From Promethearchaeota archaeon (GTDB taxonomy: Archaea > Asgardarchaeota > Lokiarchaeia > Sigyniarchaeales > SOKP01), in contig JAGXOA010000120.1 of the NCBI GenBank assembly GCA_019894715.1, positions 1 through 54,126 on the forward strand: 54,126 nucleotides of DNA, in the 5' to 3' direction. This document shows, piece after piece, positions 1 to 54,126 of the stretch. How positions within the stretch are numbered: the first letter of the stretch is position 1; the number at the start of each line of letters is the position of its first letter. Position numbers and translations under genes: made by a program. A model generated the notes under the pieces. It did not search any database and was not told where the DNA came from. It saw only the letters and a list, made by a program, of their open reading frames with translations.

Positions 1-30
1 ACGAGGGAGTAACTGTTTTCTGAGTCTTTA

Positions 31-72
31 GCTCAATTCATCACCCCCCTAAAGGAGGGTGTATTCTTGAGC
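31..72 (-). mobile_element. IS200/IS605-type left-end hairpin (element continues off window)
   Basis: On the minus strand this 42-nt block starts GCTC and ends GAGC and encloses a C-rich/G-rich stem with a TTTA loop followed by GATGAATT. It matches the left end at 53791-53832 at 35 of 42 positions, and one difference (stem positions 13 and 30) is a compensatory A-T/C-G pair. In the copy at the other end of the window, tnpB begins about 70 nt inside this hairpin, so here a tnpB would start about 40 nt beyond base 1, on the minus strand. Bases 1-30 are internal element sequence. Confidence 0.75.
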
Positions 73-137
73 AAAAATGATAAAAATTCAATTAAAAAAG
101 GAGTCTAAAACTTAAAAAATAAAAAATAAGTTATCAA

Positions 138-755
138 TTAACGTGCAGATACGGAGATTCTTTCGATTTCATCCTTCTTTTTTATTGCCTTTGAAACTTG
201 GCTGTTTTTTGCAGCTTGAATTAGTTCTTGGGCGATAGCTTCCTCAAATGTCTTTATGTTTCCATGAGCAGAGCTACCAATTGCTTGAACCAAGTACTTA
301 ATTGATAGATCAATACGCCGTTGAGGTGCAATATCTACAGCAGAACTATAACTAATCCCCCCCATTGCGATTCTCGTTATTTCTTCTCTAGGAGCCGCAT
401 GACAAACTGCGTCAACCAAAACTTGGATAGGATTTTGACCTGTTTTTAATTCTATGATTATAAATGCATTCATTACAGTCTTTAATATAAGACTCTTTTT
501 TCCTTGATGATAAGAACTCTTACGTCCTTTTGTTTTGGTAGCTATAAATCCTGGAGATAATAATCTATTGACAAATCTCTCTATAATTGAAACTTTTGAG
601 GTTTTCCAAAATGTCTTTTTTTCATGTCTTCCACATGAGTGAGGAATGATAATTTTCTTTAAATTAATATATCTCTCAAGTGTCCAGTCTTTGATCTCAA
701 CATCATTATAAGACCATCGATTTAATAGCTTAATATCGTTTTCTTTTTCACTCAT
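138..755 (-). CDS. rps7: 30S ribosomal protein S7
   Basis: Small-subunit protein that nucleates folding of the 16S rRNA 3' domain and contacts E-site tRNA. At 205 aa it has the archaeal/eukaryotic (uS7) length. It contains the family signature around PHSCGRHEKKTFWKT, a basic loop with ERFVNRLLSPG, and the conserved stretch GGISYSSAVDIAPQRRID near residues 128-145. It is the last gene of the minus-strand rpoA1-rpoA2-rpl30e-nusA-rps12-rps7 series, 300 bp downstream of rps12. Translation-factor genes (EF-2, EF-1A) that often follow rps7 in archaea are not seen; an IS left end lies just beyond it instead. The ATG start has no clear Shine-Dalgarno. Identity is secure. Confidence 0.95.
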   Translation of the reverse strand: MSEKENDIKLLNRWSYNDVEIKDWTLERYINLKKIIIPHSCGRHEKKTFWKTSKVSIIERFVNRLLSPGFIATKTKGRKSSYHQGKKSLILKTVMNAFIIIELKTGQNPIQVLVDAVCHAAPREEITRIAMGGISYSSAVDIAPQRRIDLSIKYLVQAIGSSAHGNIKTFEEAIAQELIQAAKNSQVSKAIKKKDEIERISVSAR

Positions 756-1055
756 TTCAGTGCAACAAAAATCATAATAAAATAATTAATATGAAAAATA
801 TTTGATTGTATTAATTTTTTTGGATTTTAGTTGAGTTGATAACACAAAAAAATTTAATTTAGAATTATCAATTAATTCTTCTTCTTCATGGAAGATAAGT
901 TATAGCCTTAAAAATATAGAATAATGTAAAAACAGCACAAATGAAAAACAAAGAAAAGATAACTTTTTTTTCCTAGTAAATCATAAAAATTAGAAATACA
1001 TTTTAAAACATAAAATTTAATTATATAAAAATTAAAATATAGAAATAAGTAACAA
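756..1055. other. Intergenic rps12-rps7, no gene seen
   Basis: AT-rich spacer within the ribosomal gene series. I see no convincing ORF, structured RNA or repeat. It is unusually long for an operon that is compact elsewhere, so rps7 may have its own promoter, but I cannot pick a distinct TATA box. Confidence 0.5.
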
Positions 1056-1484
1056 TTATCTAATTGGTTTCTCTCTAATACCTTTTATTAAAGCCTCTAG
1101 ACCTACACCATTTACCTTTGTTACTTTCCATCTTACTCCTGGAAGATCACCAACAGCTCGTCCTTTAGCACCACCAATACCTTCAACAATTACTCTGTCG
1201 TGTTCTTCAATAAAGTTTAATGCTCCATCTCCTGGGAGAAATGCAGTTATAGATTTACCATTTTTCTTTAGTTGTACTCGAACACATTTTCTAATTGCAG
1301 AGTTTGGTTGTTTACTTTCTCTTCCAACTTTTTTTAAGACGATTCCAGAGGCAGCAGGAGCTCCTTCTAAAGGATCAACCTTTTGCTTTAATTTCAATTT
1401 TTTTCGTTTGTACTTTGTTTTTGACCAACGAAACTTTTTTCTGTTTGCCTTTAGCTTTCGTGCAGCATATAATCCTTTTGGCAT
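1056..1484 (-). CDS. rps12: 30S ribosomal protein S12
   Basis: Decoding-site protein of the small subunit (uS12). The 142-aa product has the archaeal N-terminal basic extension and the universally conserved [15 protein letters not shown] block, followed by [15 protein letters not shown] and [20 protein letters not shown]. It lies between nusA-like (165 bp upstream) and rps7 on the same strand, the usual archaeal order. The start ATG ([11 protein letters not shown]) agrees with the family; a weak TGATTTGAT stretch precedes it. Confidence 0.96.
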
Positions 1485-1649
1485 ATCAAATCAAGTTAAT
1501 ATCTTATAAAGATTTTTTTTAATAATTCAGTAAATATTTCTTTAAACTTAAAATTATTGAAAAAGAATAGTCTTTGTTTATAATAGTTAAAAATAGAGAT
1601 CTAATTATTTGATCATTATACAAAATATTATTATCAGATTTAAAAAAAA

Positions 1650-2135
1650 TTAATGTATAGGACGGGTATCAATTATAACATTATCTATTTCAAAATGGCG
1701 TGTTACTAGTTTTTTAACTTTTCTTATCATTGAACCATCTTTTCCAATAGCTTTTCCTCGATCTTGAGGACGAACAGAGATAATAACAGTTTTTTTATAG
1801 TTTTTTCCTTCTTTTATCTCAACACTATTTACTTTTATTGAATTTTTGGTTGTATTTAGAATATATTTTATAAATACATCAAGTTTTTCAGAAAAAGGAA
1901 TTACATCTATTTTCTTTTGAAGTTTTATGGTAAGATCTTTTACATGTTCGCCATCTTTTCCAATAGCTTTTCCAACATCATCTTTTTTTACAAGGAAAAT
2001 GATGACATCACCATAATTATCGGGGGTATCATAGAGGATACAATCCTTAATTATAGCTCCAGAAATATTATTAAAAAGACTAATCAATTCCATGCATTGT
2101 CTATCAATCTTTATCCTTTTCTTGATCATAATCAT
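1650..2135 (-). CDS. nusA: NusA-like KH-domain transcription termination/antitermination factor
   Basis: Archaeal NusA homologue consisting only of the two KH RNA-binding domains. Both carry the GxxG loop in nearly identical context: GKAIGKDGEHVKDL (about residues 56-69) and GKAIGKDGSMIRKV (about residues 128-141). The 161-aa length is usual for the archaeal protein, which lacks the bacterial N-terminal polymerase-binding and S1 domains. It sits 24 bp after rpl30e and upstream of rps12, the conserved operon position. The first codons read MIMIKK, so Met3 (position 2129) is an alternative start. No Shine-Dalgarno is visible. Confidence 0.93.
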   Translation of the reverse strand: MIMIKKRIKIDRQCMELISLFNNISGAIIKDCILYDTPDNYGDVIIFLVKKDDVGKAIGKDGEHVKDLTIKLQKKIDVIPFSEKLDVFIKYILNTTKNSIKVNSVEIKEGKNYKKTVIISVRPQDRGKAIGKDGSMIRKVKKLVTRHFEIDNVIIDTRPIH

Positions 2136-2159
2136 ATTTATTACGTTTATTATTTTATT

Positions 2160-2537
2160 TTAATTTAAATTATTTTTATTAACTAAGGATTTTAGATCGC
2201 TATCCCCATAATTATATATTCCAATTATACTTATCATATAAGGTTTTGCGCAAGCAAGCCCTAGATCCCAGCTTGAACTTTTATAAGTATGGATAGGTAT
2301 AATACTTTTTGAAATATGATTATAATGGTTTAGCTCATTAATAATATCTTGAGAGCAATTATTTGCAACAATTAACATTTTATATGGATTTTCTCTTAAT
2401 TGTTTTAAAACTTGATTTTTTCCACATACAATATTCCCAGTTTTCAACGCAACTTTAATATTAACGTCTATATCGAAACTTTTTTCTTTCTTCCGTGATA
2501 AATCAATTTCCATCGATTTTTTATTTTTCTTTGCCAT
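2160..2537 (-). CDS. rpl30e: 50S ribosomal protein L30e
   Basis: eL30 of the L7Ae/L30e/S12e RNA-binding family. The core (about residues 27-118) shows the family pattern KTGNIVCGKNQVLKQLRENPYKMLIVANNCSQD and later SSWDLGLACAKPYMISIIGI. A basic N-terminal extension of about 25 residues (MAKKNKKSMEIDLSRKK) makes it longer (125 aa) than the usual 95-110 aa. It sits 58 bp downstream of rpoA2 and just upstream of nusA, its standard archaeal position. Confidence 0.92.
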   Translation of the reverse strand: MAKKNKKSMEIDLSRKKEKSFDIDVNIKVALKTGNIVCGKNQVLKQLRENPYKMLIVANNCSQDIINELNHYNHISKSIIPIHTYKSSSWDLGLACAKPYMISIIGIYNYGDSDLKSLVNKNNLN

Positions 2538-2595
2538 GATACATCAGATAGTAGATAATTAATTCAATTTAATAGGTAAATAAAAAAATGTTTTG

Positions 2596-3807
2596 TTATT
2601 TTAATTTTTTTGGGTTATTTTTGCCTTTTAGAATTTCTAGATTTTTATCTAGATCAAATTGAACTGAAACACGTCCAGTTCCGATTGGGCATACTTGCCC
2701 GACTATTACATTTTCTGGAATTCCTAATAAGCGTTCTTCTTCACCATAAAGTCCTGCATCAAGTAATTGATTTACTGTAACTTCAAATGCAGCTCTGGCA
2801 AAAACACTTGATTTTGCTCCTGAAATCCCATGCCTTCCTATAGATTGAATAGTACCTGTTGTGCACATTAGATCTGAAAGGATTAATAAATGTCTTAGAT
2901 CCACATCTAGACCTTGTTGTTCAAGTACTTTCTTAGCTTCTTCAATAATGAGACTTCTTGCTGACTCAATTCCAAATAATTTTTCAATTTCATGAATATG
3001 ATTTGAAACAGTTCTTGAGATATCCACACCTTCTATTTGAACAACTCCAACCATATTTGTTCCTTCTGTTTTAATGACCCATTCTTTCCCATTATCACCA
3101 AGTGTAAGTAAACCTCTTTTTACACCCCTTATTCCTTTAATTACTTTTTTAAGAATTTTTTCACGTAATTTTTGAAGTTGTTGTAAATCTTCGATTCCAG
3201 GATCTATAATAATTTTATTCCCTTCTCTTTTGATAGATCCTTTTTTCTTGTATCTTTTTAAAATTTCAGGAATTTCGTCAATATCAATATTTTTTTTCTC
3301 ACAGATTTTAGGAATTAGATTAATAATAATATTCCAATTGACAAAATCTAGATCAACTTCAGAACTAATTTGTTCGATTCTAATTTGTTCAATTCTATTA
3401 TGGACTTTTATTGCTTCATTTTCGTTGATTCGATGGTCAGAATCCAAAAATATAGTCATCTGTGGTGTACTAGGGAACCGGCGTGCATCTACAATTTCAA
3501 TCAGGCGAGGTAGTCCTTGAGTTACTGAGAATTCTTCTACTCCAGCATAATGAAAGGTTCTGAGGGTCATTTGGGTTCCGGGTTCACCAATAGATTGAGC
3601 TGCAACAGTACCAACTGGTTCTGAAGTCTCAACAATAGCATTATTAAAATTAATAAAAACTTTATTCAGAAGATATTCAAGTTGTTCTTCCTCTAAATCT
3701 TCATCTTTAATTTTATTTCTGATTTTTTCAACTAGATCCTTAGGAATTCCATCATTTTGTAATTCTTCTAAGGATTTTTTTAACATTTGATTTGTCATTT
3801 TTGCCAT
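2596..3807 (-). CDS. rpoA2: DNA-directed RNA polymerase subunit A''
   Basis: C-terminal part of the split largest RNA polymerase subunit; it completes the trigger loop/jaw/clamp side of the active centre. The 403-aa protein contains the conserved [27 protein letters not shown] region (about residues 62-87), the trigger-loop area, and the C-terminal [16 protein letters not shown] and [21 protein letters not shown] blocks. It follows rpoA1 by 20 bp and was surely transcribed with it. A GAGGT motif nine bases before the ATG is one of the few good ribosome-binding sites on this operon. Confidence 0.97.
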
Positions 3808-3827
3808 CTTAACTATACCTCATATAA

Positions 3828-6800
3828 TTATTCTTTAATTCCATTATTTTGTTCTTTCCATTCAATAAATTGTTGAGTAACCTTACCTCTCCAAACAGCA
3901 TTCTTTCCAGTCTCTTCTTTGAATTGATGGTGTAATTTTTCTTCTTCTGGTGCTTTGGGTGATTTTTCTGCTTTTTCTTTTTTAGGTGTTGTTTTAGCGG
4001 GTTGTTTAGTCTTTGGTGTAGTTTTTAGGGTTGTTTTTACCGGTTGTTTTGTCTTAGGTGTTGTTTTAGCGGGTTGTTTAGTCTTTGGTGTAGTTTTTAG
4101 GGTTGTTTTTACCGGTTGTTTTGTCTTAGGTGTTGTTTTAGCGGGTTGTTTAGTCTTTGGTGTAGTTTTTACCGGTTGTTTTGTCTTAGGAGTTGTTTTT
4201 GCTGTTTTTGATTTTATACGTCTTATTTCATTTAAATCTAATGACTTGGCTTTTAACAATAACACATCTAGATTCACAGCATCCCCATGATCTGTGTGCT
4301 GTGGATTAATTGAATCATCACCAAATTTAAATTGAATAATGTTTTTATCGGAGTTGCGAACTGTTCCATCATTCTCTATCACCATATCTTGCAAAGCATT
4401 GACTAAACGCCTCTGCATATATCCGCTTGTTGATGTTCTAACCGCTGTATCTACAAGTCCTTCCCGACCGCCCATGGCGTGGAAGAAGAACCCCACAGGT
4501 TGAAGTCCATTCCGATATGATTGTCCAACAAAACCTCTTGCTTTAGGTGTAAGATCATCGACTTTAAAATGTGGAAGTGTTCTTGAAGAATAGCCTCTAT
4601 TAATTCTTTCTCCTCTTATAGCTTGCTGACCTACAACAGCAGACATTTGACCTAGGTTTAAAATATTTCCTCTGGCACCTGATTTAGTCATAATAACTGA
4701 ATGTGCCTCATCACCTATGAAATGAGTAGCTAATTCTTCAGCTTTTTTACGTGCTTCAGCTAAAATTTGTCTTATCCGTAGTTCTAATGTTTCTTTTAAA
4801 GAACGTCCCGGAGCTCTTTTAAGAATTTTTGTATTATTTTCTCGAAATGCTTTTATAAGTTTTTTGGCTTCATCAGTTGCATCATGTAATACTTTTTGTA
4901 TGTGTTCATGTGATTCACCCCTGATAAAGACTTCATCTAGTCCCATTGTAATACCATTAAGTCTAATTACATAGAGAAGCATTCTTGTTGCGCTATCTAA
5001 GAAGAGTCTACCAGTTGCATTTCCATGATCTTTAATAATTCTTTGGAGTATACTATTTGATTGCATTGCTCCGAATGAATTTTCATCGATTGTACCAGCT
5101 AATAATTCACCATTTTTAATTGTTACATAGGCATCATATTCACATTTTTCTTCTTTGCATACATTTCCATCCTTAATAAAGCATTTTTTGCAGAATTTTG
5201 ATCTTAATCTTAGATTCAAATCCTCTGGTAAAAGTGTGCTAAAAATTTGTTTACCAGAATACATTGGTTCTGGTTCTTTTATATTTGGTTCAATTTTATT
5301 TAAATCAAAATTTGGATGAGAATAAAATACATTTCCCATATAAAGTAATTTTAATGTATCTTTAACATTATAGACAGAATTTTTATTGGTAAATTGAAAA
5401 ACAGTAGAAATAAAGTCTTGTACACCTCCCAGTATTGGGCCTCCAAAACGAGGAGATAATATATGTTCTTGAACTTTTAATAATAATTCTGCTTCTGTTC
5501 TAGCTTCTTCACTTTGAGGTACATGTAAATTCATTTCATCCCCATCAAAGTCAGCATTATAAGGGGGACATACTGTTAAATTTATCCGAAAAGTTTTACC
5601 CTTCATGATTTTAACTTCATGTGCCATAATTGACATTCTGTGAAGAGAAGGTTGTCGGTTAAATAATACCAAATCACTATTATTTAAGTGTCTTTCAACT
5701 GTAAATCCTGGTGCAAGCATATCAGCAATTATTTTTCTATTTTTAACATATCGTAGATCTATTCTCCTTCTATCATTTCTAATAATATAATTTGCTCCAG
5801 GATGTATCTTGGGACCATTTATTATCAATTGTTTCATTTGTTCAATATTCCAATCATTAACGTTGGTTGGAATAGTTAAGATTTTAGCGATTTTTTTAGG
5901 TACACCAACTTCATTAATGCTAATGTATGGATTTGGTGATATAACACTCCTTGCTGAGAAATCTACACGCTTACCGCTGAGATTACTTCTAAATCTTCCT
6001 TCTTTTCCTTTTAATCTCTGCGTTAATGTCCTTAAAGCTCTACCAGATCGATGTCTGGCTGGAGGGATTCCAGATACTTGATTATCAAAATAGGTTGTAA
6101 TATGATATTGTAATAATTCCCATAAATCTTCTACTATTAAGTGAGGTGCCCCTGCATCTATATTTTCCCTTAATCTTTGGTTAATTCGGATAACATCAAC
6201 AAGTTTATGCGTAAGATCATCTTCAGAACGTATACCACTATCAAGTGTTATTGATGGTCTCGCACATACAGGAGGTATAGGTAGTACTGTAAAAATAACC
6301 CACTCCATTCTGGCATTTTGAGGAGAAATTCCCAGTATTCTAAGGTCAACATCAATAATTTTTTTCATTCGTTCTCTTATTTCAATTGGTGTTAATCTTC
6401 GAGATCCCTTAATCTCTTCTTCCTCGTAGAAAGTAGTAGGTTTTTCTAAAATAATCTTTTTCTTTTTAGCTCCGCAATAAGGGCATATTTTACTTTTCCT
6501 TGCTCTTTTATAAACCTGTCCAGTATTTTCTTCATCTCCTTCAGACAACATTTTACGATTAGAAATTTGCTCTTGTCGAAGTGTATCTTTTTCTTCATCA
6601 GAAAGCATTAATCTTGAGCATTCTGGGCAAATTGATCGTAAAATTTTTAAGATCTTTTTAGAATATCCTACATGGATGACTGGTCTTGCTAATTCAATAT
6701 GACCAAAGTGCCCCATGCAATTACTTACTAGATTTCCACATGTTTGGCATCTTTGTCCCGGTTCTATAGTACCCAATCTCTGATCCATTAAACCAGAAGG

Positions 6801-6935
6801 AATAGGTAATCCATCTTCATCATAAGTATCTGCTGTTACAATTCTTGCAGATGACATTTTTCTAATTTCATCAGGACTAAGAAGACCAAATTTTATTTTT
6901 TCTATTAATTTTGTTCTTGAGAATGTATAAGTCAT
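3828..6935 (-). CDS. rpoA1: DNA-directed RNA polymerase subunit A' with repetitive C-terminal tail
   Basis: N-terminal part of the RNA polymerase largest subunit. The catalytic Mg-binding motif NADFDGDEMN lies near residues 458-467. Zinc-binding CxxC/CxxH elements are seen at the N terminus (CQTCGNLVSNCMGHFGH) and in CPYCGAKKK. Beyond the conserved end (about residue 905) the protein adds about 130 residues: repeats of TTPKTKQP-type units with extra TTLK spacers (roughly residues 908-987), then an acidic/charged end (EKSPKAPEEEKLHHQF). At 1035 aa it is longer than typical archaeal A' (about 870-910 aa). No rpoB precedes it; a 588-bp gap and a histone gene do. Confidence 0.97.
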   Translation of the reverse strand: MTYTFSRTKLIEKIKFGLLSPDEIRKMSSARIVTADTYDEDGLPIPSGLMDQRLGTIEPGQRCQTCGNLVSNCMGHFGHIELARPVIHVGYSKKILKILRSICPECSRLMLSDEEKDTLRQEQISNRKMLSEGDEENTGQVYKRARKSKICPYCGAKKKKIILEKPTTFYEEEEIKGSRRLTPIEIRERMKKIIDVDLRILGISPQNARMEWVIFTVLPIPPVCARPSITLDSGIRSEDDLTHKLVDVIRINQRLRENIDAGAPHLIVEDLWELLQYHITTYFDNQVSGIPPARHRSGRALRTLTQRLKGKEGRFRSNLSGKRVDFSARSVISPNPYISINEVGVPKKIAKILTIPTNVNDWNIEQMKQLIINGPKIHPGANYIIRNDRRRIDLRYVKNRKIIADMLAPGFTVERHLNNSDLVLFNRQPSLHRMSIMAHEVKIMKGKTFRINLTVCPPYNADFDGDEMNLHVPQSEEARTEAELLLKVQEHILSPRFGGPILGGVQDFISTVFQFTNKNSVYNVKDTLKLLYMGNVFYSHPNFDLNKIEPNIKEPEPMYSGKQIFSTLLPEDLNLRLRSKFCKKCFIKDGNVCKEEKCEYDAYVTIKNGELLAGTIDENSFGAMQSNSILQRIIKDHGNATGRLFLDSATRMLLYVIRLNGITMGLDEVFIRGESHEHIQKVLHDATDEAKKLIKAFRENNTKILKRAPGRSLKETLELRIRQILAEARKKAEELATHFIGDEAHSVIMTKSGARGNILNLGQMSAVVGQQAIRGERINRGYSSRTLPHFKVDDLTPKARGFVGQSYRNGLQPVGFFFHAMGGREGLVDTAVRTSTSGYMQRRLVNALQDMVIENDGTVRNSDKNIIQFKFGDDSINPQHTDHGDAVNLDVLLLKAKSLDLNEIRRIKSKTAKTTPKTKQPVKTTPKTKQPAKTTPKTKQPVKTTLKTTPKTKQPAKTTPKTKQPVKTTLKTTPKTKQPAKTTPKKEKAEKSPKAPEEEKLHHQFKEETGKNAVWRGKVTQQFIEWKEQNNGIKE
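3975..4205 (-). repeat. In-gene tandem repeats (24-bp subunit, 72-bp higher-order unit) in rpoA1
   Basis: The DNA coding for the A' tail is tandemly repeated. A 24-bp subunit encodes TTPKTKQP/K variants, and a 72-bp higher-order unit (24 residues, beginning TKQPVKTTLKTTPKTK) occurs twice with near-identical nucleotides plus partial copies. The near-identity at DNA level suggests recent slippage or recombination expansion. It is coding, not a CRISPR array. Confidence 0.85.
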
Positions 6936-7523
6936 AAGAAGAAAGCATCCTTATTTGTTTTTTTAAAAATTAAATATATTAAAAAATTAGTTAATAAGTA
7001 CTCCACTGTATGAGCATTAATCAACTAAAAAATAAAAATTTTATGGTTAAAATTGAATAAATTTAGAACTTATTATATTTTAACTCTAACTATAAACTTG
7101 GACATATTGTCCAGTTATCCCATCGTTAGAGGAGATGGGGTGGTACTCATTAGATATAACTTTTTTTCCAACTTGATTTTCATTCTACTTTTTATCCCGA
7201 AGAGGGATATTTTTTCTACAATTGAGGGAAATCCTCTTATTTTTCATTACCAATGCATACCTAAACGCTATATCTCTATTTTTCCTCATTCAACTCAATA
7301 GATTCTTTGAATGTAGCTTTCATTATTATTTATTTTATATAATATTTTAAGAAGGATAAAGAGAATGGGAATGACGATTTTTTGATTTTTACGATGGTTC
7401 TTATTTGATGTTCTTTAAATAATATCCAAGTTTTTCCATATATTCTTCGACTAGTAACTACTGTAAGAAATTTTGAGGATTATAAAAGAAAAAAAAAAGA
7501 AAATAAAATTTTGAGCAGAAAGT
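6936..7523. other. 588-bp spacer between histone and rpoA1, with two hairpins
   Basis: No convincing gene. The position would normally hold rpoB. Two inverted repeats stand out: a perfect stem GGACA-TAT-TGTCC at 7100-7112 and CCCATC/GATGGG at 7119-7139. The second is followed by TGGTACTCATTAG, which resembles the right end of the IS605-type element at 10058-10095. A low-complexity ORF here (7053-7301, TTG start) looks spurious. The rpoA1 promoter must lie within this region. Confidence 0.5.
7119..7152 (+). mobile_element. Possible solo IS200/IS605 right-end hairpin
   Basis: Stem CCCATC/GATGGG with a nine-base loop, then TGGTACTCATTAG. The layout parallels the clear right end at 10058-10095 (hairpin, then TGGTAGTTCAATTTAG), but the stem sequence differs and no left end or transposase is nearby. 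It may be a decayed solo end or unrelated. Confidence 0.35.
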
Positions 7524-7733
7524 TTAGATTACTAAATCAATAGCTATCGTCATATCTTGAGATGTTACTTTTTTACGTCCAGAATGCTTAGCAATATCTA
7601 AAGCACAGTTAGTTAAATCTTTTGCATATTCTTCTAAGAAGTCCATTAATTTATCAACTGCGGTTCTACTTACAATTTCTGCTCCAGCTTTTTTCATTAA
7701 AGCCCTTAGTGGGCTCCAGGCAAATGCTCCCAT
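7524..7733 (-). CDS. Archaeal histone (HMf-like histone fold protein)
   Basis: DNA-packaging histone-fold protein of 69 aa, the minimal length for archaeal HMf/HTz-type histones. It has SPLRALMKKAGAEIVSRTAVDKL (alpha1-alpha2), a long central helix DFLEEYAKDLTNCALDIAKHSGRK, and the C-terminal VTSQDMTIAIDLVI, where the family has K(x)xxxxDI/V near the end. No tail extension is present. GTGGAGG sits 12 bases upstream of the ATG and a TATA-like TTATATATAA lies near 7822-7831 on the minus strand. It is monocistronic by position. Certain as a histone; the paralogue type cannot be assigned. Confidence 0.93.
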   Translation of the reverse strand: MGAFAWSPLRALMKKAGAEIVSRTAVDKLMDFLEEYAKDLTNCALDIAKHSGRKKVTSQDMTIAIDLVI

Positions 7734-8267
7734 TTTTTATTCATTCCTCCACTTATTTAATAGTATCTTATTGTTAATTTTTAGATAATTTTTATTATCT
7801 TATATTTATTTTAGTATTTGTTATATATAAATGTGTTGGTTAAACTGAGCAAAAATATCACTTAATTTTAATCGACAAAAAACTTACTCATTGATAGAAA
7901 AAAAGTTTTTTACTAGTGAAGTCCATTATATGATTTGATGAATAAATTTTTAGCAATAATGATGTTTGTGATCTAATGATAGTAACTATCTAGTATTTCT
8001 GATGAGATTTGCATCCTTTTTATTATAATAAAAATATGAATTAAAGGATAGACTAACCTATAGATAATGAGATTAATTATATAATACATACCATCCCTTT
8101 ATTTAGTGATCATTATCGATATTATACAAAATTAAATAAAAATATATTATCTCACATATTGGAAATTAGCAAAATTAAAATAAACAATTAATATACCTTT
8201 ATTAATAAGAATATTATATTTATTCTTTAACTACTTATTAAAAATAATAAACCAAATTTGGTGATTT
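7734..8267. other. Divergent spacer between histone and coiled-coil gene
   Basis: A very AT-rich divergent intergenic region of about 530 bp. Apart from the likely histone promoter (TATA-like sequence near 7822-7831) and the ribosome-binding site at 8260-8264, I see no gene, repeat array or obvious RNA. Confidence 0.5.
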
Positions 8268-8270
8268 ATT
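8260..8270 (+). promoter_or_regulatory. Shine-Dalgarno GGTGA with ATT start codon
   Basis: GGTGA at 8260-8264, three bases (TTT), then ATT at 8268-8270, which opens the frame of the coiled-coil gene. The in-frame stop TGA at 8262-8264 overlaps the GGTGA, so translation cannot begin further upstream. The same GGTGR-N3-ATT arrangement precedes the XPD gene and the small gene at 39759-40040. Confidence 0.6.
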
Positions 8271-9113
8271 ATCAGTGTTAATTGGGAAAAAGCATATTCA
8301 AGACCTAATTCTTTTCAGAAAATAAAAAGTAAAGATCTACTTAAATTAAAAGATCGAATCTCAGATTTAGAAGGTGACCTTGAGCAATTCTTAGAAAAAT
8401 TAAGTAAATCTAAAGAAAAATACTTAATAACAGAAAGAAATTTTACAGAAATAATAGACAGAATCTCTAAAAATGAAAAAGATCTAAAATCAAATATGTT
8501 GGTCCTAAGAGAGAGATTGGAGAAAGCAGAAAATGAACTGAAAAAAAAAGATATAAAAATAAAATACTACGAGGGACCTTTACCAAAAATCAAATCAACA
8601 ACATCAATGCCCCAGAAAGAAGATTTCTCACATTCTTTAACCATGAATAAATTATCTCAAAAAATTGAAATTATCGAATTAAACTTACAGAAATTTAAAA
8701 CAGAACATATCAATGAATTCACGATCAATAAATCTGAAATCAATCAAATTAATACCAGATTAGATAACATAATTGAAAACTTTGAAAAAACAGTTCCTGA
8801 ATCAAATAAAGAAATAAGGAGAATAAAAGATGAACTATTGGTAAAAGATGAACAGATAAGGATCACTAAACAAGATTTAAATCGTGCAATAGTAAGTAAA
8901 GATCATATTATACTGAAATTAGAAAAGGACTTAGAAGCGAAAATAGATCAAGTCAATGATTTAACGAATACAATTGATGCCCTTTATACACAAATATCTG
9001 AAGTACAATGTGCTCCGAATGTTATTAAAAATATCATTGATATTATGCAGAATAAAGGTTTTATTTCAGATAAAGAATTTGAAAAGATTTTAGAGAAAGA
9101 ATTGATTATATAA
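8268..9113 (+). CDS. Coiled-coil protein, probably initiated at ATT
   Basis: Predicted 281-aa charged, almost wholly helical protein with heptad-like coiled-coil stretches (DRISDLEGDLEQFLEKLSK near the start; LEKAENELKKKDIKIK; DELLVKDEQIRITKQDLNRA). No enzyme motif or membrane segment is seen, and I do not recognise a family. The first ATG is at 8496, but the frame is open and clearly coding for 76 codons upstream (WEKAYSRPNSFQKIKSKDL and on), with no ATG, GTG or TTG there. The start is therefore taken at ATT 8268, three bases after GGTGA. A sequencing error changing ATG to ATC at 8271 would be the alternative. Role unknown; scaffold or filament-like function is only a guess. Confidence 0.7.
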   Translation: MISVNWEKAYSRPNSFQKIKSKDLLKLKDRISDLEGDLEQFLEKLSKSKEKYLITERNFTEIIDRISKNEKDLKSNMLVLRERLEKAENELKKKDIKIKYYEGPLPKIKSTTSMPQKEDFSHSLTMNKLSQKIEIIELNLQKFKTEHINEFTINKSEINQINTRLDNIIENFEKTVPESNKEIRRIKDELLVKDEQIRITKQDLNRAIVSKDHIILKLEKDLEAKIDQVNDLTNTIDALYTQISEVQCAPNVIKNIIDIMQNKGFISDKEFEKILEKELII

Positions 9114-9180
9114 CATATATTTTATTTTTCTATATCTATTTTTAAAATATACGTTTTAGGATTTTTAGATTATCTAAGAA

Positions 9181-9723
9181 TTATATTCCATTTTTATTAA
9201 TATATATATATTTCTTAAATAATAATTCCGTCATATTACCAAATGCTTTTTCAACATTTTCTCCTGTTTTTGAAGAAAGCTCAATAAATGCTGCTAAATT
9301 ATATTTTTCTTTTGCTCGGGTTCCTTCTTCATGCGAAATTGCTCGATATTGAGCCAAATCAAGTTTAGATCCAATTAAAAAAATGGGTATATCCCCTGAA
9401 TGTTCGTGTATAATACTTATCCAGTCTTGTAAATGATTGAGAGTAACTGGATTTGTTATGTCATATAAATAAAAAGCAGCATTTGCACCTCTACAATATT
9501 GAGGTAGTAAAAATCTAAATCTTTGCTCTCCACCGAAATCCCAAACTTGGTATTTTACACGTTTGTTATTATATGACATTGTTTTGCTATAGAAATCAAC
9601 ACCTATGGTGAGTTTAAGATCCTCTGAGAATGATCCCGAAATAAATCTAATAGTAAGTGATGTTTTACCCACGCTTGCATCCCCCACCATCATTACTTTA
9701 AATGTATAATCGAAATCTGTCAA
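9181..9723 (-). CDS. Ras/Rab-like small GTPase
   Basis: 180-aa small GTPase of the Ras superfamily. P-loop GDASVGKT at residues 14-21, switch-I Thr39 in LTIGVDF, G3 WDFGGEQRF at 61-69, G4 GSKLD at 118-122 (Ser in place of Asn of NKxD), G5 SSK at about 150-152. The catalytic switch-II Gln of WDTAGQE is replaced: the order is Glu66-Gln67, as if Q and E were swapped. There is no C-terminal cysteine for prenylation, and the tail ends KKYIYINKNGI. It stands alone between two intergenic regions. A second GTPase of the same WDF-G-E type is at 35754-36281. Confidence 0.93.
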   Translation of the reverse strand: MTDFDYTFKVMMVGDASVGKTSLTIRFISGSFSEDLKLTIGVDFYSKTMSYNNKRVKYQVWDFGGEQRFRFLLPQYCRGANAAFYLYDITNPVTLNHLQDWISIIHEHSGDIPIFLIGSKLDLAQYRAISHEEGTRAKEKYNLAAFIELSSKTGENVEKAFGNMTELLFKKYIYINKNGI

Positions 9724-10125
9724 TTTCTTTACCAGATATAAATACCAATTCTATTTCTTTATGAATAATACAAATTCATTTCAATATTAAATAAGAAGTG
9801 TATTATTGATAGTAATTAACAATTTTTATTAATAACATTAATGATTTCTTCTATAAAAAATATTGATATATATCAATATTTTAAAATTGAAAATTTTTAC
9901 TATTTATATACGGGAAGGCCAATTACTTTAGGGAGTGGATGAATCCCATAATTATTCTATAAATTAACACCTTCCTATCATTTAGATCTCTATAATTCCA
10001 ATAAATATATAGCTTGGAGAACCGTCCTGTATTGTCTAATATCATATTAGAGAGTATGAATCCACTACCTTTAGGTAGTGGTAGTTCAATTTAGTAGGTC
10101 ACTAGAATATATATGATTGCATGCT
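9724..10125. other. Spacer holding a collapsed IS element
   Basis: Gene-free region between the GTPase and the CPBP protease. Its main content is the mini-element at 9911-10095; the rest is AT-rich sequence in which I see nothing else. Confidence 0.6.
9911..10095 (+). mobile_element. Non-autonomous IS200/IS605-derived mini-element (LE + RE, no transposase)
   Basis: The left end at 9913-9947 reads AAGGCCAATTACTTTAGGGAGTGGATGAATCCC, in two blocks matching the LE of the tnpB relic at 22138-22173 (CTTTAGG...GTGGATGAATC). The right end at 10058-10089 is a strong hairpin CCACTACC-TTTA-GGTAGTGG flanked by GAAT and TAGTTCAA, nearly the same as the RE at 21754-21785. Only about 110 bp separate the ends and they encode nothing recognisable. 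It looks like an internally deleted, MITE-like derivative that could be mobilised in trans by a Y1 transposase; none is in the window. Confidence 0.75.
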
Positions 10126-10788
10126 TTAATTAAGAAATGGAAGGATAATTATTATAATATTAAAAAATCCATGAGAAATTATAGCAGGTAATAATGATTC
10201 TTTATAAAAGATGAATATTAATGATAATAAGACACCAAAAGTAAAATAATATCCAAAATAGGTAACTATTGTAGTAAATGGGACAATAAATGGAGGTACA
10301 TGATAAATTGCAAAAAATATAGATGAGATTAATATACAAGTAATGTATCCAAATTTATTTCTGAGTTTTTTAATGAGAAAACTTCTAAAGAATGCTTCTT
10401 CACAGATACCTATAATGAAAATTTGTTGAAAAATTATTATTACCAATTGTAACATATCTGGATTTACTGGACCAGTGGAAATAGATCCTTGTTGCGCTAA
10501 TTCTACAAATTCAAGACCAAATATTAATCGTGAAATGTATGTAAAGAAAAAGCTCATGTATACTGCAAATACTAAGAATAAAATACTTAATCCTATTCCA
10601 GAGATAATTTTTAACATTTTCTCTAATTTTAGTTCTTGGGATTTATGAAATCCTAAAATAATAAGTTGTTCCTTCAGAGTGTTATGTTCAATTTTTGATG
10701 CTATATAAGGGGGAATAAAAAGAAATAATAGTTCTAAAAATGTAACTAATATTAAAATCCAAGAATTATCTCCAAATCGAATTGTCAT
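10126..10788 (-). CDS. CPBP family intramembrane metalloprotease (Rce1/CAAX-protease-like)
   Basis: 220-aa polytopic membrane protein with about six hydrophobic segments. All motifs of the CPBP (Abi/Rce1) family are intact: EEAFFR (EExxxR, about residues 133-138), FAIYH (FxxxH) and HGFFN (HxxxN). Members cleave membrane-associated substrates; Rce1 removes the -AAX tripeptide from prenylated proteins, while many archaeal members have no known substrate. The neighbouring GTPase lacks a CAAX cysteine, so a direct link is not supported. Convergent/divergent neighbours suggest it is transcribed alone. Confidence 0.88.
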   Translation of the reverse strand: MTIRFGDNSWILILVTFLELLFLFIPPYIASKIEHNTLKEQLIILGFHKSQELKLEKMLKIISGIGLSILFLVFAVYMSFFFTYISRLIFGLEFVELAQQGSISTGPVNPDMLQLVIIIFQQIFIIGICEEAFFRSFLIKKLRNKFGYITCILISSIFFAIYHVPPFIVPFTTIVTYFGYYFTFGVLLSLIFIFYKESLLPAIISHGFFNIIIIILPFLN

Positions 10789-10873
10789 ATTTTATAGCGA
10801 TAGTTGCTTATTAAATCAATAAATCTAATCTCTCTAAATATAATTAATATTTATAAATTTATTAGAGTTACCG

Positions 10874-12151
10874 ATGCTTAACGGAAAAGATTTTTTAATT
10901 AATCAAAAGAGATCTTATCAGAATACAGAAATCGATATAAATTCTAAAGTAATTGGGACAACTAAAGAAAAATTATTAATGGAACAATTGGAGAATATTG
11001 CATTTGAATGCAATGAAATAGAAAGTCTAAAAAAAAGGTTTGCAAATCTTGTAATTAAGAATGGAAAAAAGTTAGATTTTGGTGAATTTCTAGAACACCC
11101 AAAATTCTTTATTAAAGAAAATTTAATAAAGAAATCAATTAATCCATCAAATATTAGAGGGCTTAATATAGTTAGTGTTGATGGGAGTTTCGTTGTTAAA
11201 AAGTTTATGAATATAGATTTTTCATTTTTGAAGGCAATTGCTGTTAAATATTATTTTTACGATAATAAAGATGCAAAAATTGATTATTTTCCAGATCTAA
11301 ACGGTTTTAACAATTATTCGATAAAAAGAAATGTCTTGAACGTGAATGAACAATATATTGATGTAGATACTTCATTAGATATGAATTTCATGGAAATTCA
11401 ACTAATAAATAATTTAATAAAAAAATCAAATGACCTTGACTTCATCATAATAGATGGATCTATAGTGATCATGCCAATAAATCTATTATTTTCAAAAGAT
11501 CCTGTAATTTCAGAAAAATATGATAATCTACTAAAAGAATATCAAAAATTATACAAAAATTGTAATAAAAATGGAATATTACTTATTGGCTCTATTAAAG
11601 ATACAAGAACTTCTGCTTTATGCAATCTACTTCGAGATTCTGTTCAACTTTTAAAACCAAATTATAATAATTTACATGAATTTTTAGAAATAGGATATAG
11701 GCAAGTTATAAGATATTTTTCAGATTTAGATTTATTTAATAGAATTTTATATAAAAATGAAAGAAGTTGTATTTTTAATTGTAAGAGAGAAATTGATAAA
11801 ATTAGAGATACGGGTATAAAAAAAGAAATCTCTTATTATTTTCCACTTACTTTTTATGCTTATTATTTGAAAACAACAAAGTATGATATTCCTTGTCGAA
11901 TTGAATTTTTTATGGATGAAAAACATGATTTAGAAGAGGCAGCAAAAAAAGCAGATTTAATTGCTTCAATTATTTTACCGATATCTAGTTTAAATGACCA
12001 TTATGGACTCCCCATCCCTCAAATTGAAGCCCATAAAAGAGCAGTGTTTAAACCTTATGAAGTAAATTTATTATTCAATAGCTTAAAACGAAAATTAAAT
12101 AAATATGGTGTTAATTTAATAGAAAAAAGACGAAATAGAAGACCTTTTTAA
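10874..12151 (+). CDS. nurA: NurA-domain 5'-3' nuclease
   Basis: DNA end-resection nuclease that works with the HerA helicase and Rad50-Mre11. At 425 aa it shows the NurA features: a first acidic motif in NIVSVDGSF (about residue 105), a second in DFIIIDGSIVI, ILLIGSIKDTRTSAL, and the C-terminal block HYGLPIPQIEAHKRAVF. The catalytic Mn-binding aspartates fall in the two VDGS/IDGS motifs. HerA, Mre11 and Rad50 are not in the window, so it has left the usual archaeal operon. Its stop overlaps the 3' end of the opposite-strand hemK gene by 4 bp. Confidence 0.88.
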   Translation: MLNGKDFLINQKRSYQNTEIDINSKVIGTTKEKLLMEQLENIAFECNEIESLKKRFANLVIKNGKKLDFGEFLEHPKFFIKENLIKKSINPSNIRGLNIVSVDGSFVVKKFMNIDFSFLKAIAVKYYFYDNKDAKIDYFPDLNGFNNYSIKRNVLNVNEQYIDVDTSLDMNFMEIQLINNLIKKSNDLDFIIIDGSIVIMPINLLFSKDPVISEKYDNLLKEYQKLYKNCNKNGILLIGSIKDTRTSALCNLLRDSVQLLKPNYNNLHEFLEIGYRQVIRYFSDLDLFNRILYKNERSCIFNCKREIDKIRDTGIKKEISYYFPLTFYAYYLKTTKYDIPCRIEFFMDEKHDLEEAAKKADLIASIILPISSLNDHYGLPIPQIEAHKRAVFKPYEVNLLFNSLKRKLNKYGVNLIEKRRNRRPF

Positions 12152-12837
12152 ATTTTTGAAAGGACTAGTTTATTTAAAAAAATATCTTCAAAAAAAAAAT
12201 GTTTTTTTTCAATAATCTTGTTGATAAATCCTTTTTCTTTATTTATTCTTTCTAAAGTATTCTGATCTGCTCTTGAAGAGGAAATATAGTATATACAACC
12301 CTTATGTGTTAAATTTAAAAACTCTTTTACGTTATTGAGAAATCTAATAAAAATTTCAATACCCCCTTTACCTCCATCCCAACATAGATCTTTTTCATTT
12401 TTTGGAAATTCAGAATCATCCAATAATGGTAAATAGGGAGGATTAAAAAAAATAATATCAAATTTACTAAATAGAGAATTTGGAAATGAATCAAATAGAT
12501 CTGAATGAATAAAATTAATTTGTGAATTAAAACCATTTAGAAGTTCATTATTTTTTGCACATTTTAATACTACCTCTGAAATATCTGATGCATATATATT
12601 TGCTTTAAAATTACGATTTTCTTTCTTTATAATTAATAGAAGGATTGGAATAATTCCTGAACCTGTACCCATATCTAAAACATTCTTTATATTTTCCAGT
12701 TTAATATCATCAAAAGAATTAGTGTTTAGTTTTTCTTTTATAAAGTCAGTTATAAGATAAGTATCATCAGAAGGAATATATATTAGATCTGATTCACAAT
12801 TTATTTTAGGATCTCTATAATATTGATTATTTTTCAT
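12148..12837 (-). CDS. HemK2/Mtq2-like protein-glutamine N5-methyltransferase
   Basis: 229-aa class I SAM-dependent methyltransferase. SAM-binding motif I is VLDMGTGSGIIPILL (about residues 50-64), and the substrate-defining NPPYLP motif lies near residues 132-137. NPPY plus short length and no N-terminal helical domain fit the archaeal/eukaryotic HemK2-Mtq2 type, which methylates the GGQ glutamine of release factor aRF1 with the partner Trm112. It is the last gene of the rpl21e-rpoF-DUF655-dim1-hemK series, 2 bp after dim1. Confidence 0.85.
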   Translation of the reverse strand: MKNNQYYRDPKINCESDLIYIPSDDTYLITDFIKEKLNTNSFDDIKLENIKNVLDMGTGSGIIPILLLIIKKENRNFKANIYASDISEVVLKCAKNNELLNGFNSQINFIHSDLFDSFPNSLFSKFDIIFFNPPYLPLLDDSEFPKNEKDLCWDGGKGGIEIFIRFLNNVKEFLNLTHKGCIYYISSSRADQNTLERINKEKGFINKIIEKKHFFFEDIFLNKLVLSKI

Positions 12838-12839
12838 TT

Positions 12840-13691
12840 TTATGCATATTTAATTAGATTATATATGATCTGTGATAACTCTGGAAAGTTGTGAATCTCA
12901 AATTTAGTTATTTTATCATTTTTAAAATTATTTTTTTTTAATGTGTCAATAATTTCAGTTTTAGTTATTTGTGTTTTTTTTATACTTTTTAAGAATAATT
13001 CTATAGCATTTCCAATATTCTTATTTTTATAGGGCATAATTCCAGCAATAAACTTGAGATAAAATTTTATTGTGTGTTCTTTTTTAAGAAAATCATGATT
13101 TTTTTTTTTGGGTTTTAGTTTGATTAGAGATAATTTTATTTTTGGACAAGGATAAAAGGATTCTGGTGATATGTCGATCATTGTAATTGGATCTAAAAAA
13201 GAATTTACCGTAATGGTTATCCTAGAAAATTTCTTATACTCATTTGTAGAGAAAATACGTTCTGCTATTACTTTTTCAATAAGTAAGACCCCTTCAGGAG
13301 GATTTGGATGAAAGAAAACTTTTTGAAAAATTTGCCCTGTTATAGTATAAGGTATGTTTGAAATCACTTTATTGCATAAAGGAGGTTTTCCATCTAATAT
13401 ATCTTTATTAAATAATCTTAGATTATTAAATATTGAAAGATTTTTTAGTAGATTTTTATATAAAACATTATCTATTTCATATGCATATACCTTTTGACAT
13501 TTTTCAAGGAGTTTTTCTGTCAATGCTCCTAGTCCAGCACCAATTTCTAATACTATATCTTTTTTTGATAGATCTGAAAAGTTTAGGATATGATCTAAGA
13601 CTGCTGTATTTATTAAAAAATTTTGTCCCAAAGATTTTTTTGGTGTAAATTCTAAGTTCTTTAAAATAAATTGTACTTGTGTTTTATTCAT
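12840..13691 (-). CDS. ksgA: rRNA adenine N6,N6-dimethyltransferase (KsgA/Dim1)
   Basis: Dimethylates the two adjacent adenines in the 3' terminal hairpin of 16S rRNA. 283 aa with the KsgA hallmarks: KSLGQNFLIN (about residues 19-28), SAM motif EIGAGLGALTEKLL, the acidic motif YAYEID, and the catalytic NIPYTITG motif (about residues 111-118), with the C-terminal helical domain. It lies 14 bp (to the DUF655 stop) and 2 bp from its neighbours, in a conserved archaeal cluster with rpl21e, rpoF and DUF655. Confidence 0.95.
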   Translation of the reverse strand: MNKTQVQFILKNLEFTPKKSLGQNFLINTAVLDHILNFSDLSKKDIVLEIGAGLGALTEKLLEKCQKVYAYEIDNVLYKNLLKNLSIFNNLRLFNKDILDGKPPLCNKVISNIPYTITGQIFQKVFFHPNPPEGVLLIEKVIAERIFSTNEYKKFSRITITVNSFLDPITMIDISPESFYPCPKIKLSLIKLKPKKKNHDFLKKEHTIKFYLKFIAGIMPYKNKNIGNAIELFLKSIKKTQITKTEIIDTLKKNNFKNDKITKFEIHNFPELSQIIYNLIKYA

Positions 13692-13705
13692 TTTGAAATT
13701 CAGAT

Positions 13706-14353
13706 TTATTCATATCTTTTAGTTTTGCTAAAAAGATAGTATTTAATTCCTTCTCGCTGTAATTCTTTAATTATTCTTAGTGTTAATTGTTTTACAGGAC
13801 TTGATAAACTTGTTCTATCAGCAATATCTTGATAAGTCATAAATTTTTGACGTTCTCTTGCATTTAGAAGCTCCCACATATGTTTTGTACCAATCCCAGG
13901 TATTAGTTTAAGAGCATGAAGTCGAGGAGTTATTGATGTGGAATTATTAAAGAAATTTATAAAAAGTTCTTCAGTTTCAATTATTTCATTTTCAATGATT
14001 GTTTGGATTAATGCTTTGGAGGTATTTGTTAGATCTTTAAAATCTATTTTCCTCAATACTTCATTTAGTTTCCTTTTTTCGTTAAAATATTCGAATGTAT
14101 TTTTATCTTGTACTTTTATTTCTGATTCTCTATTATATTTTACTTCGTAAAGAACAAAATCAGGAAAGGAAATAACCTGTGCAAGAGGATTGCGTGCCCA
14201 ACTAGGTTTTTCATCCCTAATATGACCATGAGGTAAGAGATCTAAAATAACTACATCTCGTTCTTTTTTTATAAATTGCTTTTTTTTCCGAAAACCTTCT
14301 TTTCTTTGATAAGGTTTTCTGGAAGGCTTTATGTATCGATCTCTTCCACTCAT
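13706..14353 (-). CDS. DUF655 family helix-hairpin-helix protein
   Basis: 215-aa archaeal conserved protein found next to rpoF and ksgA in many genomes. An N-terminal basic stretch is followed by an OB-like region (DVVILDLLPHGHI...QVISFPDFVLYEVKY) and a C-terminal HhH segment LHALKLIPGIGTKHMWELLNARER, predicted to bind nucleic acid. Exact function is unknown. I use ATG 14353 (MSGRD); a TTG three codons upstream is also open. GGAAGATT precedes the start. It is 157 bp downstream of rpoF. Confidence 0.85.
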   Translation of the reverse strand: MSGRDRYIKPSRKPYQRKEGFRKKKQFIKKERDVVILDLLPHGHIRDEKPSWARNPLAQVISFPDFVLYEVKYNRESEIKVQDKNTFEYFNEKRKLNEVLRKIDFKDLTNTSKALIQTIIENEIIETEELFINFFNNSTSITPRLHALKLIPGIGTKHMWELLNARERQKFMTYQDIADRTSLSSPVKQLTLRIIKELQREGIKYYLFSKTKRYE

Positions 14354-14519
14354 AATTACCAATCTTCCTTTTTTTTTTTATTACAATATCCATTTCTTTT
14401 TTATTAAAAAATAATTAGTATGAATAAGTTGTTCATTTAAAGTTAAAACCTTCTATATTTATAAATTCTTCGTTCTAAAATAGATATAAATAAATAACAG
14501 AAATATAATTTTTATAAAT

Positions 14520-14885
14520 TTAAGATGTTTTTAATTCTTCAATTTGATATAAGATTTCTTGAAGTTTATCATCATTAAAAGTTTTTCCATGATAACTTTT
14601 TTCCAAAATCATTTTTAGCTCGGGTATATTCTTAGGATCAATATTTACTATATTAATAGTGTATACTTCTTCGATTTCATGTTTTTCTATAAGAAAATTT
14701 CTTATTTTAACTGAATCTTTATGTGACATCTTGGCAAATTTTTCAACATAGGTATGAGTAATTTCTTGAAAATGTGACATACCTTCTTCAGGATCGATTT
14801 TTGTTATCTGTTCTTTTATATTTTCCATAATTTTCTTGACTTCTGGAATTGAAACAGATTTTTCTTCAATTTTTCTACCAAACAT
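14520..14885 (-). CDS. rpoF: DNA-directed RNA polymerase subunit F (Rpb4)
   Basis: Rpb4-type stalk subunit that pairs with RpoE (Rpb7). 121 aa from the chosen ATG at 14885; a TTG three codons upstream is also open. The sequence is helical and acidic with an Rpb4 core (TYVEKFAKMSHKDSVKIRNFL, and EEVYTINIVNIDPKNIPELKMIL containing the family's IVNI-P segment). It lies 29 bp from rpl21e and upstream of DUF655, its conserved archaeal location. Confidence 0.9.
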   Translation of the reverse strand: MFGRKIEEKSVSIPEVKKIMENIKEQITKIDPEEGMSHFQEITHTYVEKFAKMSHKDSVKIRNFLIEKHEIEEVYTINIVNIDPKNIPELKMILEKSYHGKTFNDDKLQEILYQIEELKTS

Positions 14886-14914
14886 GATAATCAATAATAA
14901 TTTTAATTTGAAAA

Positions 14915-15241
14915 TTAAATAATCTCTTTCCGAGAAACGTAACTTAATCTAAGATGCTCTTTTCCAACAATTAACATTTTTTTAGAATTCCCCAATTTTA
15001 CCTGAACTTCAATACATCTTCCTCTTAAACCAATAACAGTTCCAGTTCTACCATAGTATCTACGATGAGGTAATCCACGTTTATGTTGTGAAGGATCTGA
15101 TATAATATCTACTTTATCACCGATAGAATAGTCTAATAAATATTTATCTACTGGTCCAAGACCTTTTTGTCGAGGTGTTTTTCTAAATCTTTTTCTTGAT
15201 TTATTTCTGTATCCCTTGTGAAGAGTTATATTATTCACCAA
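14915..15241 (-). CDS. rpl21e: 50S ribosomal protein L21e
   Basis: eL21, 100-108 aa depending on the start. Family features are GYRNKSRKRFRKTPRQKG, KVDIISDPSQHKRGLPHRRYYGRTGTVIG and CIEVQVKLGNSKKMLIVGKEHLR. No ATG starts the frame: it opens TTG GTG AAT AAT ATA ACT. GTG at 15238 is the conventional choice, but the same bases form GGTGA, five bases before an in-frame ATA. Homologues usually start 6-8 residues before GYR, so either is possible. It is upstream of rpoF. Confidence 0.92.
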   Translation of the reverse strand: MVNNITLHKGYRNKSRKRFRKTPRQKGLGPVDKYLLDYSIGDKVDIISDPSQHKRGLPHRRYYGRTGTVIGLRGRCIEVQVKLGNSKKMLIVGKEHLRLSYVSRKEII

Positions 15242-15547
15242 ATTATGTTGTATTCTTATTAAAAATCATGAAGGATAATTTAATTATTTTTTGATTTTAA
15301 AAAAAGAAATAAACAAAATAAATTTAAATCTAAAAAAAAAATATTAAATAAAATTTGATATCTAAAGAAATTAATATTGTCAATTTTTTTTTTTAAATCT
15401 TCCATCCTCCATAACAAAAATGAAAAATGCGGTTTAATTCAGTTGGAAAAAATTAAAGTGTTGATTATATATTCGACTTTAAAAAGAGTCAAATATTATT
15501 GAGATTTTTTATTGAAAATCTATTTTATACTTTAGTAAAATAAAATT
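15242..15547. other. Spacer between pus10 and rpl21e
   Basis: 306 bp, strongly AT-rich with an 11-base T run near 15384-15394. No gene supported; a 10-codon ATG frame starting near 15412 (minus) ends in the A run. It presumably carries the rpl21e promoter and a pus10 terminator (T-rich on the minus strand is not conspicuous). Confidence 0.4.
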
Positions 15548-16909
15548 TTAATAATCTATATTTAATACATCTAATTCTATGCACTTTAGCTGAACTTCAA
15601 GAATTTCACTAAAAGAAGGAGATGTGCGACCTTCATCGCCACTAATTAATTCTTTAATATAAGTACCCCCTTGCGATTCAATGATAAATTCAAATAAATT
15701 TGGTTTTAGAAATTTACCTTCAACTTTAAATAATTTTTTATCTCTAATTTTATCTGCTCTTCTGTGAGCCACTCTATGGGGCGTTCTTTGATCAATGTTC
15801 TTATTTTCAAATGTGTTTATTAATTTTATAAATCTTTCTTGAAATTCTTCAATGTTTAATTCACTTGAGCTTTCAGCAATTGCTTTATATGTCTTTTTTG
15901 TATTCTCAGCATTTTCTTTTATAAAAATTACTTGTTTTTTATTTGTATAAGAAAGTTGGTTTATTTCAATTTTATCTTTATTTGTCATATTTACTTTTTC
16001 TAGCAGATTATCTAAGTCTAATGTTCTAATTTTTGGATTTCTAAGCTCTAAAATAAATGGTCTACCAGTACCCAACATACGAACATCAATGTCTTCTCGT
16101 CCAGCTCCATGGAATTTGGAACTTTCTGCTTGAGAAGCATTAATAAATTCGGGACTTATTAACCCCTCCACACTAGTTTCATATTGTTTCCCAGTAAATT
16201 CACAAGATTCACAGCCATTACCATTACATTTTCGACAAAACCATCGTGTTTGAGGAATTCCTCGAATTAATTTTTTATATCTTCCAAATATGAATAAAGA
16301 TCTTATTATTAGACTAGTTGAAGACTTATCAAATCTTATTGAATAAATAATTGTTAAATCGGGATAAGTAAATTCAGTAGGTTTACCAATATCATTTACT
16401 AATTTTTTTCCTATCTCTCTATTCATATGAGTTTTAAAAGATTCTGCTTCAATGATATTATGTTTAGCTTTAAATTTATCTTCTCTATTGATAATTTTTC
16501 CGCTTGGGCTTGTTCCGATTAAAAAATTTGAGTATTCAATTTTTTCAAGATTTTTTTTTGCTATTTCTACATAATCATCAAGATTTCGAAAGATATTATT
16601 GCATAAAAAACAATTTATATCTTCATTTAATAATAGAGGTTCAAAACCTTCCTTTTTTAAAACTTCTTTAGCAGGGATATATTTTGCCTTATTAGCAAGT
16701 AGTTTTAAGTTTTCTATAGCTTTATTTCTGATACTTTCTTCACCAATAAGATATTTTTGATGATTTTCCATTGTTAATGAAAGTAGTAAAGATTTCCCTC
16801 TTTCTTCATTAGTTGAATGTGTTCCTAATAAAGAAAACATTCTTCCAAGACAATCTAAACAGATATTTTGATCTTTGTAAATTTCTAATACTTTATTAAA
16901 AATACTCAT
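15548..16909 (-). CDS. pus10: tRNA pseudouridine synthase Pus10
   Basis: Archaeal Pus10 makes pseudouridine 54 and 55 in the tRNA T loop. 453 aa: an N-terminal zinc-binding segment with CLDCLGRMF (about 18-26) and CFLCNN (about 102-107), a THUMP-like middle, a further WFCRKCNGNGCESCEF cysteine cluster (about 224-239), then the catalytic domain with GAGREDIDVRMLGTGRPFILEL, where the Asp in EDIDVR is the expected nucleophile. C-terminal SQGGTYIKELISGDEGRTSPS is typical. It is upstream of rpl21e/rpoF, a common archaeal neighbourhood. Confidence 0.93.
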   Translation of the reverse strand: MSIFNKVLEIYKDQNICLDCLGRMFSLLGTHSTNEERGKSLLLSLTMENHQKYLIGEESIRNKAIENLKLLANKAKYIPAKEVLKKEGFEPLLLNEDINCFLCNNIFRNLDDYVEIAKKNLEKIEYSNFLIGTSPSGKIINREDKFKAKHNIIEAESFKTHMNREIGKKLVNDIGKPTEFTYPDLTIIYSIRFDKSSTSLIIRSLFIFGRYKKLIRGIPQTRWFCRKCNGNGCESCEFTGKQYETSVEGLISPEFINASQAESSKFHGAGREDIDVRMLGTGRPFILELRNPKIRTLDLDNLLEKVNMTNKDKIEINQLSYTNKKQVIFIKENAENTKKTYKAIAESSSELNIEEFQERFIKLINTFENKNIDQRTPHRVAHRRADKIRDKKLFKVEGKFLKPNLFEFIIESQGGTYIKELISGDEGRTSPSFSEILEVQLKCIELDVLNIDY

Positions 16910-17097
16910 TATTAATAGGATTAGTTGAATATTGCTTAATTTATTATTGTTTTTATTTTGATTGATGATGTTATGTTATGAATTTATGATTCTTGGTTGA
17001 AATATTAATATTAACGAGAAAAATGAATTTTGCATTGTTATGTAATTAGGAGAATAAAAAAATAGTACAGGAATTTTAATAATTTTTTTTAATTATT

Positions 17098-18144
17098 CTA
17101 TTCTTCTTCAAGATCCCACCCTAGATCTTTTAATACAGCATCTAAAGATTCAGATTCTTCCTCTAAGATAAATTCTGTTTGGTATTCTGAAGCACCTTCA
17201 GATTCAAAATCAGGAGGAACTAAATTATCCAAAGTAGGTAGTTCATTTGATTTAGCTTTAAATTTAGTTGAGGATTTTTCAAGGGACGGAATAGAGATAG
17301 ATGAATCATCATACTCTTGTGCATATTCTTTAGGTGGAGGGGGTATAACTTCTGCTTTTTGTTCTCCTTGTTCACTTTCACGTTCTTCCATTTCCATTGG
17401 GGTATAATCATCAAGAGGTATCGGAGGGACCTCATCTTCATATACTTTAAATTCTGCTGATTTTGTGGTTTCTTCTGTTATAATTTGAGTATTTTGAGGT
17501 GCTATCCCTGCCTCAGGAATTTTAGTTTTTGGGATTGAAACAATATTAGTTGCATTATCTTGTTCTAAAGCTTCAAAATCAGCACCTTCTTTCTCCCAAT
17601 CATCCAGAAATCCGAGTAAACCATCTAAAGCTGCTTTATCCTCCTCAACTGATGGAGGTTTTATTATTAGAGTTTCTTCCTCGATTTGTTCTTCTATTTT
17701 TTGCTTTTGTATTTTTTCCAATTCTGTTTGTTCAAGAGTTAGAGTCATTTCTGTTTCTTCATCACCAGAAATAAGTCTATTTAATTTTTTTGCTAATTCA
17801 CGAATATATTCTAAATAGTATCCAACACGATGAATCGCAGAAAGCCCTCCAAAAATGATATATTCATCATTAATTGCCATTAGAATACAATATCCTGAAA
17901 GATTATGAAGTATTATTTCTCTTAGAGCACCATGATTAGTTGCTTCACTCAACCTTAGACCTAGGTCAATTAGAGCAGTACTAGAAGCTGAAATTGCATC
18001 AGCATCGAGAACATAAGTATATGCAGTTGATATTTTCATTCCAACTCGAGATAGAACTGCCATATTCTCTAGATCTGTTCTTTCCTCTTCATTTTTTAGA
18101 AAATACATTAGTTTTTCTCTAATATCTTCAGCTAAAATTGACAT
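17098..18144 (-). CDS. Roadblock/LC7-domain protein with long acidic, proline-rich tail
   Basis: 348 aa. Residues 1-125 form a roadblock/LC7 (MglB-like) domain with REIILHNLSGYCILMAIND and FGGLSAIHRVGYYLEYIRELAKKL; such domains dimerise and regulate Ras/Rag-type GTPases. A coiled stretch follows (LEQTELEKIQKQKIEEQIEEE), then about 190 residues of acidic disordered sequence with proline patches (EVPPIPLDDY, EVIPPPPKEY) and a short C-terminal amphipathic segment ESLDAVLKDLGWDLEEE. Small GTPases occur elsewhere in the window, but none is adjacent. It lies 85 bp after the kinase-like gene on the same strand. A GTPase-regulator role is inference. Confidence 0.85.
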   Translation of the reverse strand: MSILAEDIREKLMYFLKNEEERTDLENMAVLSRVGMKISTAYTYVLDADAISASSTALIDLGLRLSEATNHGALREIILHNLSGYCILMAINDEYIIFGGLSAIHRVGYYLEYIRELAKKLNRLISGDEETEMTLTLEQTELEKIQKQKIEEQIEEETLIIKPPSVEEDKAALDGLLGFLDDWEKEGADFEALEQDNATNIVSIPKTKIPEAGIAPQNTQIITEETTKSAEFKVYEDEVPPIPLDDYTPMEMEERESEQGEQKAEVIPPPPKEYAQEYDDSSISIPSLEKSSTKFKAKSNELPTLDNLVPPDFESEGASEYQTEFILEEESESLDAVLKDLGWDLEEE

Positions 18145-18229
18145 AATTTCAAGAAAATTATTTCAGATAAATGATTTTTCCTTATTATAGATAAAGATAA
18201 CGCACTTTATTAATAAAATTTATTACTTT

Positions 18230-18949
18230 TCATTTTAAAAATCGAGATATATTCATTTGCCAAGAAGGTGGTTCAAGGCATTTTTTAAATGAATAACCAG
18301 AGATTTCAGTTATAATCTTTTTGAGTTTATCCAATACTACTTGAGGTTCCAATTTTTCAGTATCTAAAACAAAAATCTTTTTTTTTTGTTTTTTTGAGAC
18401 AAGCATTTTTTGATAAAAAGAAAGTATATTTTTAAGATAATCCATTTCTGTCTCATTCCATTCTTTTCTTATTTTCTCTAATGATCCTCTTTGAATAGTT
18501 CTTTTAAGGATAGTTTCTGGTTCAGCTGTTAAATATAAAACATAATCATCTCTCCATGAAACCGAATCATACATATCTTTTATGAGATTAAAATCCTTTT
18601 CTTTTAGAAAAAGACTTTTCGAATAAATTAAAACACATAATGGTGTGCGATCAAGAATAATAATCCGACCATTATAATTTTCTTCAAAATTTTTTATATT
18701 TTTATTTCTTTTGGCAAGTTGTTGTAAAAAATGAAATTCCGACCGAAAAGCAATTTGCTTATCTTTGGAACCAAATGGAAAAGGAGGGTTCTTTTTATAT
18801 CTTTCAGGAAAAAATTTGAATTTGGGATTATCCTTCACTTGTTTTTTAAGTAAATGAAATATAGTTGTTTTACCCACACCATGAGCACCGGCAAGAGAAA
18901 TTATAATGTTATCTTTACTTCCTCTAATTCTATAGTTTTTTCTTGTCAA
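18230..18949 (-). CDS. Deoxynucleoside kinase-like P-loop protein
   Basis: 239 aa. Walker A GAHGVGKTT (about residues 21-29), the FFPERY/PFPFG segment, a substrate-side DRTPLCVLIYSK (DR-type motif, about 110-121), and a LID-like RTIQRGSLEKIR after YLTAEPETILKR. This matches the dNK/thymidylate-kinase-like fold (nucleoside or nucleotide phosphorylation). The exact substrate cannot be read from sequence. TTG is the start, with GGAG about nine bases upstream. Next to the roadblock gene on the same strand; a functional tie is not evident. Confidence 0.7.
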   Translation of the reverse strand: MTRKNYRIRGSKDNIIISLAGAHGVGKTTIFHLLKKQVKDNPKFKFFPERYKKNPPFPFGSKDKQIAFRSEFHFLQQLAKRNKNIKNFEENYNGRIIILDRTPLCVLIYSKSLFLKEKDFNLIKDMYDSVSWRDDYVLYLTAEPETILKRTIQRGSLEKIRKEWNETEMDYLKNILSFYQKMLVSKKQKKKIFVLDTEKLEPQVVLDKLKKIITEISGYSFKKCLEPPSWQMNISRFLK

Positions 18950-19070
18950 TCCTTTTTCTCCAATTCCAAAATATATCTAGTATTATTATAGAAATTCTTT
19001 ATTTTTAAACACTATAGAGTAAATTAATTTATTATTATTAAAATTAGATATGAAATGGTTAATATTAGGT

Positions 19071-20171
19071 TCAAAAAAGGCTAAAATATACGACAATGAG
19101 ACTAAATACGTTTAGGAAACATTGAGCGATTATAGTAGTGTAAAGAGATTCACTATATTCAAAAATAATTCCAAGGAAAACATTCACCATAATATAATAG
19201 GGAAGAAAATAGATCACTTTTTCGAATGTCAATAAAGTAAATATTCCTAGATATGTCAAAGTTACTAGAGAGATTACAATAATTTTATTAATAATCCCGT
19301 TTTTATATCTGGTTTTTAAAGTATTATGAAGAACACCTCTGAAAAGAATTTCTATTGATATTGAACTTAGAATATTTAATGCTATCAGAAGTATAATCCA
19401 ATAGATTTCTGTGTTCTTGATGATTGTTAAATTTGTATTAATACTATCCTGTATTGGGATAATTTTCTCTAAACCTAATTCAGCAAAAACATCAATTAAA
19501 ATGTTAGAAAATATATTAATTAGAGATAAACAAACACCTCCAGCTATTCCAATAATTAGAATAATAATAATCTTTCTCTGATTAAGTGATAATCCTATTT
19601 TTTTAAATGAATGATTCTTTGAATATATATACCAAATTGGTAAAATCCCAAATATAATTTCAGGTAGTATATTGATCATAAATGAATATATATTTGTAGG
19701 AGGTGTTTTTCCCTCATAAATAGAACTATAAATAATAATTATAAATAAGAATGTTGTTATGAATATAAGAATGCTATTAGAGAATTTACTTAATCCTTCT
19801 TTAAAATTCCAAGCATCTTTTTTTAGTTCTAGTTCTTTTTCTGCTATTAATTTCTTTCCCGTAAAAAGAAAACTTGCTTGTTTTCCTAATTTCTCAATAT
19901 TTTCTTTTGGAATTTCCTCTAATTTGGTATTACATATTGGACATTGATTAAGTAAAGTAGATTTTATAATAGATTTGCAATTTGAGCATATTCTCTCTGG
20001 AATTTCAAGATGATTACTCTTTTTATTTGTTGGTAACGTTTGATCATCATTATTTGATGATTTTAATTTAACACTTAATTTTCCACATTTTGGACAATAT
20101 ACTCGATCTTTTTCTAGAGAGTGGCCACAATAGGCGCAATATCTTATCTGATCTTTACTTTCTTCTGACAT
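19071..20171 (-). CDS. Zinc-ribbon/CPBP-like membrane protein with degenerate active site
   Basis: 366 aa. Two N-terminal zinc ribbons: YCAYCGHSLEKDRVYCPKCG (about 12-31) and ICSNCK...CPICN (about 60-82). A helical linker and about eight membrane segments follow, resembling the CPBP protease fold. The expected EExxxR reads IEILFR (first Glu replaced by Ile), no FxxxH is found, and the HxxxN position reads QCFLN (His to Gln). The protein is therefore likely proteolytically inactive, unlike the intact CPBP protein at 10126-10788. Function unknown; cytosolic zinc ribbons suggest a membrane-anchored adaptor (inference). Confidence 0.75.
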   Translation of the reverse strand: MSEESKDQIRYCAYCGHSLEKDRVYCPKCGKLSVKLKSSNNDDQTLPTNKKSNHLEIPERICSNCKSIIKSTLLNQCPICNTKLEEIPKENIEKLGKQASFLFTGKKLIAEKELELKKDAWNFKEGLSKFSNSILIFITTFLFIIIIYSSIYEGKTPPTNIYSFMINILPEIIFGILPIWYIYSKNHSFKKIGLSLNQRKIIIILIIGIAGGVCLSLINIFSNILIDVFAELGLEKIIPIQDSINTNLTIIKNTEIYWIILLIALNILSSISIEILFRGVLHNTLKTRYKNGIINKIIVISLVTLTYLGIFTLLTFEKVIYFLPYYIMVNVFLGIIFEYSESLYTTIIAQCFLNVFSLIVVYFSLF

Positions 20172-20332
20172 ATCTTATTACATTTATTATATCTTTTTAT
20201 AATAATTGTTTATCAAAAATTATATAATTTATGATTTTAATAGAAACATTATATATTTAAGAAAGAAATGAAATCAAGAAAAAAGATCTAAAATAATTTA
20301 AATTTTTAAAAGAATTATGCAAAAGAACAATA

Positions 20333-21607
20333 TCATCTTTTTGCTTTTCTGACGAATTTTTTGCTTACAGAATATAATTCCATTAGTAGAAGACCATGAT
20401 AATAAGAAATCGAATCAAAATATCCATCTCCAATACTTTCTCCCGCATTTACTAGAGCTAACTGTGCATTAAGTGCTGCTCGTATAAGAAGTTCAATACC
20501 TTTATAGACTAAATTAGGACTCCAGATACTTCTAAGGGCATTAGCCCACCATATCGGACAACTATGAAGACCTCTATCATAAAAATATCTTGCAGTATTA
20601 TAGTAATTTTCGATATTCCAATCTTTTTTTATATCTAATCTATCTGCTAGATTCATTAGTTTATTAAGACTTTTCACGATTTTCCAATAATATTTATGAA
20701 TACTATTATCTGGATGTTTCCATAATGGATATGGAATCTTAGATTTTAAGTCATCATATGTTGTACTCCAACTAGATGGACGAGGAATTAGTTTGTCTTC
20801 TGCTATAGGAAAATGATGATCTAAATTTGAAATGAATTCTACTTCAATCTTATCATCACTCTTCTTAATATTTTGATTATTTTCTTCTATGAGTTCAAAT
20901 GCTTTACCCAAAAAAGACCTCTCATAACCGCGTATATGGTGACCAAAAGTTTCTCCATCCATCGCAGTAAGGACATATGTCTTATTTTTATAAGATTTTT
21001 TTTTGTCTTTATATAATGTCCCTAATTCTTTAACAAATTCTTTTGCATTAATTTCTTTAAAAGATATCTTATTACTTAATAGATCATCTCTAAAGAATAA
21101 TTGAAGCCCATAAGGCGTAGTATAGATTTTATCATATGGCCAATTAGTTGGACAAGCGATTCCACTCAATATCAACCATTTATAACCAAAATTACGTACT
21201 ATTTTAGCTACTTTTGTTGAAATTGCCATTTCTGGTGGGAAAAATCCTTTCGTATCCCAAATATCTCCAAATTCTCTTCGATTTATTTCTTCGTTTAATC
21301 TGATTTGGTGTGATATTTCTTTTCTAGGTATAAGAGGTAAAATTGGATGAAATTTTCCAGTTCCAAGTATTTCAATTTTATTTTCAGAAACTAAATTCTT
21401 TAATAAGTCCAATGTATCTCCCATTCCATATTCATAAAGGAGTTCAATCAAAATTCCATTTATATTTAAGCTAATTTTTGCATTATCAATTGTATCTAAT
21501 ACATTAAATAATGATTTATAGCATTCTGAATCTATTCTTCTTAAAATTTCAATATCTTGAGTCGGAGGTTGATAAATATGAAGTAGAGGTGCCCAAAAAG
21601 TCGTCAA
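20333..21607 (-). CDS. Glycoside hydrolase family 57 protein
   Basis: 424 aa, GH57 (alpha-amylase/4-alpha-glucanotransferase/branching type, alpha-glucan metabolism). Start region FWAPLLHIYQPPTQ corresponds to the family's HQP motif; the nucleophile Glu is expected in GFFPPEMA (about residues 121-128) and the acid/base Asp in TAMDGETFGHH (about residues 213-223). The C-terminal helical part contains CPIWWANALRSIW. The frame opens at TTG with no ATG near, matching the family start. Glycogen synthase at 30338-32116 makes alpha-glucan turnover plausible. The exact specificity is not readable. Confidence 0.85.
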   Translation of the reverse strand: MTTFWAPLLHIYQPPTQDIEILRRIDSECYKSLFNVLDTIDNAKISLNINGILIELLYEYGMGDTLDLLKNLVSENKIEILGTGKFHPILPLIPRKEISHQIRLNEEINRREFGDIWDTKGFFPPEMAISTKVAKIVRNFGYKWLILSGIACPTNWPYDKIYTTPYGLQLFFRDDLLSNKISFKEINAKEFVKELGTLYKDKKKSYKNKTYVLTAMDGETFGHHIRGYERSFLGKAFELIEENNQNIKKSDDKIEVEFISNLDHHFPIAEDKLIPRPSSWSTTYDDLKSKIPYPLWKHPDNSIHKYYWKIVKSLNKLMNLADRLDIKKDWNIENYYNTARYFYDRGLHSCPIWWANALRSIWSPNLVYKGIELLIRAALNAQLALVNAGESIGDGYFDSISYYHGLLLMELYSVSKKFVRKAKR

Positions 21608-21753
21608 ATTATGTATAGTCTGTATATTTTTTTAATTTTAAAGAAATATATATTAGGAAATAAATCTTAACTTAAAAAATTAATACATATAATCATCCTA
21701 ACAAGTCTTAATAAGCTAAAATCAGTATTTTTGCTTCTCTTGTTTAAATCTCA

Positions 21754-22175
21754 TTGAATTATCACTACCTAAAGGTAGTGGATTCGGTGTCCCTAACCCT
21801 CAATGAGGTTCTTAGACACTATAGGATAGTCCTCTACCTTTATATCGTCAATCTGATGATCGTGAATATGTTTCTTTAAGATATTAATACTTCCTACCAC
21901 ATCTCTATCTTGTTTATATCCATAATGAGAACATCGAAAGTTCCTATCATTTGTAGTTACTTTCTTATTACAGAATGGACAAACAGATGATGTATGGGAT
22001 TCATTCGTCAAGATTAAGTCGATTCTAAATTCCTCACATTTATGTTAAATTTTTTTAAGAAAAAGATGATAAGACCAGAAATAACCCTATTATATTTATA
22101 AATGAGATCTGAGAAGAATTAATAAAATAGTATATGTGATTCATCCACATCCTAAAGGGAGTGAGCTTCTCGCAT
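21754..22175 (-). mobile_element. Truncated IS200/IS605-type element (RE, tnpB 3' relic, LE)
   Basis: On the minus strand: left end at 22173-22138 (AAGCTCACTCCCTTTAGG then ATGTGGATGAATC), a deleted interior, the last 84 codons of tnpB, and the right-end hairpin CACTACC-TAAA-GGTAGTG with flanking GAATC and TTGAAT at 21785-21754. The whole is about 420 bp against about 1.5 kb for an intact tnpB element. The right end is nearly identical to that at 10058-10089, placing both in one family. Confidence 0.85.
21793..22044 (-). pseudogene. tnpB: TnpB (OrfB) C-terminal remnant
   Basis: Open frame without start codon (stop TAA just upstream), reading KCEEFRIDLILTNESHTSSVCPFCNKK then a zinc-finger end DRDVVGSINILKK. 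TnpB proteins end in a RuvC-III aspartate (DRD-N motif) and a four-Cys zinc finger. Here the finger reads CPFC...CSHYG, with the last Cys changed to Tyr, and the N-terminal 300 or so residues with the RuvC I and II acids are gone. TnpB is an RNA-guided nuclease of IS605 elements; this copy cannot be active. The guide-RNA/RE region downstream of the stop is retained. Confidence 0.85.
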
Positions 22176-22224
22176 CTAAGTAGTAAAAGGATATTGGAAT
22201 GATCTTAAAAAATTTGATAAATGA

Positions 22225-23250
22225 TTAACTCATCATTGATTTCAAAGAATTTAACGTATTCCATACAAATTCCGGTTCTAGCGGTTTAAATGGAATTTTA
22301 ATGAATTCTTTTTTACATATTTTATAAAAAGCATTATTGAAAGGTGATTGCAAATTATACCTCTTTGACAATTGAATTAAATATCCATTAAGAAATTCTA
22401 ATTCTGAGACGCCTCTCTTATTTATAATTATATCTTGATACATACTATTAGGTCCTGTTTTTTTTAATCTTTTCTTAAAAATGGTATCGACAATTTTATT
22501 AGGTATATTATCCGCTTTTTTTATATCTTTCCAAGATGTAATACCTTCGATTTTCTGTTCTTTAAAACCTGCTGCTTCAACGATTTCAATACCTTCGATC
22601 ATTAATTTTGTTATTATTCTTCTTACATAGGATAGGGTATTATTACTATGGTTCTTATAGTCAAAAAGAGTTAAGACAGAACTTGTTAGATTAAATAATA
22701 ATTTAGTATGAATTACGTCTTGAATCATTTGAGTAATTTCTATTGGTATAGATAATTGTATAATTTTTTTTATAATTTTCATTTCTTCCCTTAAAGAATT
22801 ATCAAGAGTACCTATAAGAAGTTTTCTTTCTTTTTGATATCCAAAAATACCTGGTTCATCTCTCCAAGCAGAAATGGAAATAACCCCATAAACGACTTTA
22901 GAAAAATATTTTGAAAGTATTTTTTGATTCTCTATACCATTTTGGAAGGTAACAATAATTGGTTCATTTTCTAATTTGGTTTTTATATCTTTTGTAACTT
23001 CTTCTAAATCATAATTCTTTACAGTAATAATAATTAGATCAATATTAGAAATTTCATTAAGATCTCTCACAATGTTAACTGGTATTATTTGTTTGGTTTT
23101 TTTTATTTTTTTATACAATGTCAATCCATTAATTTCCAAGATATCAGCATTTTCTCCTCTTGCAAGTAAATATAGATCTTTATAATTCTTCGCTAAAAGT
23201 CCTCCAATAGTACCCCCTATAGCTCCAACTCCATATATTAGGATTTTCAT
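22225..23250 (-). CDS. Ketopantoate reductase (2-dehydropantoate 2-reductase) family
   Basis: 341 aa NAD(P)H-dependent reductase of the PanE/ApbA family. N-terminal Rossmann motif YGVGAIGGTIGGLLAK (residues 5-20), LIIITVKNYDLEEV, VVTFQNGIENQ (catalytic-domain N), and a C-terminal helical ApbA_C domain with PNSMYQDIIINKRGVSELEFLNG, where the family has S-M-xxD and E-xxxxNG. It supplies pantoate for coenzyme A if the assignment to PanE holds; paralogues exist. It lies 53 bp downstream of 3-dehydroquinate synthase II on the same strand. Confidence 0.88.
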   Translation of the reverse strand: MKILIYGVGAIGGTIGGLLAKNYKDLYLLARGENADILEINGLTLYKKIKKTKQIIPVNIVRDLNEISNIDLIIITVKNYDLEEVTKDIKTKLENEPIIVTFQNGIENQKILSKYFSKVVYGVISISAWRDEPGIFGYQKERKLLIGTLDNSLREEMKIIKKIIQLSIPIEITQMIQDVIHTKLLFNLTSSVLTLFDYKNHSNNTLSYVRRIITKLMIEGIEIVEAAGFKEQKIEGITSWKDIKKADNIPNKIVDTIFKKRLKKTGPNSMYQDIIINKRGVSELEFLNGYLIQLSKRYNLQSPFNNAFYKICKKEFIKIPFKPLEPEFVWNTLNSLKSMMS

Positions 23251-23303
23251 GATTTTATTTTTGAATAAGAAAAAAATATAAGTATTATAATTTTGAGGGA
23301 AAT

Positions 23304-24416
23304 TTATTTTTCTATAATAGTTTCTTTAATCGCAGTACCAAAATGAGTTGCTCCGGGACCAATATGTGCAAGAATCTCATCTCCAACTTTAATATCTACT
23401 ACCGATTTTGCCTTACCACTTGGATCTACTAAACGGATAGTTTCTGCGTTCTGACATACACAACTGATTATTATATTCTTTCCTTCTTTCATTGCTTCTA
23501 ATTCAAAACGTAACATTGGTCTTATTTCAATTTTCACCCTCCCAATAGATACTATTCTTGCTTCACCTTTATAATTGACAGCTAAAATTCTTTTCCCACC
23601 TTTTAATTCACTAAGATAGTTTGTACGATAAATACTCTCAGGTGCATCATTAGGAACTAAAATATAAGCAGAAACATCTCCTGCATTTACTCTAAAAGGT
23701 CTTGAAGCTACAAATTTTGTTTCGAATACTTCTGCATGAACAAGTACAAAACCCATCGCCGTTGATCCTATTAACATACCTTCTCCAGGATACAATATTG
23801 AAGTTGTATCAACACATACTCTATTACTTTCTGGAATTTCTTGAATACTAATAACTTTTGCTTTAGTTAATTCAATGTGTAATTCAGTACCAATAATTTT
23901 TTTTAGATCTAAAATATCATTTATATTCTTAGGTGTTATCAAAACTCCATCTACACCAATTTCTAAAGTATTAAACATTAATTCTGCTTCTTTTATACTT
24001 TCAACTTGAGCAATGAGTTCTGTATCTTTATTATGCATATCTGCAATTAGATTTTCAAATGGTATAATTTTCCAATCTTTAGCAGATACGATTATAAAGT
24101 CAATTTTAGGATTATTAGATAATTCTTTAATTTCTAATTCGTCATCTTTTGATTTAAGTTCCTTAAAATAACCAATATTTTTTTTGTTAGTATCTTCTGC
24201 TAAAATTTTTTCTAAAGTATATTTATCTTCATATATTACATAGTCACATTCTAAATCAGTATCTTTTGAAAAAGTTTTTACACGTTCAATATTTTTAAAT
24301 TCCGAAAATGTGTCTTTTGATACAAGAAAATTTAAGATATCTCTATTAAATGCCTCTTGAACAAATTCCTTGAAATCTTCTTCTTTATTCTCAATATTTA
24401 AAATTATTCTTTTCAT
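23304..24416 (-). CDS. aroB': 3-dehydroquinate synthase II
   Basis: Archaeal-type dehydroquinate synthase (AroB'), which converts 2-amino-3,7-dideoxy-D-threo-hept-6-ulosonate to 3-dehydroquinate in the alternative shikimate entry. 370 aa with the family's conserved C-terminal half: RVCVDTTSILYPGEGMLIGSTAMGFVLVHAEV, SRPFRVNAGDVSAYILVP, YLSELKGGKRILAVNYKGEAR and IGRVKIEIRPMLRFE, then VCQNAETIRLV. The N-terminal TIM-barrel-like part contains GVDGVLITPKNI. The partner ADH synthase is not in the window. Confidence 0.92.
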   Translation of the reverse strand: MKRIILNIENKEEDFKEFVQEAFNRDILNFLVSKDTFSEFKNIERVKTFSKDTDLECDYVIYEDKYTLEKILAEDTNKKNIGYFKELKSKDDELEIKELSNNPKIDFIIVSAKDWKIIPFENLIADMHNKDTELIAQVESIKEAELMFNTLEIGVDGVLITPKNINDILDLKKIIGTELHIELTKAKVISIQEIPESNRVCVDTTSILYPGEGMLIGSTAMGFVLVHAEVFETKFVASRPFRVNAGDVSAYILVPNDAPESIYRTNYLSELKGGKRILAVNYKGEARIVSIGRVKIEIRPMLRFELEAMKEGKNIIISCVCQNAETIRLVDPSGKAKSVVDIKVGDEILAHIGPGATHFGTAIKETIIEK

Positions 24417-24578
24417 ACTTTATCAAAATTTGGTCTCTATAAATTTTTATAATCTAATATAACATTATTTCTTAAAGTATAATGTAAGCGATTCAAAATA
24501 AATTTTTAAATTAGAAACTTATATCTATTATAGAAAGAATAAAAAAATTATAAACTTTTAGCTACGTGATAAAAAAAG

Positions 24579-25229
24579 ATGGGTCTAAAAGATAAATTAT
24601 TTCCTAAAAAAGGTCAAAGTAAAGATTTAATTGTGACAAAAGCGAAAACACACATAAGAAAGCTTGCTATGATAAATAAAAATTATAGTAAGAGATCAGA
24701 AATTAGCAGAAAAAATGCTAAAATAGCATTACAAAGAGGAGAAAAAGAAAGAGCAAAGAATTATCTAATTCAATACAAAAGTTATCAAGCAAAAGTTGAT
24801 AGAGCAAATAATATTAGAAGTAAGATTGAAAGACAAATAGAAGCTCTTGAAGAGGGCCAAATTGTTTCGCAAACCGGTTATGTTATGGAAGGGATGAGAG
24901 ATGAATTAGAATTTATTGCTAATAAAGCATCTCCCACAAAAGCTGCTGAAATTGCTGAAGATTCTGAACTCTATGTAACTCAAATCGAAGAAGCTGCAGA
25001 TATTTTAGCGGGTGATCCAGAAATCGATCTTGCAATTGATGTTAGTGAAGAATTAGATCAATTAGAAACAGAAATGTTACTAGAAAAAGGAGGTAGTATG
25101 CCTAAAGTTCCTGTAGATGATTTAGCATATATTCCTGATTATCAAATTGAGGAAGAAGAATCAACTGGTGAATCTAAGGAGAAATTACAGGACGAAATTG
25201 ATAAATTGCGCAAAGAATTAGAAAGTTAA
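24579..25229 (+). CDS. ESCRT-III (Snf7/CdvB-type) protein
   Basis: 216-aa Snf7-fold protein. N-terminal basic helix MGLKDKLFPKKGQSK, then the long alpha1-alpha2 hairpin (KAKTHIRKLAMINKNYSKRSEISRKNAKIALQRGEKERAKNYLIQYKSYQAKVDRANNIRSKIERQIEALEEG, in segments), alpha4-5 with acidic residues, and a C-terminal MIM1-like helix EKLQDEIDKLRKEL expected to bind the Vps4 MIT domain. ESCRT-III polymerises on membranes for scission. Vps4 and ESCRT-II genes, usually close by in Asgard genomes, are absent, so this may be an extra paralogue. It converges on a MetE-like gene, 29 bp apart. Confidence 0.88.
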   Translation: MGLKDKLFPKKGQSKDLIVTKAKTHIRKLAMINKNYSKRSEISRKNAKIALQRGEKERAKNYLIQYKSYQAKVDRANNIRSKIERQIEALEEGQIVSQTGYVMEGMRDELEFIANKASPTKAAEIAEDSELYVTQIEEAADILAGDPEIDLAIDVSEELDQLETEMLLEKGGSMPKVPVDDLAYIPDYQIEEEESTGESKEKLQDEIDKLRKELES

Positions 25230-25258
25230 TTTCTAATTATTCAATCTTTATTAATATT

Positions 25259-26278
25259 CTATTTTAGTTTTTTTACAGCTGAAACCATGTTTTTTAATTT
25301 TCTTATTGTTATTTCATAAGCAAAATCTTCTTCAAATACATCTCTTAAAGGTAAAAAACCACAATCTGGTTTTATAAATAAATTTTGTTTTCCATATAAT
25401 TTAATGGCTTTCTTAAGGATTTCTTTAATTTCGGTTTCAGATTCTACATAATCATTAATTTGACTATCTTTTTTAGGACGTATCTTTGTTTTTACAGCAC
25501 CCAATGCCAAATATTTATCATGTCTTTCAAAATGACTTTTTTTAAAAATATCGTAATTATTTTCATTTGTTTGAAACTCATGGTCTAAAATATTGATATC
25601 AGTTTGTAATAGAATATCTCTTAATTTAGGACTAACTTGCCCGCAAACATGAACAGATGATAGACAATTTGTTTCAGATACAACGTTATTAAGTGTTTTT
25701 ATAATAAAATCTTCTGAATGAAACATTATCTTTTTTCCAACTAATAACCCAAGAATAGGTTCATCTATAGCAATTATATTTACACCCATATTACTGTAAT
25801 TTTTAGCAACAATCTTCATTATTTCTGCTACTTTACTAACAATCCAACCAACCATGATTGCTCGGGGTTCACTAAATAAAATTGATCTCAATCCTTTAGA
25901 AAGATTTTCACTGAGAATTATTTCACTTGCTAAGGTAAAAGGTCCAGTTAGACATCCTTTTGTTCCTTTAATTTTAGTTTTTAATTCTTTTCTTTTTTCT
26001 AGAAAATCCATTAAGAATTTAATATAATCTGTACCTATTGGTTCATTTGGTATAGAAAAATCATCATGTAAATAAAATCTATTATTTAAGAGTTCAAATT
26101 CAGGTAATTTTTCACTGAGAGGGAATAAAAATTGCGTTAAAATTGATTCTAATTGCCCATAGCAAGGATAATCTATTCCAATATTAATTTGATCCTCAAT
26201 TGTTCTTTGAATATTTTCATTTGTATTTGCAAGTGGAAAACTACCTGTTACTGAAGTCCATAATCCTTCATTATTCAT
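25259..26278 (-). CDS. MetE-like (core, cobalamin-independent type) methyltransferase
   Basis: 339 aa, similar to the C-terminal catalytic half of cobalamin-independent methionine synthase. TSVTGSFPL at the N terminus, GTKGCLTGPFTLA, NIIAIDEPILG, and the zinc ligands in HVCGQ (about residues 210-214) and KPDCGFLP (about residues 304-311). Archaeal core MetE proteins lack the N-terminal folate domain and use other methyl donors (methylcobalamin or corrinoid proteins). With tetrahydromethanopterin enzymes in the window, a C1 link is reasonable but inferred. Confidence 0.8.
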   Translation of the reverse strand: MNNEGLWTSVTGSFPLANTNENIQRTIEDQINIGIDYPCYGQLESILTQFLFPLSEKLPEFELLNNRFYLHDDFSIPNEPIGTDYIKFLMDFLEKRKELKTKIKGTKGCLTGPFTLASEIILSENLSKGLRSILFSEPRAIMVGWIVSKVAEIMKIVAKNYSNMGVNIIAIDEPILGLLVGKKIMFHSEDFIIKTLNNVVSETNCLSSVHVCGQVSPKLRDILLQTDINILDHEFQTNENNYDIFKKSHFERHDKYLALGAVKTKIRPKKDSQINDYVESETEIKEILKKAIKLYGKQNLFIKPDCGFLPLRDVFEEDFAYEITIRKLKNMVSAVKKLK

Positions 26279-26439
26279 AAAAAAACACTTTTAATTTTAT
26301 TTGAATAAATTACCCTTTATAAGATAAGCTAGAAAATTAAAGTTTCCAATTTTAATTATAAAAAAATAAAGAATATGATGTTTTAGAAATGGATGGTTTA
26401 TAACAAATAAAAAGGAGAAAAAGGAAAGGAATAGATTAG

Positions 26440-28491
26440 TTATGAATATTGATTTTCAAATTTTCTTTTAAATTCTTTTAATTTTTTATCTTCATCAATA
26501 TTCTTTTTTAGCCATTGTATCTTTTTATTAATCATATATAATTCTTGTTTATGCTGTTTAAAGGCTCTATAATAATCTTTCTCAGATATTCTATTTTTAT
26601 CAAATTTTTTATCTAAATCTTCTAAAGTCTCTTGAATGCTGAATCTTTCTGTCTTTAGTGCCATCATTATTTTTGCATTTTTATCCCCCATCTCAAAAAA
26701 TTCATTATCACTAATATTAGAGAGATTATCTATTGGAAATCCATCAGAATTAAATAGTTCAGATAAATGATTCATATTATAAGCAGAAAAGGGATTTGAT
26801 TTTATGGGATCTGGATAACCCTGTTTGGAATGAGATTTGATTGAGTCTTTATTTATTAGATCTTTGATAATTCTATTTCTTTGTTCTGGATTATATTGAC
26901 CGAATTTTTGAGCTTGTATCAATTTTTTCATGAGAATATTCTTTTCTTCTTGATCAATTTCTGTTTGCTTTTGGTCTTTTCTGAATAATCTTGGATCGTA
27001 ATTTTGAAATCTATTTGGATAAAGATTATTTTTATAATTTGATCTTTTTAGATTATCTTGATTATTTTGAAATATAATTTGATAATTATTGGGATTGATA
27101 TTTGAATATGCATTTGGATCTGGATCTTGAACAATCGGAGAATAATTACTTTCTGGTGTATTGCAGTAAGTAGGATTATGTGAATGTGTAGGAATATTGG
27201 GATTATTATATAGGTAATGAGGATAATCATCTTTTTTATTTTTTTGTTGTTCAGTCTTTGCGTTAATTACATAGTTTTGTTCACATTTGATACTGAAGAA
27301 AGAATTTATACCATCTTCAATAAAAGTATTTAATTTGTTAAGATCAATATCTATTTCATCTAGTTTCTTGGCAGATTCTTCATCAAATATAGTCGTCTCA
27401 TCAAAATTTCTTGCTAAAAGTATGTATTCGATAACTCTTGAGATTGCTTTATTAGGAAGTGAAAACTCATAAGTTCCATAAGAAAATTCCAAATATAACT
27501 TTTTTAATATTTTTCCCTTTTCTTTTATTCTTAATAAATCATCGACTGGTGCTTTGAAGATTAATCCTTGTTTTTTCTTGATGATTCCATATATATGAAC
27601 GAAAGACAAATCTACATTTGTTATAAATAGAAAACCCCTATTCTTTTTTATCATATCTTGATTTGATAATCCATTAGATAACTTAGCTCTTATTGCATAA
27701 ACTGGTTTTTCATTTTCTGCAAGGTTTATGAATCTTTTATATGTTGAAAAGTATTCTGTGATTTTATCAATAAATTTTAGATTTTTATTTAGTGAATTTA
27801 TATCACTATTCATCATTTCGATGTTTTTACCAATGAATTCATTGATTGATTCATGACTTTTATTTAGATTTTCTAGAATTCCTTCTATAACTTTTATATT
27901 TGAATTTGGTTGTTGATAAATATTAAAGAAATAATCTTCATTTGATGCTAAATAATGAAAGTATGTAGTAATTCTCTCTAATAGGCTTATTTCCAGATAT
28001 TTTACTAATTTAAACAATGATAGTAATTTCGATTCCATTTTAGGAAAATGAAAACATGTTATAGGTGGATCTCTAGCTTTTCTTACTTTTTGTCTCATCA
28101 GATAAATCTTATTTATAACATCTCTAAATGGTTCAATATAGAGTCTTGAACTTTTAATTAACTCTAAAAATTTTTGTTCAAGTTTTTCTTTTTTCTCGTA
28201 GATATTAATTATATTTTGTGAGTGACATTTAGGACATGTTTTTATGTATTGAGATAGTTTAATTACATTTTCTTTACCACATATTTTACAGGATTTTTTA
28301 TTTTCTTTTTTATCAGCACTCTTAATATCTAAATATCTGGAATTACAATCATCACAAACTAAAGTTTCCACTTTTTCAATATCTAAACAATCAGAGCAAC
28401 AACTAATACCACAATTTTCACAAAAATATGCTAATTTTTCATTCCTTTGACAAAAACAACATATCTGACCCTGCATATATCGCTCTGACAT
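26440..28491 (-). CDS. Zinc-finger protein with GRAM/PH-like domain and low-complexity region
   Basis: 683 aa, family not recognised. Residues 11-50: dense Cys pairs (CCFC, CENC, CCSDC, CDDC) like B-box/FYVE-type zinc modules. Residues 68-89: a zinc ribbon (CKIC...CPKC). 90-260: helical. About 262-362: beta-rich stretch with KKNRGFLFITNVDLSFVHIYG and LEFSYGTYEFSLP ending in a helix, resembling GRAM/PH-like domains. About 420-530: Asn/Pro/Tyr/Gln-rich low complexity. 530-683: charged helices. Eukaryote-like architecture suggesting membrane or protein recruitment (inference from fold resemblance only). Confidence 0.65.
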   Translation of the reverse strand: MSERYMQGQICCFCQRNEKLAYFCENCGISCCSDCLDIEKVETLVCDDCNSRYLDIKSADKKENKKSCKICGKENVIKLSQYIKTCPKCHSQNIINIYEKKEKLEQKFLELIKSSRLYIEPFRDVINKIYLMRQKVRKARDPPITCFHFPKMESKLLSLFKLVKYLEISLLERITTYFHYLASNEDYFFNIYQQPNSNIKVIEGILENLNKSHESINEFIGKNIEMMNSDINSLNKNLKFIDKITEYFSTYKRFINLAENEKPVYAIRAKLSNGLSNQDMIKKNRGFLFITNVDLSFVHIYGIIKKKQGLIFKAPVDDLLRIKEKGKILKKLYLEFSYGTYEFSLPNKAISRVIEYILLARNFDETTIFDEESAKKLDEIDIDLNKLNTFIEDGINSFFSIKCEQNYVINAKTEQQKNKKDDYPHYLYNNPNIPTHSHNPTYCNTPESNYSPIVQDPDPNAYSNINPNNYQIIFQNNQDNLKRSNYKNNLYPNRFQNYDPRLFRKDQKQTEIDQEEKNILMKKLIQAQKFGQYNPEQRNRIIKDLINKDSIKSHSKQGYPDPIKSNPFSAYNMNHLSELFNSDGFPIDNLSNISDNEFFEMGDKNAKIMMALKTERFSIQETLEDLDKKFDKNRISEKDYYRAFKQHKQELYMINKKIQWLKKNIDEDKKLKEFKRKFENQYS

Positions 28492-28788
28492 ATATATCTA
28501 ACCTTAAATTAATTAATTAAAAAAAAAATCGCTTTATCAATAAAACATTATTTTTTATTGAAAAATGCTAATGTTATACATATATTATCTAAAAGATCAT
28601 TCATTAGTACATTGATATTCTTTAGAATTAAATATCGAAAATATATAATAATAGAGCTATTTGATGATCTTTTTCTAAAAATATGGAAAAAATGAGTTCT
28701 TAATAAGATGAAATATCTATTATCAATTAATAGTAATTAGAATCTGATATTAGAGAGTATTTAAATATTTATGATAAAAATAATTAAG
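28492..28788. other. AT-rich spacer, no gene seen
   Basis: About 300 bp between rpl35Ae and the zinc-finger/GRAM-like gene. No ORF, hairpin or repeat stands out; it presumably contains the promoter of the downstream minus-strand genes' neighbour only in a form I cannot delimit. Confidence 0.4.
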
Positions 28789-29082
28789 TTATTTTATTAT
28801 CTTAATTCTTTTTCCTAATGCTTGTCCAGGAAGGCCTGCTTTCTTAAAGTGAGCTCTTACTGCCCCATTATTACCATGAGAACGGGTAATTTGTCCTTTT
28901 AAATCTTTACCACTAGAACTTGTCCATAAGACAATTCTTCCTATTAGTTTATTTGCCTCTTTTTTTGAGGTAATACTTGGAAAAACTAATATACAATGTT
29001 TAGGATGAATTGTATGACGTCCTCTGCGGTAATTTACAATTGCTCCTTCCATTCCTAATATTTCTAACTTGTTTATTGCCAT
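28789..29082 (-). CDS. rpl35ae: 50S ribosomal protein L35Ae
   Basis: eL33/L35Ae, a large-subunit protein shared by eukaryotes and a subset of archaea. 97 aa with GAIVNYRRGRHTIHPKHCILVF, GRIVLWTSSSGKDLKGQITRSHG and the end block NNGAVRAHFKKAGLPGQALGKRIKI, diagnostic for the family. It stands outside the ribosomal operon, 116 bp downstream of a membrane acyltransferase on the same strand. AAAGGTT precedes the ATG by about seven bases. Confidence 0.95.
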   Translation of the reverse strand: MAINKLEILGMEGAIVNYRRGRHTIHPKHCILVFPSITSKKEANKLIGRIVLWTSSSGKDLKGQITRSHGNNGAVRAHFKKAGLPGQALGKRIKIIK

Positions 29083-29198
29083 TAAAATAACCTTTATAGA
29101 TTATAATTTTCTAAATTATAAAAATTAAAATGTAAGAAAAAATAAAAAATTTTAGATTTTTAGGATTTTTAATATTAAATTTTTTATTTTTTTTAAAA

Positions 29199-30323
29199 TC
29201 AACTTTTTTTTTTTAATAAAAAATCTGCCAAATATGAACTTACACGACTCAATTGGGCTTTAATCGAGATATAAGTATTAAGTTTCATATGTAGAATTCT
29301 CAAGAAGATTCCAAATAAAAATATTGTAATAGGAATAATTATTAAAAAAGATAGGAGATCTAATTTTTTCTCGAAAAGGTAGTACAGGGGCAGATGTATT
29401 AAAAATGCTGTAAATGAATAGAAGGAAAAATAATAGAAGAATCGATATTTGCTTTTTATTTTTATCATCTCAAGTTTTTCAATTGTCAATATGATGGTAT
29501 ATAAACATGCCAATCCCCCTATGGAATAAAGAATCCAAGAGAAGTTTCTAGGAAAATAGTAGTCTTGGAAGGGATTATTTGGAAGAAATATAGTTGAAGT
29601 AATTAATAAACACAATCCCATACCCAATAAGGGAAGAGTTATTTTTTTTAAAAACAGAGTATGAATATGATAACCATCTTTTATTAATGATATTTTTTCA
29701 TGAATAACATCACCAATAAAACTTCCAAAAATAAAGAATGAGAAGAATTGCAGTATTGGACTAAGATTTATTCCATTATATAAAATATAAAAAAAGATAC
29801 CTCCCATAGTCTCATATTGATCTTCATATTGTAATAAATAATAAGTAAGTACTTCATTAACTGCTAAAAAGATGATACCTATGAGTAGTTTAAAATATTT
29901 ATTTAATTTAAGGATTGGCCATGCAATTAACAAACAAATCGGAAGTGTTTGTAATATAAACCATATCCATATTTTGCTTGCATCCTCTACCTTAATTGAT
30001 TCAAATAAATTATACATTATTCCAATTAGAAAAAGTAAAAGTGCTCTTATAATATACTCAGTACGATATTTTTTAAAATTAAAATCTTCGGAGTGTTGGC
30101 TTAAATTTAATTTTTTCCGATAAGATATTGTAATACTCATACCAGAAATAAAAAGTAACCCTGCAGCTCCAAGAAAATCGATAATTGTGAAAAAACCAGA
30201 GAGATTTACAAAACTAAAAGTACTATTAGTCATCCACCATTCACTAAGATGACCAAATATCATCCAAGTAATACATAAACCTCTAAAAAAATCAATACTT
30301 TTTATTCTTTTACTTTTATTCAT
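29199..30323 (-). CDS. Membrane acyltransferase, HGSNAT/DUF1624-like
   Basis: 374 aa, about ten hydrophobic segments. N terminus KRIKSIDFFRGLCITWMIFGHLSEWW matches the R-xxSIDxxRGxxIxxMxxxH start of the heparan-alpha-glucosaminide N-acetyltransferase-like/acyltransferase-3-like families, with Asp and His as probable functional residues. GAAGLLFISGMSITISYRKK is also family-like. It probably transfers acyl groups to a cell-surface glycan or lipid. It lies 14 bp downstream of the glycogen synthase gene, so co-transcription is likely. Confidence 0.7.
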   Translation of the reverse strand: MNKSKRIKSIDFFRGLCITWMIFGHLSEWWMTNSTFSFVNLSGFFTIIDFLGAAGLLFISGMSITISYRKKLNLSQHSEDFNFKKYRTEYIIRALLLFLIGIMYNLFESIKVEDASKIWIWFILQTLPICLLIAWPILKLNKYFKLLIGIIFLAVNEVLTYYLLQYEDQYETMGGIFFYILYNGINLSPILQFFSFFIFGSFIGDVIHEKISLIKDGYHIHTLFLKKITLPLLGMGLCLLITSTIFLPNNPFQDYYFPRNFSWILYSIGGLACLYTIILTIEKLEMIKIKSKYRFFYYFSFYSFTAFLIHLPLYYLFEKKLDLLSFLIIIPITIFLFGIFLRILHMKLNTYISIKAQLSRVSSYLADFLLKKKS

Positions 30324-30337
30324 GATTAGAACAATAA

Positions 30338-32116
30338 TTAATAAATGTTTAAATTCTTGTATAATTTAATTAGTTTCTTAGTGACAATTTTCCAACGAAA
30401 GTTGTTATGTACTCTATTATAACAATTTTCCTTTATTTTATTATAAAAATGAGGATCTAAAATCACTCTGGACTTTATAACTTCATCAGGAATTTGATTT
30501 ATCATTTGAAGAATCTCAGTTTGATAAATATCATCTTTTTTAGATATCTTGGCTAAATGAAAGAAAGAAATTAAAGCTTCTGTAAAATGATTAGGGTTTT
30601 CTTTCTCTATTAAATAACCTGTACAATTTTCTTCATCGCTTCTGATATCAATGATTGATTCTTGTAAACCTCCTACTTTTGTTGCGATTATTGGTAATTT
30701 TAATGCCATTGCTTCTAAAGCAATTATTCCAAATGGTTCCCATCTTGATAGCGCACAATAGACATCAGCTGCCATATGAGCCAAATAAAAGATTTCAGGA
30801 GCAATACCAAATATTATTCTTACATTATTTGGGTATGTTTTTACAAATTGAGCATAATATTCCATTTCTTTTAAACTATAATCTGTAGGGAGGATAAGGA
30901 ATAGAAATTTTGCATTTGGAATTGCATTAACAACTCCAGAGACAGATTCAAAAACATCTTCAAATCCCTTTTGAGGTGATATTCTTCCAGTAGTAATTAC
31001 TAAGGGTCCAGATTCTTTAAAAGTTTTAGTATTTCCATTATTTATAAGTGGATTTTTATTTGAAATCATTTTAATTACGTCAAGAATCTTTTTAGAGTAG
31101 ATTAATGGACTTTTTTTTAGATTTCCAATTTTATAAGTAAGTAAATATTTCTTTAAATCCTCTCTAGTTATTTCAGAATCTACAGATAAGCCTAAGATCT
31201 CTCGAATCTCATTTCCTAATTTATCAAGAATATTTGCATGGATTTCTTCATAATTCCAATCACATCCATTCCAAACGAAGTCTGATTTGAATTCTATCAG
31301 ATCAGCTCCTAAATTGGGAATTATATCATATTTTAAATAGGATTCACTCACTGTAGTGACTAAATTACTTATAATCGCACCAATCTTTTCAACAGAAGGA
31401 AGTTTTACACTCCTATATTTAAAAGAATCATTACATATAGTAAAAATTTGCTCTAATGTTAAATTTTTATATCCATCTTTCATAGGAATGTTAATTGGTG
31501 TATTGTCTATACCACATTTTTCATAAAATTGAAAAGGCTGTCTAGGGTAAGTAAGTAAATGAATAGTAATGATTGATGATACATCCATATGATTTTTATT
31601 CAATTCTTGTTTCATGTTGATATATGCAGGAACAACATGATAATCGTGTAGATGAACTAAAAAGGGTAAATCATCACGATTAGTTGATAAGATATAATTA
31701 ATATAATTACGCATTCCCAGACTAAAAAAAATCATTTTGCCATTAAAAGTATCTGGATTATATACAACATTATCATCCAAAAATCTTTTAGTAAATGGAT
31801 TTTCACCAGCAACTAATATCACTTTTATATCATTAATTAGAAAATCATAAAAAGAGATTTTTATTTCTTCTTCTTGATTAAAAATTCCTAAAAAGTTAGG
31901 ATTTATTTTTTCTTTATATGTATAAGGAGCCTTTTTCCATGAATAAATGTTTTTTAACCTTTCAATTTGACCATGTGAGGGAATAAAGACAGAAATATCA
32001 AAAATATCTTTTAAATATTTAGTTTGATTTGCTGGTACTTCTCCCAATCCACCAAATTTTACTACTCCTGCGTACTCAAATGTAAAAATCCAAACTTTCG
32101 ATTTAGTATTATTCAA
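30338..32116 (-). CDS. Glycogen/starch synthase (GT5-like)
   Basis: 592-aa GT-B glycosyltransferase using (A/U)DP-glucose to extend alpha-1,4-glucan. The donor-site KxGGL motif reads KFGGLGEVPANQTKYL near residues 16-31; HLHDYHVVPAY corresponds to the GT5 HDW region; the C-terminal domain has VITTGRISPQKGFEDV and SRWEPFGIIALEAMALKLPIIATKVGGLQE. TTG is the apparent start with GGAT upstream. A GH57 enzyme in the window and a GT4 at 42147 fit storage-polysaccharide or glycan metabolism. Confidence 0.85.
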   Translation of the reverse strand: MNNTKSKVWIFTFEYAGVVKFGGLGEVPANQTKYLKDIFDISVFIPSHGQIERLKNIYSWKKAPYTYKEKINPNFLGIFNQEEEIKISFYDFLINDIKVILVAGENPFTKRFLDDNVVYNPDTFNGKMIFFSLGMRNYINYILSTNRDDLPFLVHLHDYHVVPAYINMKQELNKNHMDVSSIITIHLLTYPRQPFQFYEKCGIDNTPINIPMKDGYKNLTLEQIFTICNDSFKYRSVKLPSVEKIGAIISNLVTTVSESYLKYDIIPNLGADLIEFKSDFVWNGCDWNYEEIHANILDKLGNEIREILGLSVDSEITREDLKKYLLTYKIGNLKKSPLIYSKKILDVIKMISNKNPLINNGNTKTFKESGPLVITTGRISPQKGFEDVFESVSGVVNAIPNAKFLFLILPTDYSLKEMEYYAQFVKTYPNNVRIIFGIAPEIFYLAHMAADVYCALSRWEPFGIIALEAMALKLPIIATKVGGLQESIIDIRSDEENCTGYLIEKENPNHFTEALISFFHLAKISKKDDIYQTEILQMINQIPDEVIKSRVILDPHFYNKIKENCYNRVHNNFRWKIVTKKLIKLYKNLNIY

Positions 32117-32345
32117 AATAAATCCATTCTATTACTGTATATTAGATTTTTTAAAAAATTACTGTAATATATTCTTAAATAACTTCAATCCAATTCATTA
32201 AAAAAATAATTTGAATAAAAGTTTAATTAAATCAGAATTTGTTTGTTATGAAAACTAGAGCAAATCTCAATAATAATAACAAAAACTATAAAATATTAAC
32301 AAAATATAAATAAATACCTAAAAATCATAAAAAAGAGAAAGTAAA

Positions 32346-32723
32346 ATGGTTGAATTTGAAGCTATAAACATTAAAACGACTAAAGCAGGACCTTATAGTC
32401 ATGCGATAAAGGTAGGAAATCTTATCTTTGTATCAGGGCAAATTTCAGATCTAAGTATAAAAACAATCAAAGATCAAACAATAAATGTATTTAACAAGAT
32501 AAAACGAATCTTAGAGGCAGGGGGATCAAAATTTTCTAAAATAATAAAAGTCACTATTTTCTTAAAAGATATTAAAGAGTTCGGAATAATGAACCAAACT
32601 TATGAAGAATTTTTTAAAAATAATGGAATTAATGAGACTTTCCCTGCAAGGACAACTGTAGAAATATCAAATCTGCCTAAACCAAATCTAAAAATAGAAA
32701 TTGATGTAATTGCTACAATCTAA
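32346..32723 (+). CDS. ridA: RidA family deaminase
   Basis: 125-aa YjgF/YER057c/UK114 family protein, a trimeric enamine/imine deaminase that clears reactive 2-aminoacrylate-type intermediates. Signature GPYSHAIKVGNLIFVSGQI at the N terminus, NVFNKIKRILEAGGS, KVTIFLKDI, and the C-terminal FPARTTVEISNLPKPNLKIEIDVIA with the substrate-binding Arg. ATG with GAGAAAG upstream. It converges on the XPD gene, 9 bp apart. Confidence 0.93.
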   Translation: MVEFEAINIKTTKAGPYSHAIKVGNLIFVSGQISDLSIKTIKDQTINVFNKIKRILEAGGSKFSKIIKVTIFLKDIKEFGIMNQTYEEFFKNNGINETFPARTTVEISNLPKPNLKIEIDVIATI

Positions 32724-32732
32724 ATTCAAAAA

Positions 32733-34709
32733 TTAATCTATATTCCAAAAGGGATATAGTATTTGTGTAATTACATTATCTTTATCAGGTATAATTTCTA
32801 ATTGACTTTTCATCCAATTAGAAATCCATTTAATTTTATGTTTAAATCTACTATCCATAAAAATGATAGTACCCTTATCATTTAGCTTTCTAATTGGGCG
32901 TCCTGACGCTTGATTCGCCCTCTGAATTGCAGGATATAAATAAGCAAAATTCCAACCTTGATTTTCAAATACTTTATCATAATATTGAATTTTAGCCTCG
33001 ACTCGAGGTGTTGGTAGGTGATATGGAAATCCAGTTATTATAACAGCATTCATATAATTTCCAGGGTAATCTTCTCCCTCTGAATTTCGTCCCCCAGAAA
33101 CCCCTAAAAGAGCAGCTCCTTTATAAGGAGGATTTGCCATTGATTTAAAATCTTCAATTAATAAGGCATTCTCAGAAGCAGATAATCCTTGTTCCTCAAT
33201 AAATAGTTTCTTATTATTTTTTATAGCTATTCTTTCAATTCCATTACTAATTAAAGATCTTAAGATTCCATACGAGGCACAAAATATCCCAACATTTGCG
33301 GGAGTGCTATATAATACTTCGTCGATTTTTTGAATAATTTTTTTAAACATAGAAGGATTTCTATTATTTTTTTTTGTGTCAACACCATCGATAATTAGAG
33401 CTTTAATATTTTCTTTTTTAAAAGGTGATTTTGTAATAATTCCTTTATAAGATTTTCCACTTTGGTTCAATCCTATGAGATTATGATATACATATGGATT
33501 AATTGTTCCTGAAAGATGTAAAATTGAATGAGAATATTTTAGAATTGGTATAGTTATTTCTCTCGGATCAAGAGCAACGATTTCCATATTGATCGATTTT
33601 TTTTCATTTTTTTCTTTAATTGAATAGCAAAAAAAATAATTATCTGAAGATAAGGTTTTTATCCATGTTAACCAAAATTCTGCTAGCATTCCAACATAAT
33701 CACGAGAAACCAATCCATCAGCAGTTTTTTCTTCATGTATTGCAACACTAAATTCATATAAATCATTTACAAAGTTCTTAAATTCATTTAGATCATTTTG
33801 ACCTAAAGCTAAAAATATTTTATGTAACAATTTTTCAGGAGAAATTGATAATTCAATAGCATTAAGGTTTGTTTTCTTTTTTTTAAGATGATTTAGTATT
33901 ATTTTAGCAAAATCTTGCATTAATGATGGTGATCTATAAACCTCTAAATCTCTTAGACATAATCGTAGAGAATAGGGAGAGATTTTAAGAGAATTAATTT
34001 CCGTTGCCAAATCAATTATATTATGACATTCATCTATGACGAGAATGCATTCATGAAGTTCTTTTCCTATAAATTTTAAAAATGATTGTCTAATAAAGGG
34101 ATTAAGAATCCATTGGTAGTTACATATGATAATTTTCATTTCAGGTAAAAGAAATTTACTTAAAAAATAAGGACATAATTTATTTTCTTTGCATAGATTA
34201 ATAAGATCGTCCGCATCAATTGGTTTGTTGAAAAGGTCAGGAGAAATTAAAATAGGACTATCTAATCCATTTTTTTTTTTTAGCAAATTTAGAAAATGAG
34301 AACAATTATGATTATTTCTGAGATCTTTACAAATTGACATTGATTCATTGGAATTAGGTTTTAATGAAAGTAATGTTTTACTGAGACACATTTCATTTCG
34401 ACCTCGAATTGAAATACCATTTAATGTAAACTTTTCATTCTTTTTAGAGAGACTTTGTGAAATCTTTTTTAATTCTCTTATAACTCTTGCACTTTGTGAA
34501 TGAGTACGACAAAGATATATTATTTTTAAATCATATTCAACAGTAATAGGAAGGAGAGCACTTAATGCAATTATTGTTTTACCAGTACCATTTGGTGCTG
34601 ATAATAAAATATTTTTCCTCTCTCCAGCATTTTTCTCAATTTGTTGAATTATATTCTCCTGAGAAATTCTGAACTCATCATAAGGAAAGAATTTTTTATA
34701 GTCTATAAT
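32733..34709 (-). CDS. xpd: XPD/Rad3-like 5'-3' DNA helicase, probably initiated at ATT
   Basis: SF2 iron-sulfur helicase. From the ATT at 34709 it is 658 aa: FFPYDEFRISQENI at the N terminus, Walker A SAPNGTGKT (38-46), Fe-S cysteines in EMCLS, SICKDLRNNHNC and KLCPYF, Walker B as VIDECHN, and motif VI region QRANQASGRPIRK. The first ATG (34391) lies after Walker A; 106 codons upstream are coding without ATG, GTG or TTG. ATT is three bases after GGTGG at 34717-34713, and the next in-frame stop is 12 codons further up. A pseudogene is unlikely as the frame is intact. Confidence 0.88.
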   Translation of the reverse strand: MIDYKKFFPYDEFRISQENIIQQIEKNAGERKNILLSAPNGTGKTIIALSALLPITVEYDLKIIYLCRTHSQSARVIRELKKISQSLSKKNEKFTLNGISIRGRNEMCLSKTLLSLKPNSNESMSICKDLRNNHNCSHFLNLLKKKNGLDSPILISPDLFNKPIDADDLINLCKENKLCPYFLSKFLLPEMKIIICNYQWILNPFIRQSFLKFIGKELHECILVIDECHNIIDLATEINSLKISPYSLRLCLRDLEVYRSPSLMQDFAKIILNHLKKKKTNLNAIELSISPEKLLHKIFLALGQNDLNEFKNFVNDLYEFSVAIHEEKTADGLVSRDYVGMLAEFWLTWIKTLSSDNYFFCYSIKEKNEKKSINMEIVALDPREITIPILKYSHSILHLSGTINPYVYHNLIGLNQSGKSYKGIITKSPFKKENIKALIIDGVDTKKNNRNPSMFKKIIQKIDEVLYSTPANVGIFCASYGILRSLISNGIERIAIKNNKKLFIEEQGLSASENALLIEDFKSMANPPYKGAALLGVSGGRNSEGEDYPGNYMNAVIITGFPYHLPTPRVEAKIQYYDKVFENQGWNFAYLYPAIQRANQASGRPIRKLNDKGTIIFMDSRFKHKIKWISNWMKSQLEIIPDKDNVITQILYPFWNID

Positions 34710-34717
34710 ACTCCACC
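34707..34717 (-). promoter_or_regulatory. Shine-Dalgarno GGTGG with ATT start of XPD
   Basis: On the minus strand GGTGG (34717-34713), AGT, then ATT (34709-34707). The spacing is the same as at 8260-8270 and 40048-40038. The start gives MIDYKKFFPYDEFR, the length before FFPY expected of archaeal XPD. Confidence 0.65.
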
Positions 34718-34808
34718 AGAGAAACCTTGATATAATTAATTTGAAAACTAAAGATTATATTGCTAAAAACCATAAAAGTTTATTTATTAAGATAGTTTAA
34801 TAATCAAA

Positions 34809-35684
34809 ATGAGTAAAGATTATTATTTATCCATAAGAGAATTGATTTCTGAAAAGATTTTAAGAAATATAATTCTATTTTTTACATTATTTATCTTTAC
34901 AATCAACCAAGATTGGGATAATATCTTATTATTCGTTTTTCCTCTGATCACTTTTTCATATTCAATAATTTTTGAATTGATCAGTGAGAACAAATGGAGG
35001 ATCCAAATAAATAAGGATCTTGTAATGTATAATCCATTAGGTTCTGAAAAAACACATTCTAATCGGTTTTTCTTTTCATCACTTTTACTCTTAATATTTT
35101 TATATTGGTTAGGGGCAGAATCTTATTACCATCCTCAATTAATTGATAATTATAGTTTATTTTTTCTAATTTTATATATTTTTATCTATACTTTTACTTT
35201 TTTTTGGATTTTTCTGGATATATGGAATTATTGTCAGATAATTGTGAATTTAGATAAAAGTAATATAAAAATAACAGAAGAAGACCAAAATATCAGAAAA
35301 TTTACCCATTTAATGAATATGAAATTTATTAAATTAATATCCATGATAAGCCTTACTGTTTTTCTAATTACAAATATAACAAACATTTTATTATCTTATT
35401 TTACTTTGAATACCTCTATCCCTGGAATAGAATTCAATTTGCCAGGAACAGGTATTGAACTGTCTCAAGGTTTATTAGTGCATTATTTAATTTTACCAAT
35501 TCTCTGTATTTCCCCTGTTCTTACGATTATTCTATTTTATTTAATATATTCTAAAATAAATAAAATAAATCCTAAAGAAGTGGAAGACTTTTTGGACAAT
35601 TGTTCTGATGAAATAAAAGAATTAATTTTGGAAAATTTTCGTGCTTTAAATATAAAATTTGAAAAAGAGAAGAATATAAAATAA
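34809..35684 (+). CDS. Polytopic membrane protein of unknown function
   Basis: 291 aa, no recognised family. About six hydrophobic segments: near residues 19-33, 39-57, 79-97, 109-134, 178-200 and 218-245. A charged cytosolic-looking tail follows (IKELILENFRALNIKFEKEKNIK). A loop between segments five and six carries LPGTGIELSQG. A GTPase gene starts 69 bp downstream on the same strand with its own TATA-like box, so co-transcription is possible but not needed. Confidence 0.75.
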   Translation: MSKDYYLSIRELISEKILRNIILFFTLFIFTINQDWDNILLFVFPLITFSYSIIFELISENKWRIQINKDLVMYNPLGSEKTHSNRFFFSSLLLLIFLYWLGAESYYHPQLIDNYSLFFLILYIFIYTFTFFWIFLDIWNYCQIIVNLDKSNIKITEEDQNIRKFTHLMNMKFIKLISMISLTVFLITNITNILLSYFTLNTSIPGIEFNLPGTGIELSQGLLVHYLILPILCISPVLTIILFYLIYSKINKINPKEVEDFLDNCSDEIKELILENFRALNIKFEKEKNIK

Positions 35685-35699
35685 GATTTTAATAGATAA

Positions 35700-35708
35700 T
35701 TTATATAG
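35700..35708 (+). promoter_or_regulatory. Probable TATA box of the GTPase gene
   Basis: TTTATATAG 46 bases before the ATG at 35754. With archaeal spacing the transcript would begin near 35728, giving a leader of about 25 bases. Upstream bases are A/T-rich, so no distinct BRE can be called. Confidence 0.45.
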
Positions 35709-35753
35709 TAATATTGCTAAATTTTATTATAACTACTAATTAGAACTAATAAA

Positions 35754-36281
35754 ATGTTGAGAAGGAAATTTCTTTTTAAAATATGTGTTGTAGGAGATGG
35801 AGGGGTAGGAAAAAGTACAATGGTGAAAAGACTAATTACAGGGAAATACATTGAGCAAAAAATTACTATTGGAGCAGATTTATCAACATACTATACTAAT
35901 ATAGATGATGATGAAATAATACTCCAACTCTGGGATTTCGCTGGAGAACGTAGATTTCAATTCTTTTTACCAAATTATTCAAGAGGAGTAAAAGGATGTT
36001 TATTATGTTATGATGTTGGAAGACGTGCTTCTTTTGAAAGATTATATAGGTGGTATGATATAATTGATAAAACTAACAATCCAATTTTTGTATTAGTCGG
36101 ATGTAAAAATGATTTAGGAGAAGAAAAAAAAGTTATCACTCAAAAAGATGCTGAAATATTCCAAAATGAAAATAGCATAAATATGTTTATTGAAACATCA
36201 TCAAAAACAGGCCATAATATTAAAGATTTATTTACCCATCTAGCAATAAAAATTTACCATCAAGAAAAAGAGAAAATATAA
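35754..36281 (+). CDS. Rab-like small GTPase
   Basis: 175-aa Ras-superfamily GTPase. P-loop GDGGVGKS (14-21), switch-I Thr in KITIGADL (about 38), G3 WDFAGERRF (about 60-68), G4 CKND (about 117-120, Cys for Asn), G5 TSSKTG. The switch-II Gln is Glu65, followed by Arg. No C-terminal prenylation cysteine (ends HQEKEKI). It shares the WDF-x-GE and FFLPxYxRG pattern with the GTPase at 9181-9723, so the two are close paralogues. It follows a membrane protein gene and converges on the FrhB-like gene. Confidence 0.93.
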   Translation: MLRRKFLFKICVVGDGGVGKSTMVKRLITGKYIEQKITIGADLSTYYTNIDDDEIILQLWDFAGERRFQFFLPNYSRGVKGCLLCYDVGRRASFERLYRWYDIIDKTNNPIFVLVGCKNDLGEEKKVITQKDAEIFQNENSINMFIETSSKTGHNIKDLFTHLAIKIYHQEKEKI

Positions 36282-36312
36282 TTAATTTTTAAAAAAGTAA
36301 AGTTTAGGATAT

Positions 36313-37254
36313 CTATTCTTCTAATAGTTCTTTTAAGTCATGTAAATTTAGTCTCAAATATTTGGCTGTAATTAAAGATTTGCCAATAAGATTCTTGAAA
36401 TTTTTCTTTCGTTTTTTATAAAGAAATTTCTTCATTTCACTTAAATTGGGGTTTTTTTCTGTAATTTCAATCAATTTTTTACTTATTGCTCTATCAACAA
36501 CTTTTTGACCCAATTCAGTTCTAATGATTAACATTATTTCTCCTTTTGGAGCACCCCAAGGTGAATATGAAATGTCAGAAAACTCACCAGAGAAATCTAT
36601 ACAAAATTTACATCCTGACATACCTCCTGAAGAACATGCATACGCAATCTTTAGAGAGACCGTTTCTTTTGCCCCAGTATTAAAATCCGAGGTTAAAAGC
36701 TTTGAAAGGCCTTGCAAATGACAAGGATTTCCGATAATTCCTACTTTCTTTTTCTGTTCTAAATATGCTTGTCCAATACCAGTTAATAATGGCCCTGCAT
36801 TTGCAATTGTACTTTTTGGAATATAATTTTTAGCATTTTTTGCATTATCAATTATAACTGGGAAAGCAACGGGAGGCTTTTCACTTTTTTGTTCACCCAA
36901 TACTATATGTTCTATGATTTTCTCAATAAAAGCTGTTTTAATAAGATTATAAAGGACATCATCAGAATTATTAGATTTCACTTGTATAATATCATTATAG
37001 ACTCCAATCCCTAAATCAATACGATTTTTACCAAACATTTTATTTTCAATCTCATTAACAGGTAAAAATGTACGAGGACACGCATTATAACACAATCCTA
37101 TAGTTTCAGCACACTCATCAACTACATAAGCTTCTCCGGTCTCTTTATTAAAGTCCATATGAGGACAAAATGCATTACAACTTCCACAATGAATGCATAA
37201 TCCGGCATAAATAACTTCAGATTCTAAATCCTGGGAACTTTTTTCCACTTTCAT
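36313..37254 (-). CDS. FrhB/FdhB-like F420-interacting iron-sulfur protein
   Basis: 313 aa of the coenzyme F420 hydrogenase/dehydrogenase beta-subunit family. N-terminal [4Fe-4S] motif CIHCGSCNAFC (about 19-29) followed by CAETIGLCYNACPRTF, then the FrhB C-terminal domain with GIIGNPCHLQGLSKLL and YACSSGGMSGCKFCIDFSGEFSDISYSPWGAPKG. Such subunits bind FAD and pass electrons between F420 and ferredoxin or partner oxidoreductases. No catalytic partner gene is adjacent, so its complex is unknown. AAGGTAT precedes the ATG. Confidence 0.87.
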   Translation of the reverse strand: MKVEKSSQDLESEVIYAGLCIHCGSCNAFCPHMDFNKETGEAYVVDECAETIGLCYNACPRTFLPVNEIENKMFGKNRIDLGIGVYNDIIQVKSNNSDDVLYNLIKTAFIEKIIEHIVLGEQKSEKPPVAFPVIIDNAKNAKNYIPKSTIANAGPLLTGIGQAYLEQKKKVGIIGNPCHLQGLSKLLTSDFNTGAKETVSLKIAYACSSGGMSGCKFCIDFSGEFSDISYSPWGAPKGEIMLIIRTELGQKVVDRAISKKLIEITEKNPNLSEMKKFLYKKRKKNFKNLIGKSLITAKYLRLNLHDLKELLEE

Positions 37255-37662
37255 AATGAATATACCTAAATAATTTCATGAATGAAAATGATTTGTGATA
37301 ATTTAAGTTTGAGATTTCACACTATGATTTTAGAATAAGTTTTTTAATTCATTTGGATTTTCAGGAAATCAAAAATTACTCAATAAATCTAAGAAATAAT
37401 TTCCATTTTCATCCCAATTTGTATTTTTTGTTAATTGATATTATTAATATCCTTTTTTGCTCTGTTGTTAAAAATGAGATCTAATTCATATCTTTAATAG
37501 GCCTAAAAATAAACATAATACAATACATCATCCAAGAGAAGCTCTTAAATAGTTAATTTAGGAAAATTCTGTATTACTTCTAAAATTACAGGTGTTTCAT
37601 CCTAAGGATTTTTACATTTAATTTCTTTTTCTAAATTCTCAAACATAACAAAATAATATTTT
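37255..37662. other. Spacer, no intact gene seen
   Basis: About 400 bp of AT-rich sequence between the FrhB-like and GNAT genes. A 20-codon minus-strand stretch reading NTNWDENGNYFLDLLSNF (around 37370-37430) looks coding-like but is closed by stops on both sides; it could be the decayed end of a lost gene. Nothing else is evident. Confidence 0.4.
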
Positions 37663-38187
37663 TTAGTAATTTTTAGGCTGGTCAGATTTTAAAATTTTTT
37701 GATAATATACATTATCAAGTAATCTATCAAACTTATATCCAACTTCCTTAAAAATTCCGCATTTAGAATATCCACAACTTTCAAAAAATTTAGTACTGAC
37801 TATATTTTCTGTACAAATTCCAGCGATAATTACGTGAATATTCTTTATTTTTGCAATGTTCTCCAAATATTTTATTGCTTTTTTTCCAATCCCTTTATGA
37901 TGAAATCGGTTTTTTATGTATATAGTTATTTCATAGGTTAGATTGTATCCTTCCTTATCTTTATTATAAGGTTTTATTAAACAAAATCCTATAGCTTTTT
38001 CTACTATAGAGATAATAAATCCATCGACAAGAGGATCAAATAGCATAAAATAATCTTGCATTTCATTTTTAGATAGTTGTCTAATATGATAAGTTGCTGT
38101 TGATTTTAATATGAAAAAGTTATAGATTCCAGTAATAAATGCTATATCTTTTTTTTCTTTTGGTTTAAAATTTATTTCATCATCCAT
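37663..38187 (-). CDS. GNAT family N-acetyltransferase (phosphinothricin acetyltransferase-like)
   Basis: 174 aa from ATG 38187 (MDDEINFK); the frame is open 17 codons further up from a TTG, but that segment (HHFLYLFIIIYNLIIK) is low in coding character. Acetyl-CoA binding motif HHKGIGKKAIKYLENIAK, then GICTENIVSTKFFESCGYSKCGIFKEVGYKFDRLLDNVYYQK, the N-xxSxxFxxxGF and V(G)YKFxRxLD pattern of the PAT/YncA subgroup, which acetylates small amines or toxic amino-acid analogues. The actual substrate is unknown. Confidence 0.8.
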   Translation of the reverse strand: MDDEINFKPKEKKDIAFITGIYNFFILKSTATYHIRQLSKNEMQDYFMLFDPLVDGFIISIVEKAIGFCLIKPYNKDKEGYNLTYEITIYIKNRFHHKGIGKKAIKYLENIAKIKNIHVIIAGICTENIVSTKFFESCGYSKCGIFKEVGYKFDRLLDNVYYQKILKSDQPKNY

Positions 38188-38407
38188 TTTTATTATTAAA
38201 TTATAAATAATAATAAATAGGTATAAAAAGTGATGCAATTATAATTTTATCACAGAATTATTTAGATAATCTTTATTAAAAATTATTAAAATATATCTTC
38301 TATATAAACATTTTAAATTTATGTAGAATCTTGATGTGCATTTATTCTACTGCTATAAATTTAGGATAGTAAAAAAATATATATAAAATATATATTCTAT
38401 ATAAATT

Positions 38408-38436
38408 AAATTTAAATATAGATAAATTTAAATATA
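38408..38436. repeat. Direct repeat AAATTTAAATATA x2
   Basis: Two copies of AAATTTAAATATA at 38408-38420 and 38424-38436, 16 bp apart, in an A/T-only tract that also has TATATATAAAATATATATTC. It could be a duplicated BRE/TATA-like site or simple low-complexity sequence. Confidence 0.5.
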
Positions 38437-38492
38437 TCTTAATATCATTATTGTTTGAAAAATTGCATCTAAAATCTCAGAATAAGGTTTGT

Positions 38493-38506
38493 GGGAAAAT
38501 TTTCCC
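38493..38506. promoter_or_regulatory. Perfect 14-nt palindrome GGGAAAATTTTCCC
   Basis: A GC-capped, perfect palindrome in otherwise very AT-rich DNA, 250 bp upstream of TFB. Its symmetry suits a dimeric regulator's site; it has no loop, so it is less likely to be a terminator hairpin. Confidence 0.4.
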
Positions 38507-38566
38507 CGCTTTCTAATTTTGTATTATTTGTAGTATATTTTATAACGATAAAGAATAAAAAAGAAG

Positions 38567-38701
38567 ATGTTTGTATTCTTCATAATTCTAGCTCGAAGTT
38601 ATGCAATAGCTTTTGAGTTTGGTAGACAACAATCAAAGAGATTCCTTCGGGAACCCTCTCATAATAGAAGAGTAAGAGTTTCTTATTTTTCATTCAATTA
38701 A
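38567..38701 (+). other. Candidate structured RNA or small ORF upstream of TFB
   Basis: A region of raised GC. It contains AGAGA-TTCC-TTCG-GGAA-CC-CTCT at about 38638-38660, a stem closed by a UUCG tetraloop, typical of stable RNA. It can also be read as a 44-codon ORF from ATG 38567 (MFVFFIILARSYAIAFEFGR and on to a stop at 38699-38701). No tRNA shape fits and I do not recognise either the RNA or the peptide. Confidence 0.35.
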
Positions 38702-38710
38702 AATTTAATC

Positions 38711-38722
38711 AAAAAAATATAT
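38711..38722 (+). promoter_or_regulatory. Possible TATA box of TFB
   Basis: AAATATATAG-like sequence about 40 bases upstream of the TFB ATG. It predicts transcription start near 38742 and a short leader including AAAGGAAT, a weak ribosome-binding site. Confidence 0.35.
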
Positions 38723-38757
38723 AGTTTAAAAAAAGAATATATAAAGGAATAAAAAAT

Positions 38758-39681
38758 ATGTCGGTAGATTATAGGAATCGACTCCGAGTTAAAAAGAAGG
38801 ATGAGTCTGAACAAAAAGAAAATAGTTGTTGCGGTAGTCCAAACATTGAAAATCGGAATGGAGATTCAGTATGTATAAATTGCGGTATGGTATTAGGAAG
38901 AGATATTGTTGGTAATGAAAGAAGAGCTTATACCGCTGAAGAAGTTGAAAAAAGAAGAAGAACTGAACCAAGATGGCGTGGATTTGGCCCAAGAACAATT
39001 TTACCAAATGATAAAGTTGATTCAAAAGGAAATAGAATGGGAGCTAAAGAAAAGACTTTATTTTCAAGATTATCTAAGATTCAGCAATCCTTAGTATCTA
39101 GTATTGAAAGAAATTTTTGGGAAGCTAAACCAAAATTAAAAATGCTTGTTTCTAAATTAAATATTCCAGAATACATTGAAGAAACTGCTTGGAGAATTTA
39201 TTCGGAAGTAGCTAAAAGAAAATTAACTATGGGCAGATCAATTGATGGTTTCATTGGAGCTTGTCTATATGCTGCAATTAGAGTACATGAATTTCCAAGA
39301 TTACTCGAAGAAGTAAGTGATAGTTCAATGACATCAAGACACACAATTATTCGATCTCTTGGAATGATTGTAAAGGAAATATTACCTGAATTAAACTTAA
39401 AATATCGCCCAATAACAGCAGAACAATTAATTTTCAGATTTGGAAATGATTTAGAATTACCTTTAGAAACACAGAAAGAAGCTTTAAATCTCTTAAATGC
39501 ATCAAGTAAGAGAGGTCTTAATAGAATTGGCAAAGATCCAAAAGGATTTGCTGCTTCTGTATTATATATGGCCGCTAAGAATTCAAACTGTAGAAAAACA
39601 CAAGCAGAAATTTCAAGTATCGCTGGAATCACAGAAGTGACCCTTAGGAGTCGTGTAAAAGATATAAGTAAAAATTTATAA
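38758..39681 (+). CDS. tfb: Transcription initiation factor B (TFB/TFIIB)
   Basis: 307-aa archaeal TFIIB homologue that bridges TBP-promoter DNA and RNA polymerase. N-terminal zinc ribbon (residues 22-45), B-reader/linker with RRAYTAEEVEKRRRTEPR, and two cyclin folds (about 110-205: AWRIYSEVAKRKLTMGRSIDGFIGACLYAAIR; about 210-305: ASSKRGLNRIGKDPKGFAASVLYMAAK). The ribbon is unusual: where TFBs have CPxCGS it reads NSCCGS, so the first Cys ligand (residue 22) is Asn while Cys24 and Cys25 are adjacent; CINCG (39-43) is normal. A small winged-helix gene converges on it. Confidence 0.95.
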   Translation: MSVDYRNRLRVKKKDESEQKENSCCGSPNIENRNGDSVCINCGMVLGRDIVGNERRAYTAEEVEKRRRTEPRWRGFGPRTILPNDKVDSKGNRMGAKEKTLFSRLSKIQQSLVSSIERNFWEAKPKLKMLVSKLNIPEYIEETAWRIYSEVAKRKLTMGRSIDGFIGACLYAAIRVHEFPRLLEEVSDSSMTSRHTIIRSLGMIVKEILPELNLKYRPITAEQLIFRFGNDLELPLETQKEALNLLNASSKRGLNRIGKDPKGFAASVLYMAAKNSNCRKTQAEISSIAGITEVTLRSRVKDISKNL

Positions 39682-39758
39682 AATTTTTTTAAAATAGTAC
39701 TGAAATATAAAAAATATTTCAAACTTTCATTTTTCTCTTATTATATTTTAAACTTTTA

Positions 39759-40040
39759 TTACTCATTTATGAATCTACTACAAGTATCATTTAGCCTAAT
39801 AATAAGTTTATCTCTTGATTTCCAAACAATCCAACTATTACCTAATTTTTCAAAATGATATCCACAATACTCTTTGTTTTTAATTTCTTCAAGATTTCTT
39901 TTTACATATGTCCAAGAGAGATTTGTATCATCAACAATCTGTGCAATATCAACTGGTTTATTTTTTTCTAACTTGTTATTAATATATTCTAGAATTTTTT
40001 TAAAACCAGGGGTAGGATTGATATTTTTATTTGAAATAAT
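39759..40040 (-). CDS. Small winged-helix-like protein, probably initiated at ATT
   Basis: A 93-aa frame with no ATG, GTG or TTG in a usable position. It reads NPTPGFKKILEYINNKLEKN, KPVDIAQIVDDTNLSWTYVKRNLEEIKN and KEYCGYHFEKLGNSWIVWKSRDKLI, the pattern of a winged helix-turn-helix domain (DIAQIVDDTNLSWTYVKRNL as the HTH, then a beta wing). ATT at 40040 follows GGTGA (40048-40044) by three bases; a stop lies four codons upstream, overlapping that GGTGA. It is convergent with TFB. It is presumably a DNA-binding regulator; target unknown. Confidence 0.7.
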   Translation of the reverse strand: MISNKNINPTPGFKKILEYINNKLEKNKPVDIAQIVDDTNLSWTYVKRNLEEIKNKEYCGYHFEKLGNSWIVWKSRDKLIIRLNDTCSRFINE

Positions 40041-40048
40041 TATTCACC
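40038..40048 (-). promoter_or_regulatory. Shine-Dalgarno GGTGA with ATT start
   Basis: On the minus strand AGGTGA, ATA, ATT (40040-40038), then ATT TCA AAT. A second ATT follows, so the start could be either; the first has the spacing seen at 8268 and 34709. Confidence 0.6.
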
Positions 40049-40119
40049 TAGATTGGAATATTTTATTATACATAATAGAAAATCTTTTCAGTAACTTATA
40101 AAAATTTTTAAAAAAAAGG

Positions 40120-41148
40120 TTATAATAAAATTTCAATAATAGCCCAAGAAATCAACATTGTTGCAATTCCAAGAAATATTGATATAGGAAGTCCTGGTAA
40201 AATTCTATTTTTTTTCAATCCTTGTATTGTTATTCCAGTCCCTATGATAATTGCAATAGCAGATAAGACCATGATATATATATTTCCAGTAATAATTAGT
40301 GCTCCGGAGGTTAACATGCTATAAAATGCAAAATCACCAATACCTATTTCTAGCTTAGAAGTATCATATTCCGCCTCCCCTTTTTTTATTTGATCATCCA
40401 TGTTTTCATTTCTATTTTCAGACATTAGATCTATCATTTGTTTTATAGGACCTTTTTTTGTAAGGACGGCAAATAAGTCCCATATGGAAATTCCTATCAA
40501 TATTGAGAAAGTTGTCCAATAGGGCATAGATATACCAAGCATTGCACCTGTTAGGATACTTGTATATAAGATAGTAAAATTTTTTATAAATAATGACTCC
40601 TTTGTGAAATATTTATAGATCAATGCTATACTATAAAGAGCATATAATCCAAGGAATATAATAGATAGTATGTTATAAATTAAATTAAGAGTGCTTGATT
40701 CTGGAAAGAACCCGCCATAAAGAATTAGTATTAGAATCATATCTCCAAATATCCACGTTAAAAAAAAGCAAATAAAACCCATGCTAAATCCAAAAACATA
40801 TTTTAATACATTAATGCCTTTTTTTTTTACTAAAAATATTATTATAAAAGCAGATAAAACTGCAATTAAAGTAAATATCAGACCATTTACAATTCCAGCT
40901 AGAGGACCAAAATCATCCTCAGAAATATATCCCCCTGAACCCACTATTTCAGGAAAGAAACTTGCTATATAGGCCAATAATGTCGCACTTAAAACAGTAA
41001 ATATGATGGGGAGAGAGTAAAGATTTCTTTTTATTCTAAAAGTAGGAAAGAAATGAGGGACAGACTCTTTTTTAACAATTTCTTTTTCCTCTAATTTGGC
41101 CTTTAGATCTTCAATATTATCTTCGTTATTTTTAAATTCATTCGACAT
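40120..41148 (-). CDS. Presenilin/signal-peptide-peptidase-like aspartyl protease
   Basis: 342-aa membrane protein with about nine hydrophobic segments after a charged N terminus. The two catalytic aspartates are in the membrane motifs: SIWDLFAVL (YD-type motif, about residue 227) and IGIGDFAFYS (GxGD, about residue 272). The third motif, PAL in most members, reads LPGLPIS near residue 318. A hydrophilic loop between the two Asp (SENRNENMDDQIKKGEAEYDTSK) matches the presenilin layout. It should cleave transmembrane helices; substrate unknown. GGTATATT precedes the ATG. Confidence 0.85.
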   Translation of the reverse strand: MSNEFKNNEDNIEDLKAKLEEKEIVKKESVPHFFPTFRIKRNLYSLPIIFTVLSATLLAYIASFFPEIVGSGGYISEDDFGPLAGIVNGLIFTLIAVLSAFIIIFLVKKKGINVLKYVFGFSMGFICFFLTWIFGDMILILILYGGFFPESSTLNLIYNILSIIFLGLYALYSIALIYKYFTKESLFIKNFTILYTSILTGAMLGISMPYWTTFSILIGISIWDLFAVLTKKGPIKQMIDLMSENRNENMDDQIKKGEAEYDTSKLEIGIGDFAFYSMLTSGALIITGNIYIMVLSAIAIIIGTGITIQGLKKNRILPGLPISIFLGIATMLISWAIIEILL

Positions 41149-41338
41149 TATAATATACCTTTTATAAAGGTTAGATTAATCATTTTCTTTTATTTCTTAT
41201 AAATCGATTAACCAATTAAAACCTTGATGAGATTATACTTTTATTTAAAATCAAAAAGTTAAAACTATATTTTAGGATTTTTATTATAGAAATAATTTTT
41301 CTATTTAATTTAAAATATTTATAAATAATAAGTCTAAG

Positions 41339-42127
41339 ATGACAAGATATAAAAACTTCCAAAGAAAAATTCAAAAATATGAAAGAAAAATAAGTAAAAG
41401 TCGTATAAAATTAAAAAGGAAACTATATAAATTCAAAGATTATGTCTTTAGAGTTGGCATTTCAACAAAAGAAGAATTTGAATTATCAAAACCTTCAGAA
41501 TCAAAAATCTCTTTTCCATGTCATTTGGGAATAGTTTCTATAGGTAAAATCAACTTAAATTCATTCCAAAAAATAGAAGTGAACTTAGAACGGAAGTTTG
41601 ATTCGTTTTTCTTTAATATATATAATTTAGGAAGATTTAAATTTCCTAAAGAAGTTTTTAAAAAAGGAATTAAAAAAGAGATAAAAGAAATTAAAAATAC
41701 TGCAGAATTATTAGAATTACATCCCACTAATAAGATATATCAATTATTAATTGATCTAGCTAAGAGAAACGAATTAGATATGATATTAGCAATAACAGAT
41801 CTACCTCTCTATTCTAGTAGTAATAGTAATATTATTTTTCTGTTTGGTGAAGCTCATATAAAACATAATTGTTGTGTAGTATCATCTCTTAAATTAAAAG
41901 AAGAGTATTATAATAGAATAAAAAATAAAGAACTTTTAGAACTTAGACTAATAAAAGAAACAACTCATGAACTTGGGCATCTTATTTTAGGTCCTGAACA
42001 TTGTAATGAAGATTCGTGTGTAATGACCTTTTCAAGAGAGATTGAAGGAATAGACTACAAATCGATCAGATTATGTGATAAATGTTATGAAAAATTAATA
42101 AATTTAAGAGAGGTTTGTAACTTTTAG
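41339..42127 (+). CDS. amzA: Archaemetzincin-type zinc metalloprotease
   Basis: 262 aa. The C-terminal half holds the archaemetzincin signature HELGHLILGPEHCNEDSCVM, continuing to IRLCDKC: HExxHxxGxxH plus the four-Cys structural zinc site. The central region has the substrate strand DMILAITDLPLYSSSNSNIIFLFGEA. The first 50 residues are strongly basic and not typical of the family (KIQKYERKISKSRIKLKRKLYKFK), perhaps nucleic-acid or membrane interacting. Converges on a GT4 gene, 19 bp apart. Confidence 0.9.
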   Translation: MTRYKNFQRKIQKYERKISKSRIKLKRKLYKFKDYVFRVGISTKEEFELSKPSESKISFPCHLGIVSIGKINLNSFQKIEVNLERKFDSFFFNIYNLGRFKFPKEVFKKGIKKEIKEIKNTAELLELHPTNKIYQLLIDLAKRNELDMILAITDLPLYSSSNSNIIFLFGEAHIKHNCCVVSSLKLKEEYYNRIKNKELLELRLIKETTHELGHLILGPEHCNEDSCVMTFSREIEGIDYKSIRLCDKCYEKLINLREVCNF

Positions 42128-42146
42128 AGTATAATTAACAATAAAT

Positions 42147-43394
42147 CTAAAAAAAGATATTAGGAAATGGTTTAATAAATTCTTTTACTAACTCAACCCT
42201 CTTCTTTCTCTCTTTTCTGTAATATCGTAGTGGAAATAGTTGTTCAATGGTGAATTTGTATAATTCAATCCAATTTTTTGCTACTTCTTTAAGTCTATAG
42301 TTTTCAGCAATATTTCTAGCATTATTACCAAATTCTTTTCTTAGATCATCATCTTTCAATAATTTTACAACATAGTCTTCAAATTGTTCTAAATTATCTG
42401 CTAAATATCCAGTTTCTCCATGTCTAATTATATTTGCTATCCCACTTGCATTTGTACCTACGTTGGGTGTTCCTTGGGCCATAGCTTCTAAAAGAACCAA
42501 CCCTTCTGCTTCAATCATAGACCATAAACAACTAACATCAGCTGTTTTATATAAGCGTAATAAATCGTCAAAAGGTACTCTTCCAGCAAATGAGACAAAA
42601 TCTCTATATTTACTTCCACTTATTATTTTTTTTACCGCTTTTGTTGAAGGTCCTTCACTTCCAACCATTAATAAATGAGCATCAGGCACTCTTTTTTGAA
42701 TATTTTTAAATGCTTTTATGACTCTAACAGGGTGTTTTTCAGGAGATAATCTTGAGACATATAATAATAGTTTCTTATCTTTTAGATTATATTTTTCACG
42801 GATTCCATTATCTTTAAGATTAGAAAAATAGAAATCCCTTATTCCATTTGTAAGTGCAATTATTGGTTCTTTAAATTTATATTCTAAAAGCACCTCTTTT
42901 TTGGTTTTTGTAGGAGTATGACATAAATCATATTTGTCTAAGATAAATCGTTCATATCTCCATATAAGATCGTTTTTGACTAAAAATTTTCCAATAATTG
43001 GAACATATTGTGATGTATAAAAAGTGAGAGGACTATGATGTGAACCAACCATAGGAATTCCTAAATTTTTAGCCCAATTGATACCCAAAACACCAATTGA
43101 AGCATGTGTTTGAATGTGAGCGATATCTAAATTATCATAATCACATTTAAATATTTTTTGTATAGGTGCACTTAAAACAAATCCAGTCTTTTTTGCTACT
43201 CGAGCACCCCCTAAATCATGAAAATGAAGATTTTTAGGTTTTTCACATCCATTTGTAATACGGGGGGCAAAAACATGTACATTATGGCCTAATTCAGCAA
43301 TTGTTTCACTTAAGAACCTTGTAGCATGAGCTGAGCCGTTCATCTGGCTATACATGCTTGTAAACATTCCAATCTCGAGTTTTTCCCTTACCAT
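42147..43394 (-). CDS. GT4 family glycosyltransferase
   Basis: 415-aa GT-B glycosyltransferase. N-terminal domain: MFTSMYSQMNGSAHATRFLSETIAELGHNVHVFAP, HIQTHASIGVLGINWAKNLGIPMVGSHHSPL. C-terminal domain: LLYVSRLSPEKHPVRVIKAF, SFAGRVPFDDLLRLYKTADV and EAEGLVLLEAMAQGTPNVGTNASGI with the ExxxxxLLEAMA nucleotide-sugar motif. It resembles lipid or polyprenol glycosyltransferases (PimA/alpha-mannosyl or diglucosyldiacylglycerol type); acceptor not readable. Confidence 0.87.
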   Translation of the reverse strand: MVREKLEIGMFTSMYSQMNGSAHATRFLSETIAELGHNVHVFAPRITNGCEKPKNLHFHDLGGARVAKKTGFVLSAPIQKIFKCDYDNLDIAHIQTHASIGVLGINWAKNLGIPMVGSHHSPLTFYTSQYVPIIGKFLVKNDLIWRYERFILDKYDLCHTPTKTKKEVLLEYKFKEPIIALTNGIRDFYFSNLKDNGIREKYNLKDKKLLLYVSRLSPEKHPVRVIKAFKNIQKRVPDAHLLMVGSEGPSTKAVKKIISGSKYRDFVSFAGRVPFDDLLRLYKTADVSCLWSMIEAEGLVLLEAMAQGTPNVGTNASGIANIIRHGETGYLADNLEQFEDYVVKLLKDDDLRKEFGNNARNIAENYRLKEVAKNWIELYKFTIEQLFPLRYYRKERKKRVELVKEFIKPFPNIFF

Positions 43395-43772
43395 AATGAT
43401 TATCCAAAATTTAATGGATTTTGAGGTATACTTTAACTAGACTTATGTTTGTTTAAATATATTTCTATTTTAATAAAATCTTACTTCGATTTTAATAATT
43501 TAGTTGATCTAATACCAGTTTTTTAATTATAGAAAAAACTTATTCTAATTTTTATAAATTATACCTAATTTTTATTCTTAAGATTTTAAATTGAATATAA
43601 AATCTTATGATATTATAAATTAAAATTTCTTTTTTCTTATATTTTATGAAAATAATTGAATTTTTTTTTAAAGGATGTTTTCTATTCTTCTTTTGGAAAA
43701 TTAAAAAAAATGTGTTGAATTTTATTTAAAAATCATAAATTTTTTTTTTGAAAAAATATTATTATTATTATT
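43395..43772. other. AT-rich divergent spacer
   Basis: Divergent region between the GT4 gene and a small ORF. Long A and T runs and a TTATTATTATTATTATG trinucleotide run just before the small ORF; nothing else recognisable. Confidence 0.5.
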
Positions 43773-43952
43773 ATGAACCCTAAAGAAGAAAGAACATTAA
43801 GAAAAGATATTATTAACAAAAGAAGATTACCTTATTCTTTAGAAATATTAGAAGTACAAGGTGATAAATATAAAGTTTTAACTAATTTTGGCTCAGAAAT
43901 TGTTTATATTAAAAAGGGAGATGCTTATTTCCTTGAAGAAGAGCTAAAATAA
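43773..43952 (+). CDS. Small conserved-looking protein of unknown function
   Basis: 59 codons from ATG: MNPKEERTLRKDIINKRRLP, then YSLEILEVQGDKYKVLTNFGSEIVYIKKGDAYFLEEELK. Charged, with a short beta-rich second half (LEILEVQGDKYKVLTNFGSEIVYIKKG) that could form a small beta barrel. Codon use (AAA, GAA, ATT, TTA) matches neighbours, supporting a real gene. No family recognised. It lies 147 bp upstream of an unknown 379-aa gene on the same strand. Confidence 0.55.
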   Translation: MNPKEERTLRKDIINKRRLPYSLEILEVQGDKYKVLTNFGSEIVYIKKGDAYFLEEELK

Positions 43953-44099
43953 ATTTATTACACTTAGTATTACTATTAAATATTCTACTAAGATTCTTTT
44001 ATTTATATAAAAAAAGAAATATAATGAAGTTTAGTTAAGATTATAAAAGTTTGTTTTTTATTAAAATATAGAGAAAGAAAGTTTAATTATTGATGAAAA

Positions 44100-45239
44100 A
44101 TGCGACGACGGAGAGTTAAATCAGATAGAACAGAAAATAAAATTACTGAGAAATTTCGAGCAGTAATTGATGCAAATACGTCATTATCAATGTATAATAA
44201 AAAAAATCATGCATATTGTATTATTCGTAAAGATCTTGCTAAAAATTATGAGATTGAGGTAGATGCTTCAGAAGCACCTATTTTAAATAAATTATTAACA
44301 GATCCAGAGCCATATGAATCATCTATTGCAGATATTAAAATATTAGAAGAGGAAGTATTTCTTATTAATGAAGCAATAAAGAGAGTATTTGGTGATGAAA
44401 AAGAACTTTCTCTAAATTCAATTAAGTTAGCAATAGGTGGGAGTAAAACTGATTATGTTACAATTGATGAAAAAGATTTAATTAAATTTGACGTTAAGCC
44501 TACATTAACAGGATTAATGAGTTTTATCGAAGAAAATAATGATAGTATCTTAGGATTTCTTGATTGTGAATATATAAGTGAAGAAGGAAATGTTATTTAT
44601 TTAAATTGTCGTAGAAAAAATCTTTCTGAAAATATTTTTTCTTTAAAATTAATAATTCTTGCTTCTATGCAACAAAGAGGATTTTATCTTCAACAAGAAC
44701 ATAAATATTATGGTCTCCAATTGTATCTTATTTTAGAATCCAAAGTACCCAATGATGATAAGCTCTTAGAATTACTTAAAGAAATAGATATTGATTGGGA
44801 ATTATTATTTTTCAGAAGAAGATTAGCAATACATGATTGGACAGAAATAGAATGTGAGCAAAACTCTGAAAATCTAAAAAGCTATCTAAGAACAAAATTT
44901 GATAGTCTTAATTATTTTGACGTAAATAATATAGCACGATTAACTATTAAAAATGATTTAACATTTATCGTTGCGGATAAAATGGCTACTTTACTCCACA
45001 AAATGAAAACTGAACGTTCTTTTAGACTTAATGAAAATCAATTTCAAAAAAGTTCATTACCTTTAAATGGAGATGAGTATCCAAATGATGAATATTCAGT
45101 CACTCTTAAAAAAGCTGAAATTGTGGCTTCAGCAAAACTAGCTTGTGCATATTTAGGAATTCAAAGAGAAATTAAATTTGACGATGATATACCTCATGAT
45201 GAAATTCTAAAATATCAAGAGGAACTTACGAATATCTAA
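44100..45239 (+). CDS. Protein of unknown function
   Basis: 379 aa, soluble, no family recognised. A basic N terminus (MRRRRVKSDRTENKITEKFR) precedes acidic, helical sequence. Features seen: LNEAIKRVF-like helices near 90-100, a central beta/alpha stretch (SILGFLDCEYISEEGNVIYLNCRRKNL), a two-residue-charged DIDWELLFFRRRLAIHDW segment, and a C-terminal ASAKLACAYLGIQREIKFDDD. No membrane segments, zinc motifs or nucleotide-binding loops. Convergent with mch, 42 bp apart. Confidence 0.7.
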   Translation: MRRRRVKSDRTENKITEKFRAVIDANTSLSMYNKKNHAYCIIRKDLAKNYEIEVDASEAPILNKLLTDPEPYESSIADIKILEEEVFLINEAIKRVFGDEKELSLNSIKLAIGGSKTDYVTIDEKDLIKFDVKPTLTGLMSFIEENNDSILGFLDCEYISEEGNVIYLNCRRKNLSENIFSLKLIILASMQQRGFYLQQEHKYYGLQLYLILESKVPNDDKLLELLKEIDIDWELLFFRRRLAIHDWTEIECEQNSENLKSYLRTKFDSLNYFDVNNIARLTIKNDLTFIVADKMATLLHKMKTERSFRLNENQFQKSSLPLNGDEYPNDEYSVTLKKAEIVASAKLACAYLGIQREIKFDDDIPHDEILKYQEELTNI

Positions 45240-45281
45240 TTATATCTTTAGGAAAATTTTTTTATGATATATATTTTGAAT

Positions 45282-46289
45282 TTATTCTATACCATAAGAA
45301 TTTTTTAATAAATCCATATTTAAAGCCCCAGATGTAATTGTATTTCCTGTTTTTAAATTAGTTATTGTAAAAATTGCTGGAGCGAATAACCCAGGATCTA
45401 TATTATAGAAGTTATAATTCACATCTTTAAAAATCTCTGTAAAAGGTTTTCCATAACTAGAAGACTTATTTGCAGGTGCTTTTTTTATTAAATTAAAGAT
45501 TTTCTTTTCTTTTTCTTTATCAATATTTACGGTATAATATACCATACCTCCTGCAATTATAGAATCATTTGTTCTACCCATAGCTTCTTTATCATTCTTT
45601 GCTATTGGGGCTATAGATGTAGTTCCAAATCCAATCTGAATTATTTCAATTGGAAATCCAATTTCATATAATTTATGAATTCCTGTTTCAACAATTCTTG
45701 CCGCAATTTGAATTGATCCCGTTAAACTGGCTGTTGGAGCATATAATGCAAAAGTTTTATCTGTATCAACATTACATTTATCAGCAATCATTTGCATTAC
45801 TTCTTCATTAGGTTGTTGAGATGTTTCAAAAAGGATTATAGCACAATCAGAATCATCATTATATGTAATTTCTTCAAATAATTCCCGCTCAATCTTACTT
45901 TTGGCTCTTGCGGGACCAGATCCCAAAGAATCAAATATTATTTTTTTTTTAATTTTTCCATCAATTTCTATTTGTTTTTTAAGTTTTACACTCCAACCAG
46001 CTAATTGAGAAGCCATACATGCAATTATAGGATAATTTGTGTATATGTTCACACTTGGTAATGAATGAGAATTTATCGTAAATTCTGAAAAATTAATAGT
46101 TCCCAGACCACCCATACAAATCTCTGCAAATAATCTACCACCTTCTAAAGATGCATTTTTCATATCTATTATAGTTGCATTATTTTTTAATTCTTGAATA
46201 TTAGCATTATAAATATCCTTATTATCAATAATTTCTTGAACAAGCTTTTTGGCTATATTATTAATTTTTAAATTTGTAATTTTCTGCAC
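45282..46289 (-). CDS. mch: Methenyltetrahydromethanopterin cyclohydrolase
   Basis: 335 aa; interconverts N5-formyl- and methenyl-tetrahydromethanopterin in the archaeal C1 pathway. Family blocks are EGGRLFAEICMGGLGTINF, YPIIACMASQLAGWSVKL, GSGPARAKSKIERELFEEI, LYAPTASLTGSIQIAARIVET and EIIQIGFGTTSIAPIAKND, ending with DPGLFAPAIFTI. The frame opens with GTG (46289); the GGTG overlapping it could instead serve as a ribosome-binding site for an in-frame ATT five bases downstream. Works with Ftr, encoded at 52804. Confidence 0.93.
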   Translation of the reverse strand: MQKITNLKINNIAKKLVQEIIDNKDIYNANIQELKNNATIIDMKNASLEGGRLFAEICMGGLGTINFSEFTINSHSLPSVNIYTNYPIIACMASQLAGWSVKLKKQIEIDGKIKKKIIFDSLGSGPARAKSKIERELFEEITYNDDSDCAIILFETSQQPNEEVMQMIADKCNVDTDKTFALYAPTASLTGSIQIAARIVETGIHKLYEIGFPIEIIQIGFGTTSIAPIAKNDKEAMGRTNDSIIAGGMVYYTVNIDKEKEKKIFNLIKKAPANKSSSYGKPFTEIFKDVNYNFYNIDPGLFAPAIFTITNLKTGNTITSGALNMDLLKNSYGIE

Positions 46290-46493
46290 CCAATAATTAT
46301 GATCTGATAAGTAATAAAAATTGATAGTATCTATAAAATATTTTTAATATTAAATTATAATTTTGGATTAATTTTCTAAGAGTTATTAGGTTATCAAAAA
46401 TAGTAAAAATGTTAAATAATATTAACATTTTTTTGATGATACTTTTTTTAATATTGTAATACAAGTGATTATTATAAAAAAAGAAAATAAAAA

Positions 46494-47993
46494 ATGCCTC
46501 CTAATTCTAGTAGATTTAAGAATTATATTTCAGATTTGAATGAAGCTAAAGAATATTTTCTTAGCAATATTTCAGAATTACAATCTCCCGTAAAGATCTA
46601 TACACATATTGATGCAGATGGATTATCAGCAGGAGCAATTCTTGGTAAAACACTATTTAGAGAAAATATTCCTTTCCAAATCAGAGTATTAAAACAATTA
46701 GAGTTAGATAAAATATTAAAAATAAGTATTGAAAGTAAATTAAATAATAATTTCATCATATTTTCTGATTTTGGAAGTGGTCAATATTTAGAACTTGAAA
46801 AAAAAATAGACAATCCATTTTTAATTTTAGATCATCATTTACCACAAAGTATTAGAAATAAGGATCAAAAGAAAGAGATTCAAGAGATACATAATAAAAC
46901 ATATAAATGGCACAATAATCCATATTTTTATGAATATAATGGTAGTTCTGAGATATCTGCCTCTGGAATGTGTTATTTTTTCTCTAAGTGTCTAAATGAA
47001 GAGAATATAGACCTTTCCAAAATTGCTCTAATTGGAGCCAATGGTGATGTTCAAAATCAAGGTAAAAATAAATCATTTACTGGATTAAATTCAGTCATAG
47101 TAAAAGATGCAATTGAATGTGATTTAATAGAAATTATAGATGATATAAATCTTTCAACAATTAAACCATTAAATCAAGCAATTGCTTATTCATCAGATCT
47201 TAATTTACCTGGTCTAAGTAAAGATGCAAATAAAACCCTCAAATTTCTTAAAAGATTAGGAATCTTAATAGAAAAAGTGGATGGAACGATAAAAACACTA
47301 TCTAACCTTAATCAAGAAGAAAAACAAAAATTAACTTCTGCTTTAATTGAATATGCATCAATAAAATCAAACATAGAACCAAGTGAAATTATAAATAAAT
47401 TGATAATCAAAAGATATTTATTAAAAAATGAAATAATGGATTCAGATTTGCATGATATAAACGAATTTTCTAGTTTATTAAACGCATGTGGAAGAACTAG
47501 TAATGCTTCAATTGGGATAGCAATAGCAATGGGTGACAGAAAAAAAGCATATACTCAAGCTCGTGAAAAACTTAAAGACTATAAAAAAATGTTAATCAAT
47601 GCTCTTTCTTGGATTAAGGAAGGAGATATTATCAAGGAAAGTGAATATATCCAATATTACTTTGGGGAAGATAAAATTCCAGAAAATATAATAGGTACAA
47701 TTACATCAATGCTCATTTATGATGATAGTGAGTTTATTAAGAAAAATAAACCTCTTTTTGGATATGCAAAAAGAATCGAGGAAGAAATGTACAAAATTTC
47801 AGCTAGAGCACACAAATCAATTATAGATAAAGGTGTAAATTTATCAGAAGCAATTAGGGAAGCGCTAAAACTTTCTGATTTAGAAGTCTTAGGAGGAGGG
47901 CATCCACCCGCAGCAGGAACAAAAGTTCCAACAGATAAAATTAAAAAATTTCTTGAAAACTGTAATAAAGTTATAGGAACACAATTACCCTAA
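46494..47993 (+). CDS. RecJ/GAN-type DHH-DHHA1 exonuclease
   Basis: 499 aa DHH-superfamily phosphoesterase, related to archaeal RecJ/GAN and eukaryotic Cdc45. Motifs: YTHIDADGLSAGAIL (about 36-50, the D-x-D metal motif), FSDFGSGQ, LDHHLPQ (DHH, about 111-117), IGANGDVQNQG, and the C-terminal DHHA1 end GGGHPPAAGTKVP. Archaeal GAN associates with GINS at the replication fork; others act in DNA repair or RNA turnover, and sequence alone does not decide. Convergent with the beta-CASP gene, 5 bp apart. Confidence 0.87.
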   Translation: MPPNSSRFKNYISDLNEAKEYFLSNISELQSPVKIYTHIDADGLSAGAILGKTLFRENIPFQIRVLKQLELDKILKISIESKLNNNFIIFSDFGSGQYLELEKKIDNPFLILDHHLPQSIRNKDQKKEIQEIHNKTYKWHNNPYFYEYNGSSEISASGMCYFFSKCLNEENIDLSKIALIGANGDVQNQGKNKSFTGLNSVIVKDAIECDLIEIIDDINLSTIKPLNQAIAYSSDLNLPGLSKDANKTLKFLKRLGILIEKVDGTIKTLSNLNQEEKQKLTSALIEYASIKSNIEPSEIINKLIIKRYLLKNEIMDSDLHDINEFSSLLNACGRTSNASIGIAIAMGDRKKAYTQAREKLKDYKKMLINALSWIKEGDIIKESEYIQYYFGEDKIPENIIGTITSMLIYDDSEFIKKNKPLFGYAKRIEEEMYKISARAHKSIIDKGVNLSEAIREALKLSDLEVLGGGHPPAAGTKVPTDKIKKFLENCNKVIGTQLP

Positions 47994-47998
47994 ATATT

Positions 47999-49306
47999 TT
48001 ATACAGAATATACTTCTCCTAATTCTGGAGCAACAGAATTATATTTCTTATTTACTAATTCCTTTGCCAAGGTGGTCGTTGATTGTGGATCTCCATGTAC
48101 ACAGAATACTTGTTTTCCATTATTAACAAATTTTAAATTATCAACATAACTATGTAATCCTTTTCCATCAGAATGACTTGAAAAATCAAAATGTTTGATT
48201 CTGCATTTAGCTTTGATATTAAGATCATAATTCGTATTTCTTTGTTTATTAGACTCTTTAAATTCAAAAACTTTATTTTCCAATAAATTTCTTCCAGGAG
48301 TCCCTTCTACTTGATATCCCACCATAAATATAGCTGATTGATGATCATTTAATATCGGTTTTATATATTTAAGAACAGATCCTCCTTTTAACATACCAGA
48401 AGGAGAAACGATTACGCTATTATTTTTTAGATAATCTTTTTTCTTCTTAAATCCTTCAACAAATTTTGCTTTTTTTAATGCATTTCTGAAGTAATTCTTA
48501 TTTTTTAGAGTATTAGGATGATTAAGATATATTTTAGTTATTAATTTAGCCATACCATCAAGATAAATATTGCCTTTAAATTGATATTTATCTAAGATCA
48601 TAACAGCTTCTTGGGAACGGGCAACTCCAAATGCAGGAACTAATACATTGCCCCCATTTTCGGTAATATTAATAACCTCTTCAACAAATTCTTTTTCAAG
48701 TTCATCTCTTGGGGGATGTTTTCTTAAAGAATATGTGGATTCAATTATTGCAGCATGAATTTCTGGAATTTGAGAAGAATCTGCAGAATTAACAAGGTTT
48801 GTATTATTACTATTCATATCTCCAGAATATAATATTTTTTTTCCATCTACATCAACTAGGATTGAAACACTACCAGGTACATGACCTGCATCATAAAATG
48901 TTAAATAAAAATTATGTGCAATTTTGTGACGAACTCCGTTATTTAGAAAATATGCATTATTTACCATCTGATTTAGTTCATGATATCCAAAAGGATAAGC
49001 ATATTTTGAAATTCTCAGCATATCATTTATTAATTTATCAATGATATCGATAGTTACAGAATTTGTTAACAAGGGTAAATTCTTTTTCTTTTTATATAAG
49101 AATGGAATTGCACCAGAGTGATCAATATGACAATGGGTTAAAGCAACAGCTTTTAATTTACTTAGATTTGATTCAAAAGGTAACCTATCTTCTTCATTAA
49201 ATCTCACACCATAGTCAAGCATACATTGGTCTCCATTTTTTGATTCAATAAGGATAGCACTTCTTCCAACTTCTCTGCACGATCCTAAATATTTGATATT
49301 TACCAT
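47999..49306 (-). CDS. Beta-CASP ribonuclease (aCPSF2-like, no KH domains)
   Basis: 435-aa metallo-beta-lactamase/beta-CASP nuclease. Zinc motif 2 is THCHIDHSGAIPF (about 57-69), motif 3 AGHVPGS, motif 4 YSGDMNS, and beta-CASP motifs A-C are present with IIESTYS, FSSHSDGKGL and VHGDPQSTT. Without N-terminal KH domains it is the short type (aCPSF2), processing or degrading RNA. Starts MVNIKYLGSCREVGRSAILIE as in the family. Confidence 0.9.
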   Translation of the reverse strand: MVNIKYLGSCREVGRSAILIESKNGDQCMLDYGVRFNEEDRLPFESNLSKLKAVALTHCHIDHSGAIPFLYKKKKNLPLLTNSVTIDIIDKLINDMLRISKYAYPFGYHELNQMVNNAYFLNNGVRHKIAHNFYLTFYDAGHVPGSVSILVDVDGKKILYSGDMNSNNTNLVNSADSSQIPEIHAAIIESTYSLRKHPPRDELEKEFVEEVINITENGGNVLVPAFGVARSQEAVMILDKYQFKGNIYLDGMAKLITKIYLNHPNTLKNKNYFRNALKKAKFVEGFKKKKDYLKNNSVIVSPSGMLKGGSVLKYIKPILNDHQSAIFMVGYQVEGTPGRNLLENKVFEFKESNKQRNTNYDLNIKAKCRIKHFDFSSHSDGKGLHSYVDNLKFVNNGKQVFCVHGDPQSTTTLAKELVNKKYNSVAPELGEVYSV

Positions 49307-49865
49307 TATAAATTGTTTTTAATATTTCTTTAGTTTATAGAAAGTACCAAAATTTAAGAATTTTTTGGAAGAGCTAATAAAATTTATTCATTTTTTAAAA
49401 GATCTATTGCCAAAATAATTTTTAAAATGTAATATTAATGATACTGCTTTTTTTCATTTATTTGTTAAGATATATCTACTAGGAGTAGGAGGTGTTCCAT
49501 TCATGATATTTACATACTGTTTAATAATATCATTATTTTTAAAGAAAATTAAAATTGATTTTTTAAGTAGTTTGAAATAATCTTTTAAAGTAGTTGAGGT
49601 GGTTTCTAATTGTAGATACTTACTCACGGGTTAAATACCTTACAAAAAACTCAAGTATTAAAAAAAGTATTAAAAGTATTAAAAAAACTTGTTTAGTATA
49701 AGAATAGTTTAAACACAAAACACATATTTTTCTAATATTTTCTTCATTAATATTAAAAGAAAGGAATTATTTATTTATTCATCTTCCGTGATTCAAACCC
49801 TACCTAATGGTAGAGGTGTTTTTATGAATATAGAAGAACAATAAATATCAAAAAGTAAGATTATT
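49307..49865. other. Divergent spacer with two hairpins and an A-rich direct repeat
   Basis: 559 bp between divergent beta-CASP and MTAP genes, no gene seen. Contents: CTACT-AGG-AGTAG hairpin at 49476-49488; three copies of AAGTATTAAAA-type sequence at about 49650-49690; and a hairpin CCTACC-TAAT-GGTAGAGG at 49798-49815. Both hairpins are followed by AGGTGTT. They may be ends of a decayed IS605-type element, or unrelated. Confidence 0.45.
49476..49820 (+). mobile_element. Possible decayed IS200/IS605-type element ends
   Basis: The hairpin at 49790-49820 (GATTCAAACCCTACC-TAAT-GGTAGAGGTGTT, in parts) resembles the clear right ends at 10058-10089 and 21754-21785. The CTACTAGGAGTAGGAGGTGTT hairpin about 320 bp upstream shares its tail AGGTGTT. 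No transposase remains between them. Weak evidence. Confidence 0.3.
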
Positions 49866-50735
49866 ATGAGACTCAAGAGTAATGAAGATAAAGCGAGTAT
49901 TGGAATAATTGGAGGAACAGGATCTGATATAGAATTAGAAGATGTTGAAGAAGTGAAAATATTTACTCCTTATGGACATCCTTCTGATGCTATTAAACTT
50001 GGTAATTTTAAAGGAAAAAAAATTGCTTTTTTACCTCGCCATGGTTCGGGACACACAATTCCCCCTCATAAACTAAATTATCGAGCAAATATATGGGCTT
50101 TATCTGAATTAGGTGTTAAATATATCATATCTCCATCAGCTGTTGGTTCATTAAAGAAAGAACACGATAAGGGAAAATTTATAATTGTTGATCAATATAT
50201 TGATAGAACAAAAAAAAGATTTGATACCTTTTATGAAGGAGGTCAAGTTTGTCATATAAGTCAAGCAGATCCTTACTGTTCTTATTTAAATAATTTATTA
50301 TATAACTCTGGGAACGAAATAGACCTTAATATTGAAAATGGAGGTACTTATGTTTGTATAGAAGGGCCTAGATTTTCAACCCGAGCAGAATCAATAGTAT
50401 TTAGCAAATGGGGTGGTGATATTATAGGAATGACAACATATCCGGAAGTGGTGCTTGCTGCTGAAAAACAATTATGTTATTGTTGTATTGCCACAGTAAC
50501 AGATTTAGATGTATGGGCAGGTGAGTGTACTAATTGTGGTATTGTAGAATCTGGTGAGACCTGTAAGGTATGTGGTGGTCCTATAAAAAAATTAAATGTT
50601 GATATCCAAGAAATACTTGAAACTGTTGCTCAAAATTCAGAAAATCTTAGGAAATTATTAGAATTAACGATTCCAAAAATCAATACAGATAGAGATTGCT
50701 ATTGTCATCATACTTTAGATGGAGCAATTCTTTAA
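49866..50735 (+). CDS. mtnP: S-methyl-5'-thioadenosine phosphorylase (MTAP family)
   Basis: 289 aa purine nucleoside phosphorylase of the MTAP type, releasing adenine from methylthioadenosine. Motifs GIIGGTGSD (14-22), FLPRHGSGHTIPPHKLNYRANIWAL, YVCIEGPRFSTRAES and GMTTYPEVVLAAEKQLCYCCIATVTDLDVWA. After the last motif it contains a short insertion with two CxxC pairs, ECTNCGIVESGETCKVCGG, suggesting a small zinc knuckle, before the C-terminal helix. An MTI/6-oxopurine activity cannot be excluded. It converges on apt, whose substrate is its adenine product. Confidence 0.9.
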   Translation: MRLKSNEDKASIGIIGGTGSDIELEDVEEVKIFTPYGHPSDAIKLGNFKGKKIAFLPRHGSGHTIPPHKLNYRANIWALSELGVKYIISPSAVGSLKKEHDKGKFIIVDQYIDRTKKRFDTFYEGGQVCHISQADPYCSYLNNLLYNSGNEIDLNIENGGTYVCIEGPRFSTRAESIVFSKWGGDIIGMTTYPEVVLAAEKQLCYCCIATVTDLDVWAGECTNCGIVESGETCKVCGGPIKKLNVDIQEILETVAQNSENLRKLLELTIPKINTDRDCYCHHTLDGAIL

Positions 50736-50737
50736 AT

Positions 50738-50758
50738 TTAAAAAAAAAAGTTTTTTTA
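50738..50758. terminator. Bidirectional A/T-run terminator between mtnP and apt
   Basis: The 45-bp convergent spacer contains a run of ten A's (T run on the minus strand) directly followed by G and seven T's on the plus strand. Archaeal RNA polymerase terminates at T runs, so this can end both transcripts. Confidence 0.6.
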
Positions 50759-50780
50759 ATTTCTTTATTTAAGATAATTA

Positions 50781-51311
50781 TTATTCATCTACAGGAATAT
50801 CTAAAAGAGAAAACACATCATGACCTTCTAATTTATCACGGCCATGAAGAGAACCAGTAAGTTCTATTACAAAAGCAATTCCTTCAATGTTTCCGCCTGC
50901 TTTTTCAATAAGATTTACTGCTGCTTTAGCTGTACCTCCTGTTGCCAAAAGATCATCAAATAATAAGACTTTATCACCTTCTTCTATTGCGTCTTTGTGC
51001 ATTTCAATAGTATCAGTCCCATATTCTAATTCATAACTTTCCTTAATAATATCAGCAGGTAACTTGCCTGGTTTTCTTATCAATATAAATCCTGCCCCTA
51101 ATTGATATGCAATTACTCCCCCCCAGATGTAGCCTCTTGCTTCGATTGCTGCTACTTTTGTGATACCTCTATCCTTATAATTTTGAATTATTCTATCACA
51201 AGATTCTTTAAAAGGAGTATGTTTTTTTGCTAAAGTTGTGATATCTTTAAATGAGATCCCTTCTTTCGGAAATCCTTCCACGGTTCGTATATAATCTAAT
51301 AAATTTACCAT
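50781..51311 (-). CDS. apt: Adenine phosphoribosyltransferase
   Basis: 176-aa type I PRTase converting adenine and PRPP to AMP. FPKEGISFKDITTLAKK at the N terminus, AIEARGYIWGGVIAYQLGAGFILIRKPGKLP and the PRPP loop VLLFDDLLATGGTAKAAVNLI are diagnostic. The bacterial/eukaryotic type of APT rather than the archaeal-specific type. Encoded tail-to-tail with mtnP, forming a methylthioadenosine/adenine salvage pair. Confidence 0.93.
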   Translation of the reverse strand: MVNLLDYIRTVEGFPKEGISFKDITTLAKKHTPFKESCDRIIQNYKDRGITKVAAIEARGYIWGGVIAYQLGAGFILIRKPGKLPADIIKESYELEYGTDTIEMHKDAIEEGDKVLLFDDLLATGGTAKAAVNLIEKAGGNIEGIAFVIELTGSLHGRDKLEGHDVFSLLDIPVDE

Positions 51312-51610
51312 ATTTATTCATTAAAATTAATATTATTATTACCAATAATTTTGTTTAATTTTTCGAATTATTTAATTATTATTCATTTCTTAATCGAAAA
51401 TTAGCAATCTCTATGTAATTTATCATATTTTTCTCCTATAATTCTTTTTGATAATCTTAAATTCAGAATAAATAGCCTTTTAACACATTTTTTTAAGAAA
51501 TTATTATGATACTGACAATTACAAAATGTTAAATAAGGAGTAACTTATTAATTTAATAAAAAAATGGGAATTCTTAATACCCTATAGTATACAAATCGGT
51601 GAAATAATAT

Positions 51611-52570
51611 TTGAAAGTCTTATTATTTGGACCTCAAAATGCAGGTAAAACAAGCTTAATGAAAACCACATGTTCAGGATATAATTTCATGAAGGTTATT
51701 AACCTAAAACCAACAAAAGGTATCTCAAGAGAAAATTTTATTTTTCGTGGAATTATAGAGCTTAATGTTTGGGATGCTGGAGGTCAAGAGATCTATTTGA
51801 AGCGTTATTTCTCTGATAATCAGAGAGAATTTGTTTTTTCAGAAGTAACTGCTGCTATTTTTATGGCAGATTCTACAGCCATAGAACAAAAAACTAGAGA
51901 AACTTTTGATAAATTCCTTACAAACATATTTGAGTTTAGTCCAAATTTAGATAAAGTTTATGTACTACTCAATAAAATAGATTTAGAGAATTCAGATGAA
52001 GATTCTCTCTTTAAATTATTATCAAAAGGGATTGAAGAAGAAATAAGAGAAAGAATAGTCTTTACACCTGTTTCAGTTAAGGAAGGTAGTGCTCAGCATC
52101 GATTAATAGAAATTTTAGATTTCGAAATACAAAAGTCAACATTAACTCTTCAACGATTGGGTAGAATCCGACATCTTTTAGATCAATTTAGATTAAATAC
52201 ATTATCAGAATATCTTCTATTTAATGTACCAGATGGTCTTATCATTGCATCAACATTGGGTAAATTTGAATCTAAGCCTTTAGAATTCATGAAGTTTGAA
52301 ATAGGGACCTTAGATTCCAATATGTATCAAATATATAAAAAAATCATGGAACTTATGAATATGCCGAATGTTTCGCCTTTAGATCTTTCTGCAATAATCT
52401 ATGAAAGTGAAAATTCGTACATTCTAATAAAAGAAGTCCAGAATAAAGCAGTTTTAATGGCCGTTACTAGAAATAAGCATCAAGATGTATTCTTAAGTGT
52501 AATACAAACCCTTAATGGAGAAAAGTTTAAGAATTTAGAATCCTACTTTAAAGAGGAATTTATAAAATAA
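51611..52570 (+). CDS. Rag/Gtr-like GTPase with C-terminal roadblock-like domain
   Basis: 319 aa. GTPase domain 1-175: P-loop GPQNAGKT (7-14), switch-I KPTKGISRE, G3 WDAGGQE (54-60, with catalytic Gln), G4 NKID (121-124), G5-like TPVSVKEGS. About 185-310 is a helix-strand domain (LSEYLLFNVPDGLIIASTLGK... SAIIYESENSYILIKEVQNKAVLMAVT) resembling the roadblock domain of Rag/Gtr proteins. Start is TTG with GGTGA eight bases upstream; a TAA lies two codons before. Roadblock protein 17098-18144 could be a partner, by family logic only. Confidence 0.87.
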   Translation: MKVLLFGPQNAGKTSLMKTTCSGYNFMKVINLKPTKGISRENFIFRGIIELNVWDAGGQEIYLKRYFSDNQREFVFSEVTAAIFMADSTAIEQKTRETFDKFLTNIFEFSPNLDKVYVLLNKIDLENSDEDSLFKLLSKGIEEEIRERIVFTPVSVKEGSAQHRLIEILDFEIQKSTLTLQRLGRIRHLLDQFRLNTLSEYLLFNVPDGLIIASTLGKFESKPLEFMKFEIGTLDSNMYQIYKKIMELMNMPNVSPLDLSAIIYESENSYILIKEVQNKAVLMAVTRNKHQDVFLSVIQTLNGEKFKNLESYFKEEFIK

Positions 52571-52803
52571 AAAGTCTATATTAAGGTAAACTATTAAAAA
52601 TTGATAAAATAGGAAAAAATAAATTTTAAAAATTCACTCTTTTTCTTTTCTATAATTTTTGATTATAATAAATAATTGATATATTTTTTAAATCAATCTT
52701 TTCTTTAAATTTATTATCTAGTATATTTTATAGAAATTCATCTTTTTGTAAAGCTAACTAGATGAAAAATATATAAATTTCAAACAATTAAATGATCTAT
52801 TAT
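52571..52803. other. AT-rich spacer with ftr promoter
   Basis: Only the TATA-like sequence at 52769-52777 stands out; no gene or repeat seen. Confidence 0.4.
52769..52777 (+). promoter_or_regulatory. Probable TATA box of ftr
   Basis: ATATATAAA about 30 bases upstream of ATG 52804. Archaeal spacing puts the transcript start near 52799, so the mRNA would be nearly leaderless and would exclude the upstream ATG at 52792. Confidence 0.4.
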
Positions 52804-53715
52804 ATGAAGATTAATAATGTTTTAATTGAAGATACATATTGTGAAGCATTCTCTGCTTATTTTTCTCGTATTATCATTACAGCATACAATAAACATTGGC
52901 TTGATATTTGTGCAAAAGAAACTACAGGCTATGGAACCTCAACAATACATTGTGATTCTGAAGCAGGTATAGATGTGTATGTATCTCCAGAAGAAACTCC
53001 TGATAATCGTCCAGGCGTTGCATTGATGTTTTTTGCTATAAATAAGAAAAAAATGGATTCTATAATGCTAAATAGAATTGGACAATGTGTACTTACTTGT
53101 CCCTCAACAGCTTGTTTTGATGGATTAAATCTCTCAATGATACCAGAAAGTGAATTTGAAATTAAAACTGGATATAAATTAAAGTTTTTTGGGGATAAAT
53201 TTGAGGAAAAGTTACAAGATGAATTTCCTTTTGAAGCTTGGAGAATACCTGTTATGGATGGAGAATTCGTTATTCAGAATACACTGAAAATTGGAAAAGG
53301 GATTGCAGGTGGCAATTTTTTTATAATTGGAAAAGATCAAGCATCTACATTGAGTGCTGCTGAGAAAGCTATTAAAGCAATGAAAGGTATCCCTAATTTA
53401 ATTACACCTTTTCCGGGAGGAGTTGTTCGTGCGGGTTCAAAAGTAGGTTCAAGATATAGTTTCTTAAATGCATCTACAAATGATCCATTATGTCCAACCT
53501 TAAAAGATAAAATAGATAATTCCCTATTAAATCAAGGAGAAAATTGTGTATATGAACTTATTTTAAATGGTGCGAATGAAGACATTATTAAAATCGCTAT
53601 GAGACTTGGGATTAATGCTGCAACAAATTCCCTTGGAATTTTAAGGATTTCAGCCGGAAATTATGGTGGAAATTTAGGCAAATTTAAATATAATTTACAT
53701 GAAATACTTGGTTAA
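52804..53715 (+). CDS. ftr: Formylmethanofuran:tetrahydromethanopterin formyltransferase
   Basis: Transfers the formyl group between methanofuran and tetrahydromethanopterin. 303 aa from ATG 52804 (MKINNVLIEDTYCEAFSAYF), matching the family's M-INGVxIEDTFAEAF start; an in-frame ATG four codons earlier (52792) is less likely. Further blocks: ETTGYGTSTIHCDSEAGID, PEETPDNRPGVALMFF, NRIGQCVLTCPSTACFDGL, ATG-like IPVMDGEFVIQN, and PFPGGVVRAGSKVGSRYSFLNASTND. With mch it supplies two successive steps of the H4MPT branch. Confidence 0.94.
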   Translation: MKINNVLIEDTYCEAFSAYFSRIIITAYNKHWLDICAKETTGYGTSTIHCDSEAGIDVYVSPEETPDNRPGVALMFFAINKKKMDSIMLNRIGQCVLTCPSTACFDGLNLSMIPESEFEIKTGYKLKFFGDKFEEKLQDEFPFEAWRIPVMDGEFVIQNTLKIGKGIAGGNFFIIGKDQASTLSAAEKAIKAMKGIPNLITPFPGGVVRAGSKVGSRYSFLNASTNDPLCPTLKDKIDNSLLNQGENCVYELILNGANEDIIKIAMRLGINAATNSLGILRISAGNYGGNLGKFKYNLHEILG

Positions 53716-53790
53716 GTCCCTCACTAACGATAAAAAAATAATTTACTTTTATTTTTTATTTTATATAAATTCCTATTTTTTATCATAATT

Positions 53791-53832
53791 GCTCAAGAAG
53801 ACCCCTCCCTTTAGGGCGGGGATGAATCGAGC
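53791..53832 (+). mobile_element. IS200/IS605-type left-end hairpin
   Basis: 42-nt block opening GCTC and closing GAGC, with inner stem CCCC-T-CCC / GGG-C-GGGG, TTTA loop and GATGAATC downstream of the stem. It sits about 70 nt upstream of a tnpB start and matches the left ends at 31-72, 9913-9947 and 22138-22173. Confidence 0.85.
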
Positions 53833-53901
53833 ATGGTAAAAAAACAGGTAACCCGCCACACCCTCCCCCTTTTTCTCTATTCATATTCTCTTATTATAAT
53901 A

Positions 53902-54126
53902 ATGAAGCTCACGCAAAAGATCAGGATAAATCCTTCGAAGGAACAAGAACACTTACTGTGGAGATTATCTGAGAAATGCCGTCTCTTATATAATTTTGCG
54001 TTAGCTGAGCGAATAGAAAATTGCCAACAAAACAAAAGAACTTCAAAGGAGAACCGACATTATATTACTTATTCTTCTCAATCGAGAGCTTTACCTATAT
54101 TAAAAGAAAAATATCCAGAATATAGA
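53902..54126 (+). CDS. tnpB: TnpB (OrfB) transposon-encoded RNA-guided nuclease, N-terminal part
   Basis: Runs off the window end in frame (75 codons). Starts MKLTQKIRINPSKEQEHLLW, then RLSEKCRLLYNFALAERIEN, the N-terminal helix-turn-helix-like region typical of IS605 TnpB, which begins with (x)KxRIxPSKEQExxL and a Cys/Leu-Arg-x-x-YN-x-A(L) pattern. Composition is richer in G+C than neighbours, consistent with a mobile gene. The catalytic RuvC residues lie beyond the window, so activity cannot be judged. Confidence 0.9.
   Translation, partial: MKLTQKIRINPSKEQEHLLWRLSEKCRLLYNFALAERIENCQQNKRTSKENRHYITYSSQSRALPILKEKYPEYR

Follow-up and report, generated by a model that had tools for sequence, protein, structure and literature searches.

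The XPD frame and other genes of the window

The window analysed (the whole stretch of 54,126 nt, which is contig C113 of a 3.36-Mb source genome in 288 contigs, from a Lokiarchaeia family labelled f1) carries on its minus strand a long helicase frame, bounded upstream by a TAA at 34757 and closed by a stop that ends at 32733. Its product matched the Pfam domains DEAD_2, HBB and Helicase_C_2, and the presence of a Walker A motif (GTGKT) in the N-terminal helicase domain together with HBB and Helicase_C_2 places it in the XPD/Rad3 class. The features concerned are given below, with ATH for ATA, ATC or ATT (AUH in mRNA) and SD for Shine-Dalgarno.

32733..34706, minus strand: coding sequence of the XPD/Rad3-type helicase, from the frame, Pfam and orthologues; predicted start ATA at 34706-34704, 657 codons before the stop
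34389..34391, minus strand: first ATG of the XPD frame, located after Walker A and read as an internal Met, not as the start
34704..34706, minus strand: predicted XPD start codon ATA; ATA or ATC in 15 distinct orthologues, ATG in L012, L025 and L036
34707..34713, minus strand: 7-nt spacer GAGTATT, whose last three bases are the ATT originally proposed as the start
34714..34717, minus strand: GGTG core of the putative XPD SD site, exactly 7 nt before ATH in 15 of 15 distinct XPD genes with an ATH start
8260..8263, plus strand: GGTG of gene 8271
8271..9113, plus strand: gene of a coiled-coil protein, function unassigned; start ATC, otherwise annotatable only from ATG 8496
39759..40037, minus strand: 92-codon gene; start ATT, the whole frame being devoid of canonical starts
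40045..40048, minus strand: GGTG of gene 40037

As the original prediction had stated, none of ATG, GTG and TTG occurs in the XPD frame upstream of the ATG at 34391, and translation has to begin upstream of that codon for Walker A to be included in the product. The assignment of the upstream region to XPD was likewise borne out, both by Pfam and by the alignment with XPD structures, in which residue 7 of the frame pairs with residue 11 of human XPD; the alignment to human XPD begins at residue 11 and that to Rad3 at residue 7. Given these matches, the region before 34391, including SAPNGTGKT, is a real part of XPD.

The GGTGR-N3-ATT arrangement claimed for two further genes of the window was present at 8260 on the plus strand (GGTGATTTATTATC) and at 40048 on the minus strand (GGTGAATAATTATT). 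Upstream of ATG 8496 the coiled-coil gene had a coding score of +33 across 75 codons, and in its family the same conserved codon is ATC in the window and ATT or ATG in relatives, with [M]SxxW conserved. The 92-codon gene was conserved in 24 of the 25 family-f1 genomes and its relatives start with ATT (L316, L317, L320), ATA (L321), TTG or ATG. In XPD as well as in these two genes a second ATH directly follows the ATT, and according to the orthologues it is this second ATH, at GGTG+7, that serves as the start.

Position of the XPD start

The XPD frame had been proposed to begin with AUU in the context GGTGG-AGT-ATT. The context itself was confirmed, with GGTG at 34717-34714, and the idea of a non-canonical start preceded by a strong SD held; the start, however, was moved by the orthologues from the ATT (GGTG+4) to the next codon, ATA (GGTG+7). 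Under the ATT of the window, orthologues have AAC, ACT, TTC, AAA, AAT, AAG or CAA and no other start-like codon, and GGTG lies exactly 7 nt upstream of the following codon, which is ATA or ATC. In the three orthologues with ATG at the start codon GGTG was absent (0/3). Family-wide, XPD starts either at ATA/ATC with GGTG-N7 or at a canonical codon, usually without GGTG. The XPD of genus g6 (L037, L038, L059, L060) is two codons longer, and there GGTG and ATC are both shifted upstream with the 7-nt spacer kept. Taken together, the orthologue codons, the constant GGTG-N7 and the g6 shift place the start of the window XPD at ATA 34706-34704 and its SD core at GGTG 34717-34714. On this comparison, the gene very probably begins at AUA with GGUG exactly 7 nt upstream as the SD core, i.e., it belongs to genes with an AUH start (AUA, AUC or AUU) behind an SD, and N-terminal peptides of the protein would be expected to read MDYKKFFPYDEFR or DYKKFFPYDEFR. 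The comparison of orthologues originally suggested as a check thus gave a mixed outcome: some of them do have ATG at this codon, most have ATA or ATC with GGTG-N7, and the genome-wide enrichment described below is present.

The non-canonical XPD start is no sequencing error. The source genome is a fragmented assembly of 288 contigs, where misreading of an ATG, giving ATA, or truncation of the gene to a start at 34391 might be suspected; however, ATA or ATC with GGTG-N7 was found in independent assemblies of many species, a product begun at 34391 would be devoid of Walker A, and purifying selection acts on the 105 codons that precede 34391, with 17, 6 and 36 differences to the sister species G001 at codon positions 1, 2 and 3, respectively. 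The probability left to error or truncation is practically negligible.

The XPD genes of L006, L007 and L028 have about 73 additional N-terminal codons, which look like a zinc ribbon (MKFCPNCEKVLFPTNNRLYCKGC).

Recurrence of the arrangement and decoding of AUH

Among the orthologues of DtdA (D-aminoacyl-tRNA deacylase), seven distinct ones had ATT, ATC or ATA as the start, all with GGTG-N7 or N8 (a spacing of 8 in L206), and in L203 and L204 a stop TAA immediately precedes the ATT; GGTG was found in none of the nine with ATG starts. Another gene, which its motifs suggest to be FwdC-like (its Pfam match being GXGXG alone), starts with ATA in two genomes, G000 and G001, and the rest of the family genomes have ATG, GTG or TTG at the same codon. 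For the XPD, DtdA and 8271 families pooled, GGTG accompanied 28 of 28 ATH starts vs 1 of 17 ATG starts (p=3e-11), a value to be read as an association, since the family genomes share ancestry and the counts are not independent events. All intact orthologues that lacked a canonical start had GGTG-N6..8-ATH. These sets thus show AUU, AUA and AUC at orthologous start positions and a strong SD at a fixed spacing that is tied to the non-canonical codon, i.e., SD-led AUH initiation in sequence terms. Apparent ATA starts with other SD forms were seen at 1712 of L137 on the plus strand (GAGG-N7) and at 11668 of L044 on the plus strand (AGTG-N7); the genes are presumably Kae1-like and MobA-like, respectively, the names being based on motifs. 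On general grounds GGTG would be expected to pair with the anti-SD of 16S rRNA; no 16S 3' end of the source genome was found in the sequence analysed. A GGATCACCTCC match in L043, considered as a 16S 3' end, was rejected, as it does not resemble the end of a 16S gene.

The constant spacing has one further implication. At 7 nt the GTG inside GGTG is without exception offset from the ATH frame by one base, as would be expected if translation started at this GTG and shifted by +1 into the XPD frame. Such a route is scarcely credible: a conserved slippery site is lacking, in the window the GTG frame ends in TAA six codons after GTG, the DtdA of L206 has a spacing of 8, and orthologues starting with ATG have the same N-terminus without the GTG. 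Direct initiation at the ATH is the reading followed below.

The signal was also sought without reference to particular genes, using 1.07 Mb of two family genomes, G000 and G026: all tetramers at spacings 3-11 were scored before in-frame ATH against the other in-frame codons of the same leaders (1,304 tests). GGTG at spacing 7 came at the top of the 1,304 tests, with 13 of 1085 ATH vs 5 of 5526 other codons (p=2.2e-7); with the genomes taken singly it held first place in G026 and second place in G000. The same scan gave no GGTG-spacing-7 signal for control codon groups and no GGTG-N7-ATH signal in G042, a genome of the sister family f2. Raw counts of the in-frame codon at GGTG+7 were 8:1 for ATH:ATG in G000 and 6:2 in G026; ATG is the start of about three quarters of genes. 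The plain pattern GGTGRNNNATT, which had been expected to be enriched genome-wide, was so only mildly (268 vs 214 in the reversed control); the strong result came from the frame-aware test. Earlier versions of the tetramer scan took out-of-frame ATH or intragenic ATH as the reference; codon phase and stop codons dominated their outcome, and they were replaced. Fisher tests on leaders also cover spacing 6, at which GGTG supplies an in-frame GTG start of its own, and are not used as main evidence.

In 654 kb of the source genome, a scan for coding signal yielded a few dozen frames with signal reaching above the first canonical start, and the strongest of them include several with GGTG-N6..8-ATH exactly at the boundary of the signal. 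From these data, AUH starts are estimated at 1.5-3% of genes in this Lokiarchaeia family. Non-canonical starts therefore recur in the genome, as had been suspected, albeit with AUA more frequent than AUU and AUU more frequent than AUC, not with AUU as the main codon. That few ATG-start genes have an SD was also confirmed (41 of 379 in the source genome).

AUA, AUC and AUU are exactly the isoleucine codons, which would be in line with decoding by an Ile-carrying or a dedicated second initiator tRNA. The initiator tRNA, however, was found as a single locus with anticodon CAT in nearly every genome with a match, the source genome included. A tRNA search and an anticodon-stem pattern allowing any first anticodon base revealed no dedicated second initiator with a non-CAU anticodon, and ARAGORN called no tRNA at the other matches of this pattern (GGGYTNATAACCC places). 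Since, in addition, orthologues have ATG, TTG or GTG at the same codon, reading as isoleucine is very improbable. With a single CAT locus, the ordinary initiator, mismatched at the third position, is the likely reader of AUH, and AUH-started proteins most likely begin with Met.

An intron follows the anticodon of the initiator tRNA gene in many genomes; in L269 (G000 C214:42926-42966, minus strand) it lies directly after the anticodon, and relatives such as L155 are without it. At L188:1500-1603 ARAGORN, with introns allowed, gave a tRNA call with a CTA anticodon (Pyl label), possibly a spurious one.

aIF1 and start-codon stringency

The archaeal start-codon fidelity factor aIF1 is a SUI1/eIF1 protein and not an IF3. 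Its gene (SUI1, PF01253) had no canonical start in family f1, having ATT in 15 and ATC in 1 of 16 genomes, preceded in most by a stop at a distance of two to four codons, and an in-frame GTG as an alternative start in three g6 genomes; instead of GGTG-N7 the f1 leaders have GTGA, weaker and further away. In f2 two genomes have ATA without a canonical codon and others TTG or an ambiguous GTG/ATA. Outside the order, ATA behind GGAGG was found in f18 (3 genomes) and f12 (L369, L373, L375 and L377 for the two families together), the f16 frame (L398) lacks a canonical codon and has CTG 7 nt after GGTG as a possible start, and the gene starts with GTG in f23 and f13 and with ATG in f4, f9, f11, f22, f27 and f28. 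Archaeal aIF1 rejects wrong initiation complexes, and the Sulfolobus protein destabilises complexes on non-AUG mRNA (PMC6237735). The gene of a fidelity factor thus begins here at a codon which, on the literature, the factor discriminates against, as in infC.

In the mechanism we propose, GGUG exactly 7 nt upstream would place the AUA of XPD in the ribosomal P site and its pairing would keep the mRNA in register, so that a strong SD would offset the weak codon, which the ordinary initiator tRNA (CAU) would read as Met by third-position mismatch; the same GGUG-N7-AUH arrangement would start the other genes of the estimated AUH set. Being weak, the AUH codon would give a low output, a fraction of that of AUG, and make it dependent on the stringency set by aIF1. 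Since aIF1 destabilises non-AUG complexes, more aIF1 should mean less output from AUH genes, and with an AUU or AUC start of its own aIF1 would be expected to hold down the expression of its own gene and, on the same reasoning, of the other AUH genes. The AUH start of aIF1 suggests a built-in translation brake like that of bacterial IF3.

The frame, the start position, the link to the SD, the exchange of ATG and ATH and the start of aIF1 are supported by the sequences themselves; for the regulatory part, i.e., the low output and the control of AUH genes by aIF1, the chances appear about even. The main competitor to this part alone is that AUH starts are drift tolerated under a good SD and have no regulatory meaning, for which speak the A/T-rich genomes and the fact that one position may be ATG, TTG, GTG or ATH depending on the genome. 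On the other side, XPD and aIF1 keep ATH across genera, with the third base varying (ATA/ATC and ATT/ATC, respectively) without going over to ATG, GGTG is retained with ATH and mostly missing with ATG, and the fidelity factor itself is among the affected genes. Drift is regarded as a serious, if somewhat improbable, explanation. The broadest form of the regulatory reading, an Asgard AUH regulon in which aIF1 represses its own gene together with XPD, DtdA and others, and start-codon stringency acts as a global control parallel to that by IF3 and homologous to that by eIF1, is put forward tentatively, at slightly less than even chances.

One of the closest known parallels is bacterial infC, the IF3 gene, which starts with AUU in E. 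coli or AUA in S. aureus and is autoregulated (Butler 1986/1987, as cited in PMC13009471 and PMC9845219). The comparison with infC, already drawn in the original prediction, was strengthened by aIF1, which fills the role of IF3 in archaea and is also AUH-started: in both cases AUH is the start codon of the fidelity-factor gene. In contrast to infC, the present case is archaeal, many other genes share the start type and the autoregulation is a predicted one. In S. aureus, AUU or AUA starts with an extended SD are present in cvfC1, ccpN, citZ and infC and give about 10% of the AUG output in poor medium (PMC13009471). A strong SD with an AUH start, conserved between species, is common to both systems; unlike the four S. 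aureus genes, the family described here would use such starts in some 1.5-3% of its genes, on an archaeal ribosome with archaeal factors and with a GGUG core at a fixed 7-nt spacer. Eukaryotic eIF1 is autoregulated by way of the poor context of its AUG (Ivanov 2010, as cited in PMC6237735). The two proteins are homologous and both genes have a poor start site, the difference being that the codon of aIF1 is itself non-AUG.

For archaeal mRNAs one review lists the start codons AUG, GUG and UUG (PMC7531240), and in another SD sequences are stated to be rare in Lokiarchaea (PMC12993045). No reports of AUH starts in Asgard archaea were found in the open-access literature, within which an SD-led set of genes on AUH starts that includes an eIF1 homologue appears to be new. 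It offers a testable link between IF3 control in bacteria and eIF1 control in eukaryotes. Gene finders restricted to ATG, GTG and TTG truncate or miss such genes, aIF1 among them, and XPD loses its Walker A in this way.

The aIF1 genes of f1 (L361:1416-1740, minus strand, corresponding to G000 C56:21737-22048, minus strand, and L344-L368) had SUI1 scores of about 47-70 bits, compared to 79-86 bits in the best-scoring distant Asgard families.
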